Under the pieces are notes generated by a model that saw only the letters and a list, made by a program, of their open reading frames with translations, did not search any database and was not told the origin of the DNA. This document shows, piece after piece, positions 1-64,000 of a DNA stretch of 64,000 nucleotides. Both the position numbers and the translations under genes were made by a program. Within the stretch, counting starts at the first letter, position 1. Each line of letters begins with the position of its first letter. Origin of the DNA: Halalkalirubrum salinum (GTDB lineage: Archaea > Halobacteriota > Halobacteria > Halobacteriales > Haloferacaceae); NCBI RefSeq assembly GCF_005543295.1, contig NZ_SRSG01000010.1:1-64000 (forward strand). The letters are read 5' to 3'.

Positions 1-192
1 GTTGAAGAACGAGAGATGCAAAACCGTCCAAACAACTTTATCGTTAGCGGTGGTTGGTTGAGCCAGCAGAATTTCCATAGGTGAATACAGAGCGCATGTC
101 TCGCAAGACAGTCGCTAAGACCGCCGTTACAGAGACGGCGTTTCGTAACTGAGCTGTGTCGAGTCGAGTACTGTCCGCGAACGCCGAAGCCA
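1..192. other. Left-edge gap, no recognised gene
   Basis: A + strand frame is open from the window edge to a TGA at 82-84 (27 codons). It could be the tail of a gene lying to the left, but I do not recognise the peptide. The rest holds only a possible terminator hairpin (122-140) before the convergent end of cysE. Confidence 0.3.
122..143 (+). terminator. Possible terminator hairpin
   Basis: CGCCGT at 122-127 pairs with ACGGCG at 135-140 across a 7-base loop and is followed by TTT. It would suit the end of a rightward gene from outside the window. Confidence 0.3.
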
Positions 193-1065
193 CTACCTGT
201 TCGATTTCTGCTCCTGATCGGGGTGGTCAGAAATGAACACGCTCGTGTCGTCCGGGACGTCGTCGGTCACCCAGGCGTTCGCGCCGATGCTCACGTGGTC
301 GCCGATTTCTACCGTCCCGAGTATGTTGCTTCCGGCACCGATGACGACGTGATCGCCGATATCGGGATGACGCTTATAATCTTTCGCCAGCATGTGGTCC
401 TCACCCTCTTCCTCCTCGAAGTGGAGTGCGCCAAGAGTGACGTTCTGGTAGATCCGGACCCAGTCGCCGACTGTCGCCGTCTCGCCGATGACGACCCCGG
501 TCCCGTGATCGATGAAGAAATACTCACCAATCTCCGCACCTGGATGGATGTCGATGCCCGTCTCGACCTTCGAGTACTCGGCGAGTTCGCGGGCGTACTC
601 GAAGCTGTCCTCCTCGTAGAGGATGTGCGCCACCCTGTGGGTCATGATCGCGTGAAAACCGGGATACGACCGGATGATCTCACAGTTGCTCTTCGCTGCG
701 GGATCACCCTTATACGCGGCCTCGACGTCCTTTTCAAGGCTCCGTCGAATCGCGGGCAGCCGGTTGAGTGTCCTGTCGACGATCGGGGTCAAATTGTCTG
801 CGTCACGACCCGAATAGGCCGTGATACCTGTGTGTATGCAGCTGCCGAGTTCGCTCAGGCGGGCACGAGTTTTGTCGGGGTCGTCCAGCAATTCCGTCGC
901 GTTCCAGCATCTGGGAAACAGGAGCTGTTTGAGGAGAGGTGGTTCATCACGCAGAGAATCGCGGGGAGGATAGACCCGCGAGGTGTCCTTCGGGAGAGAC
1001 GATTCGTCTGCTCGATAGGACTCGACGAGTTCTTGGTGGACGTCGCCGGTGTACTCATACCCCAT
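193..1065 (-). CDS. cysE: Serine O-acetyltransferase
   Basis: This enzyme makes O-acetylserine from serine and acetyl-CoA, the first step of cysteine synthesis in the cytoplasm. The protein has 290 residues. Residues about 170-275 form a left-handed beta-helix of hexapeptide repeats, and the family signature GIDIHPGAEIGEYFFIDHGT is followed by GVVIGE, which shapes the active site. I chose the ATG at 1065. The frame stays open to 1272, but that stretch is Arg-rich and unlike the family. An A/T box at about 1090-1098 lies 27 bases before 1065. The last residues are polar and look unstructured. Confidence 0.93.
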   Translation of the reverse strand: MGYEYTGDVHQELVESYRADESSLPKDTSRVYPPRDSLRDEPPLLKQLLFPRCWNATELLDDPDKTRARLSELGSCIHTGITAYSGRDADNLTPIVDRTLNRLPAIRRSLEKDVEAAYKGDPAAKSNCEIIRSYPGFHAIMTHRVAHILYEEDSFEYARELAEYSKVETGIDIHPGAEIGEYFFIDHGTGVVIGETATVGDWVRIYQNVTLGALHFEEEEGEDHMLAKDYKRHPDIGDHVVIGAGSNILGTVEIGDHVSIGANAWVTDDVPDDTSVFISDHPDQEQKSNR

Positions 1066-1336
1066 TTGCTGGTGTTGACGCTGTCGAGTAAAGTTACTTT
1101 TTCCACTTCGCACCCAGACGCCCCCTTTGGTAGGCCGTCTGTTCCCTAATCTGCGTTTCGTTTCGGTACCGCCTCGGTCTCCCGGTACCGCTTTGATGCG
1201 TCTAGCCTCTGTGTCTCGCACACTGATTCTATCAGTCCTAAGGATTTCAACAGAGCCACTCAGTTTAAACAAACCAACGATGTCTGCGATCGTGTCGATC
1301 CGCAGAGCTAAACAATCGCCAACGTAACCGTACAGT

Positions 1337-1621
1337 ATGGACGATACACCGGAAACGACCGAGACGATCGAACTCGACTATGCCGAACGCGTCCGGATCG
1401 GCGCGACGCGCGGAGAGTTCAACACCGAGATCGGCCGCCCGCGCGAGTATCCAGACAGCGCTGACGTGACAGTAACGACCGAAATGGGCGATCGCGTCGT
1501 GATAACTGTTGATGCAACCGCCGGCGACCACGCGACGGGCCACGCCGATATCGAGTTGTCGACCGCAGATGCCACAGCGCTCGTTACAGCGATCGAAGCC
1601 GCCGTTGATCAACTCGAGTAG
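1337..1621 (+). CDS. Small conserved-type acidic protein
   Basis: The 94-residue acidic protein has no signal peptide or membrane segment. Its middle is rich in alternating Val and Thr (for example DVTVTTEMGDRVVITV), suggesting a small beta sheet, and it ends in an Ala-rich helix. I do not recognise a family or a function. It is a single gene reading away from cysE, with an A/T box (about 1307-1314) 26 bases before the ATG. Base use matches its neighbours, so it looks native. Confidence 0.7.
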   Translation: MDDTPETTETIELDYAERVRIGATRGEFNTEIGRPREYPDSADVTVTTEMGDRVVITVDATAGDHATGHADIELSTADATALVTAIEAAVDQLE

Positions 1622-1769
1622 CGCCGGCTTACCGTATCAGCCGTTTTGCGAGGCGCTTGAGTAATTTTAACGCGAGTCCTTGGGCAAGCTTCCGTGTGAT
1701 CCACCCGAGCATACACCATACTGCTATCGAAAATGGCCTAAAACTATCGCCGCGAAGGAAATAAACAAC

Positions 1770-2525
1770 CTACGCTTGCTCGATCGACACCGTCCACTCG
1801 CCGGCGCTCTCGACGAGCAAGTAGCCGACACCCGAGACTTGTTCGGTTCTGGTCTCGCCGTCGACGTCCGACTCTGTCGCGAACAGTCGGAGCCCGCTGT
1901 ACTCACCTGCACGGTCGAAGACATCGACGAGATGACTTTCACCGCCCGTCGCAGTGAGGGTAAACTGCGTCTCGGCATCTTCGGGGAACGCTATCGGACC
2001 GAAAACGTCGGTGAGCGCGCTCTCGCGTTCGATCGGGAGTGCCTCGCCACTATTGTACACCGGAAGTTCAGTGACGTCGATCGTCCACTCGCCGTCAGCA
2101 ATAGCGGTAAGCTCGACAGTCTGAGGATCGATCGAGTGGATTGTCCGGCCGTCAAACGGACCAACAGCGTTGATTCCTGCAGCGAGAGCCTCACCCGCTG
2201 AATCAAGAAAGGCGGTATTAAACCGACCCTCCCCGCTGTGATCGTATTCGACGATAATCGGACCGTCCGTTGAGAGTTCGAAACTGTCGATCGATTGCGG
2301 ATCGTCACTATCTGGATCGCCAGATCCGGAAAACGAATGTGTGACAGGATCGCTGCCATCGGTTTCGTACTCGAACGTCGCGTCGGCATATGGGGGCCAT
2401 GGTGGTGACTGAGAGTCCTCACCCCCAAGACACCCTGCAAGCCCGGTGAGGCCGGCAAGCGTACTACCCGAAAGCGCGAGGTACGATCGGCGATCGAGGT
2501 GGGCCCGTGTATGTGATCGGTCCAT
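1770..2525 (-). CDS. Tat-exported lipoprotein, function unknown
   Basis: A secreted haloarchaeal lipoprotein of about 251 residues. The N-terminus carries a twin-arginine signal (DRRSYLALSG), a hydrophobic stretch, and the lipobox LAGC followed by a Gly, Glu and Asp-rich linker. This points to export by Tat and anchoring by a lipid on Cys outside the cell. The mature part is acidic with beta-rich segments, such as a DPVTHSFSGSGDPDSDD loop. No catalytic motif is visible. An ATG four codons upstream (2537) is an alternative start. Confidence 0.8.
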   Translation of the reverse strand: MDRSHTRAHLDRRSYLALSGSTLAGLTGLAGCLGGEDSQSPPWPPYADATFEYETDGSDPVTHSFSGSGDPDSDDPQSIDSFELSTDGPIIVEYDHSGEGRFNTAFLDSAGEALAAGINAVGPFDGRTIHSIDPQTVELTAIADGEWTIDVTELPVYNSGEALPIERESALTDVFGPIAFPEDAETQFTLTATGGESHLVDVFDRAGEYSGLRLFATESDVDGETRTEQVSGVGYLLVESAGEWTVSIEQA

Positions 2526-2604
2526 ACCTCGTCTCATACGGCGGGGTTGCTAAGTGTGACGCTGCAAATTTCAGATGAGATACTCAGATGCAGTGTGCAG
2601 CCGG

Positions 2605-3675
2605 TTACAGCGTTTCGGCAATCCGTTCGGCGATCCTGTGGGCTCCTTCAGCCGCCGCGAGGTCGGGTCGATCGGCGGTGACGACGGTCACGTCTCGAGA
2701 GAGTTCCGCGGAGAGCCGCACTTCGAACTCCTCGGCGATACCCGGAATACACGCCATTCCGCCAGTCAGCGCGATTGGCTTACCTAACGCGAGCTGATAC
2801 GGCTTCATGTGGGTATTGGCAAGCTCTGAGAGGAAGTTGTTCGCAATCTCATCGACTGCCTCGTCAACATACTCGTCAACAGGGTCCATGAGACCGCGAT
2901 TGACGGTGAACTCGTGGGAACCGCCGCCAGGCTGTTGGATCACGTCAGTGAACGGCTCGAAGTCGACAAATGAGGCGTGTTCTTCTTTGTACTCGCGGGC
3001 AGTGGTGAGATCGATGTTGACGCGGCCCTGGGTCTCCTCTTCGACGGCGTTTGCGATCCGCCGATCGACTTCCGAGCCGGTGACTGCACCCGTGGAAAAT
3101 GGGGCGAGCTGTTCGCCGTGACGATACGCGCAAGCCTCGAGATTCGTCGAACCCATGTTGATCGAAACAAAGACTTCGTCGATCGCCTCGAGACCGTCGC
3201 CCATCGCGGGGATCGAACCACACAGCGATTCTGGGAAGCTCCGGATTGCTGCCTGACCGATCGGGCTTCCCTCGATAACCTCGGTGAGGTTTTCCAGCCC
3301 GGCTTCGTTGTCGATCGTTGGGATCGCATAAACAACAGCGCTGTCCTCGGGAATGTTTTGTGCCCGAATGAGTTCGGTAAAGAACTTTGCGGCCAACTCC
3401 GCACGAGCGTCGTCTTCCGGGAGGCCCGATCGAAGCATGAACTCAACTGTGTCTGGATACTCTTGGGCAGCCTGCTCGCCGTAGAGAACACGCTCTGTTC
3501 CCGTGATCGGATCGTCGTACGTGGCAAGACAGGTGAGCGTGCGGATTGTGTCGAGCTCTCCATCTCTGAGGAGTTGAATAACGGTCCGCGTGCTGCCGAG
3601 TTTGACACCGACCGGGGTCGGCTCGTCGCTGTTCTCCGCGCTGCCGTCGAACGCATCGTCGTCTGTGTCTGACAT
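2605..3675 (-). CDS. Actin-fold (MreB/salactin-like) protein
   Basis: A 356-residue protein with the layout of the actin/Hsp70 ATPase fold: a phosphate-1 loop at 23-32 (GVKLGSTRT), a phosphate-2 loop at 171-179 (SINMGSTNL) and an adenosine motif near 310 (ALTGGMACIPGIAEEF). It may polymerise as a cytoskeletal or segregation filament. MreB-like actins are known in Halobacteria (salactin), but I cannot tell whether this is an ortholog. The usual Asp in phosphate-1 is Lys25 and the usual Asp of phosphate-2 is Asn173, so ATP hydrolysis may be altered. The first 20 residues are an acidic tail. It follows the ArlD/E-domain gene by 14 bases and is probably co-transcribed with it. Confidence 0.75.
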   Translation of the reverse strand: MSDTDDDAFDGSAENSDEPTPVGVKLGSTRTVIQLLRDGELDTIRTLTCLATYDDPITGTERVLYGEQAAQEYPDTVEFMLRSGLPEDDARAELAAKFFTELIRAQNIPEDSAVVYAIPTIDNEAGLENLTEVIEGSPIGQAAIRSFPESLCGSIPAMGDGLEAIDEVFVSINMGSTNLEACAYRHGEQLAPFSTGAVTGSEVDRRIANAVEEETQGRVNIDLTTAREYKEEHASFVDFEPFTDVIQQPGGGSHEFTVNRGLMDPVDEYVDEAVDEIANNFLSELANTHMKPYQLALGKPIALTGGMACIPGIAEEFEVRLSAELSRDVTVVTADRPDLAAAEGAHRIAERIAETL

Positions 3676-3689
3676 GATATGGAAACGGG

Positions 3690-4142
3690 TTATGAAAGCG
3701 AGGCCAGGGTTGCGATGTATAGCAGGCTCAACCGGTGGTCACCGATCTCGAACGATCGGCGGTGAATGGGTTCGGGCATCGAACCAATCTCACCCGCAAT
3801 TGCGTGTTGGATCTCCGAGGCGATCCAGCCGAGTTCGCGGTAGTACCGCAGTGCGTCTCGCGCAGCGTCGTGTCCGCCGACGAGAGTGAGAAACTCGACC
3901 CAGTCGTACAACAGCCGCCGGCCGAGGTCCGATCGAGGAACAGATCGGAGATACGGGCGTTCAAGATCTGCTGTCGCCCGCGCAGTCCGCAGCACCAACA
4001 GTTCACGAAACTGCTGGGCGCGGATCGACTCTTCGGCAGTCAGCCCAGGACCCGGCGGTTCCGACTTGGATACCTCGGGTTCGGCGATTCCCGCCAGATT
4101 CCGGAGTTCACTCGGATCGTACGCTCGTGGGTTGACAACCAT
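3690..4142 (-). CDS. ArlD/ArlE (FlaD/E) domain protein
   Basis: A soluble 150-residue protein. The N-terminus (NPRAYDPSELRNLAG) and the core at about 60-120, especially LLYDWVEFLTLVGGHDAARD followed by ALRYYRELGWIASEI, match the pattern of the archaellum accessory domain FlaD/FlaE, which forms the cytosolic collar of the archaellum motor. No other archaellum gene is in the window. It sits directly upstream of the actin-fold gene, so a separate structural role linked to that filament is possible. The ATG at 4142 gives the family-like start; another ATG lies five codons upstream. Confidence 0.7.
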   Translation of the reverse strand: MVVNPRAYDPSELRNLAGIAEPEVSKSEPPGPGLTAEESIRAQQFRELLVLRTARATADLERPYLRSVPRSDLGRRLLYDWVEFLTLVGGHDAARDALRYYRELGWIASEIQHAIAGEIGSMPEPIHRRSFEIGDHRLSLLYIATLASLS

Positions 4143-4257
4143 GCTATCGTATCGCAACCTGTCCGTTTGCTCGTGTTACCGCTACGGAGAGAAGACTCAC
4201 GGACAGGATATCAGTATTTTGGTACTGATCGCTTGTGAAAGCCGACAGTACGCTGCA

Positions 4258-4989
4258 TCAGCCGAGCTCGAAATTAATTCGCTCGTGGTCCGAGCCCTGG
4301 GTTTTCCGACCAGTAATACTGATCTCGCCGATTGTACCCGTCGCCGAGACGTGCGTGCCCGCACAGGCAGTCCGATCGAACGGCTCCTCGCCCTCGCCGG
4401 CGATCTCGACGATTCGGAGATTGGTGATCGACGCCGGGAGGAGCGCGATTCGAGTGCGCTCGGGGTCGAGTTCAGCCTCAGCGGTTTCTCGATCCATCAT
4501 GTACCACCGGACCTCGCGATCGTCTTCAACGAGGCCGTTGAGCGCAGTCTCAATGTCTGCGAGATCGGTTTCGGTAAAGCGATCGTACGCACAGTCGAGG
4601 TGTGCGTGATCGGCATACAGCTGGTTGCCGGTCGTTTCCGCGTCGTACGTCGACAAGAGGTGCGCAGAAAGCAGGTGTTGGGCCGTATGATACCGCATGT
4701 GTGCGTCTCGACGATCCCAGTCGAGTTCGCCGCGTACGGTCTCACCGGGTTCTGGGAGGGGCTCTGGGCCGGTCACTGAATGGTAGATCTCGTCTTTCTT
4801 TTCGACAGCCGTGACCGTCCAGGTCCGATCGTCATCGAGTGTCTCGACCGTTCCGGTGTCGTGGGGCTGGCCCCCGCCAGTCGGATAAAAGTGCGTGGCG
4901 TCGAGCACGAGACGATCCGACAGCGTCCGGGTCACTGTCGCTTCGAACGATCGCACGGTGCTGTCCTCGAAGTACAGTTGCGCAGTCAT
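4258..4989 (-). CDS. alaX: AlaX-type Ala-tRNA editing hydrolase
   Basis: A free-standing editing domain that hydrolyses Ser or Gly wrongly attached to tRNA-Ala. The 243-residue length and the N-terminal segment with PTGGGQPHDTG fit the AlaX-M type. Zinc ligands are visible in HTAQHLLS (HxxxH) and in CAGTH near the C-terminus. The ATG at 4989 is chosen because the upstream extension (to 5181) is Arg-rich, unlike the family, and would overlap the divergent HD gene. It is divergent from that gene and shares its promoter region. Confidence 0.92.
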   Translation of the reverse strand: MTAQLYFEDSTVRSFEATVTRTLSDRLVLDATHFYPTGGGQPHDTGTVETLDDDRTWTVTAVEKKDEIYHSVTGPEPLPEPGETVRGELDWDRRDAHMRYHTAQHLLSAHLLSTYDAETTGNQLYADHAHLDCAYDRFTETDLADIETALNGLVEDDREVRWYMMDRETAEAELDPERTRIALLPASITNLRIVEIAGEGEEPFDRTACAGTHVSATGTIGEISITGRKTQGSDHERINFELG

Positions 4990-5119
4990 GCTCGAATCCT
5001 GGTGTGCGATCGGCTTACCGCTTCGGCTCGCGGCGATCGAACGCCATGGGAGCCTTACGCTCCGTTGGAGGTGTCGTAACGCATAAGATGCGAAGCGGCG
5101 TAAATTTCTGTAATGATAC

Positions 5120-5848
5120 ATGAGAATCGACGCGCCAGGGGGTGGCCCCGTGGGCGTTGAAATAAAAGAATCCGCCGTCACAGACGAGGCCTTCGCGGAT
5201 ATCCAGCGGTTCGTCTACGATTACCTGACCGCGAGCGTCGAAAGCGAAGGCGATGGCGGCCGGATGCGGTGGTATCCCTGGCACAGCGCGGAGTACCGGT
5301 TCAACCACATCAGAAACGTCACCGACCTAGCGACCGAGATTGCGAAAAAGGAGGGCGCAGATGTCGACGTCGTCCGTGTTGCGGCCGTCTTTCACGACGT
5401 TTCGAAGCTAGAGGCCGATCAAGAGACCCACGCAGAAGAGGGCGCGCGCGTCGCGCGCGAGTACCTCAACACCCATGGCGACTATCCACAGTCGTTCATC
5501 GAGGAGGTGTGTCAGACGATCGTTGACCACTCCTACCACGGCCCGCTGTCGGACGTGTCGCTCGAGAGCCAGTGTTTGATTGAGGCTGATGTCCTCGATA
5601 AAGTCGGCGCAAACGGTACAGCACTAATGCTGCTCAGGATGGGATACGAGGCCAGAACCCATATGGACGCGGCTGGCATGGTCGATCGCGTCCTCGAACG
5701 CGGGCGCGACCACGTCGATCGTATTGAGTCTGACACCGCCGAGAGCATTGCTCACCAGCGGCTCAAACGAGTTCGGTGGTTCCGCGAGTGGCTCGAAGCG
5801 GAGGTTGTCGGAATGGACGGTGAGCTCGATCGCGATCGAGACATCTAA
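5120..5848 (+). CDS. HD-domain metal phosphohydrolase
   Basis: A 242-residue soluble protein with an HD domain at about 60-175. The metal-binding series is visible as H in RFNHIRNV, HD in FHDVSK and a later Asp in EADVLDKVG. HD proteins of this group hydrolyse nucleotides or other phosphates; the substrate cannot be read from sequence. The ATG at 5120 is used. A GTG ten codons in (5150) would start at the more family-like GVEIKES and is a real alternative. Confidence 0.85.
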   Translation: MRIDAPGGGPVGVEIKESAVTDEAFADIQRFVYDYLTASVESEGDGGRMRWYPWHSAEYRFNHIRNVTDLATEIAKKEGADVDVVRVAAVFHDVSKLEADQETHAEEGARVAREYLNTHGDYPQSFIEEVCQTIVDHSYHGPLSDVSLESQCLIEADVLDKVGANGTALMLLRMGYEARTHMDAAGMVDRVLERGRDHVDRIESDTAESIAHQRLKRVRWFREWLEAEVVGMDGELDRDRDI

Positions 5849-5890
5849 TAGCAGTTGGCAATTGGTGGGAACCGCGCACTACCCGCCTAC

Positions 5891-6883
5891 TCAGATTGTG
5901 TCGAGGATATCGAGTACGCGTTCTTCAGCATCGCGACCAGGATCGTGTTCGGAGCCGTCGCGATCGCTTTCGTGGTGTTCTTCCACAGTCGCAGCCATCG
6001 CCTCGGCTGGTGGTGTTGAACGCCACCCGAGGGCAGCGAGCTTGGCCGTTGAGAGGACGTGAGGATACTCCCGGTAGAGAATAAAATCGACTGGGGAGAG
6101 CCCCCCAGCGGCAAGCTCGCGATCGCCTGCATGGACGATTTCGACCGAGGTATCGAGTGAGTCGGCGATGAGTTCGACCGTCTCTTCGAGCGTAAGCAGG
6201 CGGCGATCGCCGACGTTGTAGCTCTCGCCGGGGTCGCCGCGCTCGGCGACGATCCTGAGCGCCGACGCGACGTCTTCGACGTACGCGCGATGCCAAACAT
6301 TCTGGCCATCTCCGGGGACGACGAGGCGATCATAGCTCGCAACCCGATCGATCCAGTAGTCCAGCCGTTCGGTGTAGTCGTGGGGGCCGTATACGATGCA
6401 CGGGCGAACGGACATGGCATTGACGCCGTTTCCGGCGGCCTCGAAGACAACGCGATCGCCCTCGGCCTTCCGGTTGCCGTATGTCTCCGAGGAGTCGTCG
6501 ACAGCCTGATCGGCCGAACAGGGTCGAAGCGGCGTCTCGCCCTCTCTTTTCGGAATCTCCTCCGCACCGTAGGCATCTCCGGAGGAGATGTACACATAGC
6601 CGTCGACGTCTGCGAAGATCTCGACAGCTGCAGAGACGTCTCCCGGCGCGTAGGCGACACAGTCGATAACAATGTCGGGATCGACGGTCTCAGCGGCGCG
6701 TGCGAGCGCGTCGTCGTCTGTGCGATCGCCAGCGACGTGTGTGACTCGATCGTGCTCCTCGAAGGGGTTCGGATGGTTGCCGCGGTTGAAGATGGCGACG
6801 TCGTAGTCGTGCTCGAGCAGGTCAGTGACAGTATGGCGGCCAATAAATCGGGTCCCGCCGATGACGAGCGCAGTGTCGTTCAT
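5891..6883 (-). CDS. NAD-dependent epimerase/dehydratase
   Basis: An extended short-chain dehydrogenase of 330 residues. It has a Rossmann nucleotide loop (GGTRFIGRH, residues 9-17), the YISSGDAYG strand with the catalytic Ser, and the YGNRK form of the YxxxK active site. Family members act on nucleotide sugars or similar substrates. No sugar-pathway neighbours are present, so the substrate is unknown. It is divergent from the MFS gene with only 39 bases between starts, so both may share control elements. Confidence 0.88.
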   Translation of the reverse strand: MNDTALVIGGTRFIGRHTVTDLLEHDYDVAIFNRGNHPNPFEEHDRVTHVAGDRTDDDALARAAETVDPDIVIDCVAYAPGDVSAAVEIFADVDGYVYISSGDAYGAEEIPKREGETPLRPCSADQAVDDSSETYGNRKAEGDRVVFEAAGNGVNAMSVRPCIVYGPHDYTERLDYWIDRVASYDRLVVPGDGQNVWHRAYVEDVASALRIVAERGDPGESYNVGDRRLLTLEETVELIADSLDTSVEIVHAGDRELAAGGLSPVDFILYREYPHVLSTAKLAALGWRSTPPAEAMAATVEEHHESDRDGSEHDPGRDAEERVLDILDTI

Positions 6884-6922
6884 ATCGATTCGACGGCTCG
6901 CGGGAGCAAAGAACTGTGGAAA

Positions 6923-8212
6923 ATGACGGCAAGGCCAGCCGTGAAATCAAGGTTGATACGGCGATCGACGCGACTCGTAGTACCCGCTGTGTGCGCTCGA
7001 TACCTCACCACAATCACAGATGAGCTACGGGCACTCAACAGCGGCGGCCGCGGCATCATCCTGGCAACGATCGCGCTCGGGTGGGGCGTGACGATCGGCG
7101 CCCGGACGATCTATCCGGTTTTGTTGCCCTCGCTTCGCTCTGCGTACGACTTCGGACTCACAGCATCCGGGATACTCTTGAGCGTGTTGTTTGCCGCGTA
7201 CGCGCTTGGACAGTTGCCCGGCGGCGTCCTCGCCGATCGGGCTGGCGAACGAATAACGCTCACACTCAGTGTGGCTGTCTCTGGTGTGGCGATAACATTC
7301 GTTGTCATCTCCCAATCAACAGCCGCGCTGTTCGTCGTGACCGCCGCGTTCGGGTTCGCGGTCGGCTTTTATGCGATCGCACGGTTTACCGCGATCGCGG
7401 CGATCTACCCCGACAGATACGGAACCGCAGCCGGTCTGACAAACACCGCACCCGAACTCGGACAAGCCCTGTTGCCACCGATCGCAGGGTTCGTTGCGTC
7501 GATCGTTGGCTGGCGACTCGGGCTTGGATTTGTGGTGCCGATTTTTGTGATCACCACTGTTGGTCTCTGGGTGACGGTCCCGGGACCGTCCGAGGATGCG
7601 GCGACCGACAGTGACGAAACCGAGAAGACGTCACCATCGGTTCGACACGTCCTCGGGGCACTCAAGAACCCGGCAATCCTGCGTGCGACCGCTGCGATGA
7701 TCCTCGGGGTGTCGATCTGGCAGGTGTTCACCGGCTTTTATCCGACGTACCTCGTCGAAACAAAGGGCCTCTCGTCCTCGCGTGCGGCCGCCGTGTTTGG
7801 GCTCTACTTCGCCGCAACCGCGGTAATCCACCCTGTCGCCGGGGCTGTATACGATCGCTTCGGTGTGCGGCGCGCCTATTTTCTCTCTGGCATCGCCGCG
7901 GTGTCATTGGCCGCACTCCCGTTTGTTGACGGGCTTGGCGGTGCGATCGCGGTTTCGATCGGGATGGGGACGCTCTTGGCCTTCGAGACCCCGACGGAGT
8001 CGTATCTGGTCCAGTCGCTCCCGTCGTCGATCGAGGGAACCGGATTCGGGATACTCCGCACAACAGTGTTTGCCGTCGGCGCGGCCGGGCCGGCGGTTTT
8101 CGGCGTCCTTGCCGACCGTGGATACTTTGATGAGCTCTTTATCGCATTGGCAATCATCGCGGTGGGGATGATCCTGCTCGCGAGACAACTGCCCAGCGTG
8201 TCGGTCCGATAG
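6923..8212 (+). CDS. MFS transporter
   Basis: A membrane carrier of 429 residues with about 12 hydrophobic helices in two halves split by an acidic loop (SEDAATDSDETEKTSPS, near residues 222-238). The loop after helix 2 has the MFS motif-A pattern (GQLPGGVLADRAGER). Substrate unknown. The frame is open far upstream but that part is the opposite strand of the epimerase gene. The ATG at 6923 is the first start after that gene begins, with GTG 6941 as an alternative. Confidence 0.85.
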   Translation: MTARPAVKSRLIRRSTRLVVPAVCARYLTTITDELRALNSGGRGIILATIALGWGVTIGARTIYPVLLPSLRSAYDFGLTASGILLSVLFAAYALGQLPGGVLADRAGERITLTLSVAVSGVAITFVVISQSTAALFVVTAAFGFAVGFYAIARFTAIAAIYPDRYGTAAGLTNTAPELGQALLPPIAGFVASIVGWRLGLGFVVPIFVITTVGLWVTVPGPSEDAATDSDETEKTSPSVRHVLGALKNPAILRATAAMILGVSIWQVFTGFYPTYLVETKGLSSSRAAAVFGLYFAATAVIHPVAGAVYDRFGVRRAYFLSGIAAVSLAALPFVDGLGGAIAVSIGMGTLLAFETPTESYLVQSLPSSIEGTGFGILRTTVFAVGAAGPAVFGVLADRGYFDELFIALAIIAVGMILLARQLPSVSVR

Positions 8213-8258
8213 CTCGAAGATCGGTAAGTTCCTTGCCGTGGCTCCCGTATCCGTGTGC

Positions 8259-9614
8259 ATGCTTGGACTGCACGTTGGGTTCATTGCGCTGTTGATCGGA
8301 ACGCAGGCGTTTTTTACCCTGCTGGCGATCAAAAACGTCGGCCATGCCGATCAAACGGTCCGCTCGCGGGCAGCGTGGCTCGCTGATCGGCTCGGTATCG
8401 ACGATCACGAGGAGTTACTCCAGTATCACCGAATCACGACGGCGTTCTCCCAGCTCAGATCGTGGATTGCGCTTGGCGCACTCCTCGTGGTTCTCTACAG
8501 CGGGCTTTTTACTCGGGCTGTCGATGCAGCAAACAGCTTCGGATTCGGTCCGGTGCTTGAAGGGACGTTGTTCATAATCGGGGCGATCGTCGTGGTACAG
8601 CTGTTTTCGGTGCCCTTCGCCGTGGTCAGCACGTTCGGTATCGAAGAGATATTTGGCTTCAACGAGCAGTCGCCGACGCTATTTGTTCGCGATACCGTCC
8701 TGAACACCGTGATATCGGCTGGACTCACGGTCGTTGTCGCCGGAGCCGTTCTGTGGTTCATTGAGGCATACCCGACGTGGTGGCCGGTCGCCGCCTGGGC
8801 GCTCGTGATCGGGTTCAGCCTCCTGATGCAGATTGTCTACCCGCGAGTCATCGCGCCGCTTTTCAACGACTTCGAGCCGGTCGCTGACGGAGATCTCCGT
8901 GAGGCGGTCGAAGACGTGTTCGATCGCGCGGGCTTTTCGTGTGAACAGATCTATACGATGGACGCCAGCCGTCGATCGACGCATCTGAACGCGTACTTCA
9001 CGGGCTTTGGGGAGACAAAGCGGGTCGTCCTCTTCGATACCCTCGTAGAGAAACTCTCGCTGCCAGCGGTCCAGAGCGTGCTCGCACACGAACTCGCGCA
9101 CTGGAAGAAAGCCCACATCTGGAAGCAGGTCGGCGCGAGCGCGATCCAGCTCGCGATCGTCTTTGGCGCGCTCGGCTACCTCGTCTCCGCGGAGCCGCTG
9201 TACGCGATGTTCGGACTCCCAACTGAGGCGACATACGCTGGGTTGCTCGTTGGGGTCGTCGTGGTCTCACCCGTGTTAGAGCTAACTGCGCCGCTGTCGA
9301 ACCGCCTGTCGCTGAAACACGAACGGGAGGCCGATGCCTTCGCGGTCTCGGTCATGGGTGAGGGACAGTCGATGATCGACGCGCTCGCAGCACTGGCTCG
9401 TGAAAACCTCGCGAACCCGTTCCCACACCCGACGTACGCGACGTTTCACTACAGCCATCCGCCGATCCCCGAACGCATCCGGTTGATCGAAGAAGAGATG
9501 GGGGACTCGACAGCCGAACAGTCGGGTGACGCAGATGGCAAGAGTCAGCCAACCGACGCAGACGACAAGAGCCAGCCAACCGACGCAGACACTGGTGGAT
9601 CGACCGCCCTCTGA
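8259..9614 (+). CDS. M48-family (Ste24/HtpX-like) membrane metalloprotease
   Basis: An integral membrane zinc protease of about 451 residues. Hydrophobic helices occupy both halves. The zinc site HELAH is near residue 277, and the third ligand is the Glu of READAFAV near 355. The long N-terminal membrane part and size fit CAAX-protease-like Ste24 rather than short HtpX. The tail ends in an acidic, Gln/Pro-containing tandem repeat (KSQPTDAD twice), presumably disordered. A GTG seven codons earlier (8238) is another possible start; ATG 8259 begins directly at the first membrane helix. Confidence 0.88.
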   Translation: MLGLHVGFIALLIGTQAFFTLLAIKNVGHADQTVRSRAAWLADRLGIDDHEELLQYHRITTAFSQLRSWIALGALLVVLYSGLFTRAVDAANSFGFGPVLEGTLFIIGAIVVVQLFSVPFAVVSTFGIEEIFGFNEQSPTLFVRDTVLNTVISAGLTVVVAGAVLWFIEAYPTWWPVAAWALVIGFSLLMQIVYPRVIAPLFNDFEPVADGDLREAVEDVFDRAGFSCEQIYTMDASRRSTHLNAYFTGFGETKRVVLFDTLVEKLSLPAVQSVLAHELAHWKKAHIWKQVGASAIQLAIVFGALGYLVSAEPLYAMFGLPTEATYAGLLVGVVVVSPVLELTAPLSNRLSLKHEREADAFAVSVMGEGQSMIDALAALARENLANPFPHPTYATFHYSHPPIPERIRLIEEEMGDSTAEQSGDADGKSQPTDADDKSQPTDADTGGSTAL

Positions 9615-9626
9615 ACGAGAAAACCG

Positions 9627-10028
9627 ATGGCAGAACCTGGAACGTACGTCCTCGTCATGGAACGCTCCCAAGCCGCGTCGATGGAGATCGGTGCACTCGG
9701 CACGATCGAGTTTCCCGCCGGGGGCTACGGCTACGTCGGAAGCGCCTTCGGCCCAGGAGGGTTGGCTCGCGTCGACCGGCACCGATCGATCGCCTCAGGC
9801 GAGAAGTTGACGCGTCACTGGCATATCGATTATTTTCTCGGCCATCCAGAGACGCAACTCGTCGACGTGGTACTGTTTCCGGGTCGTGATCTCGAATGCA
9901 CGCTTGCCGCGGGGATCGACGCCGACTCGATCGATCGGTTCGGCGCATCCGACTGTGACTGTCGGAGCCACCTGTTGTACGCGGCCGAACCGAGTGCGAT
10001 CGTCTCGGCTGCCGAGTCGTACCAGTGA
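9627..10028 (+). CDS. DUF123 / GIY-YIG superfamily protein
   Basis: A 133-residue soluble protein of the DUF123 family, a divergent GIY-YIG nuclease fold that also occurs fused to endonuclease III in other archaea. The family pattern is clear: GTYVLVMER, then GALGTIEFPAGGYGYVGSA, then LTRHWHIDYFL, and two Cys near the end (SDCDCRSH). No activity is established for the family as far as I know. It starts 12 bases after the protease gene and may be read with it. Confidence 0.87.
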   Translation: MAEPGTYVLVMERSQAASMEIGALGTIEFPAGGYGYVGSAFGPGGLARVDRHRSIASGEKLTRHWHIDYFLGHPETQLVDVVLFPGRDLECTLAAGIDADSIDRFGASDCDCRSHLLYAAEPSAIVSAAESYQ

Positions 10029-10075
10029 CGGGGATAGTGAACAAAAATACGAACGACCCGAAACCGGCGGCCCGA

Positions 10076-13000
10076 TCAGTCGTCGCCGGTCGACATCGCA
10101 CTGGCGTCGACGCGGGCGTCGATCGACGTTTCAGCTGATTCGGGCAGTTCGTGACGCACATCTGCGCCGCGACCCTCTTCGATGACCTGTGCGTACGCGT
10201 CTGGGAAGACCCGCACGAAGTGTTGGCGTTCGGTCTCCCAGGATTCGAGCAGTTCTTTTGCCTTTTTGCTATCGGTGTAGGTCGCATGGTTTTCGATTAA
10301 CCGTGCGAGCATCGCTTCGTCTTTCTCGGTAAGCGTCTCCGAGAGCGACACCATCCCGGTGTTGAGCTTCGGCTCGAGTTCGCCGTCTGGATCGTAGACG
10401 TACGCGACACCGCCGGACATCCCGGCACCGAAGTTGCGACCTGTCTCACCGAGTACCGCAACCGCGCCGCCGGTCATGTACTCACAGCCGTGGTCACCGA
10501 CTCCTTCGACGACGGCTTTGACGCCGGAGTTTCGGACAGCAAAGCGCTCGCCAGCGACGCCGTTGATGTACGCTTCACCCTGGGTCGCACCGTACAGCGC
10601 GACGTTGCCGATCAAGATGTTCTCGTCGGCCGCGTAGCCAGCGGTCTCGGGAGTGTTTATTACGAGTTTGCCGCCCGAAAGCCCCTTGCCGACGTAGTCG
10701 TTTGCCGCTCCGGTGAGCGACATCGTGACGCCATTTGCGAGGAACGCACCAAAGCTCTGTCCGGCAATCCCGTCGAAGTCGATCGCGATCGTGTCGTCGG
10801 CGAGCCCTTCGGCGCCGTATCGTTTCGAGATCTCGTTCGAGAGCATCGCGCCGGCCCCGCGATTGACGTTCGAAATGTCCGTTTTGATCGAGACTGGCGC
10901 GCCGTTGTCCAGCGCCGGGGCAGCCTTCTCGATCAAGTCGTGATCGAGATGCGTCTCAATATCGGCGTGGTGTTGCTCTCTGACTTTGATCCGCTGTTCG
11001 CCAGCGGTTTCGGTAATGACCGTCGAGAGATCAAGGTGTTTGGCCTTCTCGTGGTCGGTGATTCGCTGGCTGAGCAGTTCGGGCCGGCCGATCATCTCGT
11101 CAAGACTGGTAAAGCCCAGTTCAGCCATGATCTCGCGAAGCTCCTGGGCGATGAACGTCATGTAGTTGATGACGTGATCTGGCTGGCCGGGGAACCGCTC
11201 GCGTAACTTCTCGTTTTGGGTCGCGACGCCGACCGGACAAGTGTTGGCGTGACACTGTCGGGCCATTACACAACCTGCGGTGACGAGCGAAGCCGTCCCG
11301 AAGCCGTACTCCTCGGCACCGAGCAGCGCGGCGATCGCCACGTCTCGACCCGTCTTCATCCCGCCGTCGACGGTGACGCGGATGCGATCGCGAAGCCGTG
11401 TCGCACACAGCATCTGGTTGGCCTCCGCGAGGCCGAGCTCCCACGGCAGGCCGGCGTTCTTAATTGAGGTCTTCGGCGATGCACCCGTCCCACCGCTGTG
11501 TCCGGAGATGTGGACGACGTCGGCATTGGCCTTCGCGACACCGGCGGCGATCGTCCCGATTCCCGCCTCAGAGACGAGCTTCACATTGATATCTGCCTCT
11601 GGATTTGCAGCCTTCAGGTCGTGAATGAGCTGTTTGAGGTCCTCGATCGAGTAGATATCGTGCAGCGGCGGCGGCGAGATGAGCCCGACGCCCGGCGTCG
11701 CATACCGAACGTGTGCGATCATCTCGTTGACTTTCCGGCCCGGCAGGTGGCCACCTTCGCCGGGCTTCGATCCCTGGGCCATCTTGATCTGAATCTCATC
11801 CGCGGAGGTGAGGTACTCAGAGGTCACGCCGAAACGTCCCGACGCGACCTGTTTGACACTGCACTCTTTTTCAGTCCCGAATCGCTCTGGGGGTTCGCCG
11901 CCCTCGCCGGTGTTTGACTTCCCGCCAAGGCGGTTCATCGCCATCGAGTTGTTCTCGTGAGCCTCCGGTGAGATGCTGCCGAGACTCATCGCGGCCGTCG
12001 TGAACCGAGAGACGATGTCTTCCACCGGTTCGACATCCTCGACAGGGACCGACGTGCGATCGGAGTCGAATTCCAACAGCCCGCGGAGGGTCTGAAGGTT
12101 CTCGTTTTGCTCGTTGATCAACGCGGCGAACTCCGTGTAGCGCTCGTAGTCGCCCGATCGGACCGCCTGCTGGAGCGTACCGACGGTCTGTGGATTCCAC
12201 TGATGGTAGATCCCTGTGGTGCGGTGTTCGTACTCACCTTGGGTTTCGAGATCTGGGTCCGCACCGAAGCCAATCGCGTGGCGCGTCCGAAGATCAGATT
12301 CGAGCTGTTCGAGGCCGATCCCCTCAGTGCGAATCTCAGTGCCCTCGAAGTACTCCGAAACGAGACCTGAATCGAGCCCGACCGCCTCAAAGATCTGTGC
12401 GCCCTGATAGGACTCGACCGTCGAGATCCCCATTTTGGCCATGATCTTCAAGAGGCCGTGTTCGAGCGCGTGGATGTACGATTCGATCGCCTCGCTCTCG
12501 TCGGCACCATCCGGACCGGCGACAAGGTCGCTGATCGTCTGGTAGGCAAGATACGGGTTCACACCGCCCGCGCCGTAACCGACGAGCGTCGCGATGTGGT
12601 GAACTTCCCGCGGATCGCCAGATTCGACGACAAGCCCGACATCTGTTCTGAGGCCGTGGCGAACCAGGTCGTGGTGTACTGCACCGGTTGCCAGCAGACT
12701 CGGAATCGCAATGCGATCGGTGGCGATATCGCGATCGGACAGAACAATGATGTCCGCGCCCGCGTCGATTTCCGCGCGAACCGACTCCCGGAGCGATTCG
12801 ACTGCAGTTTCGAGATCGTCCTCGGGATCGTATGTCATCGACACCGTCGCGCTCTCGAAGCCGTCGACCTGCCGTGAGAGGCCCTTGATCGAGGCCGTCT
12901 CTTCGTCGGTGAGGATCGGGGAGTCAAGCACGAGTTGCCGGGCGTGTTCTGGTGTTTCGTCGAGGAGGTTTCGCTGCGCGCCGAGCCGCGATTGGAGGCT

Positions 13001-14626
13001 CGTCACCAGCTCTTCGCGGATATAGTCGATCGGCGGGTTCGATACCTGCGCGAACAGCTGTTTGAAGTATGTAAACAGCGGCCGATTGAACTCAGAGAGC
13101 ACCGAAAGCGGCGTGTCGTCGCCCATCGAGCCGATCGGGTCCTTTCCATCCGTCGCCATGGGTTCGAGCAGGTGGTTCAGCTGGTCGGTCGTGTAGCCGA
13201 ACGCAGCCTGATGCGCCCGCAGCGAGTCGACTTCTCCCTGTGGAAGCTTGCTGTCTCCGGCAACCTCCTCAAGTGATGCCTGGTATTCGTCGACCCACTC
13301 ACCGTATGAGTCCTCAAGGAGTCCATCAAACACCTCCTCGTCAGGGATGACGCGGCCTTCCTCGGGGTCGGCCATGAAAATCTGTCCGGGCTTGAGGCGA
13401 CCGCGCTCTTCGATCTCGCTCGGGTCGGTGTCGAGTGCGCCCGCCTCGCTGGCGAGAATCAACCGACCGTCGGTCGTCACGTCGTAGCGACACGGCCGGA
13501 GGCCGTTACGGTCGAGTACCGCCGCAACCGCGTCTCCGTCAGTCGCAGCGACGAGGGCAGGACCGTCCCACGGCTCAACGAGGCTCGCGTGGTAGTCGTA
13601 CCACTCGCGGCGGGCGTCGTCCATGAGCTCGTCGTTTTCGTAGGCCTCGGGGATCAACATCCGAAGAACGTGTGGGAGCTCTCGACCAGCGTTCAACAGT
13701 AACTCGACGACGTTGTCCACGCTGGCAGTGTCAGATTGGTCGGCGATCGTGATCGGTTTGAGCGTGTCGATCTCCTCGCCGAACGCCTCGTGTTCGAGCG
13801 CCGATTCGCGGGCACGCATCCAGTTGACGTTCCCCTGAATGGTGTTGATCTCACCGTTGTGGATGATCTTGCGATACGGGTGTGCGAGGTGCCAGGCTCC
13901 GAGTGTGTTTGTGGAGAACCGCGCGTGAACGAGGACGAGTTCGCTTTTGACACGCTCGTCCTGCAGATCGAGATAGTACTCTCGGAGCTGCTCGCCTTTG
14001 AGCAGGCCCTTGTAAACGAGTGTTTTGCGGTCAAGTGAACAGACGTAGAACCGGCCCGACCCCTCGATCGATTCGGCGGCGTGTTCGAGCGCTCGCCGGC
14101 CGACGTACAGCGCGCGATCGAACGCTTCGATGTCCATTGAATCCTCGGCGGGCGTGACGAACGGCTGACAGACAACCGGCTCGGAGTCGAGGGCCGTTCG
14201 CCCAAGATCCGCATCGCCGGTCGGAACCGTCCGCCAGTGGAACACCGCAAGGCCGTATTCTGCCAGCGTCAATTCAAAACAGTCGATGAGTTCCGCCCGG
14301 ACCGCCTCGTCAGTCGGCATGAACACCGAGCCGACAGCGTACGTCTCAGGAATGTCACCAACTTCGTCAGCAAAGAACTCATCTGGGCGCTGGATCATAA
14401 TGCCTGCGCCATCACCGGTGTTTTCCTCTGCGCCGGTGGTTCCACGATGTTCGAGATTTTCGAGCAGATCGATCGCGTCGGAGACGACTGAATGTGACGG
14501 GCCGTTCTCAAGATCGATGACCGCACCGACGCCGCAGTTCGATCGATCGTCGGTTGGGTCCGCGAGGCCATGCGTCGGCTCCGCTACAGAGCCCGATACA
14601 TGGGTATCACTGTGTGGCTTGGTCAT
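10076..14626 (-). CDS. gltB: Glutamate synthase, large subunit
   Basis: This enzyme makes two glutamates from glutamine and 2-oxoglutarate. The 1516-residue protein has the full family order: N-terminal class II glutamine amidotransferase (nucleophile Cys in SNCGVGAV near 31), central domain, FMN-binding synthase domain (about 850-1200) with the iron-sulfur Cys set CVMARQCHANTCPVG near 1115, and a C-terminal GXGXG beta-helix. No small subunit is in the window; haloarchaeal enzymes may use ferredoxin or a distant partner. I chose the ATG at 14626: a TATA-like box at about 14648-14655 is 25 bases upstream. The frame extends 22 codons further. Confidence 0.96.
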   Translation of the reverse strand: MTKPHSDTHVSGSVAEPTHGLADPTDDRSNCGVGAVIDLENGPSHSVVSDAIDLLENLEHRGTTGAEENTGDGAGIMIQRPDEFFADEVGDIPETYAVGSVFMPTDEAVRAELIDCFELTLAEYGLAVFHWRTVPTGDADLGRTALDSEPVVCQPFVTPAEDSMDIEAFDRALYVGRRALEHAAESIEGSGRFYVCSLDRKTLVYKGLLKGEQLREYYLDLQDERVKSELVLVHARFSTNTLGAWHLAHPYRKIIHNGEINTIQGNVNWMRARESALEHEAFGEEIDTLKPITIADQSDTASVDNVVELLLNAGRELPHVLRMLIPEAYENDELMDDARREWYDYHASLVEPWDGPALVAATDGDAVAAVLDRNGLRPCRYDVTTDGRLILASEAGALDTDPSEIEERGRLKPGQIFMADPEEGRVIPDEEVFDGLLEDSYGEWVDEYQASLEEVAGDSKLPQGEVDSLRAHQAAFGYTTDQLNHLLEPMATDGKDPIGSMGDDTPLSVLSEFNRPLFTYFKQLFAQVSNPPIDYIREELVTSLQSRLGAQRNLLDETPEHARQLVLDSPILTDEETASIKGLSRQVDGFESATVSMTYDPEDDLETAVESLRESVRAEIDAGADIIVLSDRDIATDRIAIPSLLATGAVHHDLVRHGLRTDVGLVVESGDPREVHHIATLVGYGAGGVNPYLAYQTISDLVAGPDGADESEAIESYIHALEHGLLKIMAKMGISTVESYQGAQIFEAVGLDSGLVSEYFEGTEIRTEGIGLEQLESDLRTRHAIGFGADPDLETQGEYEHRTTGIYHQWNPQTVGTLQQAVRSGDYERYTEFAALINEQNENLQTLRGLLEFDSDRTSVPVEDVEPVEDIVSRFTTAAMSLGSISPEAHENNSMAMNRLGGKSNTGEGGEPPERFGTEKECSVKQVASGRFGVTSEYLTSADEIQIKMAQGSKPGEGGHLPGRKVNEMIAHVRYATPGVGLISPPPLHDIYSIEDLKQLIHDLKAANPEADINVKLVSEAGIGTIAAGVAKANADVVHISGHSGGTGASPKTSIKNAGLPWELGLAEANQMLCATRLRDRIRVTVDGGMKTGRDVAIAALLGAEEYGFGTASLVTAGCVMARQCHANTCPVGVATQNEKLRERFPGQPDHVINYMTFIAQELREIMAELGFTSLDEMIGRPELLSQRITDHEKAKHLDLSTVITETAGEQRIKVREQHHADIETHLDHDLIEKAAPALDNGAPVSIKTDISNVNRGAGAMLSNEISKRYGAEGLADDTIAIDFDGIAGQSFGAFLANGVTMSLTGAANDYVGKGLSGGKLVINTPETAGYAADENILIGNVALYGATQGEAYINGVAGERFAVRNSGVKAVVEGVGDHGCEYMTGGAVAVLGETGRNFGAGMSGGVAYVYDPDGELEPKLNTGMVSLSETLTEKDEAMLARLIENHATYTDSKKAKELLESWETERQHFVRVFPDAYAQVIEEGRGADVRHELPESAETSIDARVDASAMSTGDD

Positions 14627-14822
14627 GTGTATTTTTTTCGTATACCCGAATAAAGCGTTGACCCTGAAAGGATAATGGTTCATAAGACACATATTAGGTT
14701 ATACAAGGTAATTGATCATAATGAGATTGTTAGTATATCGCGCAATCAATCGTGAATAATGTAGCGTAACCAGAGTATAGCGAGTCGGTGACGTTTTTAT
14801 TTCTGCTGCCCGCAGGTAGTGT
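14627..14822. promoter_or_regulatory. Divergent promoter region of gltB and exonuclease gene
   Basis: This A/T-rich spacer holds a TATA-like box for gltB on the minus strand (14648-14655) and one for the exonuclease on the plus strand (TTTTTATTT, about 14793-14801). Each lies 25-30 bases from its start codon, so both mRNAs are probably leaderless. No gene is visible in it. Confidence 0.6.
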
Positions 14823-15587
14823 GTGCGCATTGAGAACAGTTTCATTCCGGTTCGCGGCGTCGGCGAACGGACCGAGCGAGGGCTCTGGGAGCAGGGGATC
14901 ACAACCTGGGACGCGTTCGATCGCGCTGCGGTTGGGAACACGACGGGCCAGCGGATCGAGTCGTTCATCGAAGAGGCAAGCACGCGGCTCGATCGGCGAG
15001 ACACACAGTACTTCGATACCGTCTTTCCAAGCAGCGAGCGGTGGCGACTCTACGAGAATTTCAGGGACAAAGCGTGCTTTTTCGATATCGAGACAACAGG
15101 TCTCGATTCGGCTCGCGATGTCGTCACGACGGTTAGCTACCATCTCGACGGCGAGACACGGACGCTCGTCCGTGGCGATACCCTAACCGCTGACGCGCTT
15201 CGGGCCGCCTTTGCAGATGCAGATCTACTCGTGAGTTTCAACGGAATTCGGTTCGATCAGCCCTTCTTGCAGGACTGTTTCGACCTGTCGATCGACACCC
15301 CACACCTCGATCTGATGTATCCGTGCAAACAACTCGGACTATCCGGCGGGCTGAAAGCGATCGAATCCGACATTGGTATTGAACGCGATCGGCCGGATAT
15401 CTCGGGACGAGACGCAGTCCGGCTGTGGCACGAATACGAACGAGGGCGCGATGGGTCGCTTGAAACGTTGATCTCGTACAACCGTGAGGACGCGGTGAAC
15501 CTCCAGCAACTGACCGATATTGTTACCCAACAGCTACACCAGAATGTTTTCGAACAGTATCGATCGACGACTAGCCAGTCGGTGTAG
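14823..15587 (+). CDS. DEDD-type exonuclease (YprB-like RNase H fold)
   Basis: A 254-residue protein with a 3'-5' exonuclease domain at about 85-240. The DEDD residues can be followed in FFDIETTGLD (Exo I), LVSFNGIRFDQPF (Exo II, Asn/Asp) and ISYNREDAVN (Exo III). The N-terminal 50 residues resemble a helix-hairpin-helix-like element (GVGERTERGLWEQGITTWD). The start is a GTG at 14823, placed 27 bases after a strong TATA box, so the mRNA is probably leaderless. Its 3' end overlaps the convergent bactofilin-like gene by 17 bases. Confidence 0.82.
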   Translation: MRIENSFIPVRGVGERTERGLWEQGITTWDAFDRAAVGNTTGQRIESFIEEASTRLDRRDTQYFDTVFPSSERWRLYENFRDKACFFDIETTGLDSARDVVTTVSYHLDGETRTLVRGDTLTADALRAAFADADLLVSFNGIRFDQPFLQDCFDLSIDTPHLDLMYPCKQLGLSGGLKAIESDIGIERDRPDISGRDAVRLWHEYERGRDGSLETLISYNREDAVNLQQLTDIVTQQLHQNVFEQYRSTTSQSV

Positions 15588-16857
15588 GAGAACCGTCCGA
15601 ATCGGATGATTCAGCGACCTCTGGGTCACGATCGTTCTCTGTCTCGGCCTTCGCGCGGTTAGCCACGATCTCACCCTCGTCGTCTATAGTCTCAGTCGCC
15701 CCGTCGTCATCCACGGTTTCAGCTTCGCCGCCGTCATCCACAGCCTCAGCCTCCCCATCGTCATCCACAGCCTCAGCCTCCCCATCGTCATCCACAGCCT
15801 CAGCCTCCCCATCGTCATCCACAGCCTCAGCCTCCCCGTCGTCATCCACAGCCTCCCCGTCGTCATCCGTGGTCTCGGTCTCCGCGCGGTCGTCTCCAGC
15901 CCCAGCGTCCCCCTCTCGCTGCACAGGCTCGCCTGAGTCAGGTGCGTCATGCGAACCATCCGGCTCCCCCGAGTCAGCTGTGTCGCGCGAATCACCCGAG
16001 TCACTTGCTGGGGCCGATCGCTTCGGCGTAATATACTGCATCTCGCCGCTCGCCTGAAGCGAGCCGGTAACATAGGCTCCCTCGTACACCGTGAGATCGC
16101 CCGCCTCGACGTTGCCGCGCACTGTTGCGTTCGGGTGCAGCGTCACCGAGCCGGTCGTCCTGACAGTTCCGATTACCTCCGTCTCAGCGCCAACTGAGAC
16201 ATCGCCGCCGCTGGCGGTAAGCCCACCAAAGATCGTGTTTCGCTCGCCGACGTCGATCGACTCGGCATTAATGTTGCCGTGGATTCGGCAGTCGTCGCCG
16301 ATCGTCGCAGGCGTATCGACGAGCCACCGATCGTCCGAGATGACCGAGCCGGCGGGGATCGTGACGGGATCGACTTCTTCGACCTCCTCGCCGGCCAGCG
16401 CAGAGGCAAACTCCTCAGCGGCATCCTGGTCGCCCAGTCGCAGTAGGTGCGAGAGCACAATAAAGTAAAACAGGTACACTGGAATCGGATTCCGGATGAC
16501 AATCCAGCCGTTGGCCTCGAATCCTTCGTCAATCTCGACATCATCGCCCACATCCAGGTCGCCAGAGACGAGGAGTCGACCGTTGATCCGGACTCGCTCA
16601 CCCACGTACGCGTCCGCTCCCACGAGGACGCTTCCGTCGACGTGACAAAACGTATCCAGTCGACAGTCGTCATCGGCCTCAATGCTGCCGCCAATCGAGA
16701 CATCCTCGCCGGCTGCGACCGTGCGGCCACGAATCCCGAGTTCTATCTCGCTGTCGCGCCCGATCAACACGTCTCCGGTGGTGACAATATCGTGCTCTTC
16801 GACCGTAGTACCGTCGGAAAGCTGGAGCGAGTTGAGCGGATCGACGCGAGATGACAC
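15571..16857 (-). CDS. Bactofilin-like polymer-forming protein with repeat tail
   Basis: A 428-residue protein. Two runs of short Gly/Val/Asp beta-helix repeats (about 15-115 and 170-270; for example DVLIGRDSEIELGIRG) match polymer-forming bactofilin-like proteins. Between them lies a hydrophobic segment (PVYLFYFIVLSHLL) that may touch the membrane. The C-terminal 140 residues are acidic and disordered, with near-perfect 9-residue repeats of DDDGEAEAV. The frame is open upstream to 17244 through a 33-bp repeat array, but TTTATTA at 16881-16887 is 27 bases before the GTG at 16857, so I take that as a leaderless start. Confidence 0.75.
   Translation of the reverse strand: MSSRVDPLNSLQLSDGTTVEEHDIVTTGDVLIGRDSEIELGIRGRTVAAGEDVSIGGSIEADDDCRLDTFCHVDGSVLVGADAYVGERVRINGRLLVSGDLDVGDDVEIDEGFEANGWIVIRNPIPVYLFYFIVLSHLLRLGDQDAAEEFASALAGEEVEEVDPVTIPAGSVISDDRWLVDTPATIGDDCRIHGNINAESIDVGERNTIFGGLTASGGDVSVGAETEVIGTVRTTGSVTLHPNATVRGNVEAGDLTVYEGAYVTGSLQASGEMQYITPKRSAPASDSGDSRDTADSGEPDGSHDAPDSGEPVQREGDAGAGDDRAETETTDDDGEAVDDDGEAEAVDDDGEAEAVDDDGEAEAVDDDGEAEAVDDGGEAETVDDDGATETIDDEGEIVANRAKAETENDRDPEVAESSDSDGSPTPTG
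15732..15862 (-). repeat. 27-bp tandem coding repeats in bactofilin tail
   Basis: About four and a half copies of a 27-bp unit, nearly identical in DNA, encode the repeated acidic nonapeptide DDDGEAEAV. Such identity suggests recent expansion by slippage. Confidence 0.85.
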
Positions 16858-16880
16858 GTTCTCATCCTGTCTCCGGGAAC

Positions 16881-16887
16881 TAATAAA
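16881..16887 (-). promoter_or_regulatory. TATA box of bactofilin-like gene
   Basis: TTTATTA on the minus strand is centred 27 bases before the GTG at 16857. It decides the start of that gene and rules out the open extension into the repeat array. Confidence 0.6.
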
Positions 16888-16913
16888 GCGTCCGGGACCA
16901 CGAATACTAGGAA

Positions 16914-17068
16914 TCTCGATCCAGCGTCCGGTGTAGATCCCAGTAGTCTCGATCCAGCGTCCGGTGTAGATCCCAGTAGTCTCGATCCAGCGTCCGGTGT
17001 AGATCCCAGTAGTCTCGATCCAGCGTCCGGTGTAGATCCCAGTAGTCTCGATCCAGCGTCCGGTATAG
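16914..17068. repeat. 33-bp tandem repeat array between divergent promoters
   Basis: Units begin at 16914, 16947, 16980 and 17013, with a partial fifth at 17046. Each contains TCTCGATCCAGCGTCCGGTG. A degenerate copy of the AGCGTCCGG core lies at 16887. The array fills the space between the TATA box of the bactofilin-like gene and that of the glycosyltransferase gene. The 33-bp period is about three helical turns, which would place protein sites on one DNA face. Confidence 0.9.
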
Positions 17069-17103
17069 TCACGACGAATTAGCAGTGACGAAGATGTATA
17101 CTG

Positions 17104-17109
17104 TTTTAT
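17104..17109 (+). promoter_or_regulatory. TATA box of aglJ-like gene
   Basis: TTTTAT is centred about 29 bases before the ATG at 17136, in favour of that start over the ATG at 17085. Confidence 0.55.
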
Positions 17110-17135
17110 CCGTCCCCCGTGCAGCATCGGACACC

Positions 17136-18143
17136 ATGACCGAGCGATCGCCTCCGACTGGACCTCCGAGCGATCCTGACGGTCCGGACGGTCCGGACGG
17201 TCCGGACGATCGGGAAGACCCAACCGTCTGTGTGCTCTTGCCAACGCTCAACGAGGCTGAGACGATCGAGGAGGTCGTCTCCGGGTACATCGACGCCGGG
17301 TACGAGCAGGTGTTTGTGATTGACGGGGGCTCCGAGGACGGAACAGATGAACTCGCCGCGGCCGCCGGTGCGGACGTTCGTCAGCAAAGTGGCTCTGGGA
17401 AAGGACAGGCTGTCAGAGAGGCGGTCGAAGCGATCACCGCCGACATCGTGTTGATGGCCGATGCTGACGCGACCTACGATGTTGAGGACGCCGATCGGAT
17501 GCTACAGCCCATCCTCGAGGGGGAGGCCGAACACGTCATCGGGAACCGCTTTGCGGACATGAAACCCGATGCGATGACGCGGTTCAATAAGATTGGGAAC
17601 CGGATTATCAACGCCGCGTTCACAGCGATCCACGGCAAACGGTATCGCGATATCCTTTCGGGATACCGAGCGTTTACAACCGAATCCTTCCGGCAGTTTA
17701 GGCTCAATGCCGACGGCTTCGGCATTGAAACAGAGATGGCCGTCGAGTGTGCCAAACGCGGGATCGACACCGCGGTCGTCCCAATCACCTACAGACCGCG
17801 CCCGCACGGATCAGATACCAACCTGCACCCGATCCGCGACGGCGGCATCATCTTTCTTGAGCTGTACCGAAAGGCGAAGACAAACAACCCGCTGTTTTAT
17901 TTCGGCAGCGTCGGGGCCGTCGCGACCGCCGTCGGGTTCGTTCTCGGACTTTACGTCATCTACGACTGGGTTGTCGCCGGTATCAGCCACGAGGTCATCG
18001 CGATCGGCTCGGTCGCGGGGGTACTGTTCGGCGTCCAACTGCTGATGTTCGGCGTGCTGTCCGACATGTTGCTGTCGTTTCACCGCGAACAGCTCGATCG
18101 GATCGATCGGATCGGCGACGATCTTGATGAGCGGTCTGAGTAA
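17136..18143 (+). CDS. aglJ: AglJ-type glycosyltransferase (GT2)
   Basis: A family 2 glycosyltransferase of 335 residues. It has the GT2 start VCVLLPTLNEAETI, the ADADATYD metal site near 107-113, and two membrane helices at the C-terminus (about 255-315). In haloarchaea this subfamily (AglJ) adds the first hexose to dolichol phosphate for N-glycosylation of surface proteins. A Pro-Asp-Gly tandem repeat (PDGPDGPDGPDD) from 9-bp DNA repeats makes up the N-terminal linker. The start at 17136 follows a TATA box. It diverges from the bactofilin-like gene across the 33-bp array. Confidence 0.8.
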   Translation: MTERSPPTGPPSDPDGPDGPDGPDDREDPTVCVLLPTLNEAETIEEVVSGYIDAGYEQVFVIDGGSEDGTDELAAAAGADVRQQSGSGKGQAVREAVEAITADIVLMADADATYDVEDADRMLQPILEGEAEHVIGNRFADMKPDAMTRFNKIGNRIINAAFTAIHGKRYRDILSGYRAFTTESFRQFRLNADGFGIETEMAVECAKRGIDTAVVPITYRPRPHGSDTNLHPIRDGGIIFLELYRKAKTNNPLFYFGSVGAVATAVGFVLGLYVIYDWVVAGISHEVIAIGSVAGVLFGVQLLMFGVLSDMLLSFHREQLDRIDRIGDDLDERSE

Positions 18144-18174
18144 CCTCCAGAAAATTCGACCGCAAAGGACTCGC

Positions 18175-18729
18175 TCAGATTGCGTCAACGAGGCGATCGG
18201 CGGCCTCTTCAACGCTGCCTTCGTTTTCGATAAACCGTACAGGTGCGTTTTGATCGCGTGCGTACTGGAGCGCCGCAGATCGATTGAGATCTTGCTCGAA
18301 GGCGATCTTGCGCTCGGTGGCTTCCGGCGTCTCACGGCTACTGTTTTGTCGTCGCTCGAGTATCGTTTCTGGACTCGCCTCAACGAGGGCGAATGTGGTC
18401 GGTGAGACGTCGTGGAGCACTTCTGCGGGAAGTCCCTGTATATAACCATCCTGCGTCTCTACTGCCAAGTGCGTTGAGAGAATGATGTTCGTCGATTCAG
18501 CCTCGTCGGCAACAAACTCGCCCGCGCGACGCTGGAGACGGCGTGTCTGTCTCTGCGACAGTCTGGCTAGGTCTCCTCGGCCGGTTGCGACACCACTCGT
18601 CGCGGCCTGTTCAAGCATGACGTCTCCGAAATTGATGAGTTTGTACCCCTCTCCGAGCTTTCGTCGAACCGTTTGACAAACGCTCGAGAGCCCAACGCCA
18701 GTAACACCGGAGACTAACGTGACAGTCAT
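18175..18729 (-). CDS. AdkA-like nucleotide kinase with altered P-loop
   Basis: The 184-residue protein follows the archaeal adenylate kinase AdkA pattern: an N-terminal P-loop, then INFGDVML, a lid-adjacent STHLAVETQDGYIQGLP segment, and EASPETILERR. The P-loop reads GVTGVGLSS, so the Lys that binds phosphate is Leu14. It may have lost kinase activity, or use another residue. The start overlaps the stop of the DUF5789-like gene by one base (TAATG), so the two are translated together. Its low similarity to canonical AdkA and the Lys loss suggest a paralog. Confidence 0.7.
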   Translation of the reverse strand: MTVTLVSGVTGVGLSSVCQTVRRKLGEGYKLINFGDVMLEQAATSGVATGRGDLARLSQRQTRRLQRRAGEFVADEAESTNIILSTHLAVETQDGYIQGLPAEVLHDVSPTTFALVEASPETILERRQNSSRETPEATERKIAFEQDLNRSAALQYARDQNAPVRFIENEGSVEEAADRLVDAI

Positions 18730-19013
18730 TAGAAACTCACCTCGCTTTCGTCGTCTTGCGGCATCGATCCTCGGTCGTCATAATACCTGCGCCCGATAAA
18801 ACTGGCCCCGACTAACATCATGAGTGTATCGTAGAGGTCATCGGCTGAATCGAATTCGTCCGTTTCAGCTCTCTCGATGACGGCTTCGATCGTCGTGCTC
18901 TCTCCGTCCGGCGGTGACAGTTCTGTACTTCCCACAGTCTCAACGACCGTATCTCGTGAGACTGGAAAATCTAGTTTCCTCGCGAACAGATCGCGAGTCT
19001 CTGGCAAGCGCAT
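18729..19013 (-). CDS. DUF5789-like small protein
   Basis: A 94-residue acidic haloarchaeal protein, probably of the DUF5789 family: LFARKLDFPVSRDTVVE, then a short acidic beta segment and a helix ending in GRRYYDDRGSMPQDDESEV. The function is unknown. I chose the ATG at 19013 because a TTTTAAATA box (19036-19044) is 27 bases upstream. An ATG three codons earlier exists. It leads a two-gene operon with the AdkA-like kinase. Confidence 0.75.
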   Translation of the reverse strand: MRLPETRDLFARKLDFPVSRDTVVETVGSTELSPPDGESTTIEAVIERAETDEFDSADDLYDTLMMLVGASFIGRRYYDDRGSMPQDDESEVSF

Positions 19014-19252
19014 ACATACCATTTCGCGTCTCGTGTATTTAAAACTGGCATTATCCTAATTATTTATCATTTAGAACAAGGCGCTGTGGAGAAGTAGTGA
19101 CAAAAACCGTCGGACAAATCTGCGGGATGGCAAGGTGGTCCATTCTCCCATGTCGTGGTGGTATTATTTGCCAATCGAGAGACAAACGGACAACTGTCGA
19201 GTACGATTTGGGCGATCGATCGGAATAAAAGAACTGAGACAGGTGAATTTGG

Positions 19253-19290
19253 CTACCGACTTTCCGCTGTTCGACCTTGTTCAAATGGAT
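19253..19290 (-). repeat. aroQ 3'-end remnant, copy 1
   Basis: Read on the minus strand it encodes IHLNKVEQR and then, after a one-base deletion, AGTCGGTAG, matching the C-terminus and stop of aroQ (IELNKVEQRESR, stop). Third-position changes relative to the aroQ in this window show it came from a diverged aroQ. It marks the left edge of the first toxin-antitoxin unit. Confidence 0.75.
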
Positions 19291-19325
19291 GAAATCTATG
19301 GTACGTTCACGGAAAAATAATCTTT

Positions 19326-19372
19326 GTGGGTAATAGTGGGTAAGACTTATCCAGAAGTGAGTCGTAGTGAGT
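19326..19372 (+). promoter_or_regulatory. Direct repeats upstream of MazEF-like pair
   Basis: GTGGGTAA occurs at 19326 and 19336, and AGTGAGT at 19356 and 19366. Both pairs are spaced 10 bases, one helical turn. They lie just before the antitoxin start and may bind the antitoxin-toxin complex. Confidence 0.4.
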
Positions 19373-19375
19373 AGC

Positions 19376-19615
19376 ATGACGAAAGTGGAGGCTCACGACC
19401 TGCGAACCAACGAGACCGACGACCGAGGTCGAATCTACCTCGGGACGGAGTACGCGAACAAGCGCGTGACCGTCGCGGTCGTCGAAGTCGAGTCTGACCG
19501 ACCCGACGAGGACGAATTAGCCGCCGCGTACCGCGAGGCTTCCGAGAGTGCCGACCATCTCGCTGAGAAGTGGAAGGGGGCATCTGACGAGGCGTGGAAC
19601 GGACTCGATGAATGA
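19376..19615 (+). CDS. MazE/AbrB-like antitoxin
   Basis: A 79-residue acidic protein. The N-terminal half (TDDRGRIYLGTEYANKRVTV) resembles an AbrB/MazE DNA-binding hairpin. The C-terminal half is a charged helix that would wrap the toxin. Its stop overlaps the start of the MazF-like gene by four bases (ATGA), the usual arrangement of type II pairs. It is expected to bind its own promoter, where direct repeats are present. The pair lies between aroQ-end copies 1 and 2. Confidence 0.75.
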   Translation: MTKVEAHDLRTNETDDRGRIYLGTEYANKRVTVAVVEVESDRPDEDELAAAYREASESADHLAEKWKGASDEAWNGLDE

Positions 19616-19965
19616 GCGATGAGACTGAGGTTCGGCGTGGCGATGTCGTAGTCGTTCGTCTCGACCCTGCCGAAGGCCACGAGATAAAAAAGACTCGACC
19701 TGCGGTGATTGTGCAAAACGATATTGGAAATCGCAACTCCAGTACGACCATCGTTGCTCCGGCGACAGGGACGCATCGAGGCTACCCATTCGAAGTGCTG
19801 GTCGAAGAGGATAGGTCACCGTTCGAGAAGGACTCCTCAGTTCGCCTCGACCAGATTCGCGTCGTCTCTATCGAAAAGCGGATTCACTCGGTCATCGGGA
19901 GTCTGAGCGAGTCTACCATGGCTGAGGTGGACGAAGCACTGAAACTGAGTCTCGGACTGGATTGA
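19612..19965 (+). CDS. MazF/PemK-family mRNA interferase toxin
   Basis: A 117-residue protein with the PemK/MazF beta-barrel pattern: RRGDVVVVRLDPAEGHEIKK, RPAVIVQND, TTIVAPATG and the end strand VRLDQIRVVSIEKR. Members cut mRNA at short sequences when the antitoxin is lost. Length and motifs are complete, so it is probably functional. It overlaps the antitoxin by four bases. Confidence 0.88.
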   Translation: MSDETEVRRGDVVVVRLDPAEGHEIKKTRPAVIVQNDIGNRNSSTTIVAPATGTHRGYPFEVLVEEDRSPFEKDSSVRLDQIRVVSIEKRIHSVIGSLSESTMAEVDEALKLSLGLD

Positions 19966-20016
19966 GTCACCGATTTCCGGGTCACCGTATGTTTTGAGCA
20001 CGACGGAATGCCGGTT

Positions 20017-20055
20017 TTACCGACTCTCCCGCTGCTCGGCCTTGTTCAAATGGAT
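20017..20055 (-). repeat. aroQ 3'-end remnant, copy 2
   Basis: The minus strand encodes IHLNKAEQRESR followed by TAA, in register with the aroQ C-terminus IELNKVEQRESR and its stop. It shares ATCCATTTGAACAAGG with copy 1, and is closer to copy 1 than to the resident aroQ. Confidence 0.85.
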
Positions 20056-20094
20056 AAAATTCACCACACACACTATTGAAACAACATCGTTGTA

Positions 20095-20117
20095 ACCATC
20101 AATTCCAATTTGATGGT
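20095..20117. promoter_or_regulatory. Inverted repeat, likely VapB operator
   Basis: ACCATCAA (20095-20102) and TTGATGGT (20110-20117) are perfect arms around a 7-base spacer. They are 35 bases upstream of the antitoxin start. ACAAC/GTTGT (20081-20093) forms a second, smaller inverted repeat beside it. Confidence 0.5.
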
Positions 20118-20151
20118 AAGATTCTTTTTCTATGGTAACGTATCTCCCTCT

Positions 20152-20397
20152 ATGTCAGCAGAGACGGATGCACAGGGACGGCTGTACATCCCGAAGGAGG
20201 TGCGCGAGAAGTACGGCCAGAAGTATCACATCGTCATGTACGAGGATAGAATCGAGCTGATCCCGGTCGCGGACGACCCACTCGCCGCTGTGCGCGAAGC
20301 GGCAGGCGAACTCCACGATACGTCCGTCGAGGAAATCCGGGAGGATATCGAGGCGGAAGCGAAAGACGAAGCTGCGGAAGCCGGTGGCGACAGATGA
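20152..20397 (+). CDS. AbrB-type VapB antitoxin
   Basis: An 81-residue protein. The first 45 residues are an AbrB swapped-hairpin domain (ETDAQGRLYIPKEVREKYG, then YHIVMYEDRIELIPV), which binds operator DNA. The rest is an acidic helix for toxin binding. An inverted repeat upstream is the likely operator. The ATG at 20152 is chosen since the preceding 14 codons do not fit the AbrB domain. It overlaps vapC by four bases. Confidence 0.85.
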   Translation: MSAETDAQGRLYIPKEVREKYGQKYHIVMYEDRIELIPVADDPLAAVREAAGELHDTSVEEIREDIEAEAKDEAAEAGGDR

Positions 20398-20780
20398 CGG
20401 TGTACGTCGAGACAGATTTCCTGCTCGCACTCGCCAAAGACACCGATTGGTTGCAAGGCTCCGCGGAGGACGCCCTCGACGAGTACGACGTCGAAACGTC
20501 GCCGTTCTCGTACCTTGAACTCCTCCTCGCCCGGGAACGGTACGAGTTCGACTACGTTCCATTGGTGGCGAACCTGCTCGAACTCGTCCCCGTGCGAAAC
20601 GAGGAAGAGAAACAGGTGGTTCTGAAAGCCGTCAACTACTACGACGAGGGGATGACGTCGTTCGACGCGTTCCACGCGGCGACGGCGGAAACACGTGGGG
20701 TGGACGTGCTCTCGTCCGAGAAAGACTACGAAGATATCGAGGTCGAACGAGTCCCACTCGAACCGATCGACGAGGAATAA
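20394..20780 (+). CDS. VapC-type PIN-domain toxin
   Basis: A 128-residue PIN-domain ribonuclease toxin. The acidic metal ligands are Asp8 (VETDFLLAL), Glu42, Asp91 (SFDAFHAATA) and Asp111 (SSEKDYEDI). VapC toxins cut specific tRNA or rRNA sites. All expected active-site residues are present. It is read with the AbrB antitoxin and lies between aroQ-end copies 2 and 3. Confidence 0.9.
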   Translation: MTVYVETDFLLALAKDTDWLQGSAEDALDEYDVETSPFSYLELLLARERYEFDYVPLVANLLELVPVRNEEEKQVVLKAVNYYDEGMTSFDAFHAATAETRGVDVLSSEKDYEDIEVERVPLEPIDEE

Positions 20781-20919
20781 CTCTGGACTGAGGATAGAGC
20801 GGCTGAAAGAAGCGTGGTACTCGCAGCGGTTGTCGTGACCGCGTGTGCGACAGACTTGCTAAAATCGACGCATCGATCGGCTAACACGTCGTTAGAAGTC
20901 CTGAAACACATTTTATCGC

Positions 20920-20949
20920 CTACTGGCTCTCCCGTTACTCCACTTTGTT
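20920..20949 (-). repeat. aroQ 3'-end remnant, copy 3
   Basis: The minus strand reads AACAAAGTGGAG-TAA-CGGGAG, then AGC CAG TAG, matching aroQ AACAAAGTGGAG-CAG-CGGGAG, Ser, Arg, TAG. One Gln codon has become a stop. Unlike copies 1 and 2, its codons match the resident aroQ. Confidence 0.7.
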
Positions 20950-21063
20950 CCGGTCTCGGACTGACGTTACAGAGTTTATATACATTGCCGCTTTCTCCTT
21001 GATCTGTCATATCAAATTAGTAGGTCGCCATCGGATGCGACCGAGTACGCGAAAGCACTTAAT

Positions 21064-21081
21064 GTAGTACACGCGTACTAC
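21064..21081. promoter_or_regulatory. Inverted repeat operator of the RHH antitoxin
   Basis: GTAGTAC (21064-21070) and GTACTAC (21075-21081) flank ACGC. The repeat lies between the A/T box near 21058 and the ATG at 21087, so a bound ribbon-helix-helix protein would block transcription start. Confidence 0.6.
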
Positions 21082-21086
21082 TAAAT

Positions 21087-21359
21087 ATGGCTCAGTCCGA
21101 TACCGCCGCCGATGGGAACGACGAGAAGGTGAACCTCCGGCTTCCGAAGGATTTCCTCGCGGATTTGGACGAGCAGTGGCAGGAGCAGGGCTACAACTCA
21201 CGCTCGGAGTTCATGCGCGAGGCCCTGCGTGACGCGGTATACGGAACTCGGCTCTCCAAGCGGGCGCTTGAAGACCTACTGGAGAGCGAACGGCAGTTCG
21301 AGGAAGATGAGACAGTGAGCGCAGAGGAAGCCCGTGAGCGGTTCGGTACGAATGAGTGA
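21087..21359 (+). CDS. Ribbon-helix-helix antitoxin
   Basis: A 90-residue protein. Residues about 15-50 (VNLRLPKDFLADLDE, then YNSRSEFMREALRDAV) form a ribbon-helix-helix DNA-binding domain, and the acidic C-terminal half should hold the toxin. The palindrome just upstream fits binding by an RHH dimer pair. It overlaps the RelE-like gene by eight bases. The start is 27-29 bases after an A/T box. Confidence 0.88.
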   Translation: MAQSDTAADGNDEKVNLRLPKDFLADLDEQWQEQGYNSRSEFMREALRDAVYGTRLSKRALEDLLESERQFEEDETVSAEEARERFGTNE

Positions 21360-21636
21360 TAACAAGTGGACGTGGGAACTCTCCGAGCGAGCAGCAGAGG
21401 GACTCGAAGCTCTGGATACTGAAACACAACAGCGAGTCCTCGACAAGCTCAACGACGTGGTGACTGACGAGTTCCGCGATCCGCCGGACTTCGCCAAACC
21501 GTTGACGGGCGCGAAGCCGTGGCAATCATTACGAGTTGGTGATTATCGAGCAATCGTCCGATTCAATGTTGAAGCACGAATGATGCAGGTCGGCGCAGTA
21601 GGTCATCGATCGTCAATCTACGACAAATTTCCATAA
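21352..21636 (+). CDS. RelE/ParE-family toxin
   Basis: A 94-residue toxin of the RelE/ParE fold: WTWELSERAAEGLEALDTE, then KPLTGAKPWQSLRVGDYRAI and the final strand MMQVGAVGHRSSIYDKF. The Arg, Asp, Tyr and His residues of this last part match RelE-type RNases. It overlaps the antitoxin by eight bases and is complete. An ATG six codons upstream would lengthen the overlap. The pair lies between aroQ-end copy 3 and aroQ itself. Confidence 0.9.
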   Translation: MSDNKWTWELSERAAEGLEALDTETQQRVLDKLNDVVTDEFRDPPDFAKPLTGAKPWQSLRVGDYRAIVRFNVEARMMQVGAVGHRSSIYDKFP

Positions 21637-21741
21637 TAGTGTGTCAGGGCCACATCGATTGAAGTTGTAACATCGTTTATCTACATCGAATGTGGAGAAC
21701 AGCTATCGGGAGGAGATTCGACGACCAAACAGACAATAAAT

Positions 21742-21754
21742 GGCCTAAAAGGCC
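21742..21754 (-). terminator. Possible terminator of aroK-aroQ
   Basis: GGCCT/AGGCC forms a 5-bp stem with a 3-base loop. Read on the minus strand after the aroQ stop, it is followed by the T-rich run ATTTATTGTCTGTTT. It would also fit the end of the convergent toxin gene. Confidence 0.4.
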
Positions 21755-21763
21755 CGTCTGAAG

Positions 21764-22051
21764 CTATCGAGACTCCCGCTGCTCCACTTTGTTCAGTTCG
21801 ATCAACAGCCGGAAGATCGCCTTGACGAGGTTCGAATCGACTTCAAATCGTTCGGCGTTCTCGCCGGCGCGGTCCATGACGACATCCTCTTGAGACTCGT
21901 CGGTCGTCGGTAGATCGTGTTCAGCTTTGACCTGCGCAACCGAATCGGCGACGTACGTTCGTCGGGCGATCAGCTCAACGATATCGTGATCGATCTCCTC
22001 AATTTCCTCGCGTAACTCCGCAAGCTCTTCTTCGGCGTGACTCTGGCTCAT
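21764..22051 (-). CDS. aroQ: Chorismate mutase
   Basis: It converts chorismate to prephenate for phenylalanine and tyrosine. The 95-residue all-helical AroQ domain shows LREEIEEIDHDIVELIARR near the start, the loop Lys in AQVKAEHDLP, and a C-terminal helix ending IELNKVEQRESR. It follows aroK with an ATGA overlap, so both are co-translated. The 3' end of this gene is the sequence copied three times in the toxin-antitoxin array to its left (19253-20949). The gene itself is intact. Confidence 0.93.
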   Translation of the reverse strand: MSQSHAEEELAELREEIEEIDHDIVELIARRTYVADSVAQVKAEHDLPTTDESQEDVVMDRAGENAERFEVDSNLVKAIFRLLIELNKVEQRESR

Positions 22052-22914
22052 AGTGTTCGTGCTCCGTGTGTTCGTGTTTCGGTCCTGATTAGGGTTCCGT
22101 CCCGTGCGCCCCAGACGGACTCGACAGCGGCGATCGCCTCGGCATCACCAACCGCGACGACACTCGGTCCAGTTCCGGATAGCGAGACACCGGCGGCCTG
22201 ATCTAACACGTCAACTGTCGCGTCGGGCTGAAATCCAAGCGCTGCGGAGAACGCGAGCCCATTGACGCTCATTGCCTCCGTGTAGCGGCTCTCACTCGCC
22301 AGCTCCTCGGCCAGTCGGGCCATCGGGGCGATCCGCTTGCATCGATCGACGTCCGCGTCGGCGCTGTAAGCGCGCTCGGGCGGCGTCCACACAGCGACAT
22401 CCCACGAAACGGTCTCGCGCGATCGCAGCGTATCTGTGGTGTTGTCGGTCAGTGTGATCCCGCCGAGCATGCTCGCGCTTGCGTCGTCGAACGCGCCGGT
22501 TACTGTCACGCCCGCATCGCGTGCCGCGGTGACGCCAAGCAGACAGGCCTCGAGTCGATCGATCGGACCATCCGCTCCGACGGACACGTCCAGCGCGTCA
22601 CACGCGGCCAACACCGCCGCGTTCGCCGCCGCGCTCGAGCTCTTCAGTCCCGCGGCCATGGGAACGTCGCTTTCGGTTCGTACGACACCCCCCTCGTCGT
22701 CGCCGAACCGATCGATCACCAACTGCACACAGCGTTCGATCAGTTCGGTATCGGCATCTGGTTCACCCGCAATCTGTCCGGTGACGGCCTCAGCGTCTGG
22801 CACCAACTCGACAGTCGCTCGCGTCTCGATGTCGATCGCGAATGCCGATCCGATGCCGGTCGCCAGCGCGTTCAGGATCGTCCCTGCGCCAGGAGCGGCT
22901 GCCCGTCCGTCCAT
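22048..22914 (-). CDS. aroK: Shikimate kinase, archaeal GHMP type
   Basis: It phosphorylates shikimate in the shikimate pathway. The 288-residue protein is a GHMP kinase: an N-terminal AAPGAGTILNALATG segment, the ATP loop PMAAGLKSSSAAANA near 92-106 typical of archaeal AroK, and a C-terminal SLSGTGPSVVAVG motif. The ATG at 22914 gives a normal family start. The upstream open frame would overlap the divergent DUF5796-like gene. It is first in an operon with aroQ. Confidence 0.93.
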   Translation of the reverse strand: MDGRAAAPGAGTILNALATGIGSAFAIDIETRATVELVPDAEAVTGQIAGEPDADTELIERCVQLVIDRFGDDEGGVVRTESDVPMAAGLKSSSAAANAAVLAACDALDVSVGADGPIDRLEACLLGVTAARDAGVTVTGAFDDASASMLGGITLTDNTTDTLRSRETVSWDVAVWTPPERAYSADADVDRCKRIAPMARLAEELASESRYTEAMSVNGLAFSAALGFQPDATVDVLDQAAGVSLSGTGPSVVAVGDAEAIAAVESVWGARDGTLIRTETRTHGARTL

Positions 22915-23020
22915 ACGGGTACTCCTGAGAGCGGATAAAAAGGTGTAGCGATGACGGCGAATAGCGGTACACTCAGCGGTAATCATCGCCTTTTTTGAGT
23001 TGAACGCGGTATAGTAGTCA

Positions 23021-23452
23021 ATGAATCCCCGTAACGACGTCCCCCCGAGCACACTCGGCGTAGAGCTTCGACCCGAGGGGGTCGTCGTCGAGTACCTCGA
23101 TGGTCGAACAACGCTGTATCACGGCGTCCCCGAGACAGTCACGGGATCGCTCACCACGGCGCCTGGGAAAGAGACCCACGTTCTCGTTACCGATCCGACG
23201 GAGACTGAAGGCGTGATGATGTACGTAAACGACCGGAATACCCACGACGATATCCTCGAAGACACTGGCGTCGGTCGAATTCTCCTCGAACAAGGCGAAA
23301 GCGAGGAGATCTTTCCGGGAGTGACGGTCCGCCATCTTGAGGGCTATCGAAACGAGGTCGAGGCCGATCCAGCCGTCGCTCGGGGTCGCGTGTTCGTCTT
23401 TATCGAGGATGAGTGGGGCGAACAGAGCTACGAATTCGTCTCCGACGCGTAG
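23021..23452 (+). CDS. DUF5796-like haloarchaeal protein
   Basis: A soluble acidic protein of 143 residues with the conserved haloarchaeal pattern PPSTLGVELRPEGVVVEYLD, then TTLYHGVPE and GKETHVLVTDPTE, which I recall as DUF5796. Beta-rich, no membrane segment, no catalytic motif visible. Function unknown. Divergent from aroK with about 106 bases between starts. Confidence 0.8.
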   Translation: MNPRNDVPPSTLGVELRPEGVVVEYLDGRTTLYHGVPETVTGSLTTAPGKETHVLVTDPTETEGVMMYVNDRNTHDDILEDTGVGRILLEQGESEEIFPGVTVRHLEGYRNEVEADPAVARGRVFVFIEDEWGEQSYEFVSDA

Positions 23453-23471
23453 CCGTCTCTGTGTGGAGTCG

Positions 23472-23606
23472 TCACTGCAGGTACGTCGGATCCTCCGCGT
23501 CGCAGGACTCCTCGTGGCGTTTGGCCTCCATTTCATCGTCGAGCAACAGGCCACAGTTCTCACACTGGAACCAGATGCCGTCGTCGCGCTTGACCTGTGT
23601 GACCAT
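23472..23606 (-). CDS. Small zinc-finger protein
   Basis: A 44-residue protein with one likely zinc site: CENC followed about 17 residues later by HEESC (C-x2-C...H-x4-C). It starts MVTQVKRDDGIWFQCENCG and ends DPTYLQ. Short zinc-finger proteins of this kind are common in haloarchaea and some affect biofilm or stress traits. An A/T stretch about 27 bases upstream of the ATG at 23606 suggests a leaderless mRNA. It is convergent with the DUF5796-like gene. Confidence 0.75.
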   Translation of the reverse strand: MVTQVKRDDGIWFQCENCGLLLDDEMEAKRHEESCDAEDPTYLQ

Positions 23607-23661
23607 ACTGCACTTTCGGTGCGCCAACGCAAAATGATTTCCCCGTCAGCAATGAGAGACT

Positions 23662-23671
23662 ACATTTAAAG
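23662..23671 (+). promoter_or_regulatory. TATA box of cdc48
   Basis: ACATTTAAAG is centred 28 bases before the ATG at 23695, so the cdc48 mRNA is probably leaderless. Confidence 0.6.
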
Positions 23672-23694
23672 ACCGATCGGGACGTATTAGCGAT

Positions 23695-25842
23695 ATGAGC
23701 GACAATCGCGGCGTCGAACTCACCGTCCAAAGCGCCGAAAAGCGCGACGCAGGGCGGGGTATCGCACGCCTTCCCTCCTCAGCGATGCGTGCACTCAGCG
23801 TTCTCAGCGGCGATACAGTCGTGATCGAAGCTGAGCGGACGACAGTTGCGAAAGTCTGGCCGGGCGGGCCGGGTGCGTCGGATGGAACGGTCAAGATCGA
23901 CGCCGATACCCGATCGAATGCGAGTGTGTCGGTTGGCGAGACAGTTCGAGTATATAAAGAGTCCGTACAGGCCGCGAAATCGGTTACCCTCGTGGCTCCA
24001 AGAGAACTTTCCGAAGCCGATCTCGATACCAAAACGATCGAGGCGGCAGTCAAAAGCGATCTTCGCGATCGACCGATACGGTCGGGTGAACATGTCCGAA
24101 TCGAGCGGTTGGCTGGGAATCGGTTTGTTGTGACAGAGACGACACCGTCAGGAACAGTTCGAGTGACAGCCGACACAACGGTATCGGTGACCCAAGTTGG
24201 ACGCATCAGCAAGGCGGTCGATCGGATGAGCCGCACCGATAGCGACGAGCCAACGCGGACCGACGGCGTCACCTACGAGGATATCGGTGGGCTGGACGAT
24301 GAACTCGAACTCGTCCGAGAAATGATCGAACTCCCGCTCTCGCAGCCAGGGGTGTTCACCCGACTTGGGATTGAACCGCCGAAGGGCGTACTCTTGCACG
24401 GCCCGCCCGGAACAGGAAAGACGCTGATCGCAAAAGCCGTCGCGAACGAGGTCGACGCGAGCTTTCGAACGATCTCGGGCCCCGAGATCATGTCGAAGTA
24501 CAAAGGCGAGTCCGAAGAGCGCCTCCGCGAGGTGTTCGAAGAGGCCGCAGAGAATGCGCCAGCGATTATTTTCATGGACGAGATCGACTCGATCGCCGGC
24601 AAACGAGACGATTCCGGCGATGTCGAAAATCGGGTCGTCGGCCAGCTGTTGACGCTCATGGACGGTCTCGATGCCAGAGGAAACGTAATCGTCATCGGCG
24701 CAACGAATCGCGTCGACTCGTTGGACATGGCGCTTCGTCGCGGTGGCCGCTTCGATCGTGAGATCGAGATCGGCGTTCCCGGTGAGGCAGGCCGTCGCGA
24801 GGTACTCGACGTCCACATCCGTCGAATGCCGCTGGCCGACGACGTCAACGTGGACAAGCTCGCCGCCCAGACCCACGGCTTCGTCGGGGCCGATCTGGCC
24901 TCGTTAGCGAAGGAGGCGGCGATGACTGCGCTTCGACGAGCGAGACACGCCAGTGAGCCGCTGGAATCTGTCGAAGTGACGCGATCGGACTTCGAGAGCG
25001 CGATGGCGAATGTCGAGCCAAGCGCGATGCGCGAGTACGTCGCCGAAACCCCCACAACAGACTTCGATGACGTGGGCGGACTCGAAACGGCGAAGACAAA
25101 TCTCGAACAGGCGGTGACGTGGCCGCTGCGGTACGGGCCGCTGTTCGACGCGGCAGATACGACGCCGCCGACCGGCGTGTTGTTACATGGGCCGCCAGGA
25201 ACCGGGAAAACGCTTCTCGCGCGAGCGATCGCCGGCGAAAGCGGGGTCAATTTCATTCAGGTCGAGGGGCCTGCACTGTTGGATCGCTACGTCGGTGAAT
25301 CGGAAAAATCAGTTCGGGAAGTGTTCGAGCGGGCCCGCCAGTCGGCCCCATCGATCCTGTTTTTCGACGAGATCGACGCGATTGCCGGTGATCGAGACGG
25401 GATCAGTGGAGATTCCGGTGTCGGCGATCGAGTGGTCTCACAGCTTCTGACCGAACTCGATAGGCTCGCGGACAACCCGAACCTCGTCGTCATTGCGGCA
25501 ACGAACCGCCGAGATGCGCTCGACCGCGCACTGTTGCGTCCGGGACGATTAGAACGCCACATCGAAGTGCCAGAGCCCGATCGAGACGCTCGCCGGGCGA
25601 TCTTCGACGTCCACACGCGAAACAAGCCGCTCGGCGATGACGTTGATCTGGACGGTCTCGCCGATCGGACAGAGGGGTACTCGGGGGCAGAGATCACTGC
25701 GATCTGCCGGGAAGCCGCGCTGCTTGCGATCATGGCAGTTGCGAGCGAACACGAAGGCGACGCCGCAAACGAACACGCCGACGAGGTGGTGCTCACCGCC
25801 GAGCGGTTCGAGCAGGCGCTGGCGACTCTTGAGGTGGATTAA
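23695..25842 (+). CDS. cdc48: Cdc48/VAT-type AAA+ ATPase
   Basis: A 715-residue unfoldase that forms hexamers, extracts proteins and feeds them to the proteasome. The N-domain (1-180) has the double-psi barrel start [21 protein letters not shown]1 and D2 each have Walker A GPPGTGKT (from about 236 and 499), Walker B ending FMDEIDSIA or FFDEIDAIA, and Arg fingers. The linker repeat [20 protein letters not shown] begins D1. It lacks the hydrophobic C-terminal tail of some archaeal homologs. Haloarchaea have several paralogs, so the exact copy is uncertain. Confidence 0.94.
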
Positions 25843-25869
25843 TGCGGTCGGCGTGCGAGAAGCCACCTG

Positions 25870-26280
25870 ATGACTGACGAAGAGCCACTCACGGAAGCAC
25901 CGCTGACCGACGCTCGTGCCGAACAGCTCACCCGAACCTGTCGGAGTGCGGTTGGAGACAACTGTCGATCGGTGATGTACTTCGATTCGACTAATTATAT
26001 GCAGGTGTATCTCCGGAGCGATCTCGAACAGGATGCCGACCAGATGTCTTTTATCGGCCACGAGTGGCACGATTTTAAAACGACCACAGACGCCTACAAA
26101 GGCTCCGAGTTGGGACAGTATCGATACACAATCCGGACCTTCGAGAACGGCTACCTTGTCCGCGCAGGTACACAAAACGCTGGCGCGTTCGTGACGACCG
26201 ACGGACTGACGATGCAAGACTTCGAGGCGCTTGCGACCGCAATTGTCGAGCTATTGGCAAGCTGGGACGATCGAGAGTGA
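25870..26280 (+). CDS. Conserved haloarchaeal protein, unknown function
   Basis: An acidic soluble protein of 136 residues beginning with a charged helix (TDARAEQLTRTCRSAV) followed by beta segments such as YMQVYLRSDLEQ and YTIRTFENGYLVR. I recall similar proteins across Halobacteria but no function. It starts 27 bases after cdc48 and may share its transcript, or have its own promoter inside the cdc48 end. Confidence 0.72.
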   Translation: MTDEEPLTEAPLTDARAEQLTRTCRSAVGDNCRSVMYFDSTNYMQVYLRSDLEQDADQMSFIGHEWHDFKTTTDAYKGSELGQYRYTIRTFENGYLVRAGTQNAGAFVTTDGLTMQDFEALATAIVELLASWDDRE

Positions 26281-26351
26281 CCACTCACGGGGTCGAAGCG
26301 AGATCGCCACAACTGGAAGATGTATCTGTCCGCATCACATAGCTGGAGACC

Positions 26352-27263
26352 GTGTCCAGTCACCCGGTAGCGTCGGCCCGTCGGTTCGTTCGATCGGTCC
26401 GGCAGTGGTGGTACACGACAAGCGGTAAACCCAGTCCGTTGGAGCTTGCGGTCTCGTTTGGTGCGATTCCAGCGGTCCTCACTGCTATTTGGATACTGCC
26501 GATCGGGTACGAGTGGGGGTTGAGCCTCGCGGCCGAGTCAATCCGCGAACCGGGCGTGCTGGTTTCGGCGTACACGCTCAACTACGTCCACGTTGACGCC
26601 CAGCACCTGTTCGATAACGTCCTCAACTACGTCGTCACGCTCGCAGCGATCTATCCGCTCGTCGGGATCGCAGGATGGCGGCAACGCCTGGCAGTCGCCG
26701 GGGGCGTCTATCTCACTATCGGGCCAGCGGCGATTACCTGGCTGACGCTGTCAGCGATTGGCGGAACAACACCACGGTTAACGGTCGGATTTTCCGGACT
26801 AACGGCGACCCTGCTCGGCTTTTTGCTCGTCGCGTTGTTCGCCGCCACCGAAGCGGCGACAGATCGCAGTATCCAAGCATCATGGGCAGTGATTCCGTTT
26901 GTGGTATCGATCGCAGCTACACTGTTGTTCTCTTCGATCGCACCTGTGCCGCTTCGGGGCGATCTCGTGGCCCTGTGTACGGGGGTCACGCTTTTTAGTA
27001 TCGGAGCGGTCCTCCGAAGCCGACCCCGGTACCCCTCGCTCGATGATCACGTGCTGCTCGCGATTCTCATCGGATCGACAATATACACAGTTGGGGTTCT
27101 CGGGGCACTGTTTTTGGTCCCGAACGGAACAAATATCTGGGGGCACTTCGGTGGATACCTGTTTGGATTCTCCTTTGCGTACGTCGCGTTCGTGGTTCCA
27201 GTGTCGCTTCTGCAAGTGATCTCGCAGAGCCGTGAGGCCGATCGCGATCGCCACAATCGGTGA
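26352..27263 (+). CDS. Rhomboid-family intramembrane serine protease
   Basis: A membrane protein of 303 residues with about seven hydrophobic helices. The rhomboid features are present: HVDAQHLFDNVLNYV (His/Asn helix), catalytic Ser148 in GFSG, and His265 in GHFGGYLFG. The Ser-His pair suggests an active protease that cuts membrane helices. The start is a GTG at 26352. A second, larger rhomboid-family gene is at 56332-58227. Confidence 0.85.
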   Translation: MSSHPVASARRFVRSVRQWWYTTSGKPSPLELAVSFGAIPAVLTAIWILPIGYEWGLSLAAESIREPGVLVSAYTLNYVHVDAQHLFDNVLNYVVTLAAIYPLVGIAGWRQRLAVAGGVYLTIGPAAITWLTLSAIGGTTPRLTVGFSGLTATLLGFLLVALFAATEAATDRSIQASWAVIPFVVSIAATLLFSSIAPVPLRGDLVALCTGVTLFSIGAVLRSRPRYPSLDDHVLLAILIGSTIYTVGVLGALFLVPNGTNIWGHFGGYLFGFSFAYVAFVVPVSLLQVISQSREADRDRHNR

Positions 27264-27288
27264 GCGCCGCCACCGCCCGCACCGAAAA

Positions 27289-27615
27289 TCAAAAGGGAAG
27301 CAGGGATCGAAGCCGACCGATCACGCCAGAACTTGATTCGGCCCGATAGCGTTCAAAAACCGGGTGAAGCACGTCGAGCACTTCGGTCTCGTTTTCGAAG
27401 CGCGACTGTGCGAGGCGATCAAACGCCTCCGAAAGTTCGACGGTGTTCCCGGAGCCATCGATGGGGACTGCCGTCGAGTCGACCGCTTGGACGATCTCCT
27501 CGGCCGTTGCGGGATACTCGATCTCAGCGTCGTCGAGGCGAGCAGCCAGCGCGGCAATACCAAATTCCAGGTGGTCGGGATCCGAAGAGTCGTTCGGCGG
27601 CGGGCGTGCGGCCAT
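27289..27615 (-). CDS. DUF5789-like small protein (second)
   Basis: A 108-residue acidic protein. DIAALAARLDDAEIEYPATA-like layout (read here as FGIAALAARLDDAEIEYPAT), a short beta segment, then LDVLHPVFERYR, resembles the small DUF5789-type proteins and the gene at 18729-19013. No function is known. The ATG at 27615 is used because the upstream open frame is Arg-rich. It is convergent with the rhomboid gene. Confidence 0.6.
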   Translation of the reverse strand: MAARPPPNDSSDPDHLEFGIAALAARLDDAEIEYPATAEEIVQAVDSTAVPIDGSGNTVELSEAFDRLAQSRFENETEVLDVLHPVFERYRAESSSGVIGRLRSLLPF

Positions 27616-27733
27616 TGCATGGTATTCGGAGATACTCGTTGAAAACAACTGTGGGTTCTGGCTGTCGGTCACACCGCGGACAGTTCGACGGACGATCGAT
27701 CGTTTTGGGCTACTGCGCTGCTCGGCTGATCGA

Positions 27734-28156
27734 TTACTCGATCGTCTCGATCGGTGGTTCGGCGTCAACAACCCGAAGCTCAACACCCCTCCCGGCACGA
27801 TCGAAGGCTGCGGTCGATTCATCGTCCCACGGCGGAATCGAGACAATGATCACGCCGGCGAGATCATCGCGTTTTGTCACGCCGAGTGGGCCGCTCGGGT
27901 GTGAAACAAACTTCGCGTCCGCACCACCGGCCGGGCGACCGAGGTCCATCCCGAACACGGAGTTGATCGAGCGGCCGGCGTCAGGGAGATACATGTCGGT
28001 GATAATCCGCGCATCCAGATCGACAATCCCGGCGAGATCAGCATCGAACTCATTGGCCGGCGTCGATCCAAGTGACAGCGTCACGTCGCCCGGATCAGCA
28101 GCCTCGGCTTGTTCGAGCAGTACCGACAACAGCCCACGGGTGATGTAGACAGCCAT
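27734..28156 (-). CDS. MPN/JAB-like protein with altered JAMM motif
   Basis: A 140-residue protein of a family found across Halobacteria. Residues 84-97 (VSHPSGPLGVTKRD) align exactly with the JAMM zinc motif HSHPx6SxxD of MPN/JAB isopeptidases, but the first His is Val84 and Ser is Thr94. His86 and Asp97 are kept. So it probably has the fold without normal metalloprotease activity. It starts one base after the MBL-like gene ends and is likely co-translated with it. Confidence 0.6.
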   Translation of the reverse strand: MAVYITRGLLSVLLEQAEAADPGDVTLSLGSTPANEFDADLAGIVDLDARIITDMYLPDAGRSINSVFGMDLGRPAGGADAKFVSHPSGPLGVTKRDDLAGVIIVSIPPWDDESTAAFDRAGRGVELRVVDAEPPIETIE

Positions 28157-28157
28157 T

Positions 28158-28844
28158 TCAGCGGGTGATGAGCGATTTGAGTGTCTTGCCGTACAGCGCC
28201 GGTGTTCGTCCGCGAGACCCGTCAAGCGCGTCCCGAAGTATGCGGCTGGCGTTTTCGTGAATGCCGTCACCGTGACCAACCAGAATTCGCTCAGGAGCGT
28301 ACGATTCGAGCGCGCGTTTCGGCGGGAACAGCCGAAGCATTGGATGTACCCCAAGTTGCTCGGTATCGGTCACGAAGTACGAGGCGGTCCCGACCGACTC
28401 GGGGACGACGAGCGTTCCGGTATCGGGGTTGTACAGGCCGGCTTCTTGCCACGGCGGCACTGACGAGTCGCGCACGACGAATGTTCGATAGCCCGTCTCA
28501 CCCAGCTGGTCGCCGAACCGCTTGACTGTCGCATCGAGTTTTGACTCAACACCAGTCATCCACTCGGGAATGTGAACCGCGACGTCGTGTCGGGCGGCGA
28601 TCGCCGCCGCGTCGCGTTTGTGTCGATCGAGACAGACGGCAACCCCAGCGACACCGCCGAACTCCGCAATCAGGTCGTCAAGTCCATCAGCGTCGACAGG
28701 GTCGACGAGCCAGACGCCGTCGTCGGTGGCGAGCGCGTGGCTCGCACGTTCCATCGTTTCGTCCGGGTAGGCGATCCATCCGACCCCGCCCTCGAAGCGA
28801 TCGATCTCGCGCAGCGCAGTCGACCCCGCGGCTTTCATCGGCAT
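28158..28844 (-). CDS. Metallo-beta-lactamase-fold-like protein, degenerate motif
   Basis: A 228-residue protein. The region VAVCLDRHKRDAAAIAARHD (69-87) occupies the place of the HxHxDH motif of the metallo-beta-lactamase fold, but reads DRHKRD. The later GHGDGI and the Asp/His-rich end resemble the fold's C-terminal part. It may be an inactive or changed hydrolase. It leads a two-gene unit with the MPN-like gene one base downstream. I am unsure of the fold assignment. Confidence 0.55.
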   Translation of the reverse strand: MPMKAAGSTALREIDRFEGGVGWIAYPDETMERASHALATDDGVWLVDPVDADGLDDLIAEFGGVAGVAVCLDRHKRDAAAIAARHDVAVHIPEWMTGVESKLDATVKRFGDQLGETGYRTFVVRDSSVPPWQEAGLYNPDTGTLVVPESVGTASYFVTDTEQLGVHPMLRLFPPKRALESYAPERILVGHGDGIHENASRILRDALDGSRGRTPALYGKTLKSLITR

Positions 28845-28918
28845 ACCGATCGCTACGGGCTACATCCGGTTAAATCGTGTCAGATGGATCGTGTGGGGTC
28901 GACCAAACGCGGGCTCGA

Positions 28919-29203
28919 TCAGAGCCGATCGGTGTTGATCTCGACGTCGGCCGGCGCGACAATGAGAAACCGCCGAAAGTGCATGAGTTCGCCGCCCATG
29001 TCTTTGATTTCGCGGGCAAATCCGGCAGCGAGCGAGTTGAGATCGCCCTCAACGGCGAGCACGAGCACGTTCCCGTCTTGAACCACACTGATCCACTCTT
29101 CGGGCGGCGTGGTGCCGTCAAGCACCCCGAGGACCACATCGTCTGTCGGCAGGTCCTCAAGATGGTCCTCAGCATCCCGGAGATTGAGGTCGAAATCACT
29201 CAT
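28919..29203 (-). CDS. DUF5779-like haloarchaeal protein
   Basis: A 94-residue acidic protein with the pattern DVVLGVLDGTTPPEEWI, GNVLVLAVEGDLNSLAAGFA and GELMHFRRFLIVAPADVEIN, which I recall as the Halobacteria-specific DUF5779. Its layout resembles a small ancient-type beta/alpha domain; no catalytic residues stand out. The ATG at 29203 is the family-like start. It is divergent from leuA across a 300-base gap. Confidence 0.78.
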   Translation of the reverse strand: MSDFDLNLRDAEDHLEDLPTDDVVLGVLDGTTPPEEWISVVQDGNVLVLAVEGDLNSLAAGFAREIKDMGGELMHFRRFLIVAPADVEINTDRL

Positions 29204-29507
29204 ACGACTACGGTTAGTTGGTGATCTCAAAAGGTTTCGGGAGCCGAGAGAGGCGTCGCCGAACACAGGTGAGCCAGGCAATCCAGACGCCCGAAGTTGA
29301 CAAACAGGGATACCACCTTCCCCTTCATATATAAATGACGACTGATATCGGTTTGTGTATTAGGTCTACAGACACATATTAATACAAGGCGCCCCGTCGG
29401 TGTACCGCGGTTTTAGCTATTCTTTTCAAGAGTCGAGGTGGACGGATGTCCAGTCGCTTCGGTACTCCAAAACGTATAAATACTCCCACGACCCAGGGCC
29501 AAGTACA
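29204..29507. other. Gap between DUF5779-like gene and leuA
   Basis: It holds several A/T boxes (about 29325-29334 and 29372-29380) and the leuA TATA box at 29475-29480. A start codon after the first box opens only 15 codons. I see no convincing gene. Confidence 0.5.
29475..29480 (+). promoter_or_regulatory. TATA box of leuA
   Basis: TATAAA is about 30 bases before the ATG at 29508. It excludes the ATG at 29446, which is the only upstream start in the main leuA frame. Confidence 0.6.
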
Positions 29508-30732
29508 ATGTCTCACAACGACACGGAGGATTTGTCGGGTACCCCGGCGGATCGAGTTCTTCCAGGGCACACTGGACAACACTGACGGGATTGAGTCAGT
29601 ACGAATTTTCGACACGACGCTACGTGACGGCGAGCAGTCGCCACGCACATCCTTTGATTACAACGACAAGCGCGAGATCGCCGAGATCCTCGATGATATG
29701 GGCACCCATGTCATCGAATCTGGGTTCCCAGTGAACTCCGAGCCTGAGTTTGAGGCGGTCGCGGACATCGCCGCAGCGACCGACACGACAACGTGTGGGC
29801 TGGCTCGGGTTGTCGACAAGGATATCGACGCTGCGATCGACGCCGGCGTGGACATGATCCACGTCTTCGTGAGCACAAGCGATGTGCAACTCGAAGACTC
29901 CATGCACGCCAGTCGTTCAGAAGCCAAACAACGCGCCGTCGAGAGCATCGAACGCGTCCGCGATGCGGGCGTCGAGGTGATGTTCTCGCCCATGGACGCA
30001 ACCAGAACCGACGAGCGATACCTCGTCGAGGTCATCGAGGCTGTCGATGAAGCCGGCGTGGATTGGATCAACATCCCGGACACGTGTGGGGTTGCGACCC
30101 CGACGCGGTTCGCGAAACTGGTTCGGACGGTCCGCGAACACACCGACGCGCGGGTCGACGTTCACGCACACGACGACTTCGGGTTGGCCTCGGCAAATGC
30201 CATCTCCGGGTTCGAAGCCGGTGCTCACCAGGCACAGGTGTCGGTTAACGGGATCGGCGAACGCGCTGGCAACGCGGCCTACGAAGAGGTCGTGATGTCT
30301 GCGGAGAGCCTGTACAACGTCGACACTGGGATCGACACGACCCGGATCACCGAGCTGAGCCGGATGATCGAGGAGAAATCCGACATCCCGATCCCGGCGA
30401 ACAAGCCGATCGTTGGGCGGAACGCCTTTGCCCACGAAAGCGGGATCCACGCCGCTGGCGTGATCGAAAACAGCGATACCTTCGAACCCGGCGTCATGAC
30501 CCCGGAGATGGTTGGGGCCCGCCGCGAGTTCGTGATGGGCAAACACACCGGCACTCATTCGGTCAGGAAGCGACTTGTTGAGGCCGGCTACGACCCAACT
30601 GAGTCGGAAGTCCGGGAGGTAACAAAGCGCGTCAAAGAGTACGGCGCGGAGAAACGCCGTGTGACTGACCAGGTCATTACGCGCTTTGCCGAAGAAGTTG
30701 GGGTCCGATCGACGGAGGAGGTCAGAATCTGA
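29508..30732 (+). CDS. leuA: 2-isopropylmalate synthase (apparent frameshift near start)
   Basis: An alpha-isopropylmalate synthase-type TIM barrel: IFDTTLRDGEQSP, HVIESGFPVNSEPEF, HAHDDFGLA and the FAHESGIHAAG metal/linker part. About 405 residues; it lacks the C-terminal leucine-feedback domain, so citramalate or homocitrate synthase are alternatives. Oddity: the only start next to the promoter, ATG 29508, opens MSHNDTEDLSGTPADR in another frame, which stops at 29583-29585. The enzyme frame continues as IEFFQGTLDNTDGIESV from 29551. Joining the two needs five extra bases, as if one copy of a GATCG repeat was lost near 29550. Confidence 0.85.
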
Positions 30733-30844
30733 TGGCGGTTTCACGGTTTTTTGCTCGCGAAGAGCGACAGCCGCAGGATTCACCATCACCGAGGGGCGTA
30801 CCTGCGCAACGCGGCCGTCAGCGGCCACCGATAACGCGTAATCG

Positions 30845-30852
30845 TTATATAT
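30845..30852 (+). promoter_or_regulatory. TATA box of ilv-leu leader
   Basis: TTATATAT is centred about 26 bases before the ATG at 30874, so the transcript should begin at or next to that start codon. Confidence 0.6.
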
Positions 30853-30873
30853 CTCCGATCGGATACAACAGGT

Positions 30874-30954
30874 ATGGTCTTGCAGTCGATCGATCTCCGC
30901 GTCTCGGCGTCCGGAGCGATCGCTGTCGACGGGTCGATTATTGTAGGGGTCTAA
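30874..30954 (+). CDS. Candidate leader peptide of the ilv-leu operon
   Basis: A 26-codon frame starting at the predicted transcript start. Eleven of 26 residues are Val, Leu or Ile, including the run ending SIIVGV just before the stop. The last codons form the left arm, and the TAA stop lies in the loop, of a perfect hairpin (30943-30961). The operon downstream makes exactly these amino acids. This matches the plan of bacterial ilv leader peptides; whether it works so in an archaeon is inference. Confidence 0.55.
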   Translation: MVLQSIDLRVSASGAIAVDGSIIVGV

Positions 30955-30961
30955 CCCCTAC
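30943..30961 (+). promoter_or_regulatory. Perfect hairpin overlapping leader peptide stop
   Basis: GTAGGGG (30943-30949) pairs with CCCCTAC (30955-30961) around TCTAA, which contains the leader's stop codon. A ribosome pausing at the final Ile/Val codons would prevent this stem from forming. Confidence 0.7.
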
Positions 30962-31006
30962 CACACCCACACCCCTCGTTTTGACGCACAACATTCGATC
31001 ACCAGC

Positions 31007-31025
31007 CCCGTCCAATCCGGACGGG
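31007..31025 (+). promoter_or_regulatory. Second hairpin in ilv-leu leader
   Basis: CCCGTCC (31007-31013) pairs with GGACGGG (31019-31025) around a five-base loop. It lies about 130 bases before ilvB and could be a terminator or an alternative structure. Confidence 0.55.
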
Positions 31026-31155
31026 CCGACCCACCCTCGACAGCAATGACAACCACGCTGACACGGACCCACAACGGAACCGAACGATCACGACCAACAG
31101 CCCGAACCGCTTGCGATCGGTTTGGCAACACCACACAACCCGCGAGGTCTCATCG

Positions 31156-32907
31156 ATGAGCGAACACGCACCACCGACACAGGAATCAGAAGCATCGACA
31201 GGCAAATCGACACCGACACAGGTCACAGATGGCTCGACTGCGATCGTCCGTGCGCTCGAAAACGCCGGAGTCGAACACGCCTTTGGCGTGCAAGGCGGCG
31301 CAATCATGCCGGTGTACGACGCGCTCTGGGACTCCGAGATTACCCACATCACGATGGCTCACGAGCAGGGCGCCTCGCACGCGGCGGACGCCTACGGCGT
31401 CGTCTCAGGGACGCCAGGCGTGTGCCTAGCGACGTCGGGTCCGGGGGCGACGAACCTCGTGACCGGGATCGCCGACGCCTCGATGGACTCGGATGCGATG
31501 ATCGCGCTGACCGGACAGGTTCCGAGCCACATGGTCGGTTCGGACGCATTCCAGGAGACAGACACGACCGGTGTGACCGCGCCAATCACGAAACACAACT
31601 ACTTCGCGTCAGATTCCGACACTGTCGGCAAGACGGTCGGCGAAGCGTTTGCACTGTCTGAGACAGGTCGTCCGGGGCCGACGCTTGTCGATCTTCCGAA
31701 GGACGTTTCCTTCGGAGAGACCGATCGGGATCCCGGAGAGCCAACGCCGCCACCGGGGTCGACACCGACACCGGCGGCGGATTCGGCGGCGGTCGACGCT
31801 GCCGTTGCGGCGATCGAACGCGCCGAACGGCCGCTGTGTCTGTTCGGCGGCGGCGTGATCAAAGCCGAGGCGTGCGAAGCGGCGCGGACATTTATCCACG
31901 AGTACGATATCCCCGCAGTCACGACGATGCCGGGAATCGGCACTGTGCCCGAAGACGACGAGCTCTGTCTATCCTGGGCAGGCATGCACGGGACTGGCTA
32001 CGCGAACATGGCGATTACACACACTGACTGTCTGATCGCCGTCGGTACCCGCTTCGACGATCGGCTCACCGGTGGAATCGAGACGTTCGCTCCGGAGGCC
32101 GAGGTCATCCATATCGACATCGATCCCGCGGAGATCTCGAAAAACATCCACGCGGACTACCCGCTCATTGGCGATGCCGCGACGGTGCTTGAACAGGTCC
32201 ACGACGCGATCGAGACGCCGCCAGCGACCCGCGAGTGGGTCGAGCAGTGTTCAGCGTGGAAAGACGACTATCCGATGGATTACCAGACGCCAGAAGACGA
32301 GCCTCTGCGGCCGGAGTTCGTCGTCGAAGCGTTCGACGAGGCGACCGGTGACGACACGATCGTCACCACCGGCGTCGGCCAACACCAGATGTGGGCGTCC
32401 CAGTACTGGACGTACAAAGAGCCGCGCACGTGGGTGTCCTCACACGGCCTCGGAACGATGGGGTATGGACTGCCCGCAGCGATCGGCGCGCGCTTTGCCG
32501 CAGACGACAGCCAGGATGTCATCTGTTTCGACGGCGATGGATCGTTCCTCATGACGATGCAGGAGCTGTCTGTTGCAGTCCGAGAAAACCTCGACATCAC
32601 GGTGGCAATTCTCAACAACGAGTACATCGGGATGGTCAGACAGTGGCAAGACGCCTTCTTTGAGGGACGACACATGGCCTCGGAGTACAATTGGATGCCC
32701 GAGTTCGACAAAATGGCCGAGGCGTTTGGCGCGAAAGGCTGGCGGGTCGACGACTACGACGAAGTCGCCGATGCGATCGAGGGCGCGCTCGAATACGACG
32801 GACCCTCCGTGATCGACTTCCACATCGATCCGCGGGCGAATGTCTACCCGATGGTTCCAAGCGGCGGAGCGAACGGCAAGTTTGCGCTGACGGAGGAGCA
32901 ACTATGA
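31156..32907 (+). CDS. ilvB: Acetolactate synthase, large subunit
   Basis: The ThDP- and FAD-dependent enzyme makes acetolactate and acetohydroxybutyrate, the first common step for Val, Leu and Ile. The 583-residue length and domains are typical: N-terminal Pyr domain with the catalytic Glu in TMAHEQGASHAADAYG, a middle FAD domain, and the C-terminal ThDP motif GDGSFLMTMQEL...NN. The first 25 residues are a polar haloarchaeal extension. It overlaps ilvN by four bases (ATGA). Confidence 0.96.
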   Translation: MSEHAPPTQESEASTGKSTPTQVTDGSTAIVRALENAGVEHAFGVQGGAIMPVYDALWDSEITHITMAHEQGASHAADAYGVVSGTPGVCLATSGPGATNLVTGIADASMDSDAMIALTGQVPSHMVGSDAFQETDTTGVTAPITKHNYFASDSDTVGKTVGEAFALSETGRPGPTLVDLPKDVSFGETDRDPGEPTPPPGSTPTPAADSAAVDAAVAAIERAERPLCLFGGGVIKAEACEAARTFIHEYDIPAVTTMPGIGTVPEDDELCLSWAGMHGTGYANMAITHTDCLIAVGTRFDDRLTGGIETFAPEAEVIHIDIDPAEISKNIHADYPLIGDAATVLEQVHDAIETPPATREWVEQCSAWKDDYPMDYQTPEDEPLRPEFVVEAFDEATGDDTIVTTGVGQHQMWASQYWTYKEPRTWVSSHGLGTMGYGLPAAIGARFAADDSQDVICFDGDGSFLMTMQELSVAVRENLDITVAILNNEYIGMVRQWQDAFFEGRHMASEYNWMPEFDKMAEAFGAKGWRVDDYDEVADAIEGALEYDGPSVIDFHIDPRANVYPMVPSGGANGKFALTEEQL

Positions 32908-33608
32908 GCGGAGACGATCGCGACAACAGCACACCCCCAAAACACGGATTGGCCGGTCGCCCACCAGAAGAGCGACCGCATCCAGAAGGCAGACGGACCA
33001 GTCAGGGAATCCGGATCGATCCAGAGGCAGAAGCCGAACCGAGAGTCAGACAGGCCGTCGTCTCGGCGCTCGTGGAGAACGAACCCGGCGTGCTTTCGCG
33101 TGTCTCCGGGCTGTTCTCGCGTCGGCAGTTCAACATCGAGAGCCTGACTGTCGGTCCGACCACGGTCGAAGGAAACGCGCGAATCACCCTTGTCGTTGAG
33201 GAGACCGAACCGGGAATCGAACAGGTCAAAAAACAGCTCGCAAAGCTCAAGCCGGTGATGTCGGTCGGCGAGTTGGACGACGACGCAGTTCGCGCGGAAC
33301 TCGTGCTCATGAAGGTCCACGGTGACGAGCCCGACAAGGTCCATGCGATCACGCAGATGTACGACGGACAGACACTCGATGCAGGACCACGGACGATCAC
33401 CGTTCAGATCACCGGTAACCAGAGCAAGATCGACGACGCGATTGACGCGTTCAGACAGTTCGGGATCATCGAAATCGCCCGGACTGGCCAGACAGCGCTC
33501 GCACGCGGGGCGACTCCAACGACGCCGGGTGAAGAGCCTGCACCGGAGGGAACGATCGCCGACGAACCACAAAAGCCCCGAACACCCGCACAGCATTCGG
33601 ACGATTAA
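32904..33608 (+). CDS. ilvN: Acetolactate synthase, small subunit
   Basis: The regulatory subunit of acetolactate synthase, which gives valine feedback. The ACT domain lies at about 48-120 ([32 protein letters not shown]), followed by the IlvN C-terminal domain. The 234 residues include polar, Pro-rich ends at both termini, longer than in bacteria. The start overlaps the ilvB stop. ilvC begins 30 bases downstream. Confidence 0.95.
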
Positions 33609-33637
33609 AACCACCACACAAATACGATACACACACA

Positions 33638-34681
33638 ATGGCAAACGAACTTAACGCGACAATCTACTACGAAGACGATGCAGACCCGAACTACCTGCGC
33701 AACGAAACGGTCGCTGTCCTTGGCTACGGGAGCCAGGGCCATGCACACGCGCAGAATCTCAACGACAGCGGCGTAGACGTAATTGTCGGCCTCCGAGAGG
33801 ACTCTTCCTCGTGGGAGGCCGCAGAAGCCGACGGGTTGACCGTCGCAACGCCCGATGAGGCCGCAGCAGCCGCGGACGTTATCTCAATTCTCGTCCCAGA
33901 CACCGTCCAGCCGGCAGTGTACGAGGCAATCTCCGACGGTATCGAGGCTGGAAACACCCTGCAGTTTGCACACGGATTCAACATTCACTACAACCAGATC
34001 CAGCCGCCCGAGGACGTGGACGTGACGATGATCGCGCCAAAGTCGCCGGGACACCTCGTTCGGCGGAACTACGAAAACGGCGAGGGAACGCCGGGGCTTT
34101 TGGCCGTCTATCAGGACGTAACCGGTGACGCAAAACAGCGAGCGCTCGCGTACGCACAGGCGATCGGCTGTGCCCGTGCGGGTGTCGTCGAGACGACGTT
34201 CCGCGAGGAGACCGAGACCGATCTGTTCGGCGAACAGGCTGTGTTGTGCGGCGGGATTGCCTCGCTCGTAAAGACCGGCTACGAGACGCTCGTCGATGCG
34301 GGGTACAGCCCGGAAATGGCGTATTTCGAGTGCCTCAACGAGATGAAGCTGATCGTTGATCTGATGTACGAGGGCGGCCTCGGCGCGATGTGGGATTCGG
34401 TCTCGGATACCGCCGAGTTCGGCGGCCTCGTTCGCGGCGACGAGATCATCGACGATCACGCCAGAGAGAACATGGAGTCGGTGCTCGAGCGCGTCCAAAA
34501 CGGGGAGTTCGCCCGCGAGTGGATTGTCGAGAACCAGGCTGGGCGACCGAGCTACACCCAGCTGCGGGAAGCTGAGGGCAGCCATGAGATCGAACAGGTC
34601 GGCGAAGAACTCCGATCGCTGTTCGCGTGGGCCCAAGAGGACGAAGAAAGCGACGAGGAGTCAGCCCGCGTGCAGGCATGA
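33638..34681 (+). CDS. ilvC: Ketol-acid reductoisomerase
   Basis: It isomerises and reduces acetolactate using NAD(P)H and magnesium. The 347-residue class I protein has the Rossmann loop [17 protein letters not shown] and the C-terminal knotted domain with [16 protein letters not shown] and the Glu/Asp metal ligands. The C-terminal 20 residues are an acidic tail. It overlaps the next small gene by four bases. Confidence 0.97.
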
Positions 34682-34995
34682 GTGAGGACAATCGAGAGAC
34701 GATGGGAGAGATCTCCCACACGCATCCCTACACCGGCGAGACGTTCGGCGGGGTGTACCGTCGCGGGCCAGCGATCGCAGACGGCGGAGAGTCGTCGCCA
34801 GTTCGGACGGGGGCGACTACCGACGCGGCACCGGAATCGACGACGGATGCAGAAGCGGAGACAGAGACAGATGCGAATGCGGACACGGACACAGATGACG
34901 TCGCGCGAGTGCGCGACGTCGATCACGAATCAAGCGCGACCGCCAACGAGGTCTGGGCGCGCGGCGGTGCGGTACCCGAGGTACCTGACAAATGA
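34678..34995 (+). CDS. Small acidic protein between ilvC and leuC
   Basis: A 105-residue protein with four-base overlaps on both sides, so it is translated as part of the operon. It has an ordered-looking start ([20 protein letters not shown]) with two His and aromatic residues, a long disordered Thr/Glu/Asp/Ala stretch (45-80), and a short conserved-looking end ([14 protein letters not shown]). I know no function. It could help LeuC-LeuD assembly or regulation, but that is speculation from position. Confidence 0.75.
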
Positions 34996-36404
34996 GTAAC
35001 GGAACGCTGTACGACAAAGTATGGGATAGACACACGGTAACAACGCTGCCGAACGGCCAGGATCAGCTGTTCATCGGGTTGCACCTCATCCACGAGGTAA
35101 CGAGCCCACAGGCGTTCGGGATGCTTCGAGAGCGCGACATCGACGTCGCGTTCCCCGATCGGACGTTCGCGACGACCGACCACATTGTCCCGACGACGCC
35201 GGAGGGTCGCGAACGACCCCTCAAAGACGACCAGGCCGAGAACATGCTGTCGGCGCTGGAGCAAAACACCGAGGAGGCCGGGATCACGTTCTACGGGCTC
35301 GACACCAACAAACAGGGAATCACTCACGTCGTCGCCCCAGAGCTGGGATTGAGCCAGCCGGGGATGACCGTCGCCTGTGGGGACAGCCACACCGCAACCC
35401 ACGGCGCGTTCGGCTCGATCGGCGTCGGGATCGGGACGACACAGATACGGGACGTGCTCGCAACCGGCTGTATCGCCGCAGACAAACAGAAGGTCCGCCG
35501 GGTCGAGGTCACCGGCGAACTCGGCGACGGCGTCTACGCAAAGGATGTTATCCTGAAAATCATCCAGGATCTCGGCGTCGGCGGCGGCGTCGGCCACGTC
35601 TACGAGTACGGCGGCGAGGCGATCAAATCGCTCGACATGGAGGGTCGACTCGCCGTCTGTAATATGTCGATCGAAGGCGGCGCACGGGCCGGCTACATCA
35701 ACCCCGACGAGACGACCTACGAGTACCTGAAGGGCCGTGAATTTGCCCCAGAGGGCGACGCGTGGGACGAACACGTCGAGTACTGGGAGTCGATCCGCTC
35801 GGACGAGGACGCCGAGTACGACGACGTTGTCGAGGTCGACGCCGACGGGATCGCCCCGATGGTTTCGTGGGGAATCAACCCCGGACAGGTCATCGAGGTC
35901 ACAGACCCCGTTCCAACGCCCGAAGAGGTACCCAAACAGGATCGTGAGGCCGCCCAGAAGGCCTACGATCACATGGACGTCGAGCCTGGCGAGTCGATGC
36001 AGGGGTACGGCGTTGACGTGGCGTTCCTCGGAACGTGTACCAACGGTCGGGTCTCGGACTTCCGCGAGGCTGCAAAGGTGCTCGAAGGCCGCTCTGTAGA
36101 CGACGACGTGTGGGCACTCGCCGTCCCTGGCTCCGAAACCGTGCGTGCAGAGTGTGAAAAAGCGGGCATCGACGAGGTGTTCCGTGAGGCCGGCTTCGAG
36201 TGGCGACAGGCGGGCTGTTCGATGTGTCTCGCAATGAACGACGACAAACTCGGCGCAGGCGAGGTCTGTGCCTCTTCGTCGAACCGCAACTTCATCGGTC
36301 GACAGGGCGATAAGGCCGGCAGGACCGTCCTCATGAGTCCGGCGATGGTCGCCGCGGCAGCCGTCGAGGGAGAGGTTGTCGACGTTCGGGAGGTGTTGAA
36401 CTGA
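34992..36404 (+). CDS. leuC: 3-isopropylmalate dehydratase, large subunit
   Basis: An aconitase-family subunit that isomerises 2- to 3-isopropylmalate with LeuD. The 470 residues include the [4Fe-4S] Cys ligands in CTNGR and in GCSMCLAMN, and the aconitase segments VACGDSHTATHGAFG and SSNRNFIGRQG. It overlaps the small gene before it by four bases and leuD after it by one base (TGATG). Confidence 0.96.
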   Translation: MSNGTLYDKVWDRHTVTTLPNGQDQLFIGLHLIHEVTSPQAFGMLRERDIDVAFPDRTFATTDHIVPTTPEGRERPLKDDQAENMLSALEQNTEEAGITFYGLDTNKQGITHVVAPELGLSQPGMTVACGDSHTATHGAFGSIGVGIGTTQIRDVLATGCIAADKQKVRRVEVTGELGDGVYAKDVILKIIQDLGVGGGVGHVYEYGGEAIKSLDMEGRLAVCNMSIEGGARAGYINPDETTYEYLKGREFAPEGDAWDEHVEYWESIRSDEDAEYDDVVEVDADGIAPMVSWGINPGQVIEVTDPVPTPEEVPKQDREAAQKAYDHMDVEPGESMQGYGVDVAFLGTCTNGRVSDFREAAKVLEGRSVDDDVWALAVPGSETVRAECEKAGIDEVFREAGFEWRQAGCSMCLAMNDDKLGAGEVCASSSNRNFIGRQGDKAGRTVLMSPAMVAAAAVEGEVVDVREVLN

Positions 36405-37006
36405 TGGCGGGCGTTCCACAGATTCGACGGATCGCCGGCACCGGCGTGCCGATCCGCGGCGATGACATCGACACAGACCAGATCCTCCCAGCGCGGTTCA
36501 TGAAGGAGGTCACCTTCGACAATATGGGCGAGTACGCCTTCTACGACGCCCGCCGCGACGAGAACGGCGTGATCAACGATCACCCACTGAACACCTACAC
36601 AGGTGCAAACATTGCGGTCGTGAACCGAAACTTCGGCTGTGGCTCCTCACGTGAACACGCCCCACAGGGACTCATGCGCTGGGGTATGGAGGGAATCGTC
36701 GGTGAGTCCTTCGCAGAGATTTTCCGAGACAACTGCAAGTCACTGGGCGTTCCAGCGATGACTGCTGACGCGGAGACGGTCGATCGCCTCCAGACGTTCA
36801 TCGAGGAGAACCCCGAGGCGGGGATCGAACTCGACGTCCGTGAGAAGACGATCACCTTCGACGGCGAAGTCGTCGATGCGGAGATCGACCACGCGATGCG
36901 CGAAGCCCTGCTTGAGGGGACGTGGGATACGACCGCAGTGATGCGATCGAACATGGATCGCGTCCGCGACGTGGCCAACAGCCTGCCGTACGTTGAGGAT
37001 CGATGA
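36404..37006 (+). CDS. leuD: 3-isopropylmalate dehydratase, small subunit
   Basis: The swivel-domain partner of LeuC. The 200-residue protein has [15 protein letters not shown] near 20-34 and the substrate loop [15 protein letters not shown]. Its start overlaps the leuC stop and its end overlaps leuB (ATGA), so the three are coupled. Confidence 0.96.
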
Positions 37007-37980
37007 CCGAGGAGATCGTCGTCATCCCCGGTGACGGGATCGGCACCGAAGTGATTCCAGAAGCCCAGCGTGTGCTGGAGACGGTCATCGACGTCGAGTT
37101 CGTCGAAGCCGACGCCGGCGATGCGGTGAAAGAACAAACAGGCGAGGCGCTGCCGCAGGAGACATACGACCTCGCTGCGAGCGCAGACGCCACGTTGTTC
37201 GGCGCAGCCGGCGAAACCGCCGCGGACGTCATCCTCCCCCTGCGCGAGGCGGTGGATTCGTTCGTCAACATTCGGCCGGCGAAGGCGTATCCGGGCGTCG
37301 ATGCGCTGCGTCCGGAGACCGATCTCGTCTTTCTCAGAGAAAACACAGAGGGCGTCTACTCGGGCCACGAGGATCGGCTCTCAGATGACCTGTCAACGCT
37401 GACCCGCGTCGTCACGACATCCGCGTCCGAGCGCCTCGCTGAATTCGCCTGCGAGTACGTCGGCGATCGCGATGTGAACGGCGTTACTGTCGCCCACAAG
37501 GCAAACGTGATGCGCGAGACCGACGGTCGGTTCCGCGACGCAGTCGTGGCAGTCGCAGCAGACAACGGTGTTGAGGTCGACGAGGTGTTGATGGACGCGT
37601 TCGCAACCCGTGTCTGTCTCGACCCGACACAGTTCGACGTGATCGTCTGTCCGAACCTCGCGGGCGACGTGCTGTCAGACCTCGCCGCTGGGCTCGTTGG
37701 TGGGCTCGGACTGTTGCCATCGGCGAATGTCGGCCCCGATCGGGCGCTCTTCGAGCCAGTCCACGGCACTGCGCCCGACATCGCTGGGCAGGGTGTTGCC
37801 AACCCCGCAGCGACGATCCTCTCTGCGGCAATGCTGCTCGAGTACCTCGGATACGATGCAGAGAGCAAGGCGGTGCACGAGGCTGTTGAGGGTGTCCTCT
37901 CGGACGGACCGCGGACTGCAGATCTCGGCGGCGACGCCTCGACGACCGAGGTCACGGACGCGATTATCGATCGGCTGTAA
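37003..37980 (+). CDS. leuB: 3-isopropylmalate dehydrogenase
   Basis: It oxidises and decarboxylates 3-isopropylmalate with NAD. The 325-residue protein has [15 protein letters not shown] at the start, the substrate Arg/Tyr segment [25 protein letters not shown] and the nucleotide part [19 protein letters not shown]. It is the last gene of the operon. The group shares a fold with isocitrate dehydrogenase; the context settles LeuB. Confidence 0.94.
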
Positions 37981-38065
37981 CCACTCGGGCGGCGTTGCGA
38001 CGCACCGATCGACTCCTGGGTTGGCACATGATTTTTATTAATTCGCTGCGCACATCCGAACGGCT

Positions 38066-38212
38066 ATGACAACCGTTGACCTCAACGAGGAGACGATCGA
38101 GCGGCTCGACGCGCTTCGGGAGGCGGATGAGAGCTACGACGATCTGGTGACAGAACTGCTCAACATCTACGAGGCGAGCGAACTGACCCTGTTCAAAAGC
38201 GGCGGCGAGTAG
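38066..38212 (+). CDS. Small helical protein (DUF7557-like)
   Basis: A 48-residue acidic protein reading TVDLNEETIERLDALREADE and ending in an acidic and Gly tail. The start resembles the strand and first helix of ribbon-helix-helix or VapB-type proteins, but no toxin follows. I recall a Halobacteria-wide family of this form. A TTTTTATTA box at 38032-38040 is 29 bases before the ATG. Confidence 0.7.
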   Translation: MTTVDLNEETIERLDALREADESYDDLVTELLNIYEASELTLFKSGGE

Positions 38213-38249
38213 CACGCTCGGCGGTGCAACCACGGACGTCGCGGCAGCG

Positions 38250-38699
38250 TTACTCTTGGTAGGCGATTCTGACCTGGTCCCACTTGCCTTTGTTTTCGAG
38301 ATGTGCCTGGAGTTGGTCGGCGTACTCCTGGGTGAGCTGTTCGGCCGCACGGAGTTGATCTTGATCGACGCCGTCGTCGCCGCCACCTAACCCGAGTGCG
38401 CCCTTGATCGACGAGACGATTCCGCCGCCAGAAGACGACGAGGAACTGCCGCCAGCGCCGCCCATCGCAGCCATCTGCGATTGGATGTTGTCAAGTTCGG
38501 GAATAATCTGTTCGACCTTTTTGGTATTCGAAACGATCCTCGCCTGCTCTGGATCGTCGGGGTGTTCGATTTCAAACTCCGTCGCCGTCATGATGAGTCC
38601 CCACTGTTGGCTGCTAAACCGCGATTGGGTTACGTACTCTGTGAACTGCTGGTCGACGGCCATCCGGTCACCGACGATCGAGTCTGTCCAGTTGCTCAT
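38250..38699 (-). CDS. DUF5799-like haloarchaeal protein
   Basis: A 149-residue protein: an N-terminal part with WTDSIVGDRMAVDQQFTEYV and FSSQQWGLIMTATEFEIEHP, a Gly/Ser-rich linker (80-103), and a C-terminal helix with QLTQEYADQLQAHLE. This matches my memory of DUF5799. Function unknown. The ATG at 38699 is the family-like start. It is divergent from the LOV kinase gene (115 bases). Confidence 0.8.
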   Translation of the reverse strand: MSNWTDSIVGDRMAVDQQFTEYVTQSRFSSQQWGLIMTATEFEIEHPDDPEQARIVSNTKKVEQIIPELDNIQSQMAAMGGAGGSSSSSSGGGIVSSIKGALGLGGGDDGVDQDQLRAAEQLTQEYADQLQAHLENKGKWDQVRIAYQE

Positions 38700-38814
38700 A
38701 CCACCGATACGACCACGAGCGGTATCAGCGTTTCCGTCCATGCGATCGCCGCGAGGCCGAGGTCGGTAGCGCAATTCCGTAACGCTATCCCAGCGGGGCT
38801 GAGTACCTGCACCT

Positions 38815-40563
38815 ATGTCGAAAGAAACCGTGCCGGAGTCATTTATTATCCACTCCGGCATGGAGATCGTGTACGCGAACCCTGCATTTTGTACGCTCGT
38901 AGGGGAGAAATCAACAGCGCAGTTCACCGATTGTTCGCTTGCAGAACTGCTAACGCCGCATCACCGCAGGCCATTCCGTGAACAGGTGGCACGTATCGAA
39001 CGTGAAGATGCTCCGACGCTCGGATTGACCGTTGAGTTTCAGACGCGTACTGACACGCAACTACGCGGCATTGTCGTGAGTTCGCTGATCGAGTGGGAGG
39101 GGACCGAGCAGGTTCAGACACAGGTGTTCCCGATCACGGAGGTAGACGCCGACAGGCGTCAGCTGCTGTACGATCAAGCGATGGACGAAGCACCCCTCGG
39201 GATCACGATTACGGATCCATCCCAACCCGACAATCCACTCATCTATGTCAACGAGGGGTTTTGTGAGCTCACCGGCTATCCAGAAGCCGAAGTGCTCGGG
39301 CAGAACTGTCGATTTCTACAGGGAGAGGCCACACAGGAAGAGTCAGTGGAAACGTTGCGAGCTGCAGTCGACGCCAATGAGCCCGCCACCGTAACGGTAC
39401 AAAATTACCGGAAAGACGGCTCGATGTTCTGGAACCGTGTCACGATCGTGCCCATTCATGCTGAGAGCGGGACAGTCACAAACTGGCTTGGCTACCAGCA
39501 AGACATCACCACTGAAAAACGGTACGAACAGGATCTGTCGCTGTTCAAAGCACAGGCAGAGGGCTCAGAAAAAGCTATTTTGATCACCGATCGGGCGGGG
39601 ACGATCGAATACGTTAATCCTGCCTTTGAGCGGTTGACTGGCTACACCGCCGCTGAGGCCAAGGGGAACAATCCGCGGATGCTCAAATCTGCCCAGCAAG
39701 ACGATGCGTTCTACGCGAGGTTGTGGAAACAGATTACGGCCGGTGAGGTCTGGGAAGCAGAACTGACCAACCAGACCAAACACGGCGAGTTCTTCGAGGT
39801 CAAACAGAAGATCATCCCCGTTATGGACGAAAACGGCGACATCACAAATTTCGTTTCGATCGAGCAAGACGTGACCGAGGACGTGCTCACGACGCAGACG
39901 CTCGATGTGTTGAACCGAGTTCTCCGCCACAACTTGCGAAACGCTCTCAACGCGATCGACGGATACGCAGAGCTATTGGAAACTGCGGAGGTAGATTCTG
40001 AGACCCGGCAAGCATCGGTCGCAGCGATTCGAAACCAGGCCGAATCGATGCGGAAAATCGCTGAGAAGACAGCAGAGATTCGATCAATATGGGATCCCGG
40101 TGAAGACCACCGGACCTGGGATCGATTCGATATTGGGTCAGTTGCGGAAAGCTATCGGTACCAGTATCCAGACGCAGTCATTACCCCTGCCGTTGGCGAC
40201 GACGGAGAAATCCAGGTTCGGAACGCGGAACTGTACAAAAAAGCCCTCGACGAGGCAGTTGAGAACGCAATCGTCCACACTGATCAGTCGCCCCCCGAAG
40301 TGACGATCGCAGTACACCGAGACCCAGATGCCAACCAGCTACGGATACGCGTCGCCGACAACGGCCCCGGAGTTCCTGCGGTTGAACGAGAGACGATCGA
40401 ATCGGGTGAGGAGACGCCACTGACCCACGGTCTCGGGGTTGGCTTGTGGGTGATGGAGTGGATAACGACGACGCTCGGTGGTGAACTGCTGATCGCAAAC
40501 AACGAGCCCAACGGCAGCGTGGTAACATTCCGGTTGCCGGCTCCCGGGAAAAATATCCAATAG
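38815..40563 (+). CDS. LOV-PAS sensor histidine kinase
   Basis: A soluble sensor kinase of 582 residues: an N-terminal PAS-like part (1-105), a LOV domain (about 120-230) with GQNCRFLQG, in which Cys165 is the residue that bonds flavin under blue light, another PAS domain (245-350), and the kinase. Phospho-acceptor His372 is in VLRHNLRNALNAI, with N box DEAVENAIVH, G boxes DNGPGVP and GLGVGLWV. It should report blue light or redox by phosphotransfer. No response regulator is adjacent. Confidence 0.9.
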   Translation: MSKETVPESFIIHSGMEIVYANPAFCTLVGEKSTAQFTDCSLAELLTPHHRRPFREQVARIEREDAPTLGLTVEFQTRTDTQLRGIVVSSLIEWEGTEQVQTQVFPITEVDADRRQLLYDQAMDEAPLGITITDPSQPDNPLIYVNEGFCELTGYPEAEVLGQNCRFLQGEATQEESVETLRAAVDANEPATVTVQNYRKDGSMFWNRVTIVPIHAESGTVTNWLGYQQDITTEKRYEQDLSLFKAQAEGSEKAILITDRAGTIEYVNPAFERLTGYTAAEAKGNNPRMLKSAQQDDAFYARLWKQITAGEVWEAELTNQTKHGEFFEVKQKIIPVMDENGDITNFVSIEQDVTEDVLTTQTLDVLNRVLRHNLRNALNAIDGYAELLETAEVDSETRQASVAAIRNQAESMRKIAEKTAEIRSIWDPGEDHRTWDRFDIGSVAESYRYQYPDAVITPAVGDDGEIQVRNAELYKKALDEAVENAIVHTDQSPPEVTIAVHRDPDANQLRIRVADNGPGVPAVERETIESGEETPLTHGLGVGLWVMEWITTTLGGELLIANNEPNGSVVTFRLPAPGKNIQ

Positions 40564-40583
40564 CGACGCGAATCAATCGATCA

Positions 40584-41384
40584 TTACTCGCCGGTGAATT
40601 CGGGATCGCGCCGCTCGATGAACGCCGACACGCCCTCTGCGTGATCGGCCGACTCGATCGGTGCGGCCTGTGCAGCAGCCTCCTGTTCGATCGCCGCGGG
40701 TAGTGAGGTCGTCGGGTTGTGTCGCAAGAGTCGCTTCGAGGTCCGCAGCGCGATCGGCGGCCCCTCGGCGATCGTCTCGACGAGCCCGTCAGCGCGCTCT
40801 TCGAAGGCATCAGTCGGATACACGTGGTTTGCAATGCCGATTTCCTTCGCGCGATCGGCCGAGACTTGCTCGCCGGTGAAGACGAGTTCGCGAGCGACGT
40901 TGTCGCCAACCCGGCGGGGCAACAGATACGACGTGCCCGAATCAACAGCCAGTCCGACCTGTCGGAAGCCGAAGCCGATCGTCGCCGCCGCACTGAAGAG
41001 GGCGATATCGCAGGCGATCGCGAGGTTGGCACCCGCACCGAACGCCGCGCCGTCGACCTTCGCGACGGTTGGAAACTCACACTCGGCGACCTGCCGAATT
41101 GTCCGCCCAATATCACGAATCACGTAGCGAACGGCCTCCTCAGCCGTGCCATCCTCGGCAAATCGCTCGATCATAAGCTCGATGTCGCCGCCTGCGGAAA
41201 ACGCCGGTCCATCGCCCTCGAAAACGACACACCGGGTGTCTCCGCCCTCAAGTTCGTCGAGGGCGTCTCTGATCCCCTCGGTCAGGGCTGCGGTGAGCGC
41301 GTTCCGGCGATCGGGATCTGCGAGCGTGATCGTCGCGATTCCGTCGGTACGGTCCAAACGAACCGTTGGGTCGGTGTCGCTCAT
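40584..41384 (-). CDS. Enoyl-CoA hydratase/isomerase family protein
   Basis: A crotonase-fold protein of 266 residues. The oxyanion-hole segments are FSAGGDIELM and DGAAFGAGANLAIACD, and the active-site region FRQVGLAVDSGTSYLLPRRV has Asp in place of the usual Glu position. It overlaps the acyl-CoA ligase by four bases, so the pair may act on one CoA-activated acid. The substrate is unknown. Confidence 0.88.
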   Translation of the reverse strand: MSDTDPTVRLDRTDGIATITLADPDRRNALTAALTEGIRDALDELEGGDTRCVVFEGDGPAFSAGGDIELMIERFAEDGTAEEAVRYVIRDIGRTIRQVAECEFPTVAKVDGAAFGAGANLAIACDIALFSAAATIGFGFRQVGLAVDSGTSYLLPRRVGDNVARELVFTGEQVSADRAKEIGIANHVYPTDAFEERADGLVETIAEGPPIALRTSKRLLRHNPTTSLPAAIEQEAAAQAAPIESADHAEGVSAFIERRDPEFTGE

Positions 41385-42946
41385 TCGTCGGTGTCTGTCG
41401 CTCGAAGCTCGAACTTCTGGACCTTCCCAGTCGTTGTACGCGGCAGTTCGTCGACGAACTCGACCTCGCGGGGGTGTTTGTACGCCGCAAGCGAATCCAG
41501 ACAGTACTGTTTGATTTCCTCGGCGGTGACGTCGCTGTCTTGAGTTTTGACGATGAATGCTTTGACCGTCTCACCACGGCGATCGTCGGGAATACCGACG
41601 ATCGCTGCGTCGGCTACGGCCTCGTGTTCGAAGAGTAACTCTTCGACTTCCCGCGGATACACGTTGTACCCGCCGGAGACGATCATGTGTTTTTCGCGAT
41701 CGACGACGTAGTAGTAGCCGTCCTCGTCGTGGTAGCCGATGTCGCCGGTGTGGAACCACCGTCTGCCGTCAACTTTGGTGAACGCCTCGTCGTTTGCTGC
41801 TGGGAGGTTATAATACCCTGTCATCACGTTCGGACCGTTGATGACAAGTTCGCCGGTGATCTCGTCGAGATCGACATCGTCCTCGTCTACAGGTCCTTCG
41901 GAGACAGGTGGAATGTCCTCGAAGTCGTCGGTGACGATCCGACAGGAGACACCCGGCAGCGTCTTGCCGATACTCCCCAACCGGCGACCGCGTTCTGGCG
42001 TATTAAACTGCGTGACAGGGCTTGTCTCGGTGAGTCCGTATCCCTCGTAGATTTTTGCATCGTACAGTTCTTCGAACTGGCGGACGACCTCGACCGGAAT
42101 ACCGGCCCCGCCAACACCACACATCCGCAACGACGAGAGATCGAAACTCTCGGCGTTCGACTGGTTAATCACGTCGTTGTACATCGCCGGCACACCGTGC
42201 ATGAGGGTGAGTTCGGCGTCCTCGACGACCCCCATCGCCTCCTGAGCGTCCCACGACGGAAGGGGGTAGTACGCGCCACCGCCAAACAGCGTCGCGTTCA
42301 TCACGACGGTCATCCCGTAGATGTGAAACAACGGAAGGACGCCAAGTTGTCTATCGCCCGGCGTGATGTCGTCGGGCACGATACTCACAGACATCTCCGC
42401 GTTCGATCGCAGGTTTTCGTGAGTCAGCAACACGCCCTTCGGTTGGCCGGTCGTCCCGGAGGTGTACGGCTGGACAGCCACGTCGTCACCTTCACGATCG
42501 ACGATGTCTGTCTGTGGCTCTCCGCAGAATGACCCGAATTCGGTCCCGACGTCGGCCTCACCGACGGTGATGATCGTTTCAACGGCAGTGTCCTCGCGTA
42601 CTGACTCGACGATCGGCGCGAGATCAGCGAGCGTCACAACTGCTTTGGCCCCGCTGTCTGCGAGGAGGTGTTCGATCTCCCGCGATCGGTACTGTGGGTT
42701 CATTGGAACGACAACACCGCCAGCCTGCAGCGTTCCGTGGAACGCGACGACGAATTGCGGGAGGTTCGGCAGGTAGATTCCGACCCGATCGTCCACACCA
42801 AGCCCCACCTCAGAGAGTCCTGCGGCAAATCCACCGATTTCGGCCCACAGCCGCTGGTAGTCGGCCTCGTAGTCCTCGTAGACGACCGCAGGTTCGTCAG
42901 GATGTGCTTCGACCGTTGACTCGACGTTGGTGACGAGATTCGTCAT
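41381..42946 (-). CDS. Acyl-CoA ligase (fatty acid or o-succinylbenzoate)
   Basis: An AMP-forming ligase of 521 residues with the P-loop-like YTSGTTGQPKGVLLTHEN, the A5 region YEGYGLTETSP, TGDIGYHDEDGYYYVVDREK and the C-terminal Lys in RTTTGKVQKFEL. Its closest look is to long-chain acyl-CoA ligases. Because it follows menC by 51 bases in the men cluster, it could instead be MenE, which activates o-succinylbenzoate. Sequence alone does not decide. Confidence 0.88.
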   Translation of the reverse strand: MTNLVTNVESTVEAHPDEPAVVYEDYEADYQRLWAEIGGFAAGLSEVGLGVDDRVGIYLPNLPQFVVAFHGTLQAGGVVVPMNPQYRSREIEHLLADSGAKAVVTLADLAPIVESVREDTAVETIITVGEADVGTEFGSFCGEPQTDIVDREGDDVAVQPYTSGTTGQPKGVLLTHENLRSNAEMSVSIVPDDITPGDRQLGVLPLFHIYGMTVVMNATLFGGGAYYPLPSWDAQEAMGVVEDAELTLMHGVPAMYNDVINQSNAESFDLSSLRMCGVGGAGIPVEVVRQFEELYDAKIYEGYGLTETSPVTQFNTPERGRRLGSIGKTLPGVSCRIVTDDFEDIPPVSEGPVDEDDVDLDEITGELVINGPNVMTGYYNLPAANDEAFTKVDGRRWFHTGDIGYHDEDGYYYVVDREKHMIVSGGYNVYPREVEELLFEHEAVADAAIVGIPDDRRGETVKAFIVKTQDSDVTAEEIKQYCLDSLAAYKHPREVEFVDELPRTTTGKVQKFELRATDTDE

Positions 42947-42997
42947 GCGTTTTGTATTGGCAATTGAGCGGGCCTAAATCTATGGTGAATAATTGTG

Positions 42998-44053
42998 TTA
43001 TCTGTTTGTTTCAGTTGTCTCGACGCCGATTCCCGCCCCGGAGGGAACAGTCACACGGCCGTCAGCGACAGTCACCGGATCGGGGCCGAGATCGGTTTCG
43101 AGCAACGATGCAGTGGCGAGGCCGCACGGGCGAACGTCAGGGATCGCCGCGGCGACGTGGACTGCAGTCGTCCGCGCGACTACCGCGTCGATCGTCGTCG
43201 TTACTACCGGATCGATCCCGGCCGCCCGCGCTCGGGCAGCCAGCGCGACAGTCCGGCGCGGGCCGCCGATCGCCATCGGTTTACAGACGAGCACGTCGGC
43301 AGCGTCGGCTTCGGCGATTTCTGCAAAGCCGACCGACGCCAGGGACTCGTCGACCGCGATTGGCACCCCACGGCCGCGCAGTTCGGCGTGTCCAGAGAGA
43401 TCATCCGCAGGGAGTGGTTGTTCGAGGTACTCGAGGGTAAGGGGAGCGAGCGCGTCGATCGCCCGCGCTGCGGTTTCGCGGTCCCACGCGCCGTTGGCGT
43501 CGATGCGGATGTCGACGGTCGGGCTCACTGCCTCCCGGACTGCGCGGATCCGATCGATATCCGAATCGAGGCCGTCACTGCCCGCCTTGAGTTTGAGACA
43601 CGAAAATCCCGAGTCAACTGCCGCTGTGGCGGCCCGAACAGTTTCGTCGATCGAGCCGCCCCCGATCGTCGCGTTCACGGGGACAGACCCCGCGACATCA
43701 CCCGCGCTCCCGAATACCTCCGTGCGGAGGTGCTCGGCGGCCGATCGGTCCGCTGCGGCCGCAGCCCGATCGAGCCGCGCGGATTCAATAGCATGAGCGG
43801 CCGCAGGGGTTGTCGCTGGATCGACGCTGCGTTTCGGATCGTCGGCCGATGCGGCCGATCGAAGCGCCTGCTCACACGCATCGTAGGGCTCGGTCCAGCC
43901 GGGCAGCGGTGCTGCCTCACCGATGCCACTCGGCTCCGAATCCGCGGCAATCTGGACAAGAAAGCCACGGCGCTGGGTGATCGAGCCACGGGCGGTCGAC
44001 AACGGCGAGGCGAGCCGAATCGAGTAGGGGTCAATGTGAATCTGGCTTGTCAT
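42998..44053 (-). CDS. menC: o-Succinylbenzoate synthase
   Basis: An enolase-superfamily enzyme that dehydrates SHCHC in menaquinone synthesis. The 351-residue protein has the KxK acid-base pair in CLKLKAGSD, metal ligands Asp in RIDANGAW, Glu in YLEQPLP and Asp in AVDES, and the second Lys in VCKPMAIGG. It starts five bases after menA ends. The dipeptide epimerase group is related, but the men neighbours favour MenC. Confidence 0.9.
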   Translation of the reverse strand: MTSQIHIDPYSIRLASPLSTARGSITQRRGFLVQIAADSEPSGIGEAAPLPGWTEPYDACEQALRSAASADDPKRSVDPATTPAAAHAIESARLDRAAAAADRSAAEHLRTEVFGSAGDVAGSVPVNATIGGGSIDETVRAATAAVDSGFSCLKLKAGSDGLDSDIDRIRAVREAVSPTVDIRIDANGAWDRETAARAIDALAPLTLEYLEQPLPADDLSGHAELRGRGVPIAVDESLASVGFAEIAEADAADVLVCKPMAIGGPRRTVALAARARAAGIDPVVTTTIDAVVARTTAVHVAAAIPDVRPCGLATASLLETDLGPDPVTVADGRVTVPSGAGIGVETTETNR

Positions 44054-44058
44054 GGCGA

Positions 44059-44994
44059 TCAGATCGCGAGGCCGATCGCAAACAGGACAGCGTAGAGCGC
44101 GAGGAGTTTGCCAGTCCGTTCCAAAGCAGGATTCAGCATCTTTCCGGCGGTTTCGGTGAGAACGGTCCGGACGACGCTGACGCCGAGCGGGAGCGTAAGA
44201 AGCGGCAAGAGGGCAGCGATCGACGCCGCCCCCGTCGCGACGAACCAGAGCGGAACCGCGTACGCGAGCGCAGTGAACGCGAAATACTCCGCACGGCAGA
44301 ATCGGTAGCCGAATCTGACCGCAAGCGTCCGCTTGCCGGTCGTGGCATCTTCCTCGCGGTCGCGAACGTTGTTCACAACGAGGATATTCGTCGAAATCGC
44401 GGCGATCGGCAGGCTCGCTACGATCGCCTGAAGCGTAACGGTTCCTGGCGGAATCGTTATCGGAAACGAGCCGGCAAGTAGCGACGCTGCCTGAACGTAG
44501 TACGTGCCAGTTACCGCGACAAGCCCGAAGAAGACGAAGACGAACAGATCGCCAAGTCCGTGATAGCCGAGCGGATACGGACCGCCCGTGTAGGCAATCC
44601 CGCTGGCAACTGACAACAGCCCAATCACGAGAATCGGAACTCCGCCAACGTAGACGAGATACGTTCCGACAGCGATCGCGGCGGCGAAGGTGAGGTACAT
44701 CGCTCGCTTGACTGTCGGGGGCGCAATCAGCCCTGACTGGGTTACCCGGGTGAAGCCCTGTCTTGCCTCCGTGTCAGCACCCTGAATCGCGTCGTAGTAG
44801 TCGTTCGCAAAGTTGGTTCCGATCTGGATCAAAAGCGCCCCGACGAGGGCGGCGATCGCCGGCCAGAACGCAAAAACGCCGTTACCCCACGCGATCCCAA
44901 CACCGACGAGAACTGGCGCCGCCGCCGCCGGCAGTGTCTGGGGACGCGCAGCCATCACCCACGCTTTCGTCATCGAAACGTCCTGGACACTCAT
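44059..44994 (-). CDS. menA: 1,4-Dihydroxy-2-naphthoate prenyltransferase
   Basis: A UbiA-family membrane prenyltransferase of 311 residues that attaches the isoprenoid tail to the naphthoate ring. It has about eight to nine hydrophobic helices, the first Asp-rich motif NFANDYYDAIQGAD and the second, VNNVRDREEDATTGKRTLAV. The ATG at 44994 follows the usual start; another ATG lies nine codons upstream. It sits between menB and menC. Confidence 0.94.
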   Translation of the reverse strand: MSVQDVSMTKAWVMAARPQTLPAAAAPVLVGVGIAWGNGVFAFWPAIAALVGALLIQIGTNFANDYYDAIQGADTEARQGFTRVTQSGLIAPPTVKRAMYLTFAAAIAVGTYLVYVGGVPILVIGLLSVASGIAYTGGPYPLGYHGLGDLFVFVFFGLVAVTGTYYVQAASLLAGSFPITIPPGTVTLQAIVASLPIAAISTNILVVNNVRDREEDATTGKRTLAVRFGYRFCRAEYFAFTALAYAVPLWFVATGAASIAALLPLLTLPLGVSVVRTVLTETAGKMLNPALERTGKLLALYAVLFAIGLAI

Positions 44995-45060
44995 TGTGAT
45001 ATATTGGCGATCGGGGCTCAAAGCGGCTATGATTCTCCCAACTGGAGATGGTGAACGAGT

Positions 45061-45972
45061 TCAGTAGTGCCAGGGATACTCACGAAACTGCGGTTCGCGC
45101 TTTTCGAGGAACGCGTCTCGTCCCTCTGCAGCCTCCTCTGTCATGTACGCGAGCCGGGTGGCCTCGCCGGCGAACACCTGCTGGCCAACCAAGCCGTCGT
45201 CGGCGAGATTGAACGCATACTTCAGCATCCGCATCGCAGTTGGGCTCTTTCGTGTCATCTCGTCGGCCCATTCTAAGGCGACGGCTTCGAGCTCCTCATG
45301 GGCGATCGCCTCGTTGGCCATCCCCATCTCGACAGCCTCGCTCGCCGAGTAGGTCTTCCCACGGAAGAAAATCTCGCGGGCCTTCTTTTGGCCGACCTGT
45401 CGGGCGAGATACGCCGAACCGAATCCGCCGTCGAAGGAAGCAACATCCGGGTCAGTCTGGAGGAACTTCGCGTGTTCGTCGCTTGCGAGCGTGAGATCAC
45501 AGACGACGTGCAGTGAGTGACCGCCGCCGACAGCCCACCCAGGCACCACTGCGACGACCGGCTTGGGCATAAACCGAATCAGCCGCTGGACCTCGAGGAT
45601 GTGCAGCCGACCGGCCTTCGCCTCCCGGACGAGCGGATCGTCGTCGTCGCCGGCGTCGTCGTCCTCGCGGTACTCGTATCCAGAACCCCCGCGAACAGAC
45701 TGATCGCCGCCTGAACAGAATGCCCAGCCGCCGTCCTTTGGCGAGGGGCCGTTACCAGTCAACAACACACAGCCGATATCCGCCTGTTTGCGGGCGTGAT
45801 CGAGCGCGGCGTACAGTTCGTCGACCGTCCCCGGACGGAACGCGTTTCGCACCTCGGGGCGGTCGAACGCGATCCGGACCGCCGGGACGTCCGTGCCGCG
45901 GTGATAGGTGATGTCCTCGAACTCGTCTGTAACCAACTCCCAGCGATCGGAGTTAAACAACTCAGAGACCAT
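45061..45972 (-). CDS. menB: 1,4-Dihydroxy-2-naphthoyl-CoA synthase
   Basis: A crotonase-fold enzyme of 303 residues that closes the naphthoquinone ring. MenB marks are GGWAFCSGGDQSVRGGSGY near 84-102, VVPGWAVGGGHSLHVVCD and the DGGFGSAYLARQVGQKKARE segment with the catalytic Asp. An acidic insert (DDDAGDDDD) follows the first motif. It is the first gene of the men cluster. Confidence 0.95.
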   Translation of the reverse strand: MVSELFNSDRWELVTDEFEDITYHRGTDVPAVRIAFDRPEVRNAFRPGTVDELYAALDHARKQADIGCVLLTGNGPSPKDGGWAFCSGGDQSVRGGSGYEYREDDDAGDDDDPLVREAKAGRLHILEVQRLIRFMPKPVVAVVPGWAVGGGHSLHVVCDLTLASDEHAKFLQTDPDVASFDGGFGSAYLARQVGQKKAREIFFRGKTYSASEAVEMGMANEAIAHEELEAVALEWADEMTRKSPTAMRMLKYAFNLADDGLVGQQVFAGEATRLAYMTEEAAEGRDAFLEKREPQFREYPWHY

Positions 45973-46028
45973 ACCCCGAGTGGGGTCGGTGAGGATAAAA
46001 AATCGATGACAGAGACTCGACGACAGGC

Positions 46029-46274
46029 TTACTCGACGGTGATCGTCTGGACCTGCTGGACGGATGTCGCTTCCCAGACATTGCTGCGCATGCCGGCACG
46101 CGAGAGCTCCATGTGTACCGTCGAGCCCGGCTGAAGCGCGTCAGCGGTCCGCTCAGCGGTCCGATCGGCATAGGAAACGACGTGGAACGTCGAGTTTTCT
46201 GACTCGTGGGTGACTGTGAGTGCCCCGTGGGTGTTCTTTTCGGTGACGACTGTGAATTCTCCGTCTACGTTCAT
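46029..46274 (-). CDS. Small haloarchaeal protein, unknown function
   Basis: An 81-residue protein of mostly beta character (GEFTVVTEKNTHGALTVTHE, STFHVVSYADRTAERTA). The layout resembles a small OB-like or beta-barrel protein, but I do not recognise a family. I chose the ATG at 46274, preceded by an A/T-rich promoter stretch. It is divergent from the TFB-like gene. Confidence 0.7.
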   Translation of the reverse strand: MNVDGEFTVVTEKNTHGALTVTHESENSTFHVVSYADRTAERTADALQPGSTVHMELSRAGMRSNVWEATSVQQVQTITVE

Positions 46275-46494
46275 ACACAGTAATAAATAAGACAAATATT
46301 TAATTGTATCTCAATAGCTATTGATATACCTATTATTTCTCCGTACCACTAGTGAGACCTTCACAATTGTTCTCATAGAATTGTGGATCTTTCAAGTGAG
46401 TGTGGGGCATACTGACGACCATCATACCAATCGAGTGCGCGCTCCCAACGTGGCGGACGCGTTTAAGTTGCTAACCGTCGTCTATATTCATACG
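46275..46494. promoter_or_regulatory. Divergent A/T-rich control region with palindromes
   Basis: The perfect palindrome CAATAGCTATTG lies at 46312-46323. CACAATT (46362-46368) and AATTGTG (46379-46385) form a second inverted repeat with a 10-base spacer. TATA-like boxes lie before both neighbouring genes (for example GTTTAAG at 46461-46467). The base content is far lower in G+C than the genes beside it. Confidence 0.5.
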
Positions 46495-46803
46495 ATGTAC
46501 AGTGCACGCGATCGCGTGGAAAATCAACAGTGGATCGACGCACTCTCGGCGGCGGCAGCCGAGCTTGAGCTGGGTTCGGAGGCTCGCTCAAACGCGGTCG
46601 ATCTGTTTGTCTCACACGTTCCTGACGCCGAGCGATCGAAACCCGCTGTTGCTGCCGCGGCGTTGTACGCGGGTGCGCTCGTCGCCGGTCAAGAGCGATC
46701 CCAGCGCGCGGTCGCCGAGGCGATGGGCGTCACGCGTCTCAGTGTGCAATCAAAATGGAAGGACCTGCTGTCAGATGCTGGATTTCGCCCACCAACATGG
46801 TGA
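46495..46803 (+). CDS. Single cyclin-box TFB-like protein
   Basis: A 102-residue protein resembling one cyclin repeat of transcription factor B. ARSNAVDLFVSHV and AVAAAALYAGALVAGQERSQ are the core helices, and RAVAEAMGVTRLSVQSKWKD is a helix-turn-helix like that of TFB which reads the BRE. It lacks a zinc ribbon and a second repeat, so it is probably a regulator rather than a general factor. The ATG at 46495 follows a TATA box by 31 bases. Confidence 0.78.
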   Translation: MYSARDRVENQQWIDALSAAAAELELGSEARSNAVDLFVSHVPDAERSKPAVAAAALYAGALVAGQERSQRAVAEAMGVTRLSVQSKWKDLLSDAGFRPPTW

Positions 46804-46821
46804 CCACTGCCGGCGCGACAG

Positions 46822-47319
46822 TCACTTTTCAGGGTTCGTAGCTGCACGTCCCTCGCGATCGGGCGTGAGGTTACCGTGGCGATCGATCTCGCCGTTGACG
46901 ATCCGCGTCGAAGAGATTCGCGTGCCGTCCTCGGCGTCGACGTGATCGACGACCTCAATTCTGAGTGGGTCGAGTCCCTTCTGTTCTCGGATCTCGTTGA
47001 CTCGCTCGCCACCGTCGACCGTCTCGGGTGAGACGATGAGTACGTCGAACCCCGGCTCGGTTGCAATTCCCGTCGGTTCGGTCAACTCGCGAATCGTGAG
47101 CGATCGGCCGTGTCGCGCTGCAATCGGTTCGATCTCAGCTTTGAGGGCTGCTTTTCGTTCGTCGAATGGCTTGACGTATCGTTCGACGTGTCTCGTCTTT
47201 GGCGCCAGTTCGTCGGAGGTGAGACCGACAGTCACATCCCCAAAATCGAACGCTCGCTCAAAAAGCGCGAGGTGACCGTCGTGTACAGGATCGAACGTCC
47301 CACCGATCGCCACGTCCAT
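46822..47319 (-). CDS. coaD: Phosphopantetheine adenylyltransferase, archaeal type
   Basis: It transfers AMP to 4'-phosphopantetheine in coenzyme A synthesis. The 165-residue nucleotidyltransferase has the GGTFDPVHDGHLALF loop and the second motif RISSTRIVNGEI. It is the archaeal form that carries extra C-terminal residues. Convergent with the TFB-like gene. Confidence 0.93.
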   Translation of the reverse strand: MDVAIGGTFDPVHDGHLALFERAFDFGDVTVGLTSDELAPKTRHVERYVKPFDERKAALKAEIEPIAARHGRSLTIRELTEPTGIATEPGFDVLIVSPETVDGGERVNEIREQKGLDPLRIEVVDHVDAEDGTRISSTRIVNGEIDRHGNLTPDREGRAATNPEK

Positions 47320-47390
47320 ACGCTCGGGTCGGTCGCTGTCGTCTTAAAAGCCGTTATCTCGTGAGGCGAAAACCGAGACCAGGGTGCCGA

Positions 47391-47930
47391 TCAGTTTTTG
47401 TCGATTCCGTCCGCGTCCGCGCCGTCCCTGGAGTCCGTCTGTGGGTCTTCGACAGTGATCGTCACCGGCGTGGTGTCGCTGTCAGCGTCTTTACCGCCCA
47501 ACCGCCGATCAAGATTGAATACCGTGTTCAGTTCTGACTGTACCTGCCCGACGACACCACGGACGAGTTCGCTCGGCGCGATCGCCTCGTACTCATAGGG
47601 GTTGTTACCTGCGCCTTCGCTTTTGCGTTTCTGCCGCGACACCGTCTCCTCATCGTGGAGCTCTGCAAGCGCCTCTCGAACCGTACTCGGATACAGGCCG
47701 GTCCCGTCGGCGATCTCCTCGCTCGTCCGATTCGGATGCTGCCGGAGATACACGTAGATCCGTGCGCGGGTTTCGGTATCGAGCACCCACGCAAGTAAGT
47801 CGACGATACCCTCGTCGAACTCCGAAACGGCCCGATCGGCACTGCCCTCAAGCCGTTCTTTGGTTCGCTGGAGCTCTTCGCGGCCGACGGGCGATCGCGA
47901 TCCGTCGGTTTCAGTCTCATCATCTGTCAT
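47391..47930 (-). CDS. Winged-helix transcriptional regulator
   Basis: A 179-residue regulator. Residues about 50-115 form a winged helix-turn-helix (TRARIYVYLRQHPNRTSEEI, ADGTGLYPSTVREALAELHD), with a basic wing (SRQKRKSEGAG). The C-terminal part is acidic and probably disordered. The start is preceded by the gene-end of gshA at 60 bases. Its target cannot be read from sequence; ArsR/TrmB-like families are the nearest look. Confidence 0.83.
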   Translation of the reverse strand: MTDDETETDGSRSPVGREELQRTKERLEGSADRAVSEFDEGIVDLLAWVLDTETRARIYVYLRQHPNRTSEEIADGTGLYPSTVREALAELHDEETVSRQKRKSEGAGNNPYEYEAIAPSELVRGVVGQVQSELNTVFNLDRRLGGKDADSDTTPVTITVEDPQTDSRDGADADGIDKN

Positions 47931-47991
47931 ACTGGTAACGGCGAGCCGGCGGTTAAAAAGGGTTTCTGTTGGACAACAAAGGACGAATCAG

Positions 47992-49077
47992 CTACGGCTC
48001 GGTATCTAAACAGAGCGCATCACAGAGTGCCGCCAATCCATATTCGTCGTGGAGTCGTCGTTGACGGGCAGTACCGCTTTCATCGTTCAGGACGGTTCGG
48101 ATCCCGGTTACGCCGAGCCGATCGGCTTCTCTGTCGATTACCTCTGAGAGCGTGACAACGCCGTCACCGGTCCGATCGATGAACGACGCGTCGCGGCCGT
48201 GTCGCATCGCGCGCCACTTGTTCTCGTCGAGAATTTCTCGGCGGATGTCCATCGACGACTCACCGTCCGCGTACCGCTCGGCGAGATCCATAACGAGCGC
48301 ATGAACGTATTCGACAAACGCGAGGACGATCCTGAGTTCAGATTGTCCGTCCGGGGTTCGAACCTCAACAGTACCGTGACCGGTGTGTGGGCGAACGTCG
48401 AACCAGAGTTCGCCCCGATCGTCGATCGCGCCGTGTTCGACCATCGTCCGCTCGAAGCGATCAAACGCATCGTAGTTCTCGAAGGCAGTCGGCATCCCGG
48501 TGTTCGGCAGCCCCTCGAATATTTTCGCCCGTGTAGAAGCCAATCCGGTGTCGAAGCCGTTCCAGAACGGGGAGTTCGCCGACAGCGCAAGCATCGGCGG
48601 GAGGTACCACCGCAGCTCGTTGGCGATCCAGACTGCCTTGTCGGGGTCGTCGACACCGACGTGGACGTGGAGCCCAGCAGTGGTGTTTCGGTGTTGGGGG
48701 TACTGGATCCGATCGAGTTGGGAGCGATACCGCGGCTTCCGTGCGTGATCGAGCTCACGCCACTTGGCAGCGGGATGCAACCCTGCACCGGCGATTCGAT
48801 AGCCGTGGGCTGCGGCGTGGTCGACGAGTGCCTCTCGAACACGTCGAAGCTGTGTTTCTGCAGTGCTAACATCCTCGATGAGCGGCGTCTGCGTTTCGAT
48901 CGTACACTTGAACAGCTCGTGGTCAATTCGTCCCGCAAGGGGTTCTGGAGGATCGGATCCGTACACCAGATCGTCGGTTCCTGAGACGGGATAGCCGGCC
49001 GCATCGACAATAAAAAACTCCTCTTCGATCCCGAGCGTTCCCATCCGCGTGAACGCATCCGGCGAGCCAGTATCCAT
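47992..49077 (-). CDS. gshA: Glutamate-cysteine ligase, haloarchaeal type
   Basis: It makes gamma-glutamylcysteine, the main low-mass thiol of many haloarchaea. The 361-residue protein belongs to the carboxylate-amine ligase (GCS2/YbdK) group: [11 protein letters not shown] near 14-24, [13 protein letters not shown] and the [16 protein letters not shown] part. I chose the ATG at 49077; the frame extends 20 codons more. It may share a transcript with the regulator downstream. Confidence 0.92.
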
Positions 49078-49152
49078 TAGCTGACCCCTTTGGCCGGGAG
49101 GAATAAATAGGTCGTGAAGCCGGTAGACAACCAACACAACCGCCGCCGAGGC

Positions 49153-49782
49153 TTACTGTTTCCGCGCGACAACCCCGAGGTGATCGTCGTGATACGGTTC
49201 GAGCGATCGCGTTTCGAGGATCTCGTATGTCTCTTCGAGTTCATCGAGGACGCGATCGTAAACTGCCTCGGGATCAGCGGTCACGTCCTCGCTGCGGGCT
49301 TTGATCGCCGCGAGCAACACGCCATCCTCATCGAGAAAGGTCGCATTCCGCGCCGCAACGGTTGCCTGCCCTCTCGTTGCGACATCCTGGATGATCGCGT
49401 CTAGGTTCGATTCGACGACGTGCGCGTACGTTTCGGGCTGGCGGGCGTCTTTCAAAAGCGGGAACAGGTTCGATCGATCCGCAGCCACCGACACGAGGTC
49501 TCGAACCGGACGTGGGGCGAACTCCACGGCATACGTTGGGCCGGCAAAATCAGCGACGTGACTGACTGTCGTACCGCTCGCCGCCCCGAGGTATAGAACG
49601 GATTCGCCACCAGACAGCGGGACGTCCATTCCGAGTTCCAACATCGCGCCGAGCTTCGATCGACCCGCATCCCACACACGCCACTGGCCGTCTGTTGGCT
49701 CGCCGTAGACGGGTTCGCCGCTCGTTGCGAGTCGCTCGCGGCCGTCGAACGCACGCCGAACGATACCGTCTGGAAGCGTCAT
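49153..49782 (-). CDS. flpA: Fibrillarin-like rRNA/tRNA 2'-O-methyltransferase
   Basis: The catalytic subunit of the C/D box RNP, which methylates ribose using guide RNAs. The 209-residue Rossmann methyltransferase has VLYLGAASGTTVSHVAD for SAM binding and KARSEDVT plus DHLGVVARK at the end. Its start overlaps nop5 by four bases. Confidence 0.95.
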   Translation of the reverse strand: MTLPDGIVRRAFDGRERLATSGEPVYGEPTDGQWRVWDAGRSKLGAMLELGMDVPLSGGESVLYLGAASGTTVSHVADFAGPTYAVEFAPRPVRDLVSVAADRSNLFPLLKDARQPETYAHVVESNLDAIIQDVATRGQATVAARNATFLDEDGVLLAAIKARSEDVTADPEAVYDRVLDELEETYEILETRSLEPYHDDHLGVVARKQ

Positions 49783-50621
49783 TCCTCACCTCCGTCGGTT
49801 CGCGCCTGGATCGTGGCGATTCGATCGCGCAGCTCTTCGTGGATTTCCTCGCGGTACTCGCCGCTGTAGTGGTCGATCCGCGCGGCGATCGAGAGCTTCC
49901 CCGCAAATGCGCGGGCCGCAGAGCCACGGTTGTCTGGGTGGGTTCCACGCACGTATTCGTGGGTGAAGATGATCCCGTGTTTTGGCGAGGTGCCGTGGCC
50001 GGCGAGGTGTGCAAACAGCGCGTCCTCCGCGCCGAGTACCTGCACGGTCCCGCTCGGTTTCTTTGCGAGCGCCTCAAGTCCGCCCGCGAGCGCGATGAGC
50101 CGCGCAGCGAGCACCGAACCGGCCATTGCGTCGAGATTCGGCGCGATCTGAGGGGTTTGTCGCTCGATGAACGATCGCAATGTCTCGGCTTCTTCAGCCA
50201 GTGCATCGACCTGCTCGGCCAGCGCGAGGACGTGCCCCTCTGCGTCGGTCTGTGGCTCGCGACCCGCGAGCGATCGGACTCCTGCGACCGTCGGCTCAGC
50301 CTCCTCAAAGAGCGTTCCCGCCCACTCGGCGGTCCGTTCGGCGAGTTCATTCGCGAGCCGCTCAGTATCGTCCATTGATCGAACTGCATGCACGAGCTGG
50401 CTGTCGTCTGCCTGCTCGCGGCTTCGAACGGCTCGTCTGGCGGCCTCGATCGTCGCGACCCTGAGTCGATCGTAGTACTCGGTTTCGCTGTCGGCGTACC
50501 CCTTGTCGACGGCGATCGACGGCCATGCGCGGGGCGTTTCAGCGCTCCCCGACGCGATCGAATCGATCGCTCCCTCGGTGTCGCCGGGCGGCAGTCCCGC
50601 GAACCAGGCGTCGTCTGTCAT
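49779..50621 (-). CDS. nop5: Nop5/Nop56 C/D box RNP protein
   Basis: The scaffold that bridges L7Ae-bound guide RNA and fibrillarin. The 280-residue protein has an N-terminal domain, coiled coil (about 100-160), and the Nop domain (PNLDAMAGSVLAARLIALAG, SGTVQVLGAEDALFAHL, HGIIFTHEYVRG). It is shorter than bacterial-fusion or eukaryotic versions, with no charged C-terminal tail. It is first in the unit with flpA. Confidence 0.95.
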   Translation of the reverse strand: MTDDAWFAGLPPGDTEGAIDSIASGSAETPRAWPSIAVDKGYADSETEYYDRLRVATIEAARRAVRSREQADDSQLVHAVRSMDDTERLANELAERTAEWAGTLFEEAEPTVAGVRSLAGREPQTDAEGHVLALAEQVDALAEEAETLRSFIERQTPQIAPNLDAMAGSVLAARLIALAGGLEALAKKPSGTVQVLGAEDALFAHLAGHGTSPKHGIIFTHEYVRGTHPDNRGSAARAFAGKLSIAARIDHYSGEYREEIHEELRDRIATIQARTDGGEE

Positions 50622-50700
50622 ACGATCTGGTACCGCACCCGCTGGTATGTACCCTTCGCACTCGGAGGGCCGCATACCGTGAAAATCCCAGCCGGTTCGA

Positions 50701-51342
50701 TCAACACACCGGCTTCGGGTTCACACCCATCGATTCGAGCGAGTCAGTGTACTCCTCGTAGGCCGCCTGAATCGCTTCCGTCGCCGCCTCGACCGCCTGG
50801 TCGACATCCGCGTCGTCTGCACACACCTCCTCGATCAGCTCGAGTGCCTGCTCGATCTGCTCTGTGACATCCGAACCAAGTTCGCGGAACACTGACGCGG
50901 TTCGTGGGTCGGCGTCACCGACAAAATAGCCAGTGTACTGTTCTTTCGACTTCTTTGCGACCAGACACCGACCCAACAGCGCGCCGGCGCGATCGATCGT
51001 CGCCTCGTACTCTCGGAGCACAGCCTGGATCGCCGGCACGTCGCTCGTGTCGAGATCCTCGTCGGCTGGATCGTCGAGCTTCGAAACAACGGTCTCGAAG
51101 TGTTCGGCCTCAACAGCGGCGATCGACTCGAACGTCTCGCGTGCGCCTTCATGGGATTCGTCTTCGGCCCACCCCTCGAGGGTTTCCTGGGCAGCTCGCT
51201 CGGCGACCGCAGCCGCGCGGAGCACGGTCGTCGCGTCGAGTTCACCGCCGGTTTCGGCGTACAGTGCTTTTGACGAGCCGAGCCGTGAGAGTGCGGTTGC
51301 GTTTTTTGTTTCGATGCGATCGCGGAGCGCCGAGGAAGTCAT
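50701..51342 (-). CDS. Rubrerythrin/ferritin-like helical protein
   Basis: A 213-residue all-helical acidic protein with the four-helix pattern of ferritin-like proteins: RAAAVAERAAQETLEGWAED, SIAAVEAEHFETVVSKLD and EYEATIDRAGALLGRCLVAK. The EAEH pair resembles a diiron ligand half, but a full E...ExxH set twice is not evident, so metal binding is uncertain. It follows the tssA gene by about 56 bases on the same strand. Confidence 0.7.
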   Translation of the reverse strand: MTSSALRDRIETKNATALSRLGSSKALYAETGGELDATTVLRAAAVAERAAQETLEGWAEDESHEGARETFESIAAVEAEHFETVVSKLDDPADEDLDTSDVPAIQAVLREYEATIDRAGALLGRCLVAKKSKEQYTGYFVGDADPRTASVFRELGSDVTEQIEQALELIEEVCADDADVDQAVEAATEAIQAAYEEYTDSLESMGVNPKPVC

Positions 51343-51398
51343 GACTATTGGTTCGTTGGGCGTCGTGATAAAAAAGTCGTCTTGGGCAGAGCGCGCGC

Positions 51399-52259
51399 TT
51401 ACTCGCCTTTTTCGATCGGCGCGCCGACGAGGTTGCCCCACTCGGTCCACGAGCCGTCGTAGTTGATCGTGTCGTCGTAGCCGAGTAGCTCGTGCAGCGC
51501 GAACCACGCGACCGAGGATCGCTCGCCGATTCGGCAGTACGCGACGGTCGTCTCGTCGCCGTCGATGCCCTTGTCGGCGTACAGCTCACGAATCTCGTCT
51601 GCGCTTTTGAAGGTGCCGTCGTCGTTCGTGACTGCAGCCCACGAGATGTTCTGTGCGCCCGGAATGTGTCCGCCTCGCTGGGCAGTCTCCTGCAGTCCTG
51701 GCGGCGCGAGAATCTCGCCGGAGAACTCCTCTGGGCTGCGCACGTCAACGAGCGGCAGACCACGATCGATCGCTTTCTCGACATCGTCGCGGTACGCGCG
51801 GATCGACTCCCGTGGACCGGAGGCCTTGTACTCCTGTCCGGAGAATGAGGGAACCTCGTCGGTCGTCGGATAGTCGTTCTCGATCCAGTACTCGCGGCCG
51901 CCGTCGAGCAGCTTCACGTCCTCGTGGCCGTAGTATTTGAACTGCCAGTAGGTATACGCCGCGAACCAGTTGGCGTTGTCGCCGTAGAGAACGACCGTCG
52001 AATCGTCGGTGATCCCGTGTGAACCGAGTAGCTCCTCGAAGTCCTCCTTCGTGAGAATGTCACGAGTTGTCTGATCTTGCAGCTGGGTCTCCCAGTTGAA
52101 CCCGATCGCCCCGGGCGCGTGCGAGTCTTCATAGGCCTCCGTGTCCACGTCAACTTCGACCAGTCGGTGGGCGGGGTCGTCAGACTCGAAGGCGTCCAGG
52201 TTCGATTCGACCCAGTCAGCCGTTACGAGTACGTCGTTCGCGTATTCAGATTGACTCAT
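51399..52259 (-). CDS. tssA: Thiosulfate sulfurtransferase (two-domain rhodanese)
   Basis: A rhodanese of 286 residues with two domains: an inactive N-terminal one (HRLVEVDVDTEAYEDSHAPG) and a catalytic C-terminal one with Cys in VAYCRIGERSSVAW. It moves a sulfane sulfur from thiosulfate to an acceptor. The ATG at 52259 is used, with an ATG four codons upstream as alternative. A second rhodanese gene is divergent from it (52497). Confidence 0.93.
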   Translation of the reverse strand: MSQSEYANDVLVTADWVESNLDAFESDDPAHRLVEVDVDTEAYEDSHAPGAIGFNWETQLQDQTTRDILTKEDFEELLGSHGITDDSTVVLYGDNANWFAAYTYWQFKYYGHEDVKLLDGGREYWIENDYPTTDEVPSFSGQEYKASGPRESIRAYRDDVEKAIDRGLPLVDVRSPEEFSGEILAPPGLQETAQRGGHIPGAQNISWAAVTNDDGTFKSADEIRELYADKGIDGDETTVAYCRIGERSSVAWFALHELLGYDDTINYDGSWTEWGNLVGAPIEKGE

Positions 52260-52496
52260 ACATCCACCCATATGGTCTGGATCCTCTTAGACCCTCTATC
52301 GGCGGTGAAAACAGCCGACCGATCGGAAAAGAAGAAAAATCTGCCGATAAATTGCAGCACACACAGCTCCGTAGCCGCGGGAAGCCACAGGTCAGGGCCG
52401 GGTCAACAAACAACCAGCAATAATTGCAGTCGCTTTGGTTTCCCGCACAGGAGGCCGTATCAGAGAATACAGGTACATTGGGCGAAAAAAGCGCGT
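52260..52496. promoter_or_regulatory. Divergent spacer between two rhodanese genes
   Basis: It holds the promoters of both sulfurtransferase genes, with A/T stretches about 52325-52350 and 52475-52490. No gene is visible. Confidence 0.4.
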
Positions 52497-53303
52497 ATGG
52501 ACACACAGTGGCTCGTGTCGATCGAGGACGTTCCGCTCGATGATCCAGCAGTTCAGATCGTCGACGTGCGTGAGGCTTGGGAGTACGACGCGATCGGTCA
52601 CTTGCCGGGTGCGGTGAACATTCCGTTCGAGCAGTTCCGTGACGACGCGTCGGCAGATCCGGGGACACTGCCCGGTCAGTCGGTCTTCGAGTCGTTACTT
52701 GGCGAGTCCGGGATCGCTCCGGACGGTCGAATTATCGCCTACGACGACACCCATGGCGTCTTCGCCGCTCGATTTTTGCTCACCGCGATCGTATACGGCC
52801 ACACGAACGTCTCGCTGCTCGATGGCGATTTCAGCGCGTGGAAGCGGACACGGGCAATATCGACCGATACACCCGAGGTCAGCTCCGTCGAATACAGTCG
52901 ACCGCCGGTCGCGCTCGATCGCGATGGTTCGCCACTCGTCGATACCGAAACCGTCGAGTCCCTGCTCGAGTCGGGGACAGTCACCCTCATCGACACCCGA
53001 GAGCCCCACGAGTACGCGGCAGGGCATCTCCCCGGAGCGATTCGACTCGACTGGATGGAGCTGGTCGACACCGAGAGCCGAGGGATTCGTCCTGCGGCGG
53101 AGATCGAGGCAGTTCTGGAAGAACGGGAGATTCCAACCGATCGAAGCCAGCCGATCGTCCTCTACTGCAATACTGCTCGCCGACTCAGCCACACCTACGT
53201 CGTCCTCCGATCGATCGGCTTCGAGGACGTTCGCGTCTACGAAGGAAGCCTCACCGTGTGGGACGGACCACTCGAGGCAGACCCAACCGATCCAAACCAG
53301 TGA
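52497..53303 (+). CDS. Two-domain rhodanese sulfurtransferase
   Basis: A 268-residue protein with two rhodanese domains. The N-terminal half (VQIVDVREAWEYDAIGHLPG) lacks a Cys at the active loop, which reads AYDDTHGV. The C-terminal half (LIDTREPHEYAAGHLPGAIR) carries the catalytic Cys in VLYCNTARRLS. The ATG at 52497 lies after the divergent gene; earlier in-frame codes would overlap tssA. Its exact sulfur acceptor is unknown. Confidence 0.9.
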   Translation: MDTQWLVSIEDVPLDDPAVQIVDVREAWEYDAIGHLPGAVNIPFEQFRDDASADPGTLPGQSVFESLLGESGIAPDGRIIAYDDTHGVFAARFLLTAIVYGHTNVSLLDGDFSAWKRTRAISTDTPEVSSVEYSRPPVALDRDGSPLVDTETVESLLESGTVTLIDTREPHEYAAGHLPGAIRLDWMELVDTESRGIRPAAEIEAVLEEREIPTDRSQPIVLYCNTARRLSHTYVVLRSIGFEDVRVYEGSLTVWDGPLEADPTDPNQ

Positions 53304-53359
53304 GCGCAGTGTGCATTCGGAGCGTTGATGCGGACGGCTCCCAAATCAGCAGCTAACGC

Positions 53360-53779
53360 ATGCAGAGCGCAGATCCGACGGTCATCCGGTCGATCGCGGT
53401 CACTGTCGACGATCTCGTCTCGGCGCTGGAGGCGACCGAACGAACGGCGATCAACGCGGTGCTCAGGATCACGCCCCCGTTTAACGGCCGAATGCGCGCA
53501 CGGCTCCACATCGCGGGTGGCGAGGGCCACTACGACGCCAGCCCGCAGCCAATTCACATTCATCCCCAGAAGTTTGTCGACGGACTGGCGCCATACCCGG
53601 AGGTCGACGAAACAGCGCAGACGATCGACGAGAGCGGCTACAGCGTCGAGAAACACCGCGCAGCCCACGAACGAGCCGTCGGTCACTGGCGGCAGTCGAT
53701 CCGCAATCATCTCGTTGGCACTGTCGAGATCGAAATCGAAGATGGTTCACACAAAATCGCCGTCAGCTATCTGGGTTGA
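53360..53779 (+). CDS. Conserved-type haloarchaeal protein, unknown function
   Basis: A 139-residue soluble protein: TVDDLVSALEATERTAINAVL, then LRITPPFNGRMRARLHIAGG and IHIHPQKFVDGLAPYPEVDE, a C-terminal helix and strand. His and Tyr residues cluster in the middle but form no motif I know. It ends next to the convergent lipoprotein gene (no gap). Confidence 0.75.
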   Translation: MQSADPTVIRSIAVTVDDLVSALEATERTAINAVLRITPPFNGRMRARLHIAGGEGHYDASPQPIHIHPQKFVDGLAPYPEVDETAQTIDESGYSVEKHRAAHERAVGHWRQSIRNHLVGTVEIEIEDGSHKIAVSYLG

Positions 53780-54460
53780 TCAGTCGTTGCTGTCGGCAGA
53801 AATCGAGACCGGATGCTCGATCGCTTCGAACAACGACAGGATCGTTGGCTCTTCTTCGGATCGAAGTTGTTCTGGATAAATTCCAACGCCAATTACAAAG
53901 TCGTCCGCACTGCGGGCGGTTCCAACGTGAGCGATCACATCGACGGTCTGTCCTTCAACCGTCGCCTCAGCACGAAACGCAGTAACGTCGGTTTCCGTTT
54001 CCACCATCGAAACTGTCGAGGAGCCGATTTCTTCTGGTGAAGAGATCGAACCGTACTCACCGCTGACGAGCTCTAAGACCTCTTGGCTCGATAGCTCGCC
54101 GACCGGGTTCAGCTCCTGGCCAACAATCTCAACGACGGGTGTCGTGACGATCGCAAATACGCCAGCATCGATCGATCCAACTGCTGGCAGTTCTGCTTCT
54201 TTCCGATAGATGACGAGATGGTTTGTGGCCTCAACTTCCCGCGTTTGATCCCCCACAGAGACCTCTTCGTTAAGCGTCTGCGGCTCCCGACGCTCGAGTT
54301 CGTAGCCGGTTCCCGCAAGTGCCTCCTCTGAGACCGTCGCTTCTTCTGCGGCCACAGTCAACGGCTCATCGCCGGTAACGAAACCGAGACAGCCAGCGGT
54401 CGCTGTTGCGACAGTAACACCGAGTGCGATCGCCCCTCGTCGGGTGTACGTCGGCTGCAT
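53780..54460 (-). CDS. Lipoprotein (DUF6517-like) next to tfb
   Basis: A 226-residue exported lipoprotein. The signal has TRRGAIALG and the lipobox ATAGCLG, so Tat export and a lipid anchor are expected. The mature part, with ATNHLVIYRKEAELPAVGSI and TVEGQTVDVIAHVGTARSAD, resembles a haloarchaeal family I recall as DUF6517. Function unknown. It starts four bases after tfb ends and is probably on the same mRNA. Confidence 0.78.
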   Translation of the reverse strand: MQPTYTRRGAIALGVTVATATAGCLGFVTGDEPLTVAAEEATVSEEALAGTGYELERREPQTLNEEVSVGDQTREVEATNHLVIYRKEAELPAVGSIDAGVFAIVTTPVVEIVGQELNPVGELSSQEVLELVSGEYGSISSPEEIGSSTVSMVETETDVTAFRAEATVEGQTVDVIAHVGTARSADDFVIGVGIYPEQLRSEEEPTILSLFEAIEHPVSISADSND

Positions 54461-54464
54461 TCGG

Positions 54465-55418
54465 CTATCGAAAGCCCATCGCTTCGATCTGTTCTTGATA
54501 CCGGTTCCGGATCGTGACTTCGGTGACCTGGGCGACATCAGCGACCTCTCGTTGGGTCTTCTTTTCATTACAAAGCAGTGACGCCGCATAGATCGCCGCG
54601 GCGGCGAATCCGGTCGGTGATTTTCCCGACAACAACCCCTGCTCTGCGGAGACGTCGATGATCTCTGTCGCTTTCGATTGCACCTCCTCAGAAAGTCCGA
54701 GTGAGGACGCGAACCGAGGGACAAACTGCTTTGGGTCGACCGGTTTGAGCTCCAAGCCGAGTTCCTGAGAGATGTAGCGATATGTCCGCCCGATCTCTTT
54801 TTGTGGAACTCGCGAAACCTCGGCGACTTCGTCGAGCGATCGCGGAATTCCTTCCTGTCGGCATGCAGCGTACAACGCGGCGGTGGAGACGCCTTCGATC
54901 GATCGGCCGCGGATGAGATCTTCACTGAGTGCGCGACGATAGATGACTGAGGCGACCTCGCGAACCGATCGCGGGACTCCCAGTGCGGATGCCATCCGGT
55001 CGATCTCTGAGAGGGCGAACTGAAGGTTACGTTCACCGGCGTCTTTGGTACGAATGCGTTCTTGCCACTTGCGCAGTCGGTGCATCTGGCTGCGCTTTTC
55101 TGAGGACAGCGATCGCCCGTAGGCGTCTTTGTCCTTCCAGTCGATCGTCGTCGTCAGCCCGCGATCGTGCATCGTTTCGGTGATCGGTGCGCCAACGCGA
55201 GACTTACTTTGGCGCTCAGAATGATTGAACGCACGCCATTCGGGTCCTCGATCGATCTGGCGCTCGTCGAGCACGAGCCCACAGTCGTCACAAACCAACT
55301 CGCCCTGATCGGCATCAGTAATAATCTCATCAGAGCCACACTCCGGACAAGAGAGCGTTTCATCCGCTTTTTGCTCCGATTCGCGCTGCTTTCGACGCTG
55401 TCTGCTCGGACGCTCCAT
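54465..55418 (-). CDS. tfb: Transcription initiation factor B
   Basis: A general archaeal transcription factor that binds TBP-DNA and recruits RNA polymerase. The 317 residues have a zinc ribbon (CPECG...CDDCG, 24-50), the B-reader segment, and two cyclin repeats (about 125-205 and 220-310), ending [19 protein letters not shown]. Haloarchaea carry several TFBs, so this is one of a set. A TTTAAAT box at about 55443-55450 is 28 bases before the ATG at 55418, which makes the mRNA leaderless. Confidence 0.95.
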
Positions 55419-55612
55419 TATATCCGGTTGTTGTTCGGTGGGTATTTAAATCTTTGCGGTAACTATAAATGTTGAGAGGGTTCTGTCGATTTGAATGTTA
55501 CGACAAATTCACCGAACATACCGAACGATTTGCTCGTTCGTACAGCTCTCGTATGGTATTACCAACAGGTATGTGACAAATGCTTTTACATAACTATTGA
55601 GTATGATAGGGT
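55419..55612. promoter_or_regulatory. Divergent tfb and methyltransferase promoters
   Basis: The tfb TATA box is at about 55443-55450 on the minus strand. CTTTTACA at 55583-55590 lies 26 bases before a small upstream frame that begins at 55613. Between them are A/T-rich bases only. Confidence 0.55.
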
Positions 55613-55687
55613 ATGCACGAATTGAACGGGGCCGAACACAGTATGCGCGACCACAGCGGCTCGATCGAACCAGGAGGCGGTAGCTGA
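55613..55687 (+). CDS. Leaderless 24-codon upstream frame
   Basis: A 24-codon frame starts exactly where the promoter predicts the mRNA start, and its TGA overlaps the ATG of the methyltransferase by one base (TGATG). An AGGAGG Shine-Dalgarno sequence inside it (55672-55677) is nine bases before that ATG. It may regulate translation of the methyltransferase by coupling; the peptide itself (start MHELNGAEHSMRDHSG) is not recognised. Confidence 0.5.
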   Translation: MHELNGAEHSMRDHSGSIEPGGGS

Positions 55688-56322
55688 TGGCAACAAAACG
55701 AGCTCTCGCTGGACAGCTGTCGGTCGTAGCAGGATTCGACAATCCTCGAGCAGAACTCGAACAGTACCCAACACCGCCGGAGCTGGCTGCTCACGTGATT
55801 CACCTCGCAGATCTCCACAACGATATCGCCGGGCGTACCGTCGTCGATCTTGGGACTGGAACCGGGATGTTGGCACTCGGTGCCGCCCTTCGTGGGCCGG
55901 CACGAGTCATTGGCGTCGAGATCGATCGAACGGCGCTCACGACCGCGACGACAAATCGAAAACGGGTCGGGACGACAACACCAATTCACTGGATTCAGGG
56001 CGATGGCGGACAGGTTCCGCTTCGCATCCCCGAGCCAGCGACAGTCGTGATGAATCCGCCGTTTGGGGCCCAAAACGGGGCAAAAGGGGCAGATCGTCGG
56101 TTTCTCGCCAGCGCAGCGGCGATCGCCGACGTCTCCTACTCAGTCCACAACCGCGGCAGCAAGTCGTTCATCGAAGCTTTCGCTGCAGACAACGGTGGAG
56201 CGGTCACACACGCCTTCGAGGCTGCTTTCGACGTGGACAATCAGTACGATCACCACACGGACGAGCGTCGTGAACTCGCGACCGAAGTGTACCGGATCGA
56301 GTGGACATCGACAGACGACTGA
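55687..56322 (+). CDS. METTL5-like rRNA N6-adenine methyltransferase
   Basis: A SAM-dependent RNA methyltransferase of 211 residues. LEQYPTPPELAAHVIHLADL precedes the SAM loop VVDLGTGTGMLALGAALRG, and the catalytic NPPFGAQ is near 124-130, as in METTL5-type enzymes that modify adenine in small-subunit rRNA. The start is set by an AGGAGG site nine bases upstream inside a short upstream frame, unusual in this window where most starts are leaderless. Confidence 0.9.
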   Translation: MATKRALAGQLSVVAGFDNPRAELEQYPTPPELAAHVIHLADLHNDIAGRTVVDLGTGTGMLALGAALRGPARVIGVEIDRTALTTATTNRKRVGTTTPIHWIQGDGGQVPLRIPEPATVVMNPPFGAQNGAKGADRRFLASAAAIADVSYSVHNRGSKSFIEAFAADNGGAVTHAFEAAFDVDNQYDHHTDERRELATEVYRIEWTSTDD

Positions 56323-56331
56323 TCGCAGTCG

Positions 56332-58227
56332 CTATCTCACTCGCCGATCTTCGCCGTAGCGCTCTTTGTCGGCGATCCGGACGATCGTGTCTGTCCGCTC
56401 GTGTTCGACGAACAGTCGGCCCTCGACGTTGTGAATCGTAAAGTTTCCCAGCGACGTGTTTTCTCCAGCGGCAGGGATCGCAGTTCGGATCGCTTCGTCG
56501 CTGTCGATGCGTTCTGTGGGAGTCACCGAGTGGTTCCGCTCGTTCGACTCGTTCGTCACGTTCATTTCACTCGTCTCATTTGTCTCGGTTTCGTTGACGG
56601 CCGTCCTTGCGGGGGTCGCAACGACGACGAACTCCGCAGCTTCTGTAACGATCGACAGCCGACTGCCGGCGACGATCGGCTCTGCAGTCACGGGATCAGC
56701 GCGATAGGCCGTACGGGTCGTATTGTCGTGTGAAAGCGTAATTCGGTAGGTTGTCCCGCCGTTTGTCGCGACCCATCCCTCGCGTGTCGCGACCACGGTT
56801 TCCTGCCAGCCGATACCGCCGACGCGGACGGTCGATCGTCCCTCGAAGCCGAGCCGGCCGGCTGTTGTCGCGGTCGTCCAGACGTGTTTGTCGGTGTTCC
56901 TGACGATCACTCCCGAGGTGTTTACTTGGGTGGTCTCGCCGAACGCCTCGACGTCGACGACACCAACGAGGCCATCTGGGACGTCCTCGCCATAGGTGAT
57001 CTCATACCCGTCGATCTCGATCGGATCGCCGGGGAGTGCAGCGTCGTCGGCGGTCGTAAGACTGACAGGGATCGTCGGGCCGACGAGCAGTGCGATCGCG
57101 ACCACAACGACAAGCGCCGCGGCCTGTCGGCCAGTTGCCGAGGCGATCGATTCGCGAATCGTGTTCGGAGCGGTGACCGCACGGGCGGGGAGCAGGGGTC
57201 GATCGGGAGCGGTGGCTGCGGCCGCAATCACGGTCGCGAGCACGAACACGAGCGCCAGTCCAATCGCCCGATACAGCACGTACTCCTCGCCGCCGCGGTA
57301 CCAGTATATTGCCCACAGCGACTGGCTAATCCCGTATAGTAGCGCACCGATCCACAGCCGCGAGGCCGACGGGGGCGTGTCACTTCGATACCACAGTAAA
57401 GCGAGCGCACATGCCACGCCAAAGAACAGGCCGATTGCGTGTCCCTGGACCGCGATCCCGGCGAACCACGGGGTGTTGTAGCCGGGCTGGGCAGTCGAAA
57501 TCTGAACCGGAGTAGAAAACGCATTGTAGAGGCCGCTCAAGACACCGCGCGCCGAGAGGGCGACAATCGTCGCGATCGGGTAGTACACAAGCGCGAAGCC
57601 GGCGAACGCGTACACAACGCCCGAAAAGCCGATCGCCGGCCCCAACGAGAAGATCCCAGTCAGTATCCCGACAGCAACGACGCCGGCTGGGAAGACGAGA
57701 AACGCTCGCGCACGCGGGTCGGTCCACAGCCACGATCGCACATCGCCGATAGCCGTCGATGCGGGACGGCCGAACACGCCTGCGGCGTCGGATTTTGTCG
57801 TCGCGTAGTGGCCGAACGCGTACTCCGCAAGTGGCGCGAGCGCGAGCGTGCCGATCATGTTGCCACGGAGGTGTCCGTAGTTGGCGTGGGCGAACCCCGA
57901 AATCAACACCGCACCCGGATCGAAGTAACTCCACGCCCGAAACGGGATCACAGTCGGTTCGTATCGGTCGGAGATCCCGCCCTGGATGAAGAGGTAGACG
58001 CCGATCACGATCGCCATCGAGACCAGGGTCCCCCACGGCACGCCGTAGAGAAACCGCGATCGGAGGGCCGAAACCGGCTCCATTCCACCATCGAGTCGCG
58101 AGAGGACAACGACCGAAACCACAACTGTCACAGCGAGCAAAATCTCATAGATTGGAACGACACTGAGAGGTGGTAGTTCGGAAATTACAGCGGATCCGAT
58201 AGCCGTGAGGGGCCCCGCGATCGCCAT
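56332..58227 (-). CDS. Large rhomboid-family protease with external domain
   Basis: A 631-residue membrane protein. The N-terminal 390 residues include a rhomboid domain: HANYGHLRGNMIGT (His/Asn helix), Ser202 in GFSG and His263 in QGHAIGLFFG. More helices follow. The C-terminal 240 residues are acidic, beta-rich, with Asn-Glu-Thr runs (TETNETSEMNVTNESN), suggesting a glycosylated external domain. This form is larger than the gene at 26352-27263. It is convergent with the methyltransferase gene. Confidence 0.87.
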   Translation of the reverse strand: MAIAGPLTAIGSAVISELPPLSVVPIYEILLAVTVVVSVVVLSRLDGGMEPVSALRSRFLYGVPWGTLVSMAIVIGVYLFIQGGISDRYEPTVIPFRAWSYFDPGAVLISGFAHANYGHLRGNMIGTLALAPLAEYAFGHYATTKSDAAGVFGRPASTAIGDVRSWLWTDPRARAFLVFPAGVVAVGILTGIFSLGPAIGFSGVVYAFAGFALVYYPIATIVALSARGVLSGLYNAFSTPVQISTAQPGYNTPWFAGIAVQGHAIGLFFGVACALALLWYRSDTPPSASRLWIGALLYGISQSLWAIYWYRGGEEYVLYRAIGLALVFVLATVIAAAATAPDRPLLPARAVTAPNTIRESIASATGRQAAALVVVVAIALLVGPTIPVSLTTADDAALPGDPIEIDGYEITYGEDVPDGLVGVVDVEAFGETTQVNTSGVIVRNTDKHVWTTATTAGRLGFEGRSTVRVGGIGWQETVVATREGWVATNGGTTYRITLSHDNTTRTAYRADPVTAEPIVAGSRLSIVTEAAEFVVVATPARTAVNETETNETSEMNVTNESNERNHSVTPTERIDSDEAIRTAIPAAGENTSLGNFTIHNVEGRLFVEHERTDTIVRIADKERYGEDRRVR

Positions 58228-58307
58228 ATCTCATCCATCGACCGAGGCGGTATCAATGCCTCGGTCGAACGCGTGGTATTTATCAAAACACGGGTTCAAT
58301 CATAGCT

Positions 58308-60299
58308 ATGGCTCCCGGTCATCCACATACGGTGCTCATTGTGGATGACAATCGCGAGTGTGCCGCGTTCATAAAGCGAATGCTCGAACGCGAAGACGAG
58401 GCCCTAGCCGTCTCCGTAGAGACCGAGCCCTCATCGGTCGATTCGCACGTGGCCGCCGGCGAGGTGGACTGTGTCGTCAGTGAGTACGATCTGGCGGCGA
58501 CGACCGGTATCGAACTACTCACGAGGGTTCGTGAGTGCGATCCAACGCTGCCGTATGTCCTGTTTACGGGAGACGAGACGGCGATTACCGCCGGCCGTGC
58601 ACTGAGGGCGGGCGTCACCGACTACGTACGCAAAGACGACAGCACCGACCAGTTTGCTGTGCTCGCAAACCGGATCAAAATCGCTGTCGAACATAACCGG
58701 GACACACAGCGACAACGTGACGGTCAACAGCGCACCCCCGTGGACGACAGAGAGCGCAATCGAGAACTCGAACGCTACACCCGTCTCATCGAGTACTCGC
58801 CAGATTTGCTCGTCGTATTGAACGAAGACATGTCCGTCCGGTACCAGAGCCCACCGTCGCCGCTATTCGAGTGGGAGCCGCGTGATATCATGGGTACTGA
58901 CCCACTTTCGAACATCCACTCTGATGATCGATCGAAGGTTATCGATCACTTCGCACAGATCGTCTCGAACCCTGCCGCCATCGATACCACCGAGTTGCGT
59001 GTGAGAGACGCCAATGGGGCGTGGCGGTGGGTTGAGAGTCGAGCACAGAACTTCCTCGGCGATGAAGCGATCGACGGTATCCTCGTCGTACTGCGAGAGA
59101 TCACCGATCGAAAACAACAAGAGCGACAGCTCACGCGGTACAGCGAGACGCTCGAGGCGTTGCAGACGACAACACGATCACTACTTGAGACAACAAAAAC
59201 AGATGCTGCAGCACGACGGGCGATTGCTGGGCTCGAGACGGTCTTCGCGTTCGATATTGCCGGCATCTGGCTTCGCGAGGCCGACAAACCGGCACTCAAG
59301 CCAATCGCAATCTCCGATCGCGGCCGAGACCTCGTCGCAGATCCACCGACGTACACCGAACACGAACCGTCACTGTCGTGGGCTGCATACGAGGCGGGTG
59401 AGATCGACTACGTGTCCGATATGTCTGCCCGCAAATCGGCAGCCAACCCGGACACGCCGATCGCCAGTGAGTTGATCGTTCCGCTCGGCGAGTACGGCGT
59501 GTTGAACATCGGATCGACTGATACCGAGGCGTTCGACGAGCAAGAGATCCGGTTGGTCGAGTTATGGGCGGAGACACTCACGATGGTGTTCGCACGAATA
59601 ACGCAACTCGAGGTACTCGAAGACCGCGAGTCGGCGTTACAACGTGAGCGTGACCGGCTCGACGAGTTCGCAGGGTTAATCTCACACGACCTGCGAAACC
59701 CGCTGAACGTCGCCGCTGGACGCGCCCAACTGGCGAGCGAAGAGTGCAACAGCGAGCACCTTCCCACGGTCACTAAAGCCCTCGATCGGATGGAAACTAT
59801 GCTCGAAGACCTCCTTGAGTTGGCACGGCAGGGTTCAGTAGTCGGGGAGACCGAACCGGTCGACTTGGCGGCTCTTGTTGACGAGAGCGCACAAACCGTG
59901 TCGGCTGACGGTGGGAGAATCGACCTGATCGATTCTGCGACCGTGTTGGCCGACCAAAGCCGGCTGTCGGAGGCGCTCGAGAACCTCTTTCGAAACAGTG
60001 TCGAACACGCCGGCACCGATGTGACGATCACCGTGGGCGTCATCGCTGATCAGCAGGGGATCTACGTAGCCGATGACGGGATTGGGATCCCGGAACCAGA
60101 CCGCGAGACCGTCTTCGAAAGTGGCTATTCGACGAGCGATTCGGGAACTGGCTTCGGACTCGCGATCGTCAAAGAGATCTGTACTGCACACGGCTGGGAG
60201 GTACACGTAACAGAAAGCGAGGCCGGCGGAGCCCGCTTCGATATCACCGGCATGGAGTTCATCAACGAGCAGTCACAAACCCCGTCAGCGGATTCTTAA
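58308..60299 (+). CDS. Receiver-PAS-GAF hybrid histidine kinase
   Basis: A soluble 663-residue kinase. Order: receiver (1-125; LIVDDN with Asp13/14, Lys109), PAS (155-270), GAF (285-430), kinase with His460 in GLISHDLRNPLNVAAG, N box ALENLFRNSVEHAG, and G boxes DDGIGIP and GTGFGLAIVK. In the receiver the phospho-acceptor Asp is Glu59 (VVSEYDLAATTG), so it cannot be phosphorylated there normally and may act as permanently on. A TATA box 29 bases upstream supports the start. Confidence 0.9.
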   Translation: MAPGHPHTVLIVDDNRECAAFIKRMLEREDEALAVSVETEPSSVDSHVAAGEVDCVVSEYDLAATTGIELLTRVRECDPTLPYVLFTGDETAITAGRALRAGVTDYVRKDDSTDQFAVLANRIKIAVEHNRDTQRQRDGQQRTPVDDRERNRELERYTRLIEYSPDLLVVLNEDMSVRYQSPPSPLFEWEPRDIMGTDPLSNIHSDDRSKVIDHFAQIVSNPAAIDTTELRVRDANGAWRWVESRAQNFLGDEAIDGILVVLREITDRKQQERQLTRYSETLEALQTTTRSLLETTKTDAAARRAIAGLETVFAFDIAGIWLREADKPALKPIAISDRGRDLVADPPTYTEHEPSLSWAAYEAGEIDYVSDMSARKSAANPDTPIASELIVPLGEYGVLNIGSTDTEAFDEQEIRLVELWAETLTMVFARITQLEVLEDRESALQRERDRLDEFAGLISHDLRNPLNVAAGRAQLASEECNSEHLPTVTKALDRMETMLEDLLELARQGSVVGETEPVDLAALVDESAQTVSADGGRIDLIDSATVLADQSRLSEALENLFRNSVEHAGTDVTITVGVIADQQGIYVADDGIGIPEPDRETVFESGYSTSDSGTGFGLAIVKEICTAHGWEVHVTESEAGGARFDITGMEFINEQSQTPSADS

Positions 60300-61759
60300 T
60301 AGCTCTTTGCGAAATACGCCGTCTGGGTTGCAGATTCACCACAGATCGCACACGTGTCCTCGTCGTCGACCTCTTCGTCTTCCTCAAAGGGACACATGAC
60401 GATTTCCGCGGCGATCGGCTCTTTAATGACCGCCTCGCAGGCTTCGTCGCCACACCACGACGTCTTGACATAGCCGCCGTATTGGCCGATCGTACCGAGA
60501 ATTTCTTCGCGGGAGTCTGCCTCGCGGACGTTTGCTTCGAGGTTCTCCTCGGCGGCTGCGTACAGTTTCGCGTACACCTCGTCGAAGTGATCGAACACGA
60601 CCTCGTCGATTTCGTTTCGATCCTCGGCGGTTGACTCGCCGTCGGGACGGTGGACGACGGTTACCTCACGGTCTTCGACCTCGTGGGGACCGATTTCGAA
60701 GCGGACCGGGACGCCGTTGAGCTCGTGTTCGTTGAATTTGAAGCCGGGATTGCGGTCGTCGCGATCGTCGAGTTCGACGCGGACGCCCGCATCCTCGAGG
60801 TCTTCATAGATCCCTTCGGCATAGTCGAGCACGTCGTCTTTCGTGTCTTCTTGATAAATCGGGACGATGACGACCTGCTCGGGGGCGATCGTCGGCGGGA
60901 GGACAAGCCCCTGGTCGTCAGAGTGGGTCATGATGAGCGCGCCGATCGATCGCCACGACAACCCCCACGAGGTCGTATGTGCGGGTCGCTCTTCTTCGTC
61001 CTCGTCGGAGTAGGTGATGTCGAACGCCTCCGCAAAGGAGGTCCCGAGATGGTGGCTCGTCGCGGCCTGAACGGACTTGCCGTCGGGCATCAACGCCTCA
61101 ACGGTCGTCGTCGTGTGCGCACCGGGGAACTTGTCGTGTTCGGGTTTACGACCGCGGAGCACAGGGATCGCGAGCAGGTCCTCGTAGATCGACTCGTACT
61201 GATCAAGCCGCAGTATCGTTTCGTCCCACGCCTCGTCGTGGGTTGCGTGGGCGGTGTGGCCCTCCTGCCAGAGGAACTCTTTGGTTCGGAAAAACGGCTT
61301 CGTGTCGGTCGCTTCCCAACGGACGACAGACACCCACTGATTGACCCGCAACGGGAGGTCACGATGGCTGCGGATCCACTGGGACATGTACGGAGCGATG
61401 ATCGACTCGCTCGTCGGACGGACCGCAAGCGGTTCTTCGAGCTCGGTGTGTCCGCCTTTCGTGACCCACGCGACCTCTGGATCGAATCCCTCAACGACGT
61501 CCTTCTCGCGCTCGAGGTAGCTTTTCGGGATGAACATCGGGAAGTACGCGTTCTGGACGCCGGTCGATTTGAACTTCCCGTCGAGTTCGGCTTTGATCGC
61601 CTCCCATAGCGCGTACCCACGCGGTCGGGTGATAATGAAGCCGCTCATTCCTTCGGGCGCGTAGTTCGCGAGCCCGGCCTTCTGGACGACCTCGGCGTAC
61701 CACTCGCCAGTCTGGTGCTCTTTGGACTTGGTTATCCCAAGCGCTTGCTCGTCGGTCAT
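60296..61759 (-). CDS. proS: Prolyl-tRNA synthetase, archaeal type
   Basis: Class II synthetase of 487 residues. PTSESIIAPYMSQWIRSHRD, RTKEFLWQEGHTAHAT and the ATSHHLGTSFAEAFDI segment are motifs 2 and 3 parts. It has the archaeal/eukaryotic-type C-terminal zinc region (MCPFEEDE... CAICG) and ends in the typical Tyr. I chose the ATG at 61759: CTTTTAAG at about 61784-61791 is 27 bases upstream. Its stop overlaps the convergent kinase gene. Confidence 0.96.
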   Translation of the reverse strand: MTDEQALGITKSKEHQTGEWYAEVVQKAGLANYAPEGMSGFIITRPRGYALWEAIKAELDGKFKSTGVQNAYFPMFIPKSYLEREKDVVEGFDPEVAWVTKGGHTELEEPLAVRPTSESIIAPYMSQWIRSHRDLPLRVNQWVSVVRWEATDTKPFFRTKEFLWQEGHTAHATHDEAWDETILRLDQYESIYEDLLAIPVLRGRKPEHDKFPGAHTTTTVEALMPDGKSVQAATSHHLGTSFAEAFDITYSDEDEEERPAHTTSWGLSWRSIGALIMTHSDDQGLVLPPTIAPEQVVIVPIYQEDTKDDVLDYAEGIYEDLEDAGVRVELDDRDDRNPGFKFNEHELNGVPVRFEIGPHEVEDREVTVVHRPDGESTAEDRNEIDEVVFDHFDEVYAKLYAAAEENLEANVREADSREEILGTIGQYGGYVKTSWCGDEACEAVIKEPIAAEIVMCPFEEDEEVDDEDTCAICGESATQTAYFAKSY

Positions 61760-61876
61760 TACTCCGAAATTCCCGAGCGGACGCTTAAAAGGTGCGAAGC
61801 TGTGGGAGACGATGTCAGCAACGCAATCGCTCATTCGTGAAAATATATTCGTGGGTCTCGCGTACGTCAGCGTACC

Positions 61877-62134
61877 ATGAGTACCGGTGTTGAACCGACA
61901 ATTACGCCCACAGACGATGGTGACAGGTGGGTAGCAAAAGACACCGAGACAGGTGTTGTGAGCCAAGGAAAAACCCGAGAAGAGGCCCTAGCCAATCTTG
62001 ATGAAGCGGTCGCAGGGTACCACGGCGAAGGGCGATCGCCCACGGACGAGGAACTCCGAGAGGCTGGAATTGATCCAGACAAGAACGTGTCTGGCGAGCC
62101 GAATGCCGACATTTTCGAGTCAGGACGAAAATAG
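61877..62134 (+). CDS. hicB: Orphan HicB-family antitoxin-like protein
   Basis: An 85-residue protein of the HicB fold: ITPTDDGDRWVAKDTETGVV and QGKTREEALANLDEAVAGYH match partial RNase H-like HicB. No HicA toxin precedes or follows; the next gene is on the other strand. It may be a leftover antitoxin or a stand-alone regulator. The C-terminal part is acidic and lacks an obvious DNA-binding domain. Confidence 0.8.
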   Translation: MSTGVEPTITPTDDGDRWVAKDTETGVVSQGKTREEALANLDEAVAGYHGEGRSPTDEELREAGIDPDKNVSGEPNADIFESGRK

Positions 62135-62138
62135 GTTC

Positions 62139-62624
62139 TCAACGATCGATCGAAAACGGATTCTCGCGTTCGGTCCACGCCCAGCCGGGCAGCCGGGTCT
62201 GGAATCCAGCGGCGAGCGCGGCGTCGAGGTCGTCCGCACCGGCGTTCTCGTCATCACTCCCGTGAGTGTGTATATCCGCAAAATGAAATGTCGCCTGCGC
62301 CAAAAGCGCCAACGGCTGCCCGCCGGCGATCGTCGCCGCAAGCTCGCGACCCAATACTTCGTCGACGATGAATCCCGGATAATCGCCGTCGACATCCAGC
62401 TCGCGGAGCAGCCCAACGAACCCGGTGATGTTCACCGCGAGATCGCCGTCGGCGAATACCTCGTCGACCGCCTGTTGGTAGTCTACGGTCGTAACCGACG
62501 CGACGTCGGTCTCGAACAGCGTTCCGAGCCGATCGCGCGTCTCGTTGATAAGTGGAACGACGATCGACGCGCGGTCACGGACGCGTCGATGCGCAGCGGC
62601 GACTCGTTTCGGAGTGACGTGCAT
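62139..62624 (-). CDS. Conserved-type haloarchaeal protein, unknown function
   Basis: A 161-residue protein that is mostly helical: PKRVAAAHRRVRDRASIVVP, DVASVTTVDYQQAVDEVFAD and LAVNITGFVGLLRELDVDGD. It has His and Asp residues near the middle (FHFADIHTHGSDDEN) but no known metal motif. Function unknown. Convergent with the hicB gene, four bases apart. Confidence 0.7.
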   Translation of the reverse strand: MHVTPKRVAAAHRRVRDRASIVVPLINETRDRLGTLFETDVASVTTVDYQQAVDEVFADGDLAVNITGFVGLLRELDVDGDYPGFIVDEVLGRELAATIAGGQPLALLAQATFHFADIHTHGSDDENAGADDLDAALAAGFQTRLPGWAWTERENPFSIDR

Positions 62625-62850
62625 GAGTCAACAACGCAGTCAAGATGCTTCGGGTTTGCGAAGGCTTTTATAACAATAAGCAAGTAGAGAGGACTAAGCG
62701 GGTTTTCGCTGCCTGTTCCCGCATTCGTACACCTATCAGACAGTATCAGTATATGTGCTCGAACGGTGCGACTCATGTGGCCGTATGGCCCTGTCGCAGT
62801 TCCGTCGATCGGCAACTGCGCATCCTCGCGCCGTCGAGTTTCTCCGAGAT
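62625..62850. other. Gap before fttA
   Basis: A/T boxes at 62663-62675 and 62748-62756 could drive fttA. An in-frame ATG at 62785 gives 22 more codons. I see no separate gene here. Confidence 0.5.
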
Positions 62851-64000
62851 ATGAGTTCAGTAGATAAACAACTCGACGAACTGAAAGCAGAAGTTGAAGA
62901 GCAGATCCCGAACGACATCACCGTTTCGGACGTCAAATACGAGGGTCCCGAACTCGTCCTGTACACGCCCGATCCAAAGCGCTTCGCGAGCGACGGCGAT
63001 CTCATTCGAACACTTGCGAGCCGGTTCCGAAAGCGGATTACAGTCCGTCCGGATCCGACCGCGCTGACCCAGACTGACGCCGCCGCAGAAAAGATCCGAT
63101 CGATCATCCCTGCAGAGGCGAACGTCACCGATTTGGATTTCCACCACGATACCGGAGAAGTCGTCATTGAGGCCGCAAAGCCGGGAATGGTGATCGGCCG
63201 CCACGGCTCAACGCTGCGAGAGATCACAAAAGAGGTCGGCTGGACCCCGGAGGTCGTTCGGACGCCGCCGATCGAGTCGTCGACAGTCTCGAACGTTCGA
63301 AATTTCCTCAAACAAGAGCGCGAGGATCGTCGTGACATCCTCGAACGCGTCGGTCGCCAGATCCACCGCGAGCAACTGAGCCGTGAAGAGTGGGTCCGAA
63401 TCTCGACGCTCGGGTGCTGTCGAGAGGTCGGTCGCGCGAGCTTCGTGCTCTCGACCGCAGACACCCGCATCCTGATCGACTGTGGGGACAAACCCGGCGC
63501 AGAGGGCGAAGTGCCGTACCTGCAAGTCCCGGAGGCGCTTGGCTCAGGAGCCAACTCGATCGACGCGGTCGTGTTGACCCACGCCCACCTCGATCACTCC
63601 GCGCTCGTCCCGCTGTTGTTCAAATACGGCTACGACGGCCCGATTTACTGTACAGAACCGACCCGGGATTTGATGGGACTGCTCCAGCTCGACTACCTCG
63701 ACGTGGCGGTCAAAGAAGGCCGGACGCCGCCGTACGAATCCGAGATGGTTCGAGAGACAATCAAACACACCATCCCGATCGAGTACGGCGACGTAACCGA
63801 CATTGCTCCCGACATCAAGCTCACCTTCCACAACGCAGGCCACATCCTCGGCTCTGCAGTGTCGCACTTCCACATCGGCGATGGGATGTACAACGTCGCG
63901 TTCTCAGGGGACATCCACTACGACGACACCCGCCTTTTCAACGGCGCAGTCAATGACTTCCCGCGCGTCGAAACCCTCGTCATGGAGTCGACGTACGGCG
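62851..64000 (+). CDS. fttA: Transcription termination factor FttA (aCPSF1), partial
   Basis: A beta-CASP metallo-beta-lactamase ribonuclease that ends transcription in archaea, cut by the window's right edge after 383 codons. The visible part has two N-terminal KH domains (about 1-150; VIGRHGSTLREITKE) and the start of the nuclease: LTHAHLDHSALVPLL is the HxHxDH zinc motif and SGDIHYDDTRLF another ligand part. Start at 62851; a further start at 62785 is possible. Confidence 0.95.
   Translation, partial: MSSVDKQLDELKAEVEEQIPNDITVSDVKYEGPELVLYTPDPKRFASDGDLIRTLASRFRKRITVRPDPTALTQTDAAAEKIRSIIPAEANVTDLDFHHDTGEVVIEAAKPGMVIGRHGSTLREITKEVGWTPEVVRTPPIESSTVSNVRNFLKQEREDRRDILERVGRQIHREQLSREEWVRISTLGCCREVGRASFVLSTADTRILIDCGDKPGAEGEVPYLQVPEALGSGANSIDAVVLTHAHLDHSALVPLLFKYGYDGPIYCTEPTRDLMGLLQLDYLDVAVKEGRTPPYESEMVRETIKHTIPIEYGDVTDIAPDIKLTFHNAGHILGSAVSHFHIGDGMYNVAFSGDIHYDDTRLFNGAVNDFPRVETLVMESTYG

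Follow-up and report, generated by a model that had tools for sequence, protein, structure and literature searches.

Gene cassettes arrayed at the aroQ 3' end of haloarchaea are probably mobilised in trans by a tyrosine recombinase

Integrons are among the described systems closest to the locus reported here, and their cassettes mostly lie in one orientation. The pdif sites of Acinetobacter, according to the part of the source used here, measure 28 bp, serve XerC/XerD and have a 6-bp centre, many of them lying on plasmids (PMC6449649). CIMEs are described in the sections of PMC5704250 drawn on here as decayed larger elements, whereas archaeal integrative elements, as reviewed in the corresponding portion of PMC8371274, mostly target tRNA genes, with protein-coding targets also mentioned. 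No description of a haloarchaeal aroQ cassette system was found in the literature searched (subscription papers and preprints excluded). The array described below is one case of such a system, which is widespread in haloarchaea.

The window, a 64,000-nt stretch of contig NZ_SRSG01000010.1 from Halalkalirubrum salinum, contains on its minus strand the type II chorismate mutase gene aroQ (21764..22051; Pfam CM_2, E 4.1e-19), which we regard as an attB-like host gene. Upstream of it lies a GHMP-type shikimate kinase gene (22048..22914, minus strand; Pfam GHMP_kinases_N); the gene found at this place in plasmid records is annotated 'shikimate kinase'. Downstream, the 3' end of aroQ is repeated three times, which gives a four-copy repeat family, D1 (19253-19293, 20018-20058, 20921-20961 and the aroQ end itself at 21765-21805), with copy-to-copy spacings of 765, 903 and 844 nt. 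A 25-nt degenerate core pattern, with at most 3 mismatches allowed, matches aroQ and copies 1 and 2, and 100 dinucleotide shuffles put the expected number of such matches at 0.00. Decay has gone further in copy 3 (61% to the reference), which this pattern misses but which scores 34.7 bits with a position-specific matrix. Thus, the repeats noticed in the initial annotation are real, and its reading of copy 2, IHLNKAEQRESR-stop, is correct. The same is true of its observation that each interval holds a single toxin-antitoxin (TA) pair, MazEF-, VapBC- and RHH-ParE-like by a Pfam scan of the toxins, with two of the antitoxins presumed, and of its statement that no integrase is encoded in the window: no PF00589 match lies there, the only one listed on contig C5 beginning at 224614.

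The cassettes were delimited from core to core, with no strand assigned; in aroQ, the core TGAACAA lies at 21789-21795, and among the centres tested in aroQ ends it scores highest for an inverted repeat. Cassette 1, which adjoins aroQ (20945..21795), carries an RHH (CopG-type) antitoxin gene (21087..21359, plus strand; Pfam RHH_1, E 4.8e-7) and a ParE/RelE-type toxin gene (21352..21636, plus strand; Pfam ParE_toxin, E 9.2e-6). A TTCTTCCGGTAGCTGCTC-like cassette-start motif is located about 82-88 nt past the core (21695..21714, minus strand; 24.6 bits). Site copy 3 (20918..20999, minus strand; R1 match of 41.8 bits at 20920-20996) consists of the RHH-ParE cassette end, the core (20945-20951, with the first base altered) and a displaced aroQ tail. 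The VapBC-like cassette 2 (20042..20951) contains a PIN-domain, VapC-like toxin gene (20394..20780, plus strand; Pfam PIN, E 2.1e-7) and a presumed AbrB/MazE-like antitoxin gene (20152..20397, plus strand); plasmid records annotate as AbrB/MazE/SpoVT those genes that are paired with a PIN gene in the same layout. Site copy 2 (20015..20096, minus strand; R1 match of 58.5 bits at 20017-20085) joins the VapBC-like cassette end and a core at 20042-20048 to the tail of the MazEF-like cassette. This outermost cassette 3 (19277..20048) holds a MazF/PemK toxin gene (19612..19965, plus strand; Pfam PemK_toxin, E 2.3e-31) and a presumed MazE-type antitoxin gene (19376..19615, plus strand), the likes of which are found in ORF cluster 1 (24 members in 24 loci). 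Neither of the upstream partners, at 19376-19615 and 20152-20397, matched a Pfam family; they are presumed to be antitoxins because of their position and of like pairs elsewhere. Site copy 1 (19250..19331, minus strand; R1 match of 57.7 bits at 19252-19327) comprises the MazEF-like cassette end, a core at 19277-19283 and what appears to be an old chromosomal aroQ tail. A DUF5789 gene (18729..19022, minus strand; Pfam PF19102) forms the chromosomal flank of the array.

The initial annotation suggested looking for further aroQ-end copies in other haloarchaea, and they are common there: 39 of 73 aroQ loci, namely the window and 72 loci picked only for AroQ similarity, carry 1-3 sites downstream (L175-L214, which were picked for having sites, lie outside this figure). 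Across 121 aroQ genes, 142 distinct sites occur on the aroQ strand versus 0 on the opposite strand, with up to 7 sites in an array; in 951,041 upstream bases, the single match was a true site of L100. It should be noted that 144 units were counted at first, and that 142 distinct ones were left after removal of one double count and of the second aroQ of L100, whose sites were thereby corrected from three to two. The ORF counts, TA share, inverted-repeat scores, cassette-pair identities and start-motif counts given here use the 144 units. The median cassette length is 1.1 kb. About 60% of cassettes carry TA genes, and 57 of the 144 counted units are without any member of the TA clusters, contrary to the earlier view that such units carry only a TA pair; the remaining cargo includes acetyltransferases, methyltransferases, regulators and others. 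Two observations count against the cassette reading given below: sites far from aroQ are present in G035, G112 (contig C2) and G265, and the first interval of G241 extends over 26 kb, with no PF00589 match inside. Viral contigs gave 0 matches to each of two degenerate site patterns, and the site was not found in phage records. Plasmid records gave 10 matches, every one haloarchaeal; aroK-aroQ is present on all 5 of the 5 matching records inspected, and in a sixth the match is annotated chorismate mutase. This wide spread across the order and the linked integrase clade described below go beyond the earlier reading of a single sequence.

Comparison shows that the sites and cassette boundaries have a common anatomy. 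On the upstream side of the core, the copies have some 35 conserved bases that do not stem from aroQ, and for this reason they resemble recombination sites and not merely gene ends; the stretch that they share thus extends past the aroQ end described earlier. Each cassette unit combines this conserved non-aroQ end, or left arm (e.g., ..GTATnATGGATTTCAnCTACC), with the 7-bp core TGAACAA in inverted half-sites and an aroQ tail. The core corresponds to aroQ codons L-N-K. Of the centres tested, it gives, with 7-bp spacing, the highest inverted-repeat score both in the counted sites (0.401 versus a mean of 0.246, sd 0.051, by a small margin over the next centre at 0.399) and in the 121 aroQ genes (0.543 versus 0.495, a larger margin). 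The sites therefore have the inverted half-sites around a 6-8-bp overlap, common to both partners, that characterise tyrosine-recombinase att sites. Copies scoring below 28 bits were dropped, so that 60 of 84 were kept; L034, whose aroQ region is a match to that of L033, was excluded for this reason, and alignment A1 left out L036, the second aroQ of L100 and one L095 copy. The start motif is present in 60 of the 144 counted units, and in 55 of the 144, with varied cargo, it begins to score 80-84 nt beyond the core. A rise in aroQ tail divergence at the core is seen both in 107 pairs with sites and in 33 pairs without them; this fits past tail replacement, but also weaker constraint, and no conclusion here rests on it.

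Presence and absence of individual cassettes, again as shown by comparison, support insertion of TA pairs at the aroQ 3' end with the supply of a new tail, as originally suggested. The genus-mate G001 is without exactly two of the three cassettes of the window, the RHH-ParE and the MazEF-like one, and its alignments with the window break within sites. The VapBC-like cassette is the only one also found in G001 (91.8% identical over 841 nt), and the DUF5789 flank follows that array as well. Among the cassette pairs from different genera that were inspected, homology stops at most about 33 nt beyond the distal core in 8 of 8, and it starts at or inside the near core in 7 of 8. The insertions need not have followed the strictly serial order proposed for them: G001 has no counterpart of the outermost, MazEF-like cassette, but L109 (Halorubrum sp. 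CSM-61) and L187 (G063), the aroQ genes of which are 76.9% and 77.8% identical to that of the window, have units that match this cassette at about 94-95% identity, so it either arrived late or was lost in G001. The claim that copies 1 and 2 came from a foreign aroQ has to be taken part by part. The sites are composites of a cassette-borne left end, a core and the aroQ tail of the next cassette or of the chromosome, and since the G001 array, too, ends in the tail of copy 1, with a similar tail/chromosome junction, this tail appears to be the old chromosomal one. Comparison between genera also shows homologous cassettes that are up to 95.6% identical where the aroQ genes are 75% identical; for pairs with aroQ identity below 85%, 61 of 508 homologous cassette pairs are more than 90% identical.

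A candidate enzyme is IntQ, our own name for what we take to be the aroQ-tail tyrosine integrase of larger integrative elements. The four best IntQ-family matches in 384 genomes are all located 3' of aroQ and group together, with support of only 94/75 for the grouping of all four. PF00589 was found in the three IntQ proteins scanned (G368, G281 and G254); G369 was found as a relative, its IntQ not being among the three rows used as search query. The integrase-bearing elements of G254, G368 and G369 are bounded by aroQ and, 61, 38 and 32 kb away, by a cassette-type site. In G281, about 10.6 kb separate the integrase from aroQ, and another contig holds the far end. Past the core, the G254 aroQ has a foreign tail, and a canonical tail is found at the far end of the element. 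No IntQ match at E <= 1e-40 was obtained in the window's own genome, and no relatives of G368 IntQ were found in plasmid and phage records. Within 205 kb of array, the integrase homologs are decayed IntQ-type fragments only, in L045 and L213. The first integrase HMM had missed the known integrase L149, and the array check was redone with 22 seed frames and a motif scan; its weak matches are read as HTH regulators for query L151 and as the L045 fragment for query L153, while the L213 fragment was added by an IntQ-model search. Integrases near L085 and L147 were dropped, as other genes intervene and the integrases fall into a different group, and so was the own-genome fusion L151, matches to which concern mostly its non-integrase part.

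In our opinion, the window probably holds a haloarchaeal mobile cassette array at the aroQ 3' end, served by a tyrosine recombinase in trans, most likely IntQ. A cassette would run from the core through an aroQ tail and usually a single operon (mostly a TA pair) to the conserved left arm. The recombinase would exchange strands within TGAACAA, between the flanking inverted half-sites, the partners being a cassette in circular form, as we infer, and aroQ or another site; the incoming tail would complete aroQ, and the old tail would be pushed to the far side. The cassettes being without a recombinase, the enzyme would act in trans and would most likely be the IntQ of larger elements using the same site. 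The TA cargo probably guards the array against loss.

A different trans-acting recombinase, of the host or a plasmid, might move the cassettes while IntQ elements merely use the same docking site, which we consider possible but distinctly less probable. IntQ is rare (at least 460 bits in only 4 of 384 genomes), and the start motif has a negative score in each of the four IntQ elements, so the cassettes may be served by a different enzyme. Moreover, a second, unrelated PF00589 gene of 212-215 aa is present in both the G254 and the G368 element, and a serine resolvase in that of G369, so IntQ is not their only recombinase; the two second PF00589 genes, however, are not alike. Comparison also shows that the left arm and core of cassettes end the IntQ elements, which argues for IntQ. 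An unrelated integrase about 0.4 kb from the orphan site of G035, which would suit the alternative, was dropped as a candidate because 16 relatives have no adjoining site (flanks of about 1.5 kb), and XerA because canonical XerA is found above the model cut-off in 0 of 60 genomes, with weaker relatives at E <= 1e-30 in 16 of the 60.

The IntQ elements seated at aroQ and their decayed pieces in two arrays could also be taken to mean that autonomous elements decay in place to immobile TA remnants with att sites, accretion through such sites being a route described in the part of PMC5704250 used here. In-place decay of an ICE or IME perhaps accounts for L045 and L213, but not for cassettes common to several genera, and as a general explanation it is doubtful: over almost their full length, compact cassettes from different genera are 92-96% identical, MazF cassettes occupy different array positions, 29 MazF ORFs are found in 28 loci, the common start motif is absent from IntQ elements, and independent decay would not yield the same ends. 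Homologous recombination or duplication of the aroQ end, with no site-specific step and with TA pairs between the copies by chance, would suit direct, gene-derived repeats; it is very improbable given that the copies have a common non-aroQ left arm, are short and diverged, and show homology edges at the sites. Still less probable is a true integron or CALIN of the IntI/attC type, which has the same logic and TA-rich arrays of small cassettes. The IntI model TIGR02249 gave 0 of 60 genomes, the window's own included, at E <= 1e-20 and 0 above the cut-off, the query having matched in 4 of 14 control genomes, none above the cut-off. RNAalifold predicted 0 pairs on 57 site sequences, that is, no consensus single-strand fold of the attC hairpin type, and the cargo lies in both orientations (178 cassette ORFs against and 119 along the aroQ direction by heuristic gene calls).

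Returning to mobilisation in trans, we lean towards a broader conclusion, namely that haloarchaea evolved a gene-capture system of their own, apart from integrons, in which compact integrase-less cassettes accumulate at aroQ throughout the order and recombinases of visiting elements move them in trans, the composite site being made up of left arm, 7-bp core, captured aroQ tail and a start motif at about +82. If so, an archaeal order has a gene-cassette system at one fixed housekeeping locus, and cassette capture outside IntI/attC becomes directly testable. This would explain the spread of TA pairs and single accessory genes between haloarchaeal genera, would chart the mobile cargo at about half of the aroQ loci sampled, and would offer halophiles as hosts for a candidate site-specific recombination tool. 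It would also suggest that an integron-like economy of small passengers, an enzyme in trans and TA pairs holding the array arose more than once.

Archaeal tyrosine-integrase elements likewise restore the end of the target gene, although aroQ is not named as a target in the portion of PMC8371274 used here. The pdif modules resemble the cassettes as small adaptive or TA modules with short tyrosine-recombinase sites and an enzyme in trans (PMC6449649, in part); the cassettes differ in having a site with an aroQ tail and the 7-bp TGAACAA core in place of 28-bp sites for a host Xer pair, and in forming arrays downstream of aroQ on its strand. Like CIMEs, which are integrase-less elements that keep att sites and accrete tandemly with autonomous ones (PMC5704250, in part), the 142 distinct units have att sites on both sides and no integrase gene; unlike CIMEs, they form compact units that reappear over almost their whole length in many genera, often with a common start motif. 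Integrons and CALINs, including archaeal ones, share with the aroQ arrays tandem small cassettes, arrays without a nearby integrase, cassettes common to several lineages and TA cassettes (PMC9668308, in part; its main text has 0 occurrences of 'halobacter' or 'haloarchaea'). The aroQ arrays depart from them in docking at the end of a protein gene through a 7-bp core and inverted half-sites, not attC/attI. The best reading is thus of integrase-less cassettes mobilised in trans by IntQ-type elements, a system that is integron-like, but not an integron.

The minus strand of the window contains four aroQ 3′ ends, those of the gene and of three downstream copies, which agrees with the threefold same-strand recurrence described in the initial annotation. 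The ends are spaced by 765, 903 and 844 nt. A degenerate pattern of the core matches three of the four, against 0.00 matches expected from 100 shuffles; thus, the chance-match test suggested earlier favors genuine copies. Copy 3, the nearest to aroQ, is more decayed than the other ends and scores 34.7 bits by a position-specific matrix. Each interval holds one toxin-antitoxin (TA) pair, as was also noted before: Pfam identifies MazF in one, a PIN toxin in another, and RHH plus ParE in the third, while no Pfam model matched the partners of MazF and the PIN toxin. The absence of an integrase was likewise borne out, as there is no PF00589 match within the window; the only such match listed for its contig starts at 224614. 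A 569-aa frame of the same genome (L151, C5:224569-226275) has a recombinase-like N-terminal part and a C-terminal part whose relatives are common in haloarchaea. A long minus-strand ORF of the window (15571-17244) includes two tandem repeats, one of 33 bp (16914-17068; 4.7 copies, 99% matches) and one of 27 bp (15670-15855; 6.9 copies).

The copies are part of a larger site. Alignment of 57 copies revealed about 35 conserved non-aroQ bases upstream of the core, so that the order within the site is conserved arm, core, aroQ tail; the common left-arm type ends in GTATnATGGATTTCAnCTACC, and a second type is exemplified by GTAACGTCAGTCCGAGACC. The 7-bp TGAACAA is the strongest inverted-repeat centre among those scanned in the counted sites, by a small margin in cassette sites (0.401 vs 0.399 for the next centre), and a separate scan of 121 aroQ genes returned the same centre. 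Judged by sequence, inverted half-sites around a 7-bp TGAACAA are arranged as would be expected at the core site of a tyrosine recombinase. A TTCTTCCGGTAGCTGCTC-like motif occurs in 60 of the 144 counted units, spanning 42 different cargo sets, and 55 of the 60 lie 80–84 nt past the core; its matrix was refined iteratively on these same sequences, and control stretches supplied the thresholds. The window has one such motif at 21695-21714 (24.6 bits).

Sites downstream of aroQ in other haloarchaea, for which the initial annotation had proposed a search, are widespread. Eighty named aroQ loci were picked on AroQ similarity alone (the best 80 of 246), and among 73 distinct loci, window included, with at least 3 kb of DNA downstream of aroQ, 39 have at least one site: 21 have one, 10 two and 8 three. 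Locus L100, counted among the last, really has two, because one “site” is a second aroQ. In the set of 121 aroQ genes, which L175-L214 entered because they have sites, 80 have downstream sites (144 counted, 142 distinct), all in the orientation of aroQ. None is on the opposite strand, and the single match in 951,041 bases of upstream DNA is the site of L100 viewed from its second aroQ. At E ≤ 1e-6, the sequence model of the site, R1, has matches in 344 of 392 Halobacteriales genomes, matches to aroQ itself being counted. With seven sites, the array of G345 is the longest seen. A second shikimate kinase-aroQ pair follows the first aroQ and its first cassette in L100 (Haloparvum sedimenti, 10268-14550), which suggests duplication or capture of the docking gene itself. 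The aroK-aroQ pair was also found on five inspected plasmids (L131-L135) from Natrialbaceae and Halobacterium sp. DL1. Three of them (L131, L132, L133) bear cassette sites, an example being Haloterrigena alkaliphila with four TA pairs in succession.

Comparison of loci bears on the mobility of the cassettes. In the genus-mate SHRA6, aroQ is followed by the VapBC-like cassette, then by a site and the DUF5789 flank. Exactly two cassettes of the window, RHH-ParE and MazEF-like, are missing there, and alignment blocks break inside sites. In 428 of 553 pairs of homologous cassettes from different loci, the cassettes resemble each other more closely than do the two aroQ genes; where aroQ is less than 85% identical, 61 of 508 pairs exceed 90%. 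These pairs are not independent of one another. Among pairs that span two genera, L192/L195 is the most striking (cassettes 95.6%, aroQ 75.1%). In eight pairs inspected closely, homology extends beyond the distal core by about 33 nt at most, and in seven it starts at or inside the near core; the exception, L058/L180, extends back into aroQ. An internal indel separates the L213 cassette from that of L176. The MazEF-like cassette of the window shares about 94–95% identity with its counterparts in L109 and L187. The unit in L187 has about twice the length of the window's, and homology starts in mid-unit, so an internal site may have been lost there.

By heuristic gene calls, the 144 units contain 297 ORFs in both orientations, most commonly two per unit. 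A TA-cluster member is present in 87 of 144 units, and in 45 of 68 in the subset comprising the window and L031-L110. By ORF, the TA cargo includes MazF (29), AbrB-PIN (19), RHH-PIN (about 15), RHH-ParE (8) and others, the names of clusters beyond those of the window being our reading of their sequences. Non-TA cargo (77 ORFs scanned) includes HTH_10 regulators, SnoaL, GNAT acetyltransferases, methyltransferases, redoxin-like proteins and short-chain dehydrogenases, all among the best 25 of 121 families listed.

Neither 22 seed frames nor a motif scan revealed an intact integrase in the 205 kb of array sequence, and 60 genomes yielded neither IntI nor, at its cut-off, canonical XerA (0/60 each). 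Very long first intervals, however, led to integrases behind aroQ in two genomes. That of G254 lies 167 bp beyond the aroQ match, and the next site is at a distance of 61 kb; in G368 the corresponding distances are 1.2 kb and 38 kb. G281, at 10.6 kb, is a third case. An alignment of these three proteins, 36–54% identical to one another, was searched against 384 genomes; the three and a protein of G369, absent from the query, score at least 460 bits, whereas the match that follows scores 379. In G369, the integrase was then located 1.9 kb after aroQ, and a site lies at a distance of 32 kb. The four proteins, termed IntQ, form a group of their own (94/75), within which three are joined at 100/100. 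Among loci L237-L266, aroQ lies inside the available flanks in L238 and L239 only; L237 and L240 correspond to G281 and G369, and the other 26 have flanks of about 1.5 kb or less. In eight genomes with lower-ranked matches (G005, G010, G013, G016, G025, G039, G057 and G241), aroQ is on another contig or more than 100 kb from the match. The arrays of L045 and L213 contain IntQ fragments. In G254, the aroQ tail beyond the core is foreign (LNKIEQNYHIRDENDTQWDDN), and a canonical tail is at the far end of the element. The Eco57I-type methylase of the G369 element and the PLD-helicase proteins of G369 and G368 suggest defence cargo. Genes for proteins of 174 and 141–150 aa adjoin IntQ on the same strand in G254 and G368 (L227:1843-3935, L230:2921-4996) and have no confident Pfam match; the three genes could possibly form a recombinase trio.

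We propose that a predicted circular cassette would recombine at TGAACAA with aroQ or an array site, the incoming tail leaving aroQ complete. Site anatomy, strand specificity, the inverted repeats, the SHRA6 comparison and cassette identities argue for this step. The recombinase would most likely come in trans from IntQ elements, given integrases behind aroQ on site-bounded long intervals; the elements would depart and the cassettes stay behind. General knowledge of TA modules leads us to guess that TA cargo would make cassette loss costly. It should be noted that several observations count against IntQ as the enzyme: it is rare (4 of 384 genomes, that of the window not among them), its elements lack the +82 motif, and they hold other recombinases, namely a serine resolvase in G369 and a second, smaller PF00589 gene in each of G254 and G368, unrelated by BLAST to IntQ and to each other. 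Further points against the mechanism are sites far from aroQ in G035, G112 and G265, among the matches listed, and perhaps also in G037 and G385, whose contigs are short, and a long interval in G241 without a PF00589 integrase match. The orphan site of G035, at about L136:9258 and far from aroQ, has an unrelated PF00589 integrase (L136:7744-8901) at a distance of about 0.4 kb.

The aroQ arrays work like integron cassette arrays (PMC9668308) but fail the IntI and attC-fold tests; their cassettes work like dif modules (PMC6449649) but fail the Xer-site test, and share accretion with CIMEs (PMC5704250). With these three tests failed, the aroQ cassette system is, in our opinion, related in logic to known cassette arrays, yet not an integron.
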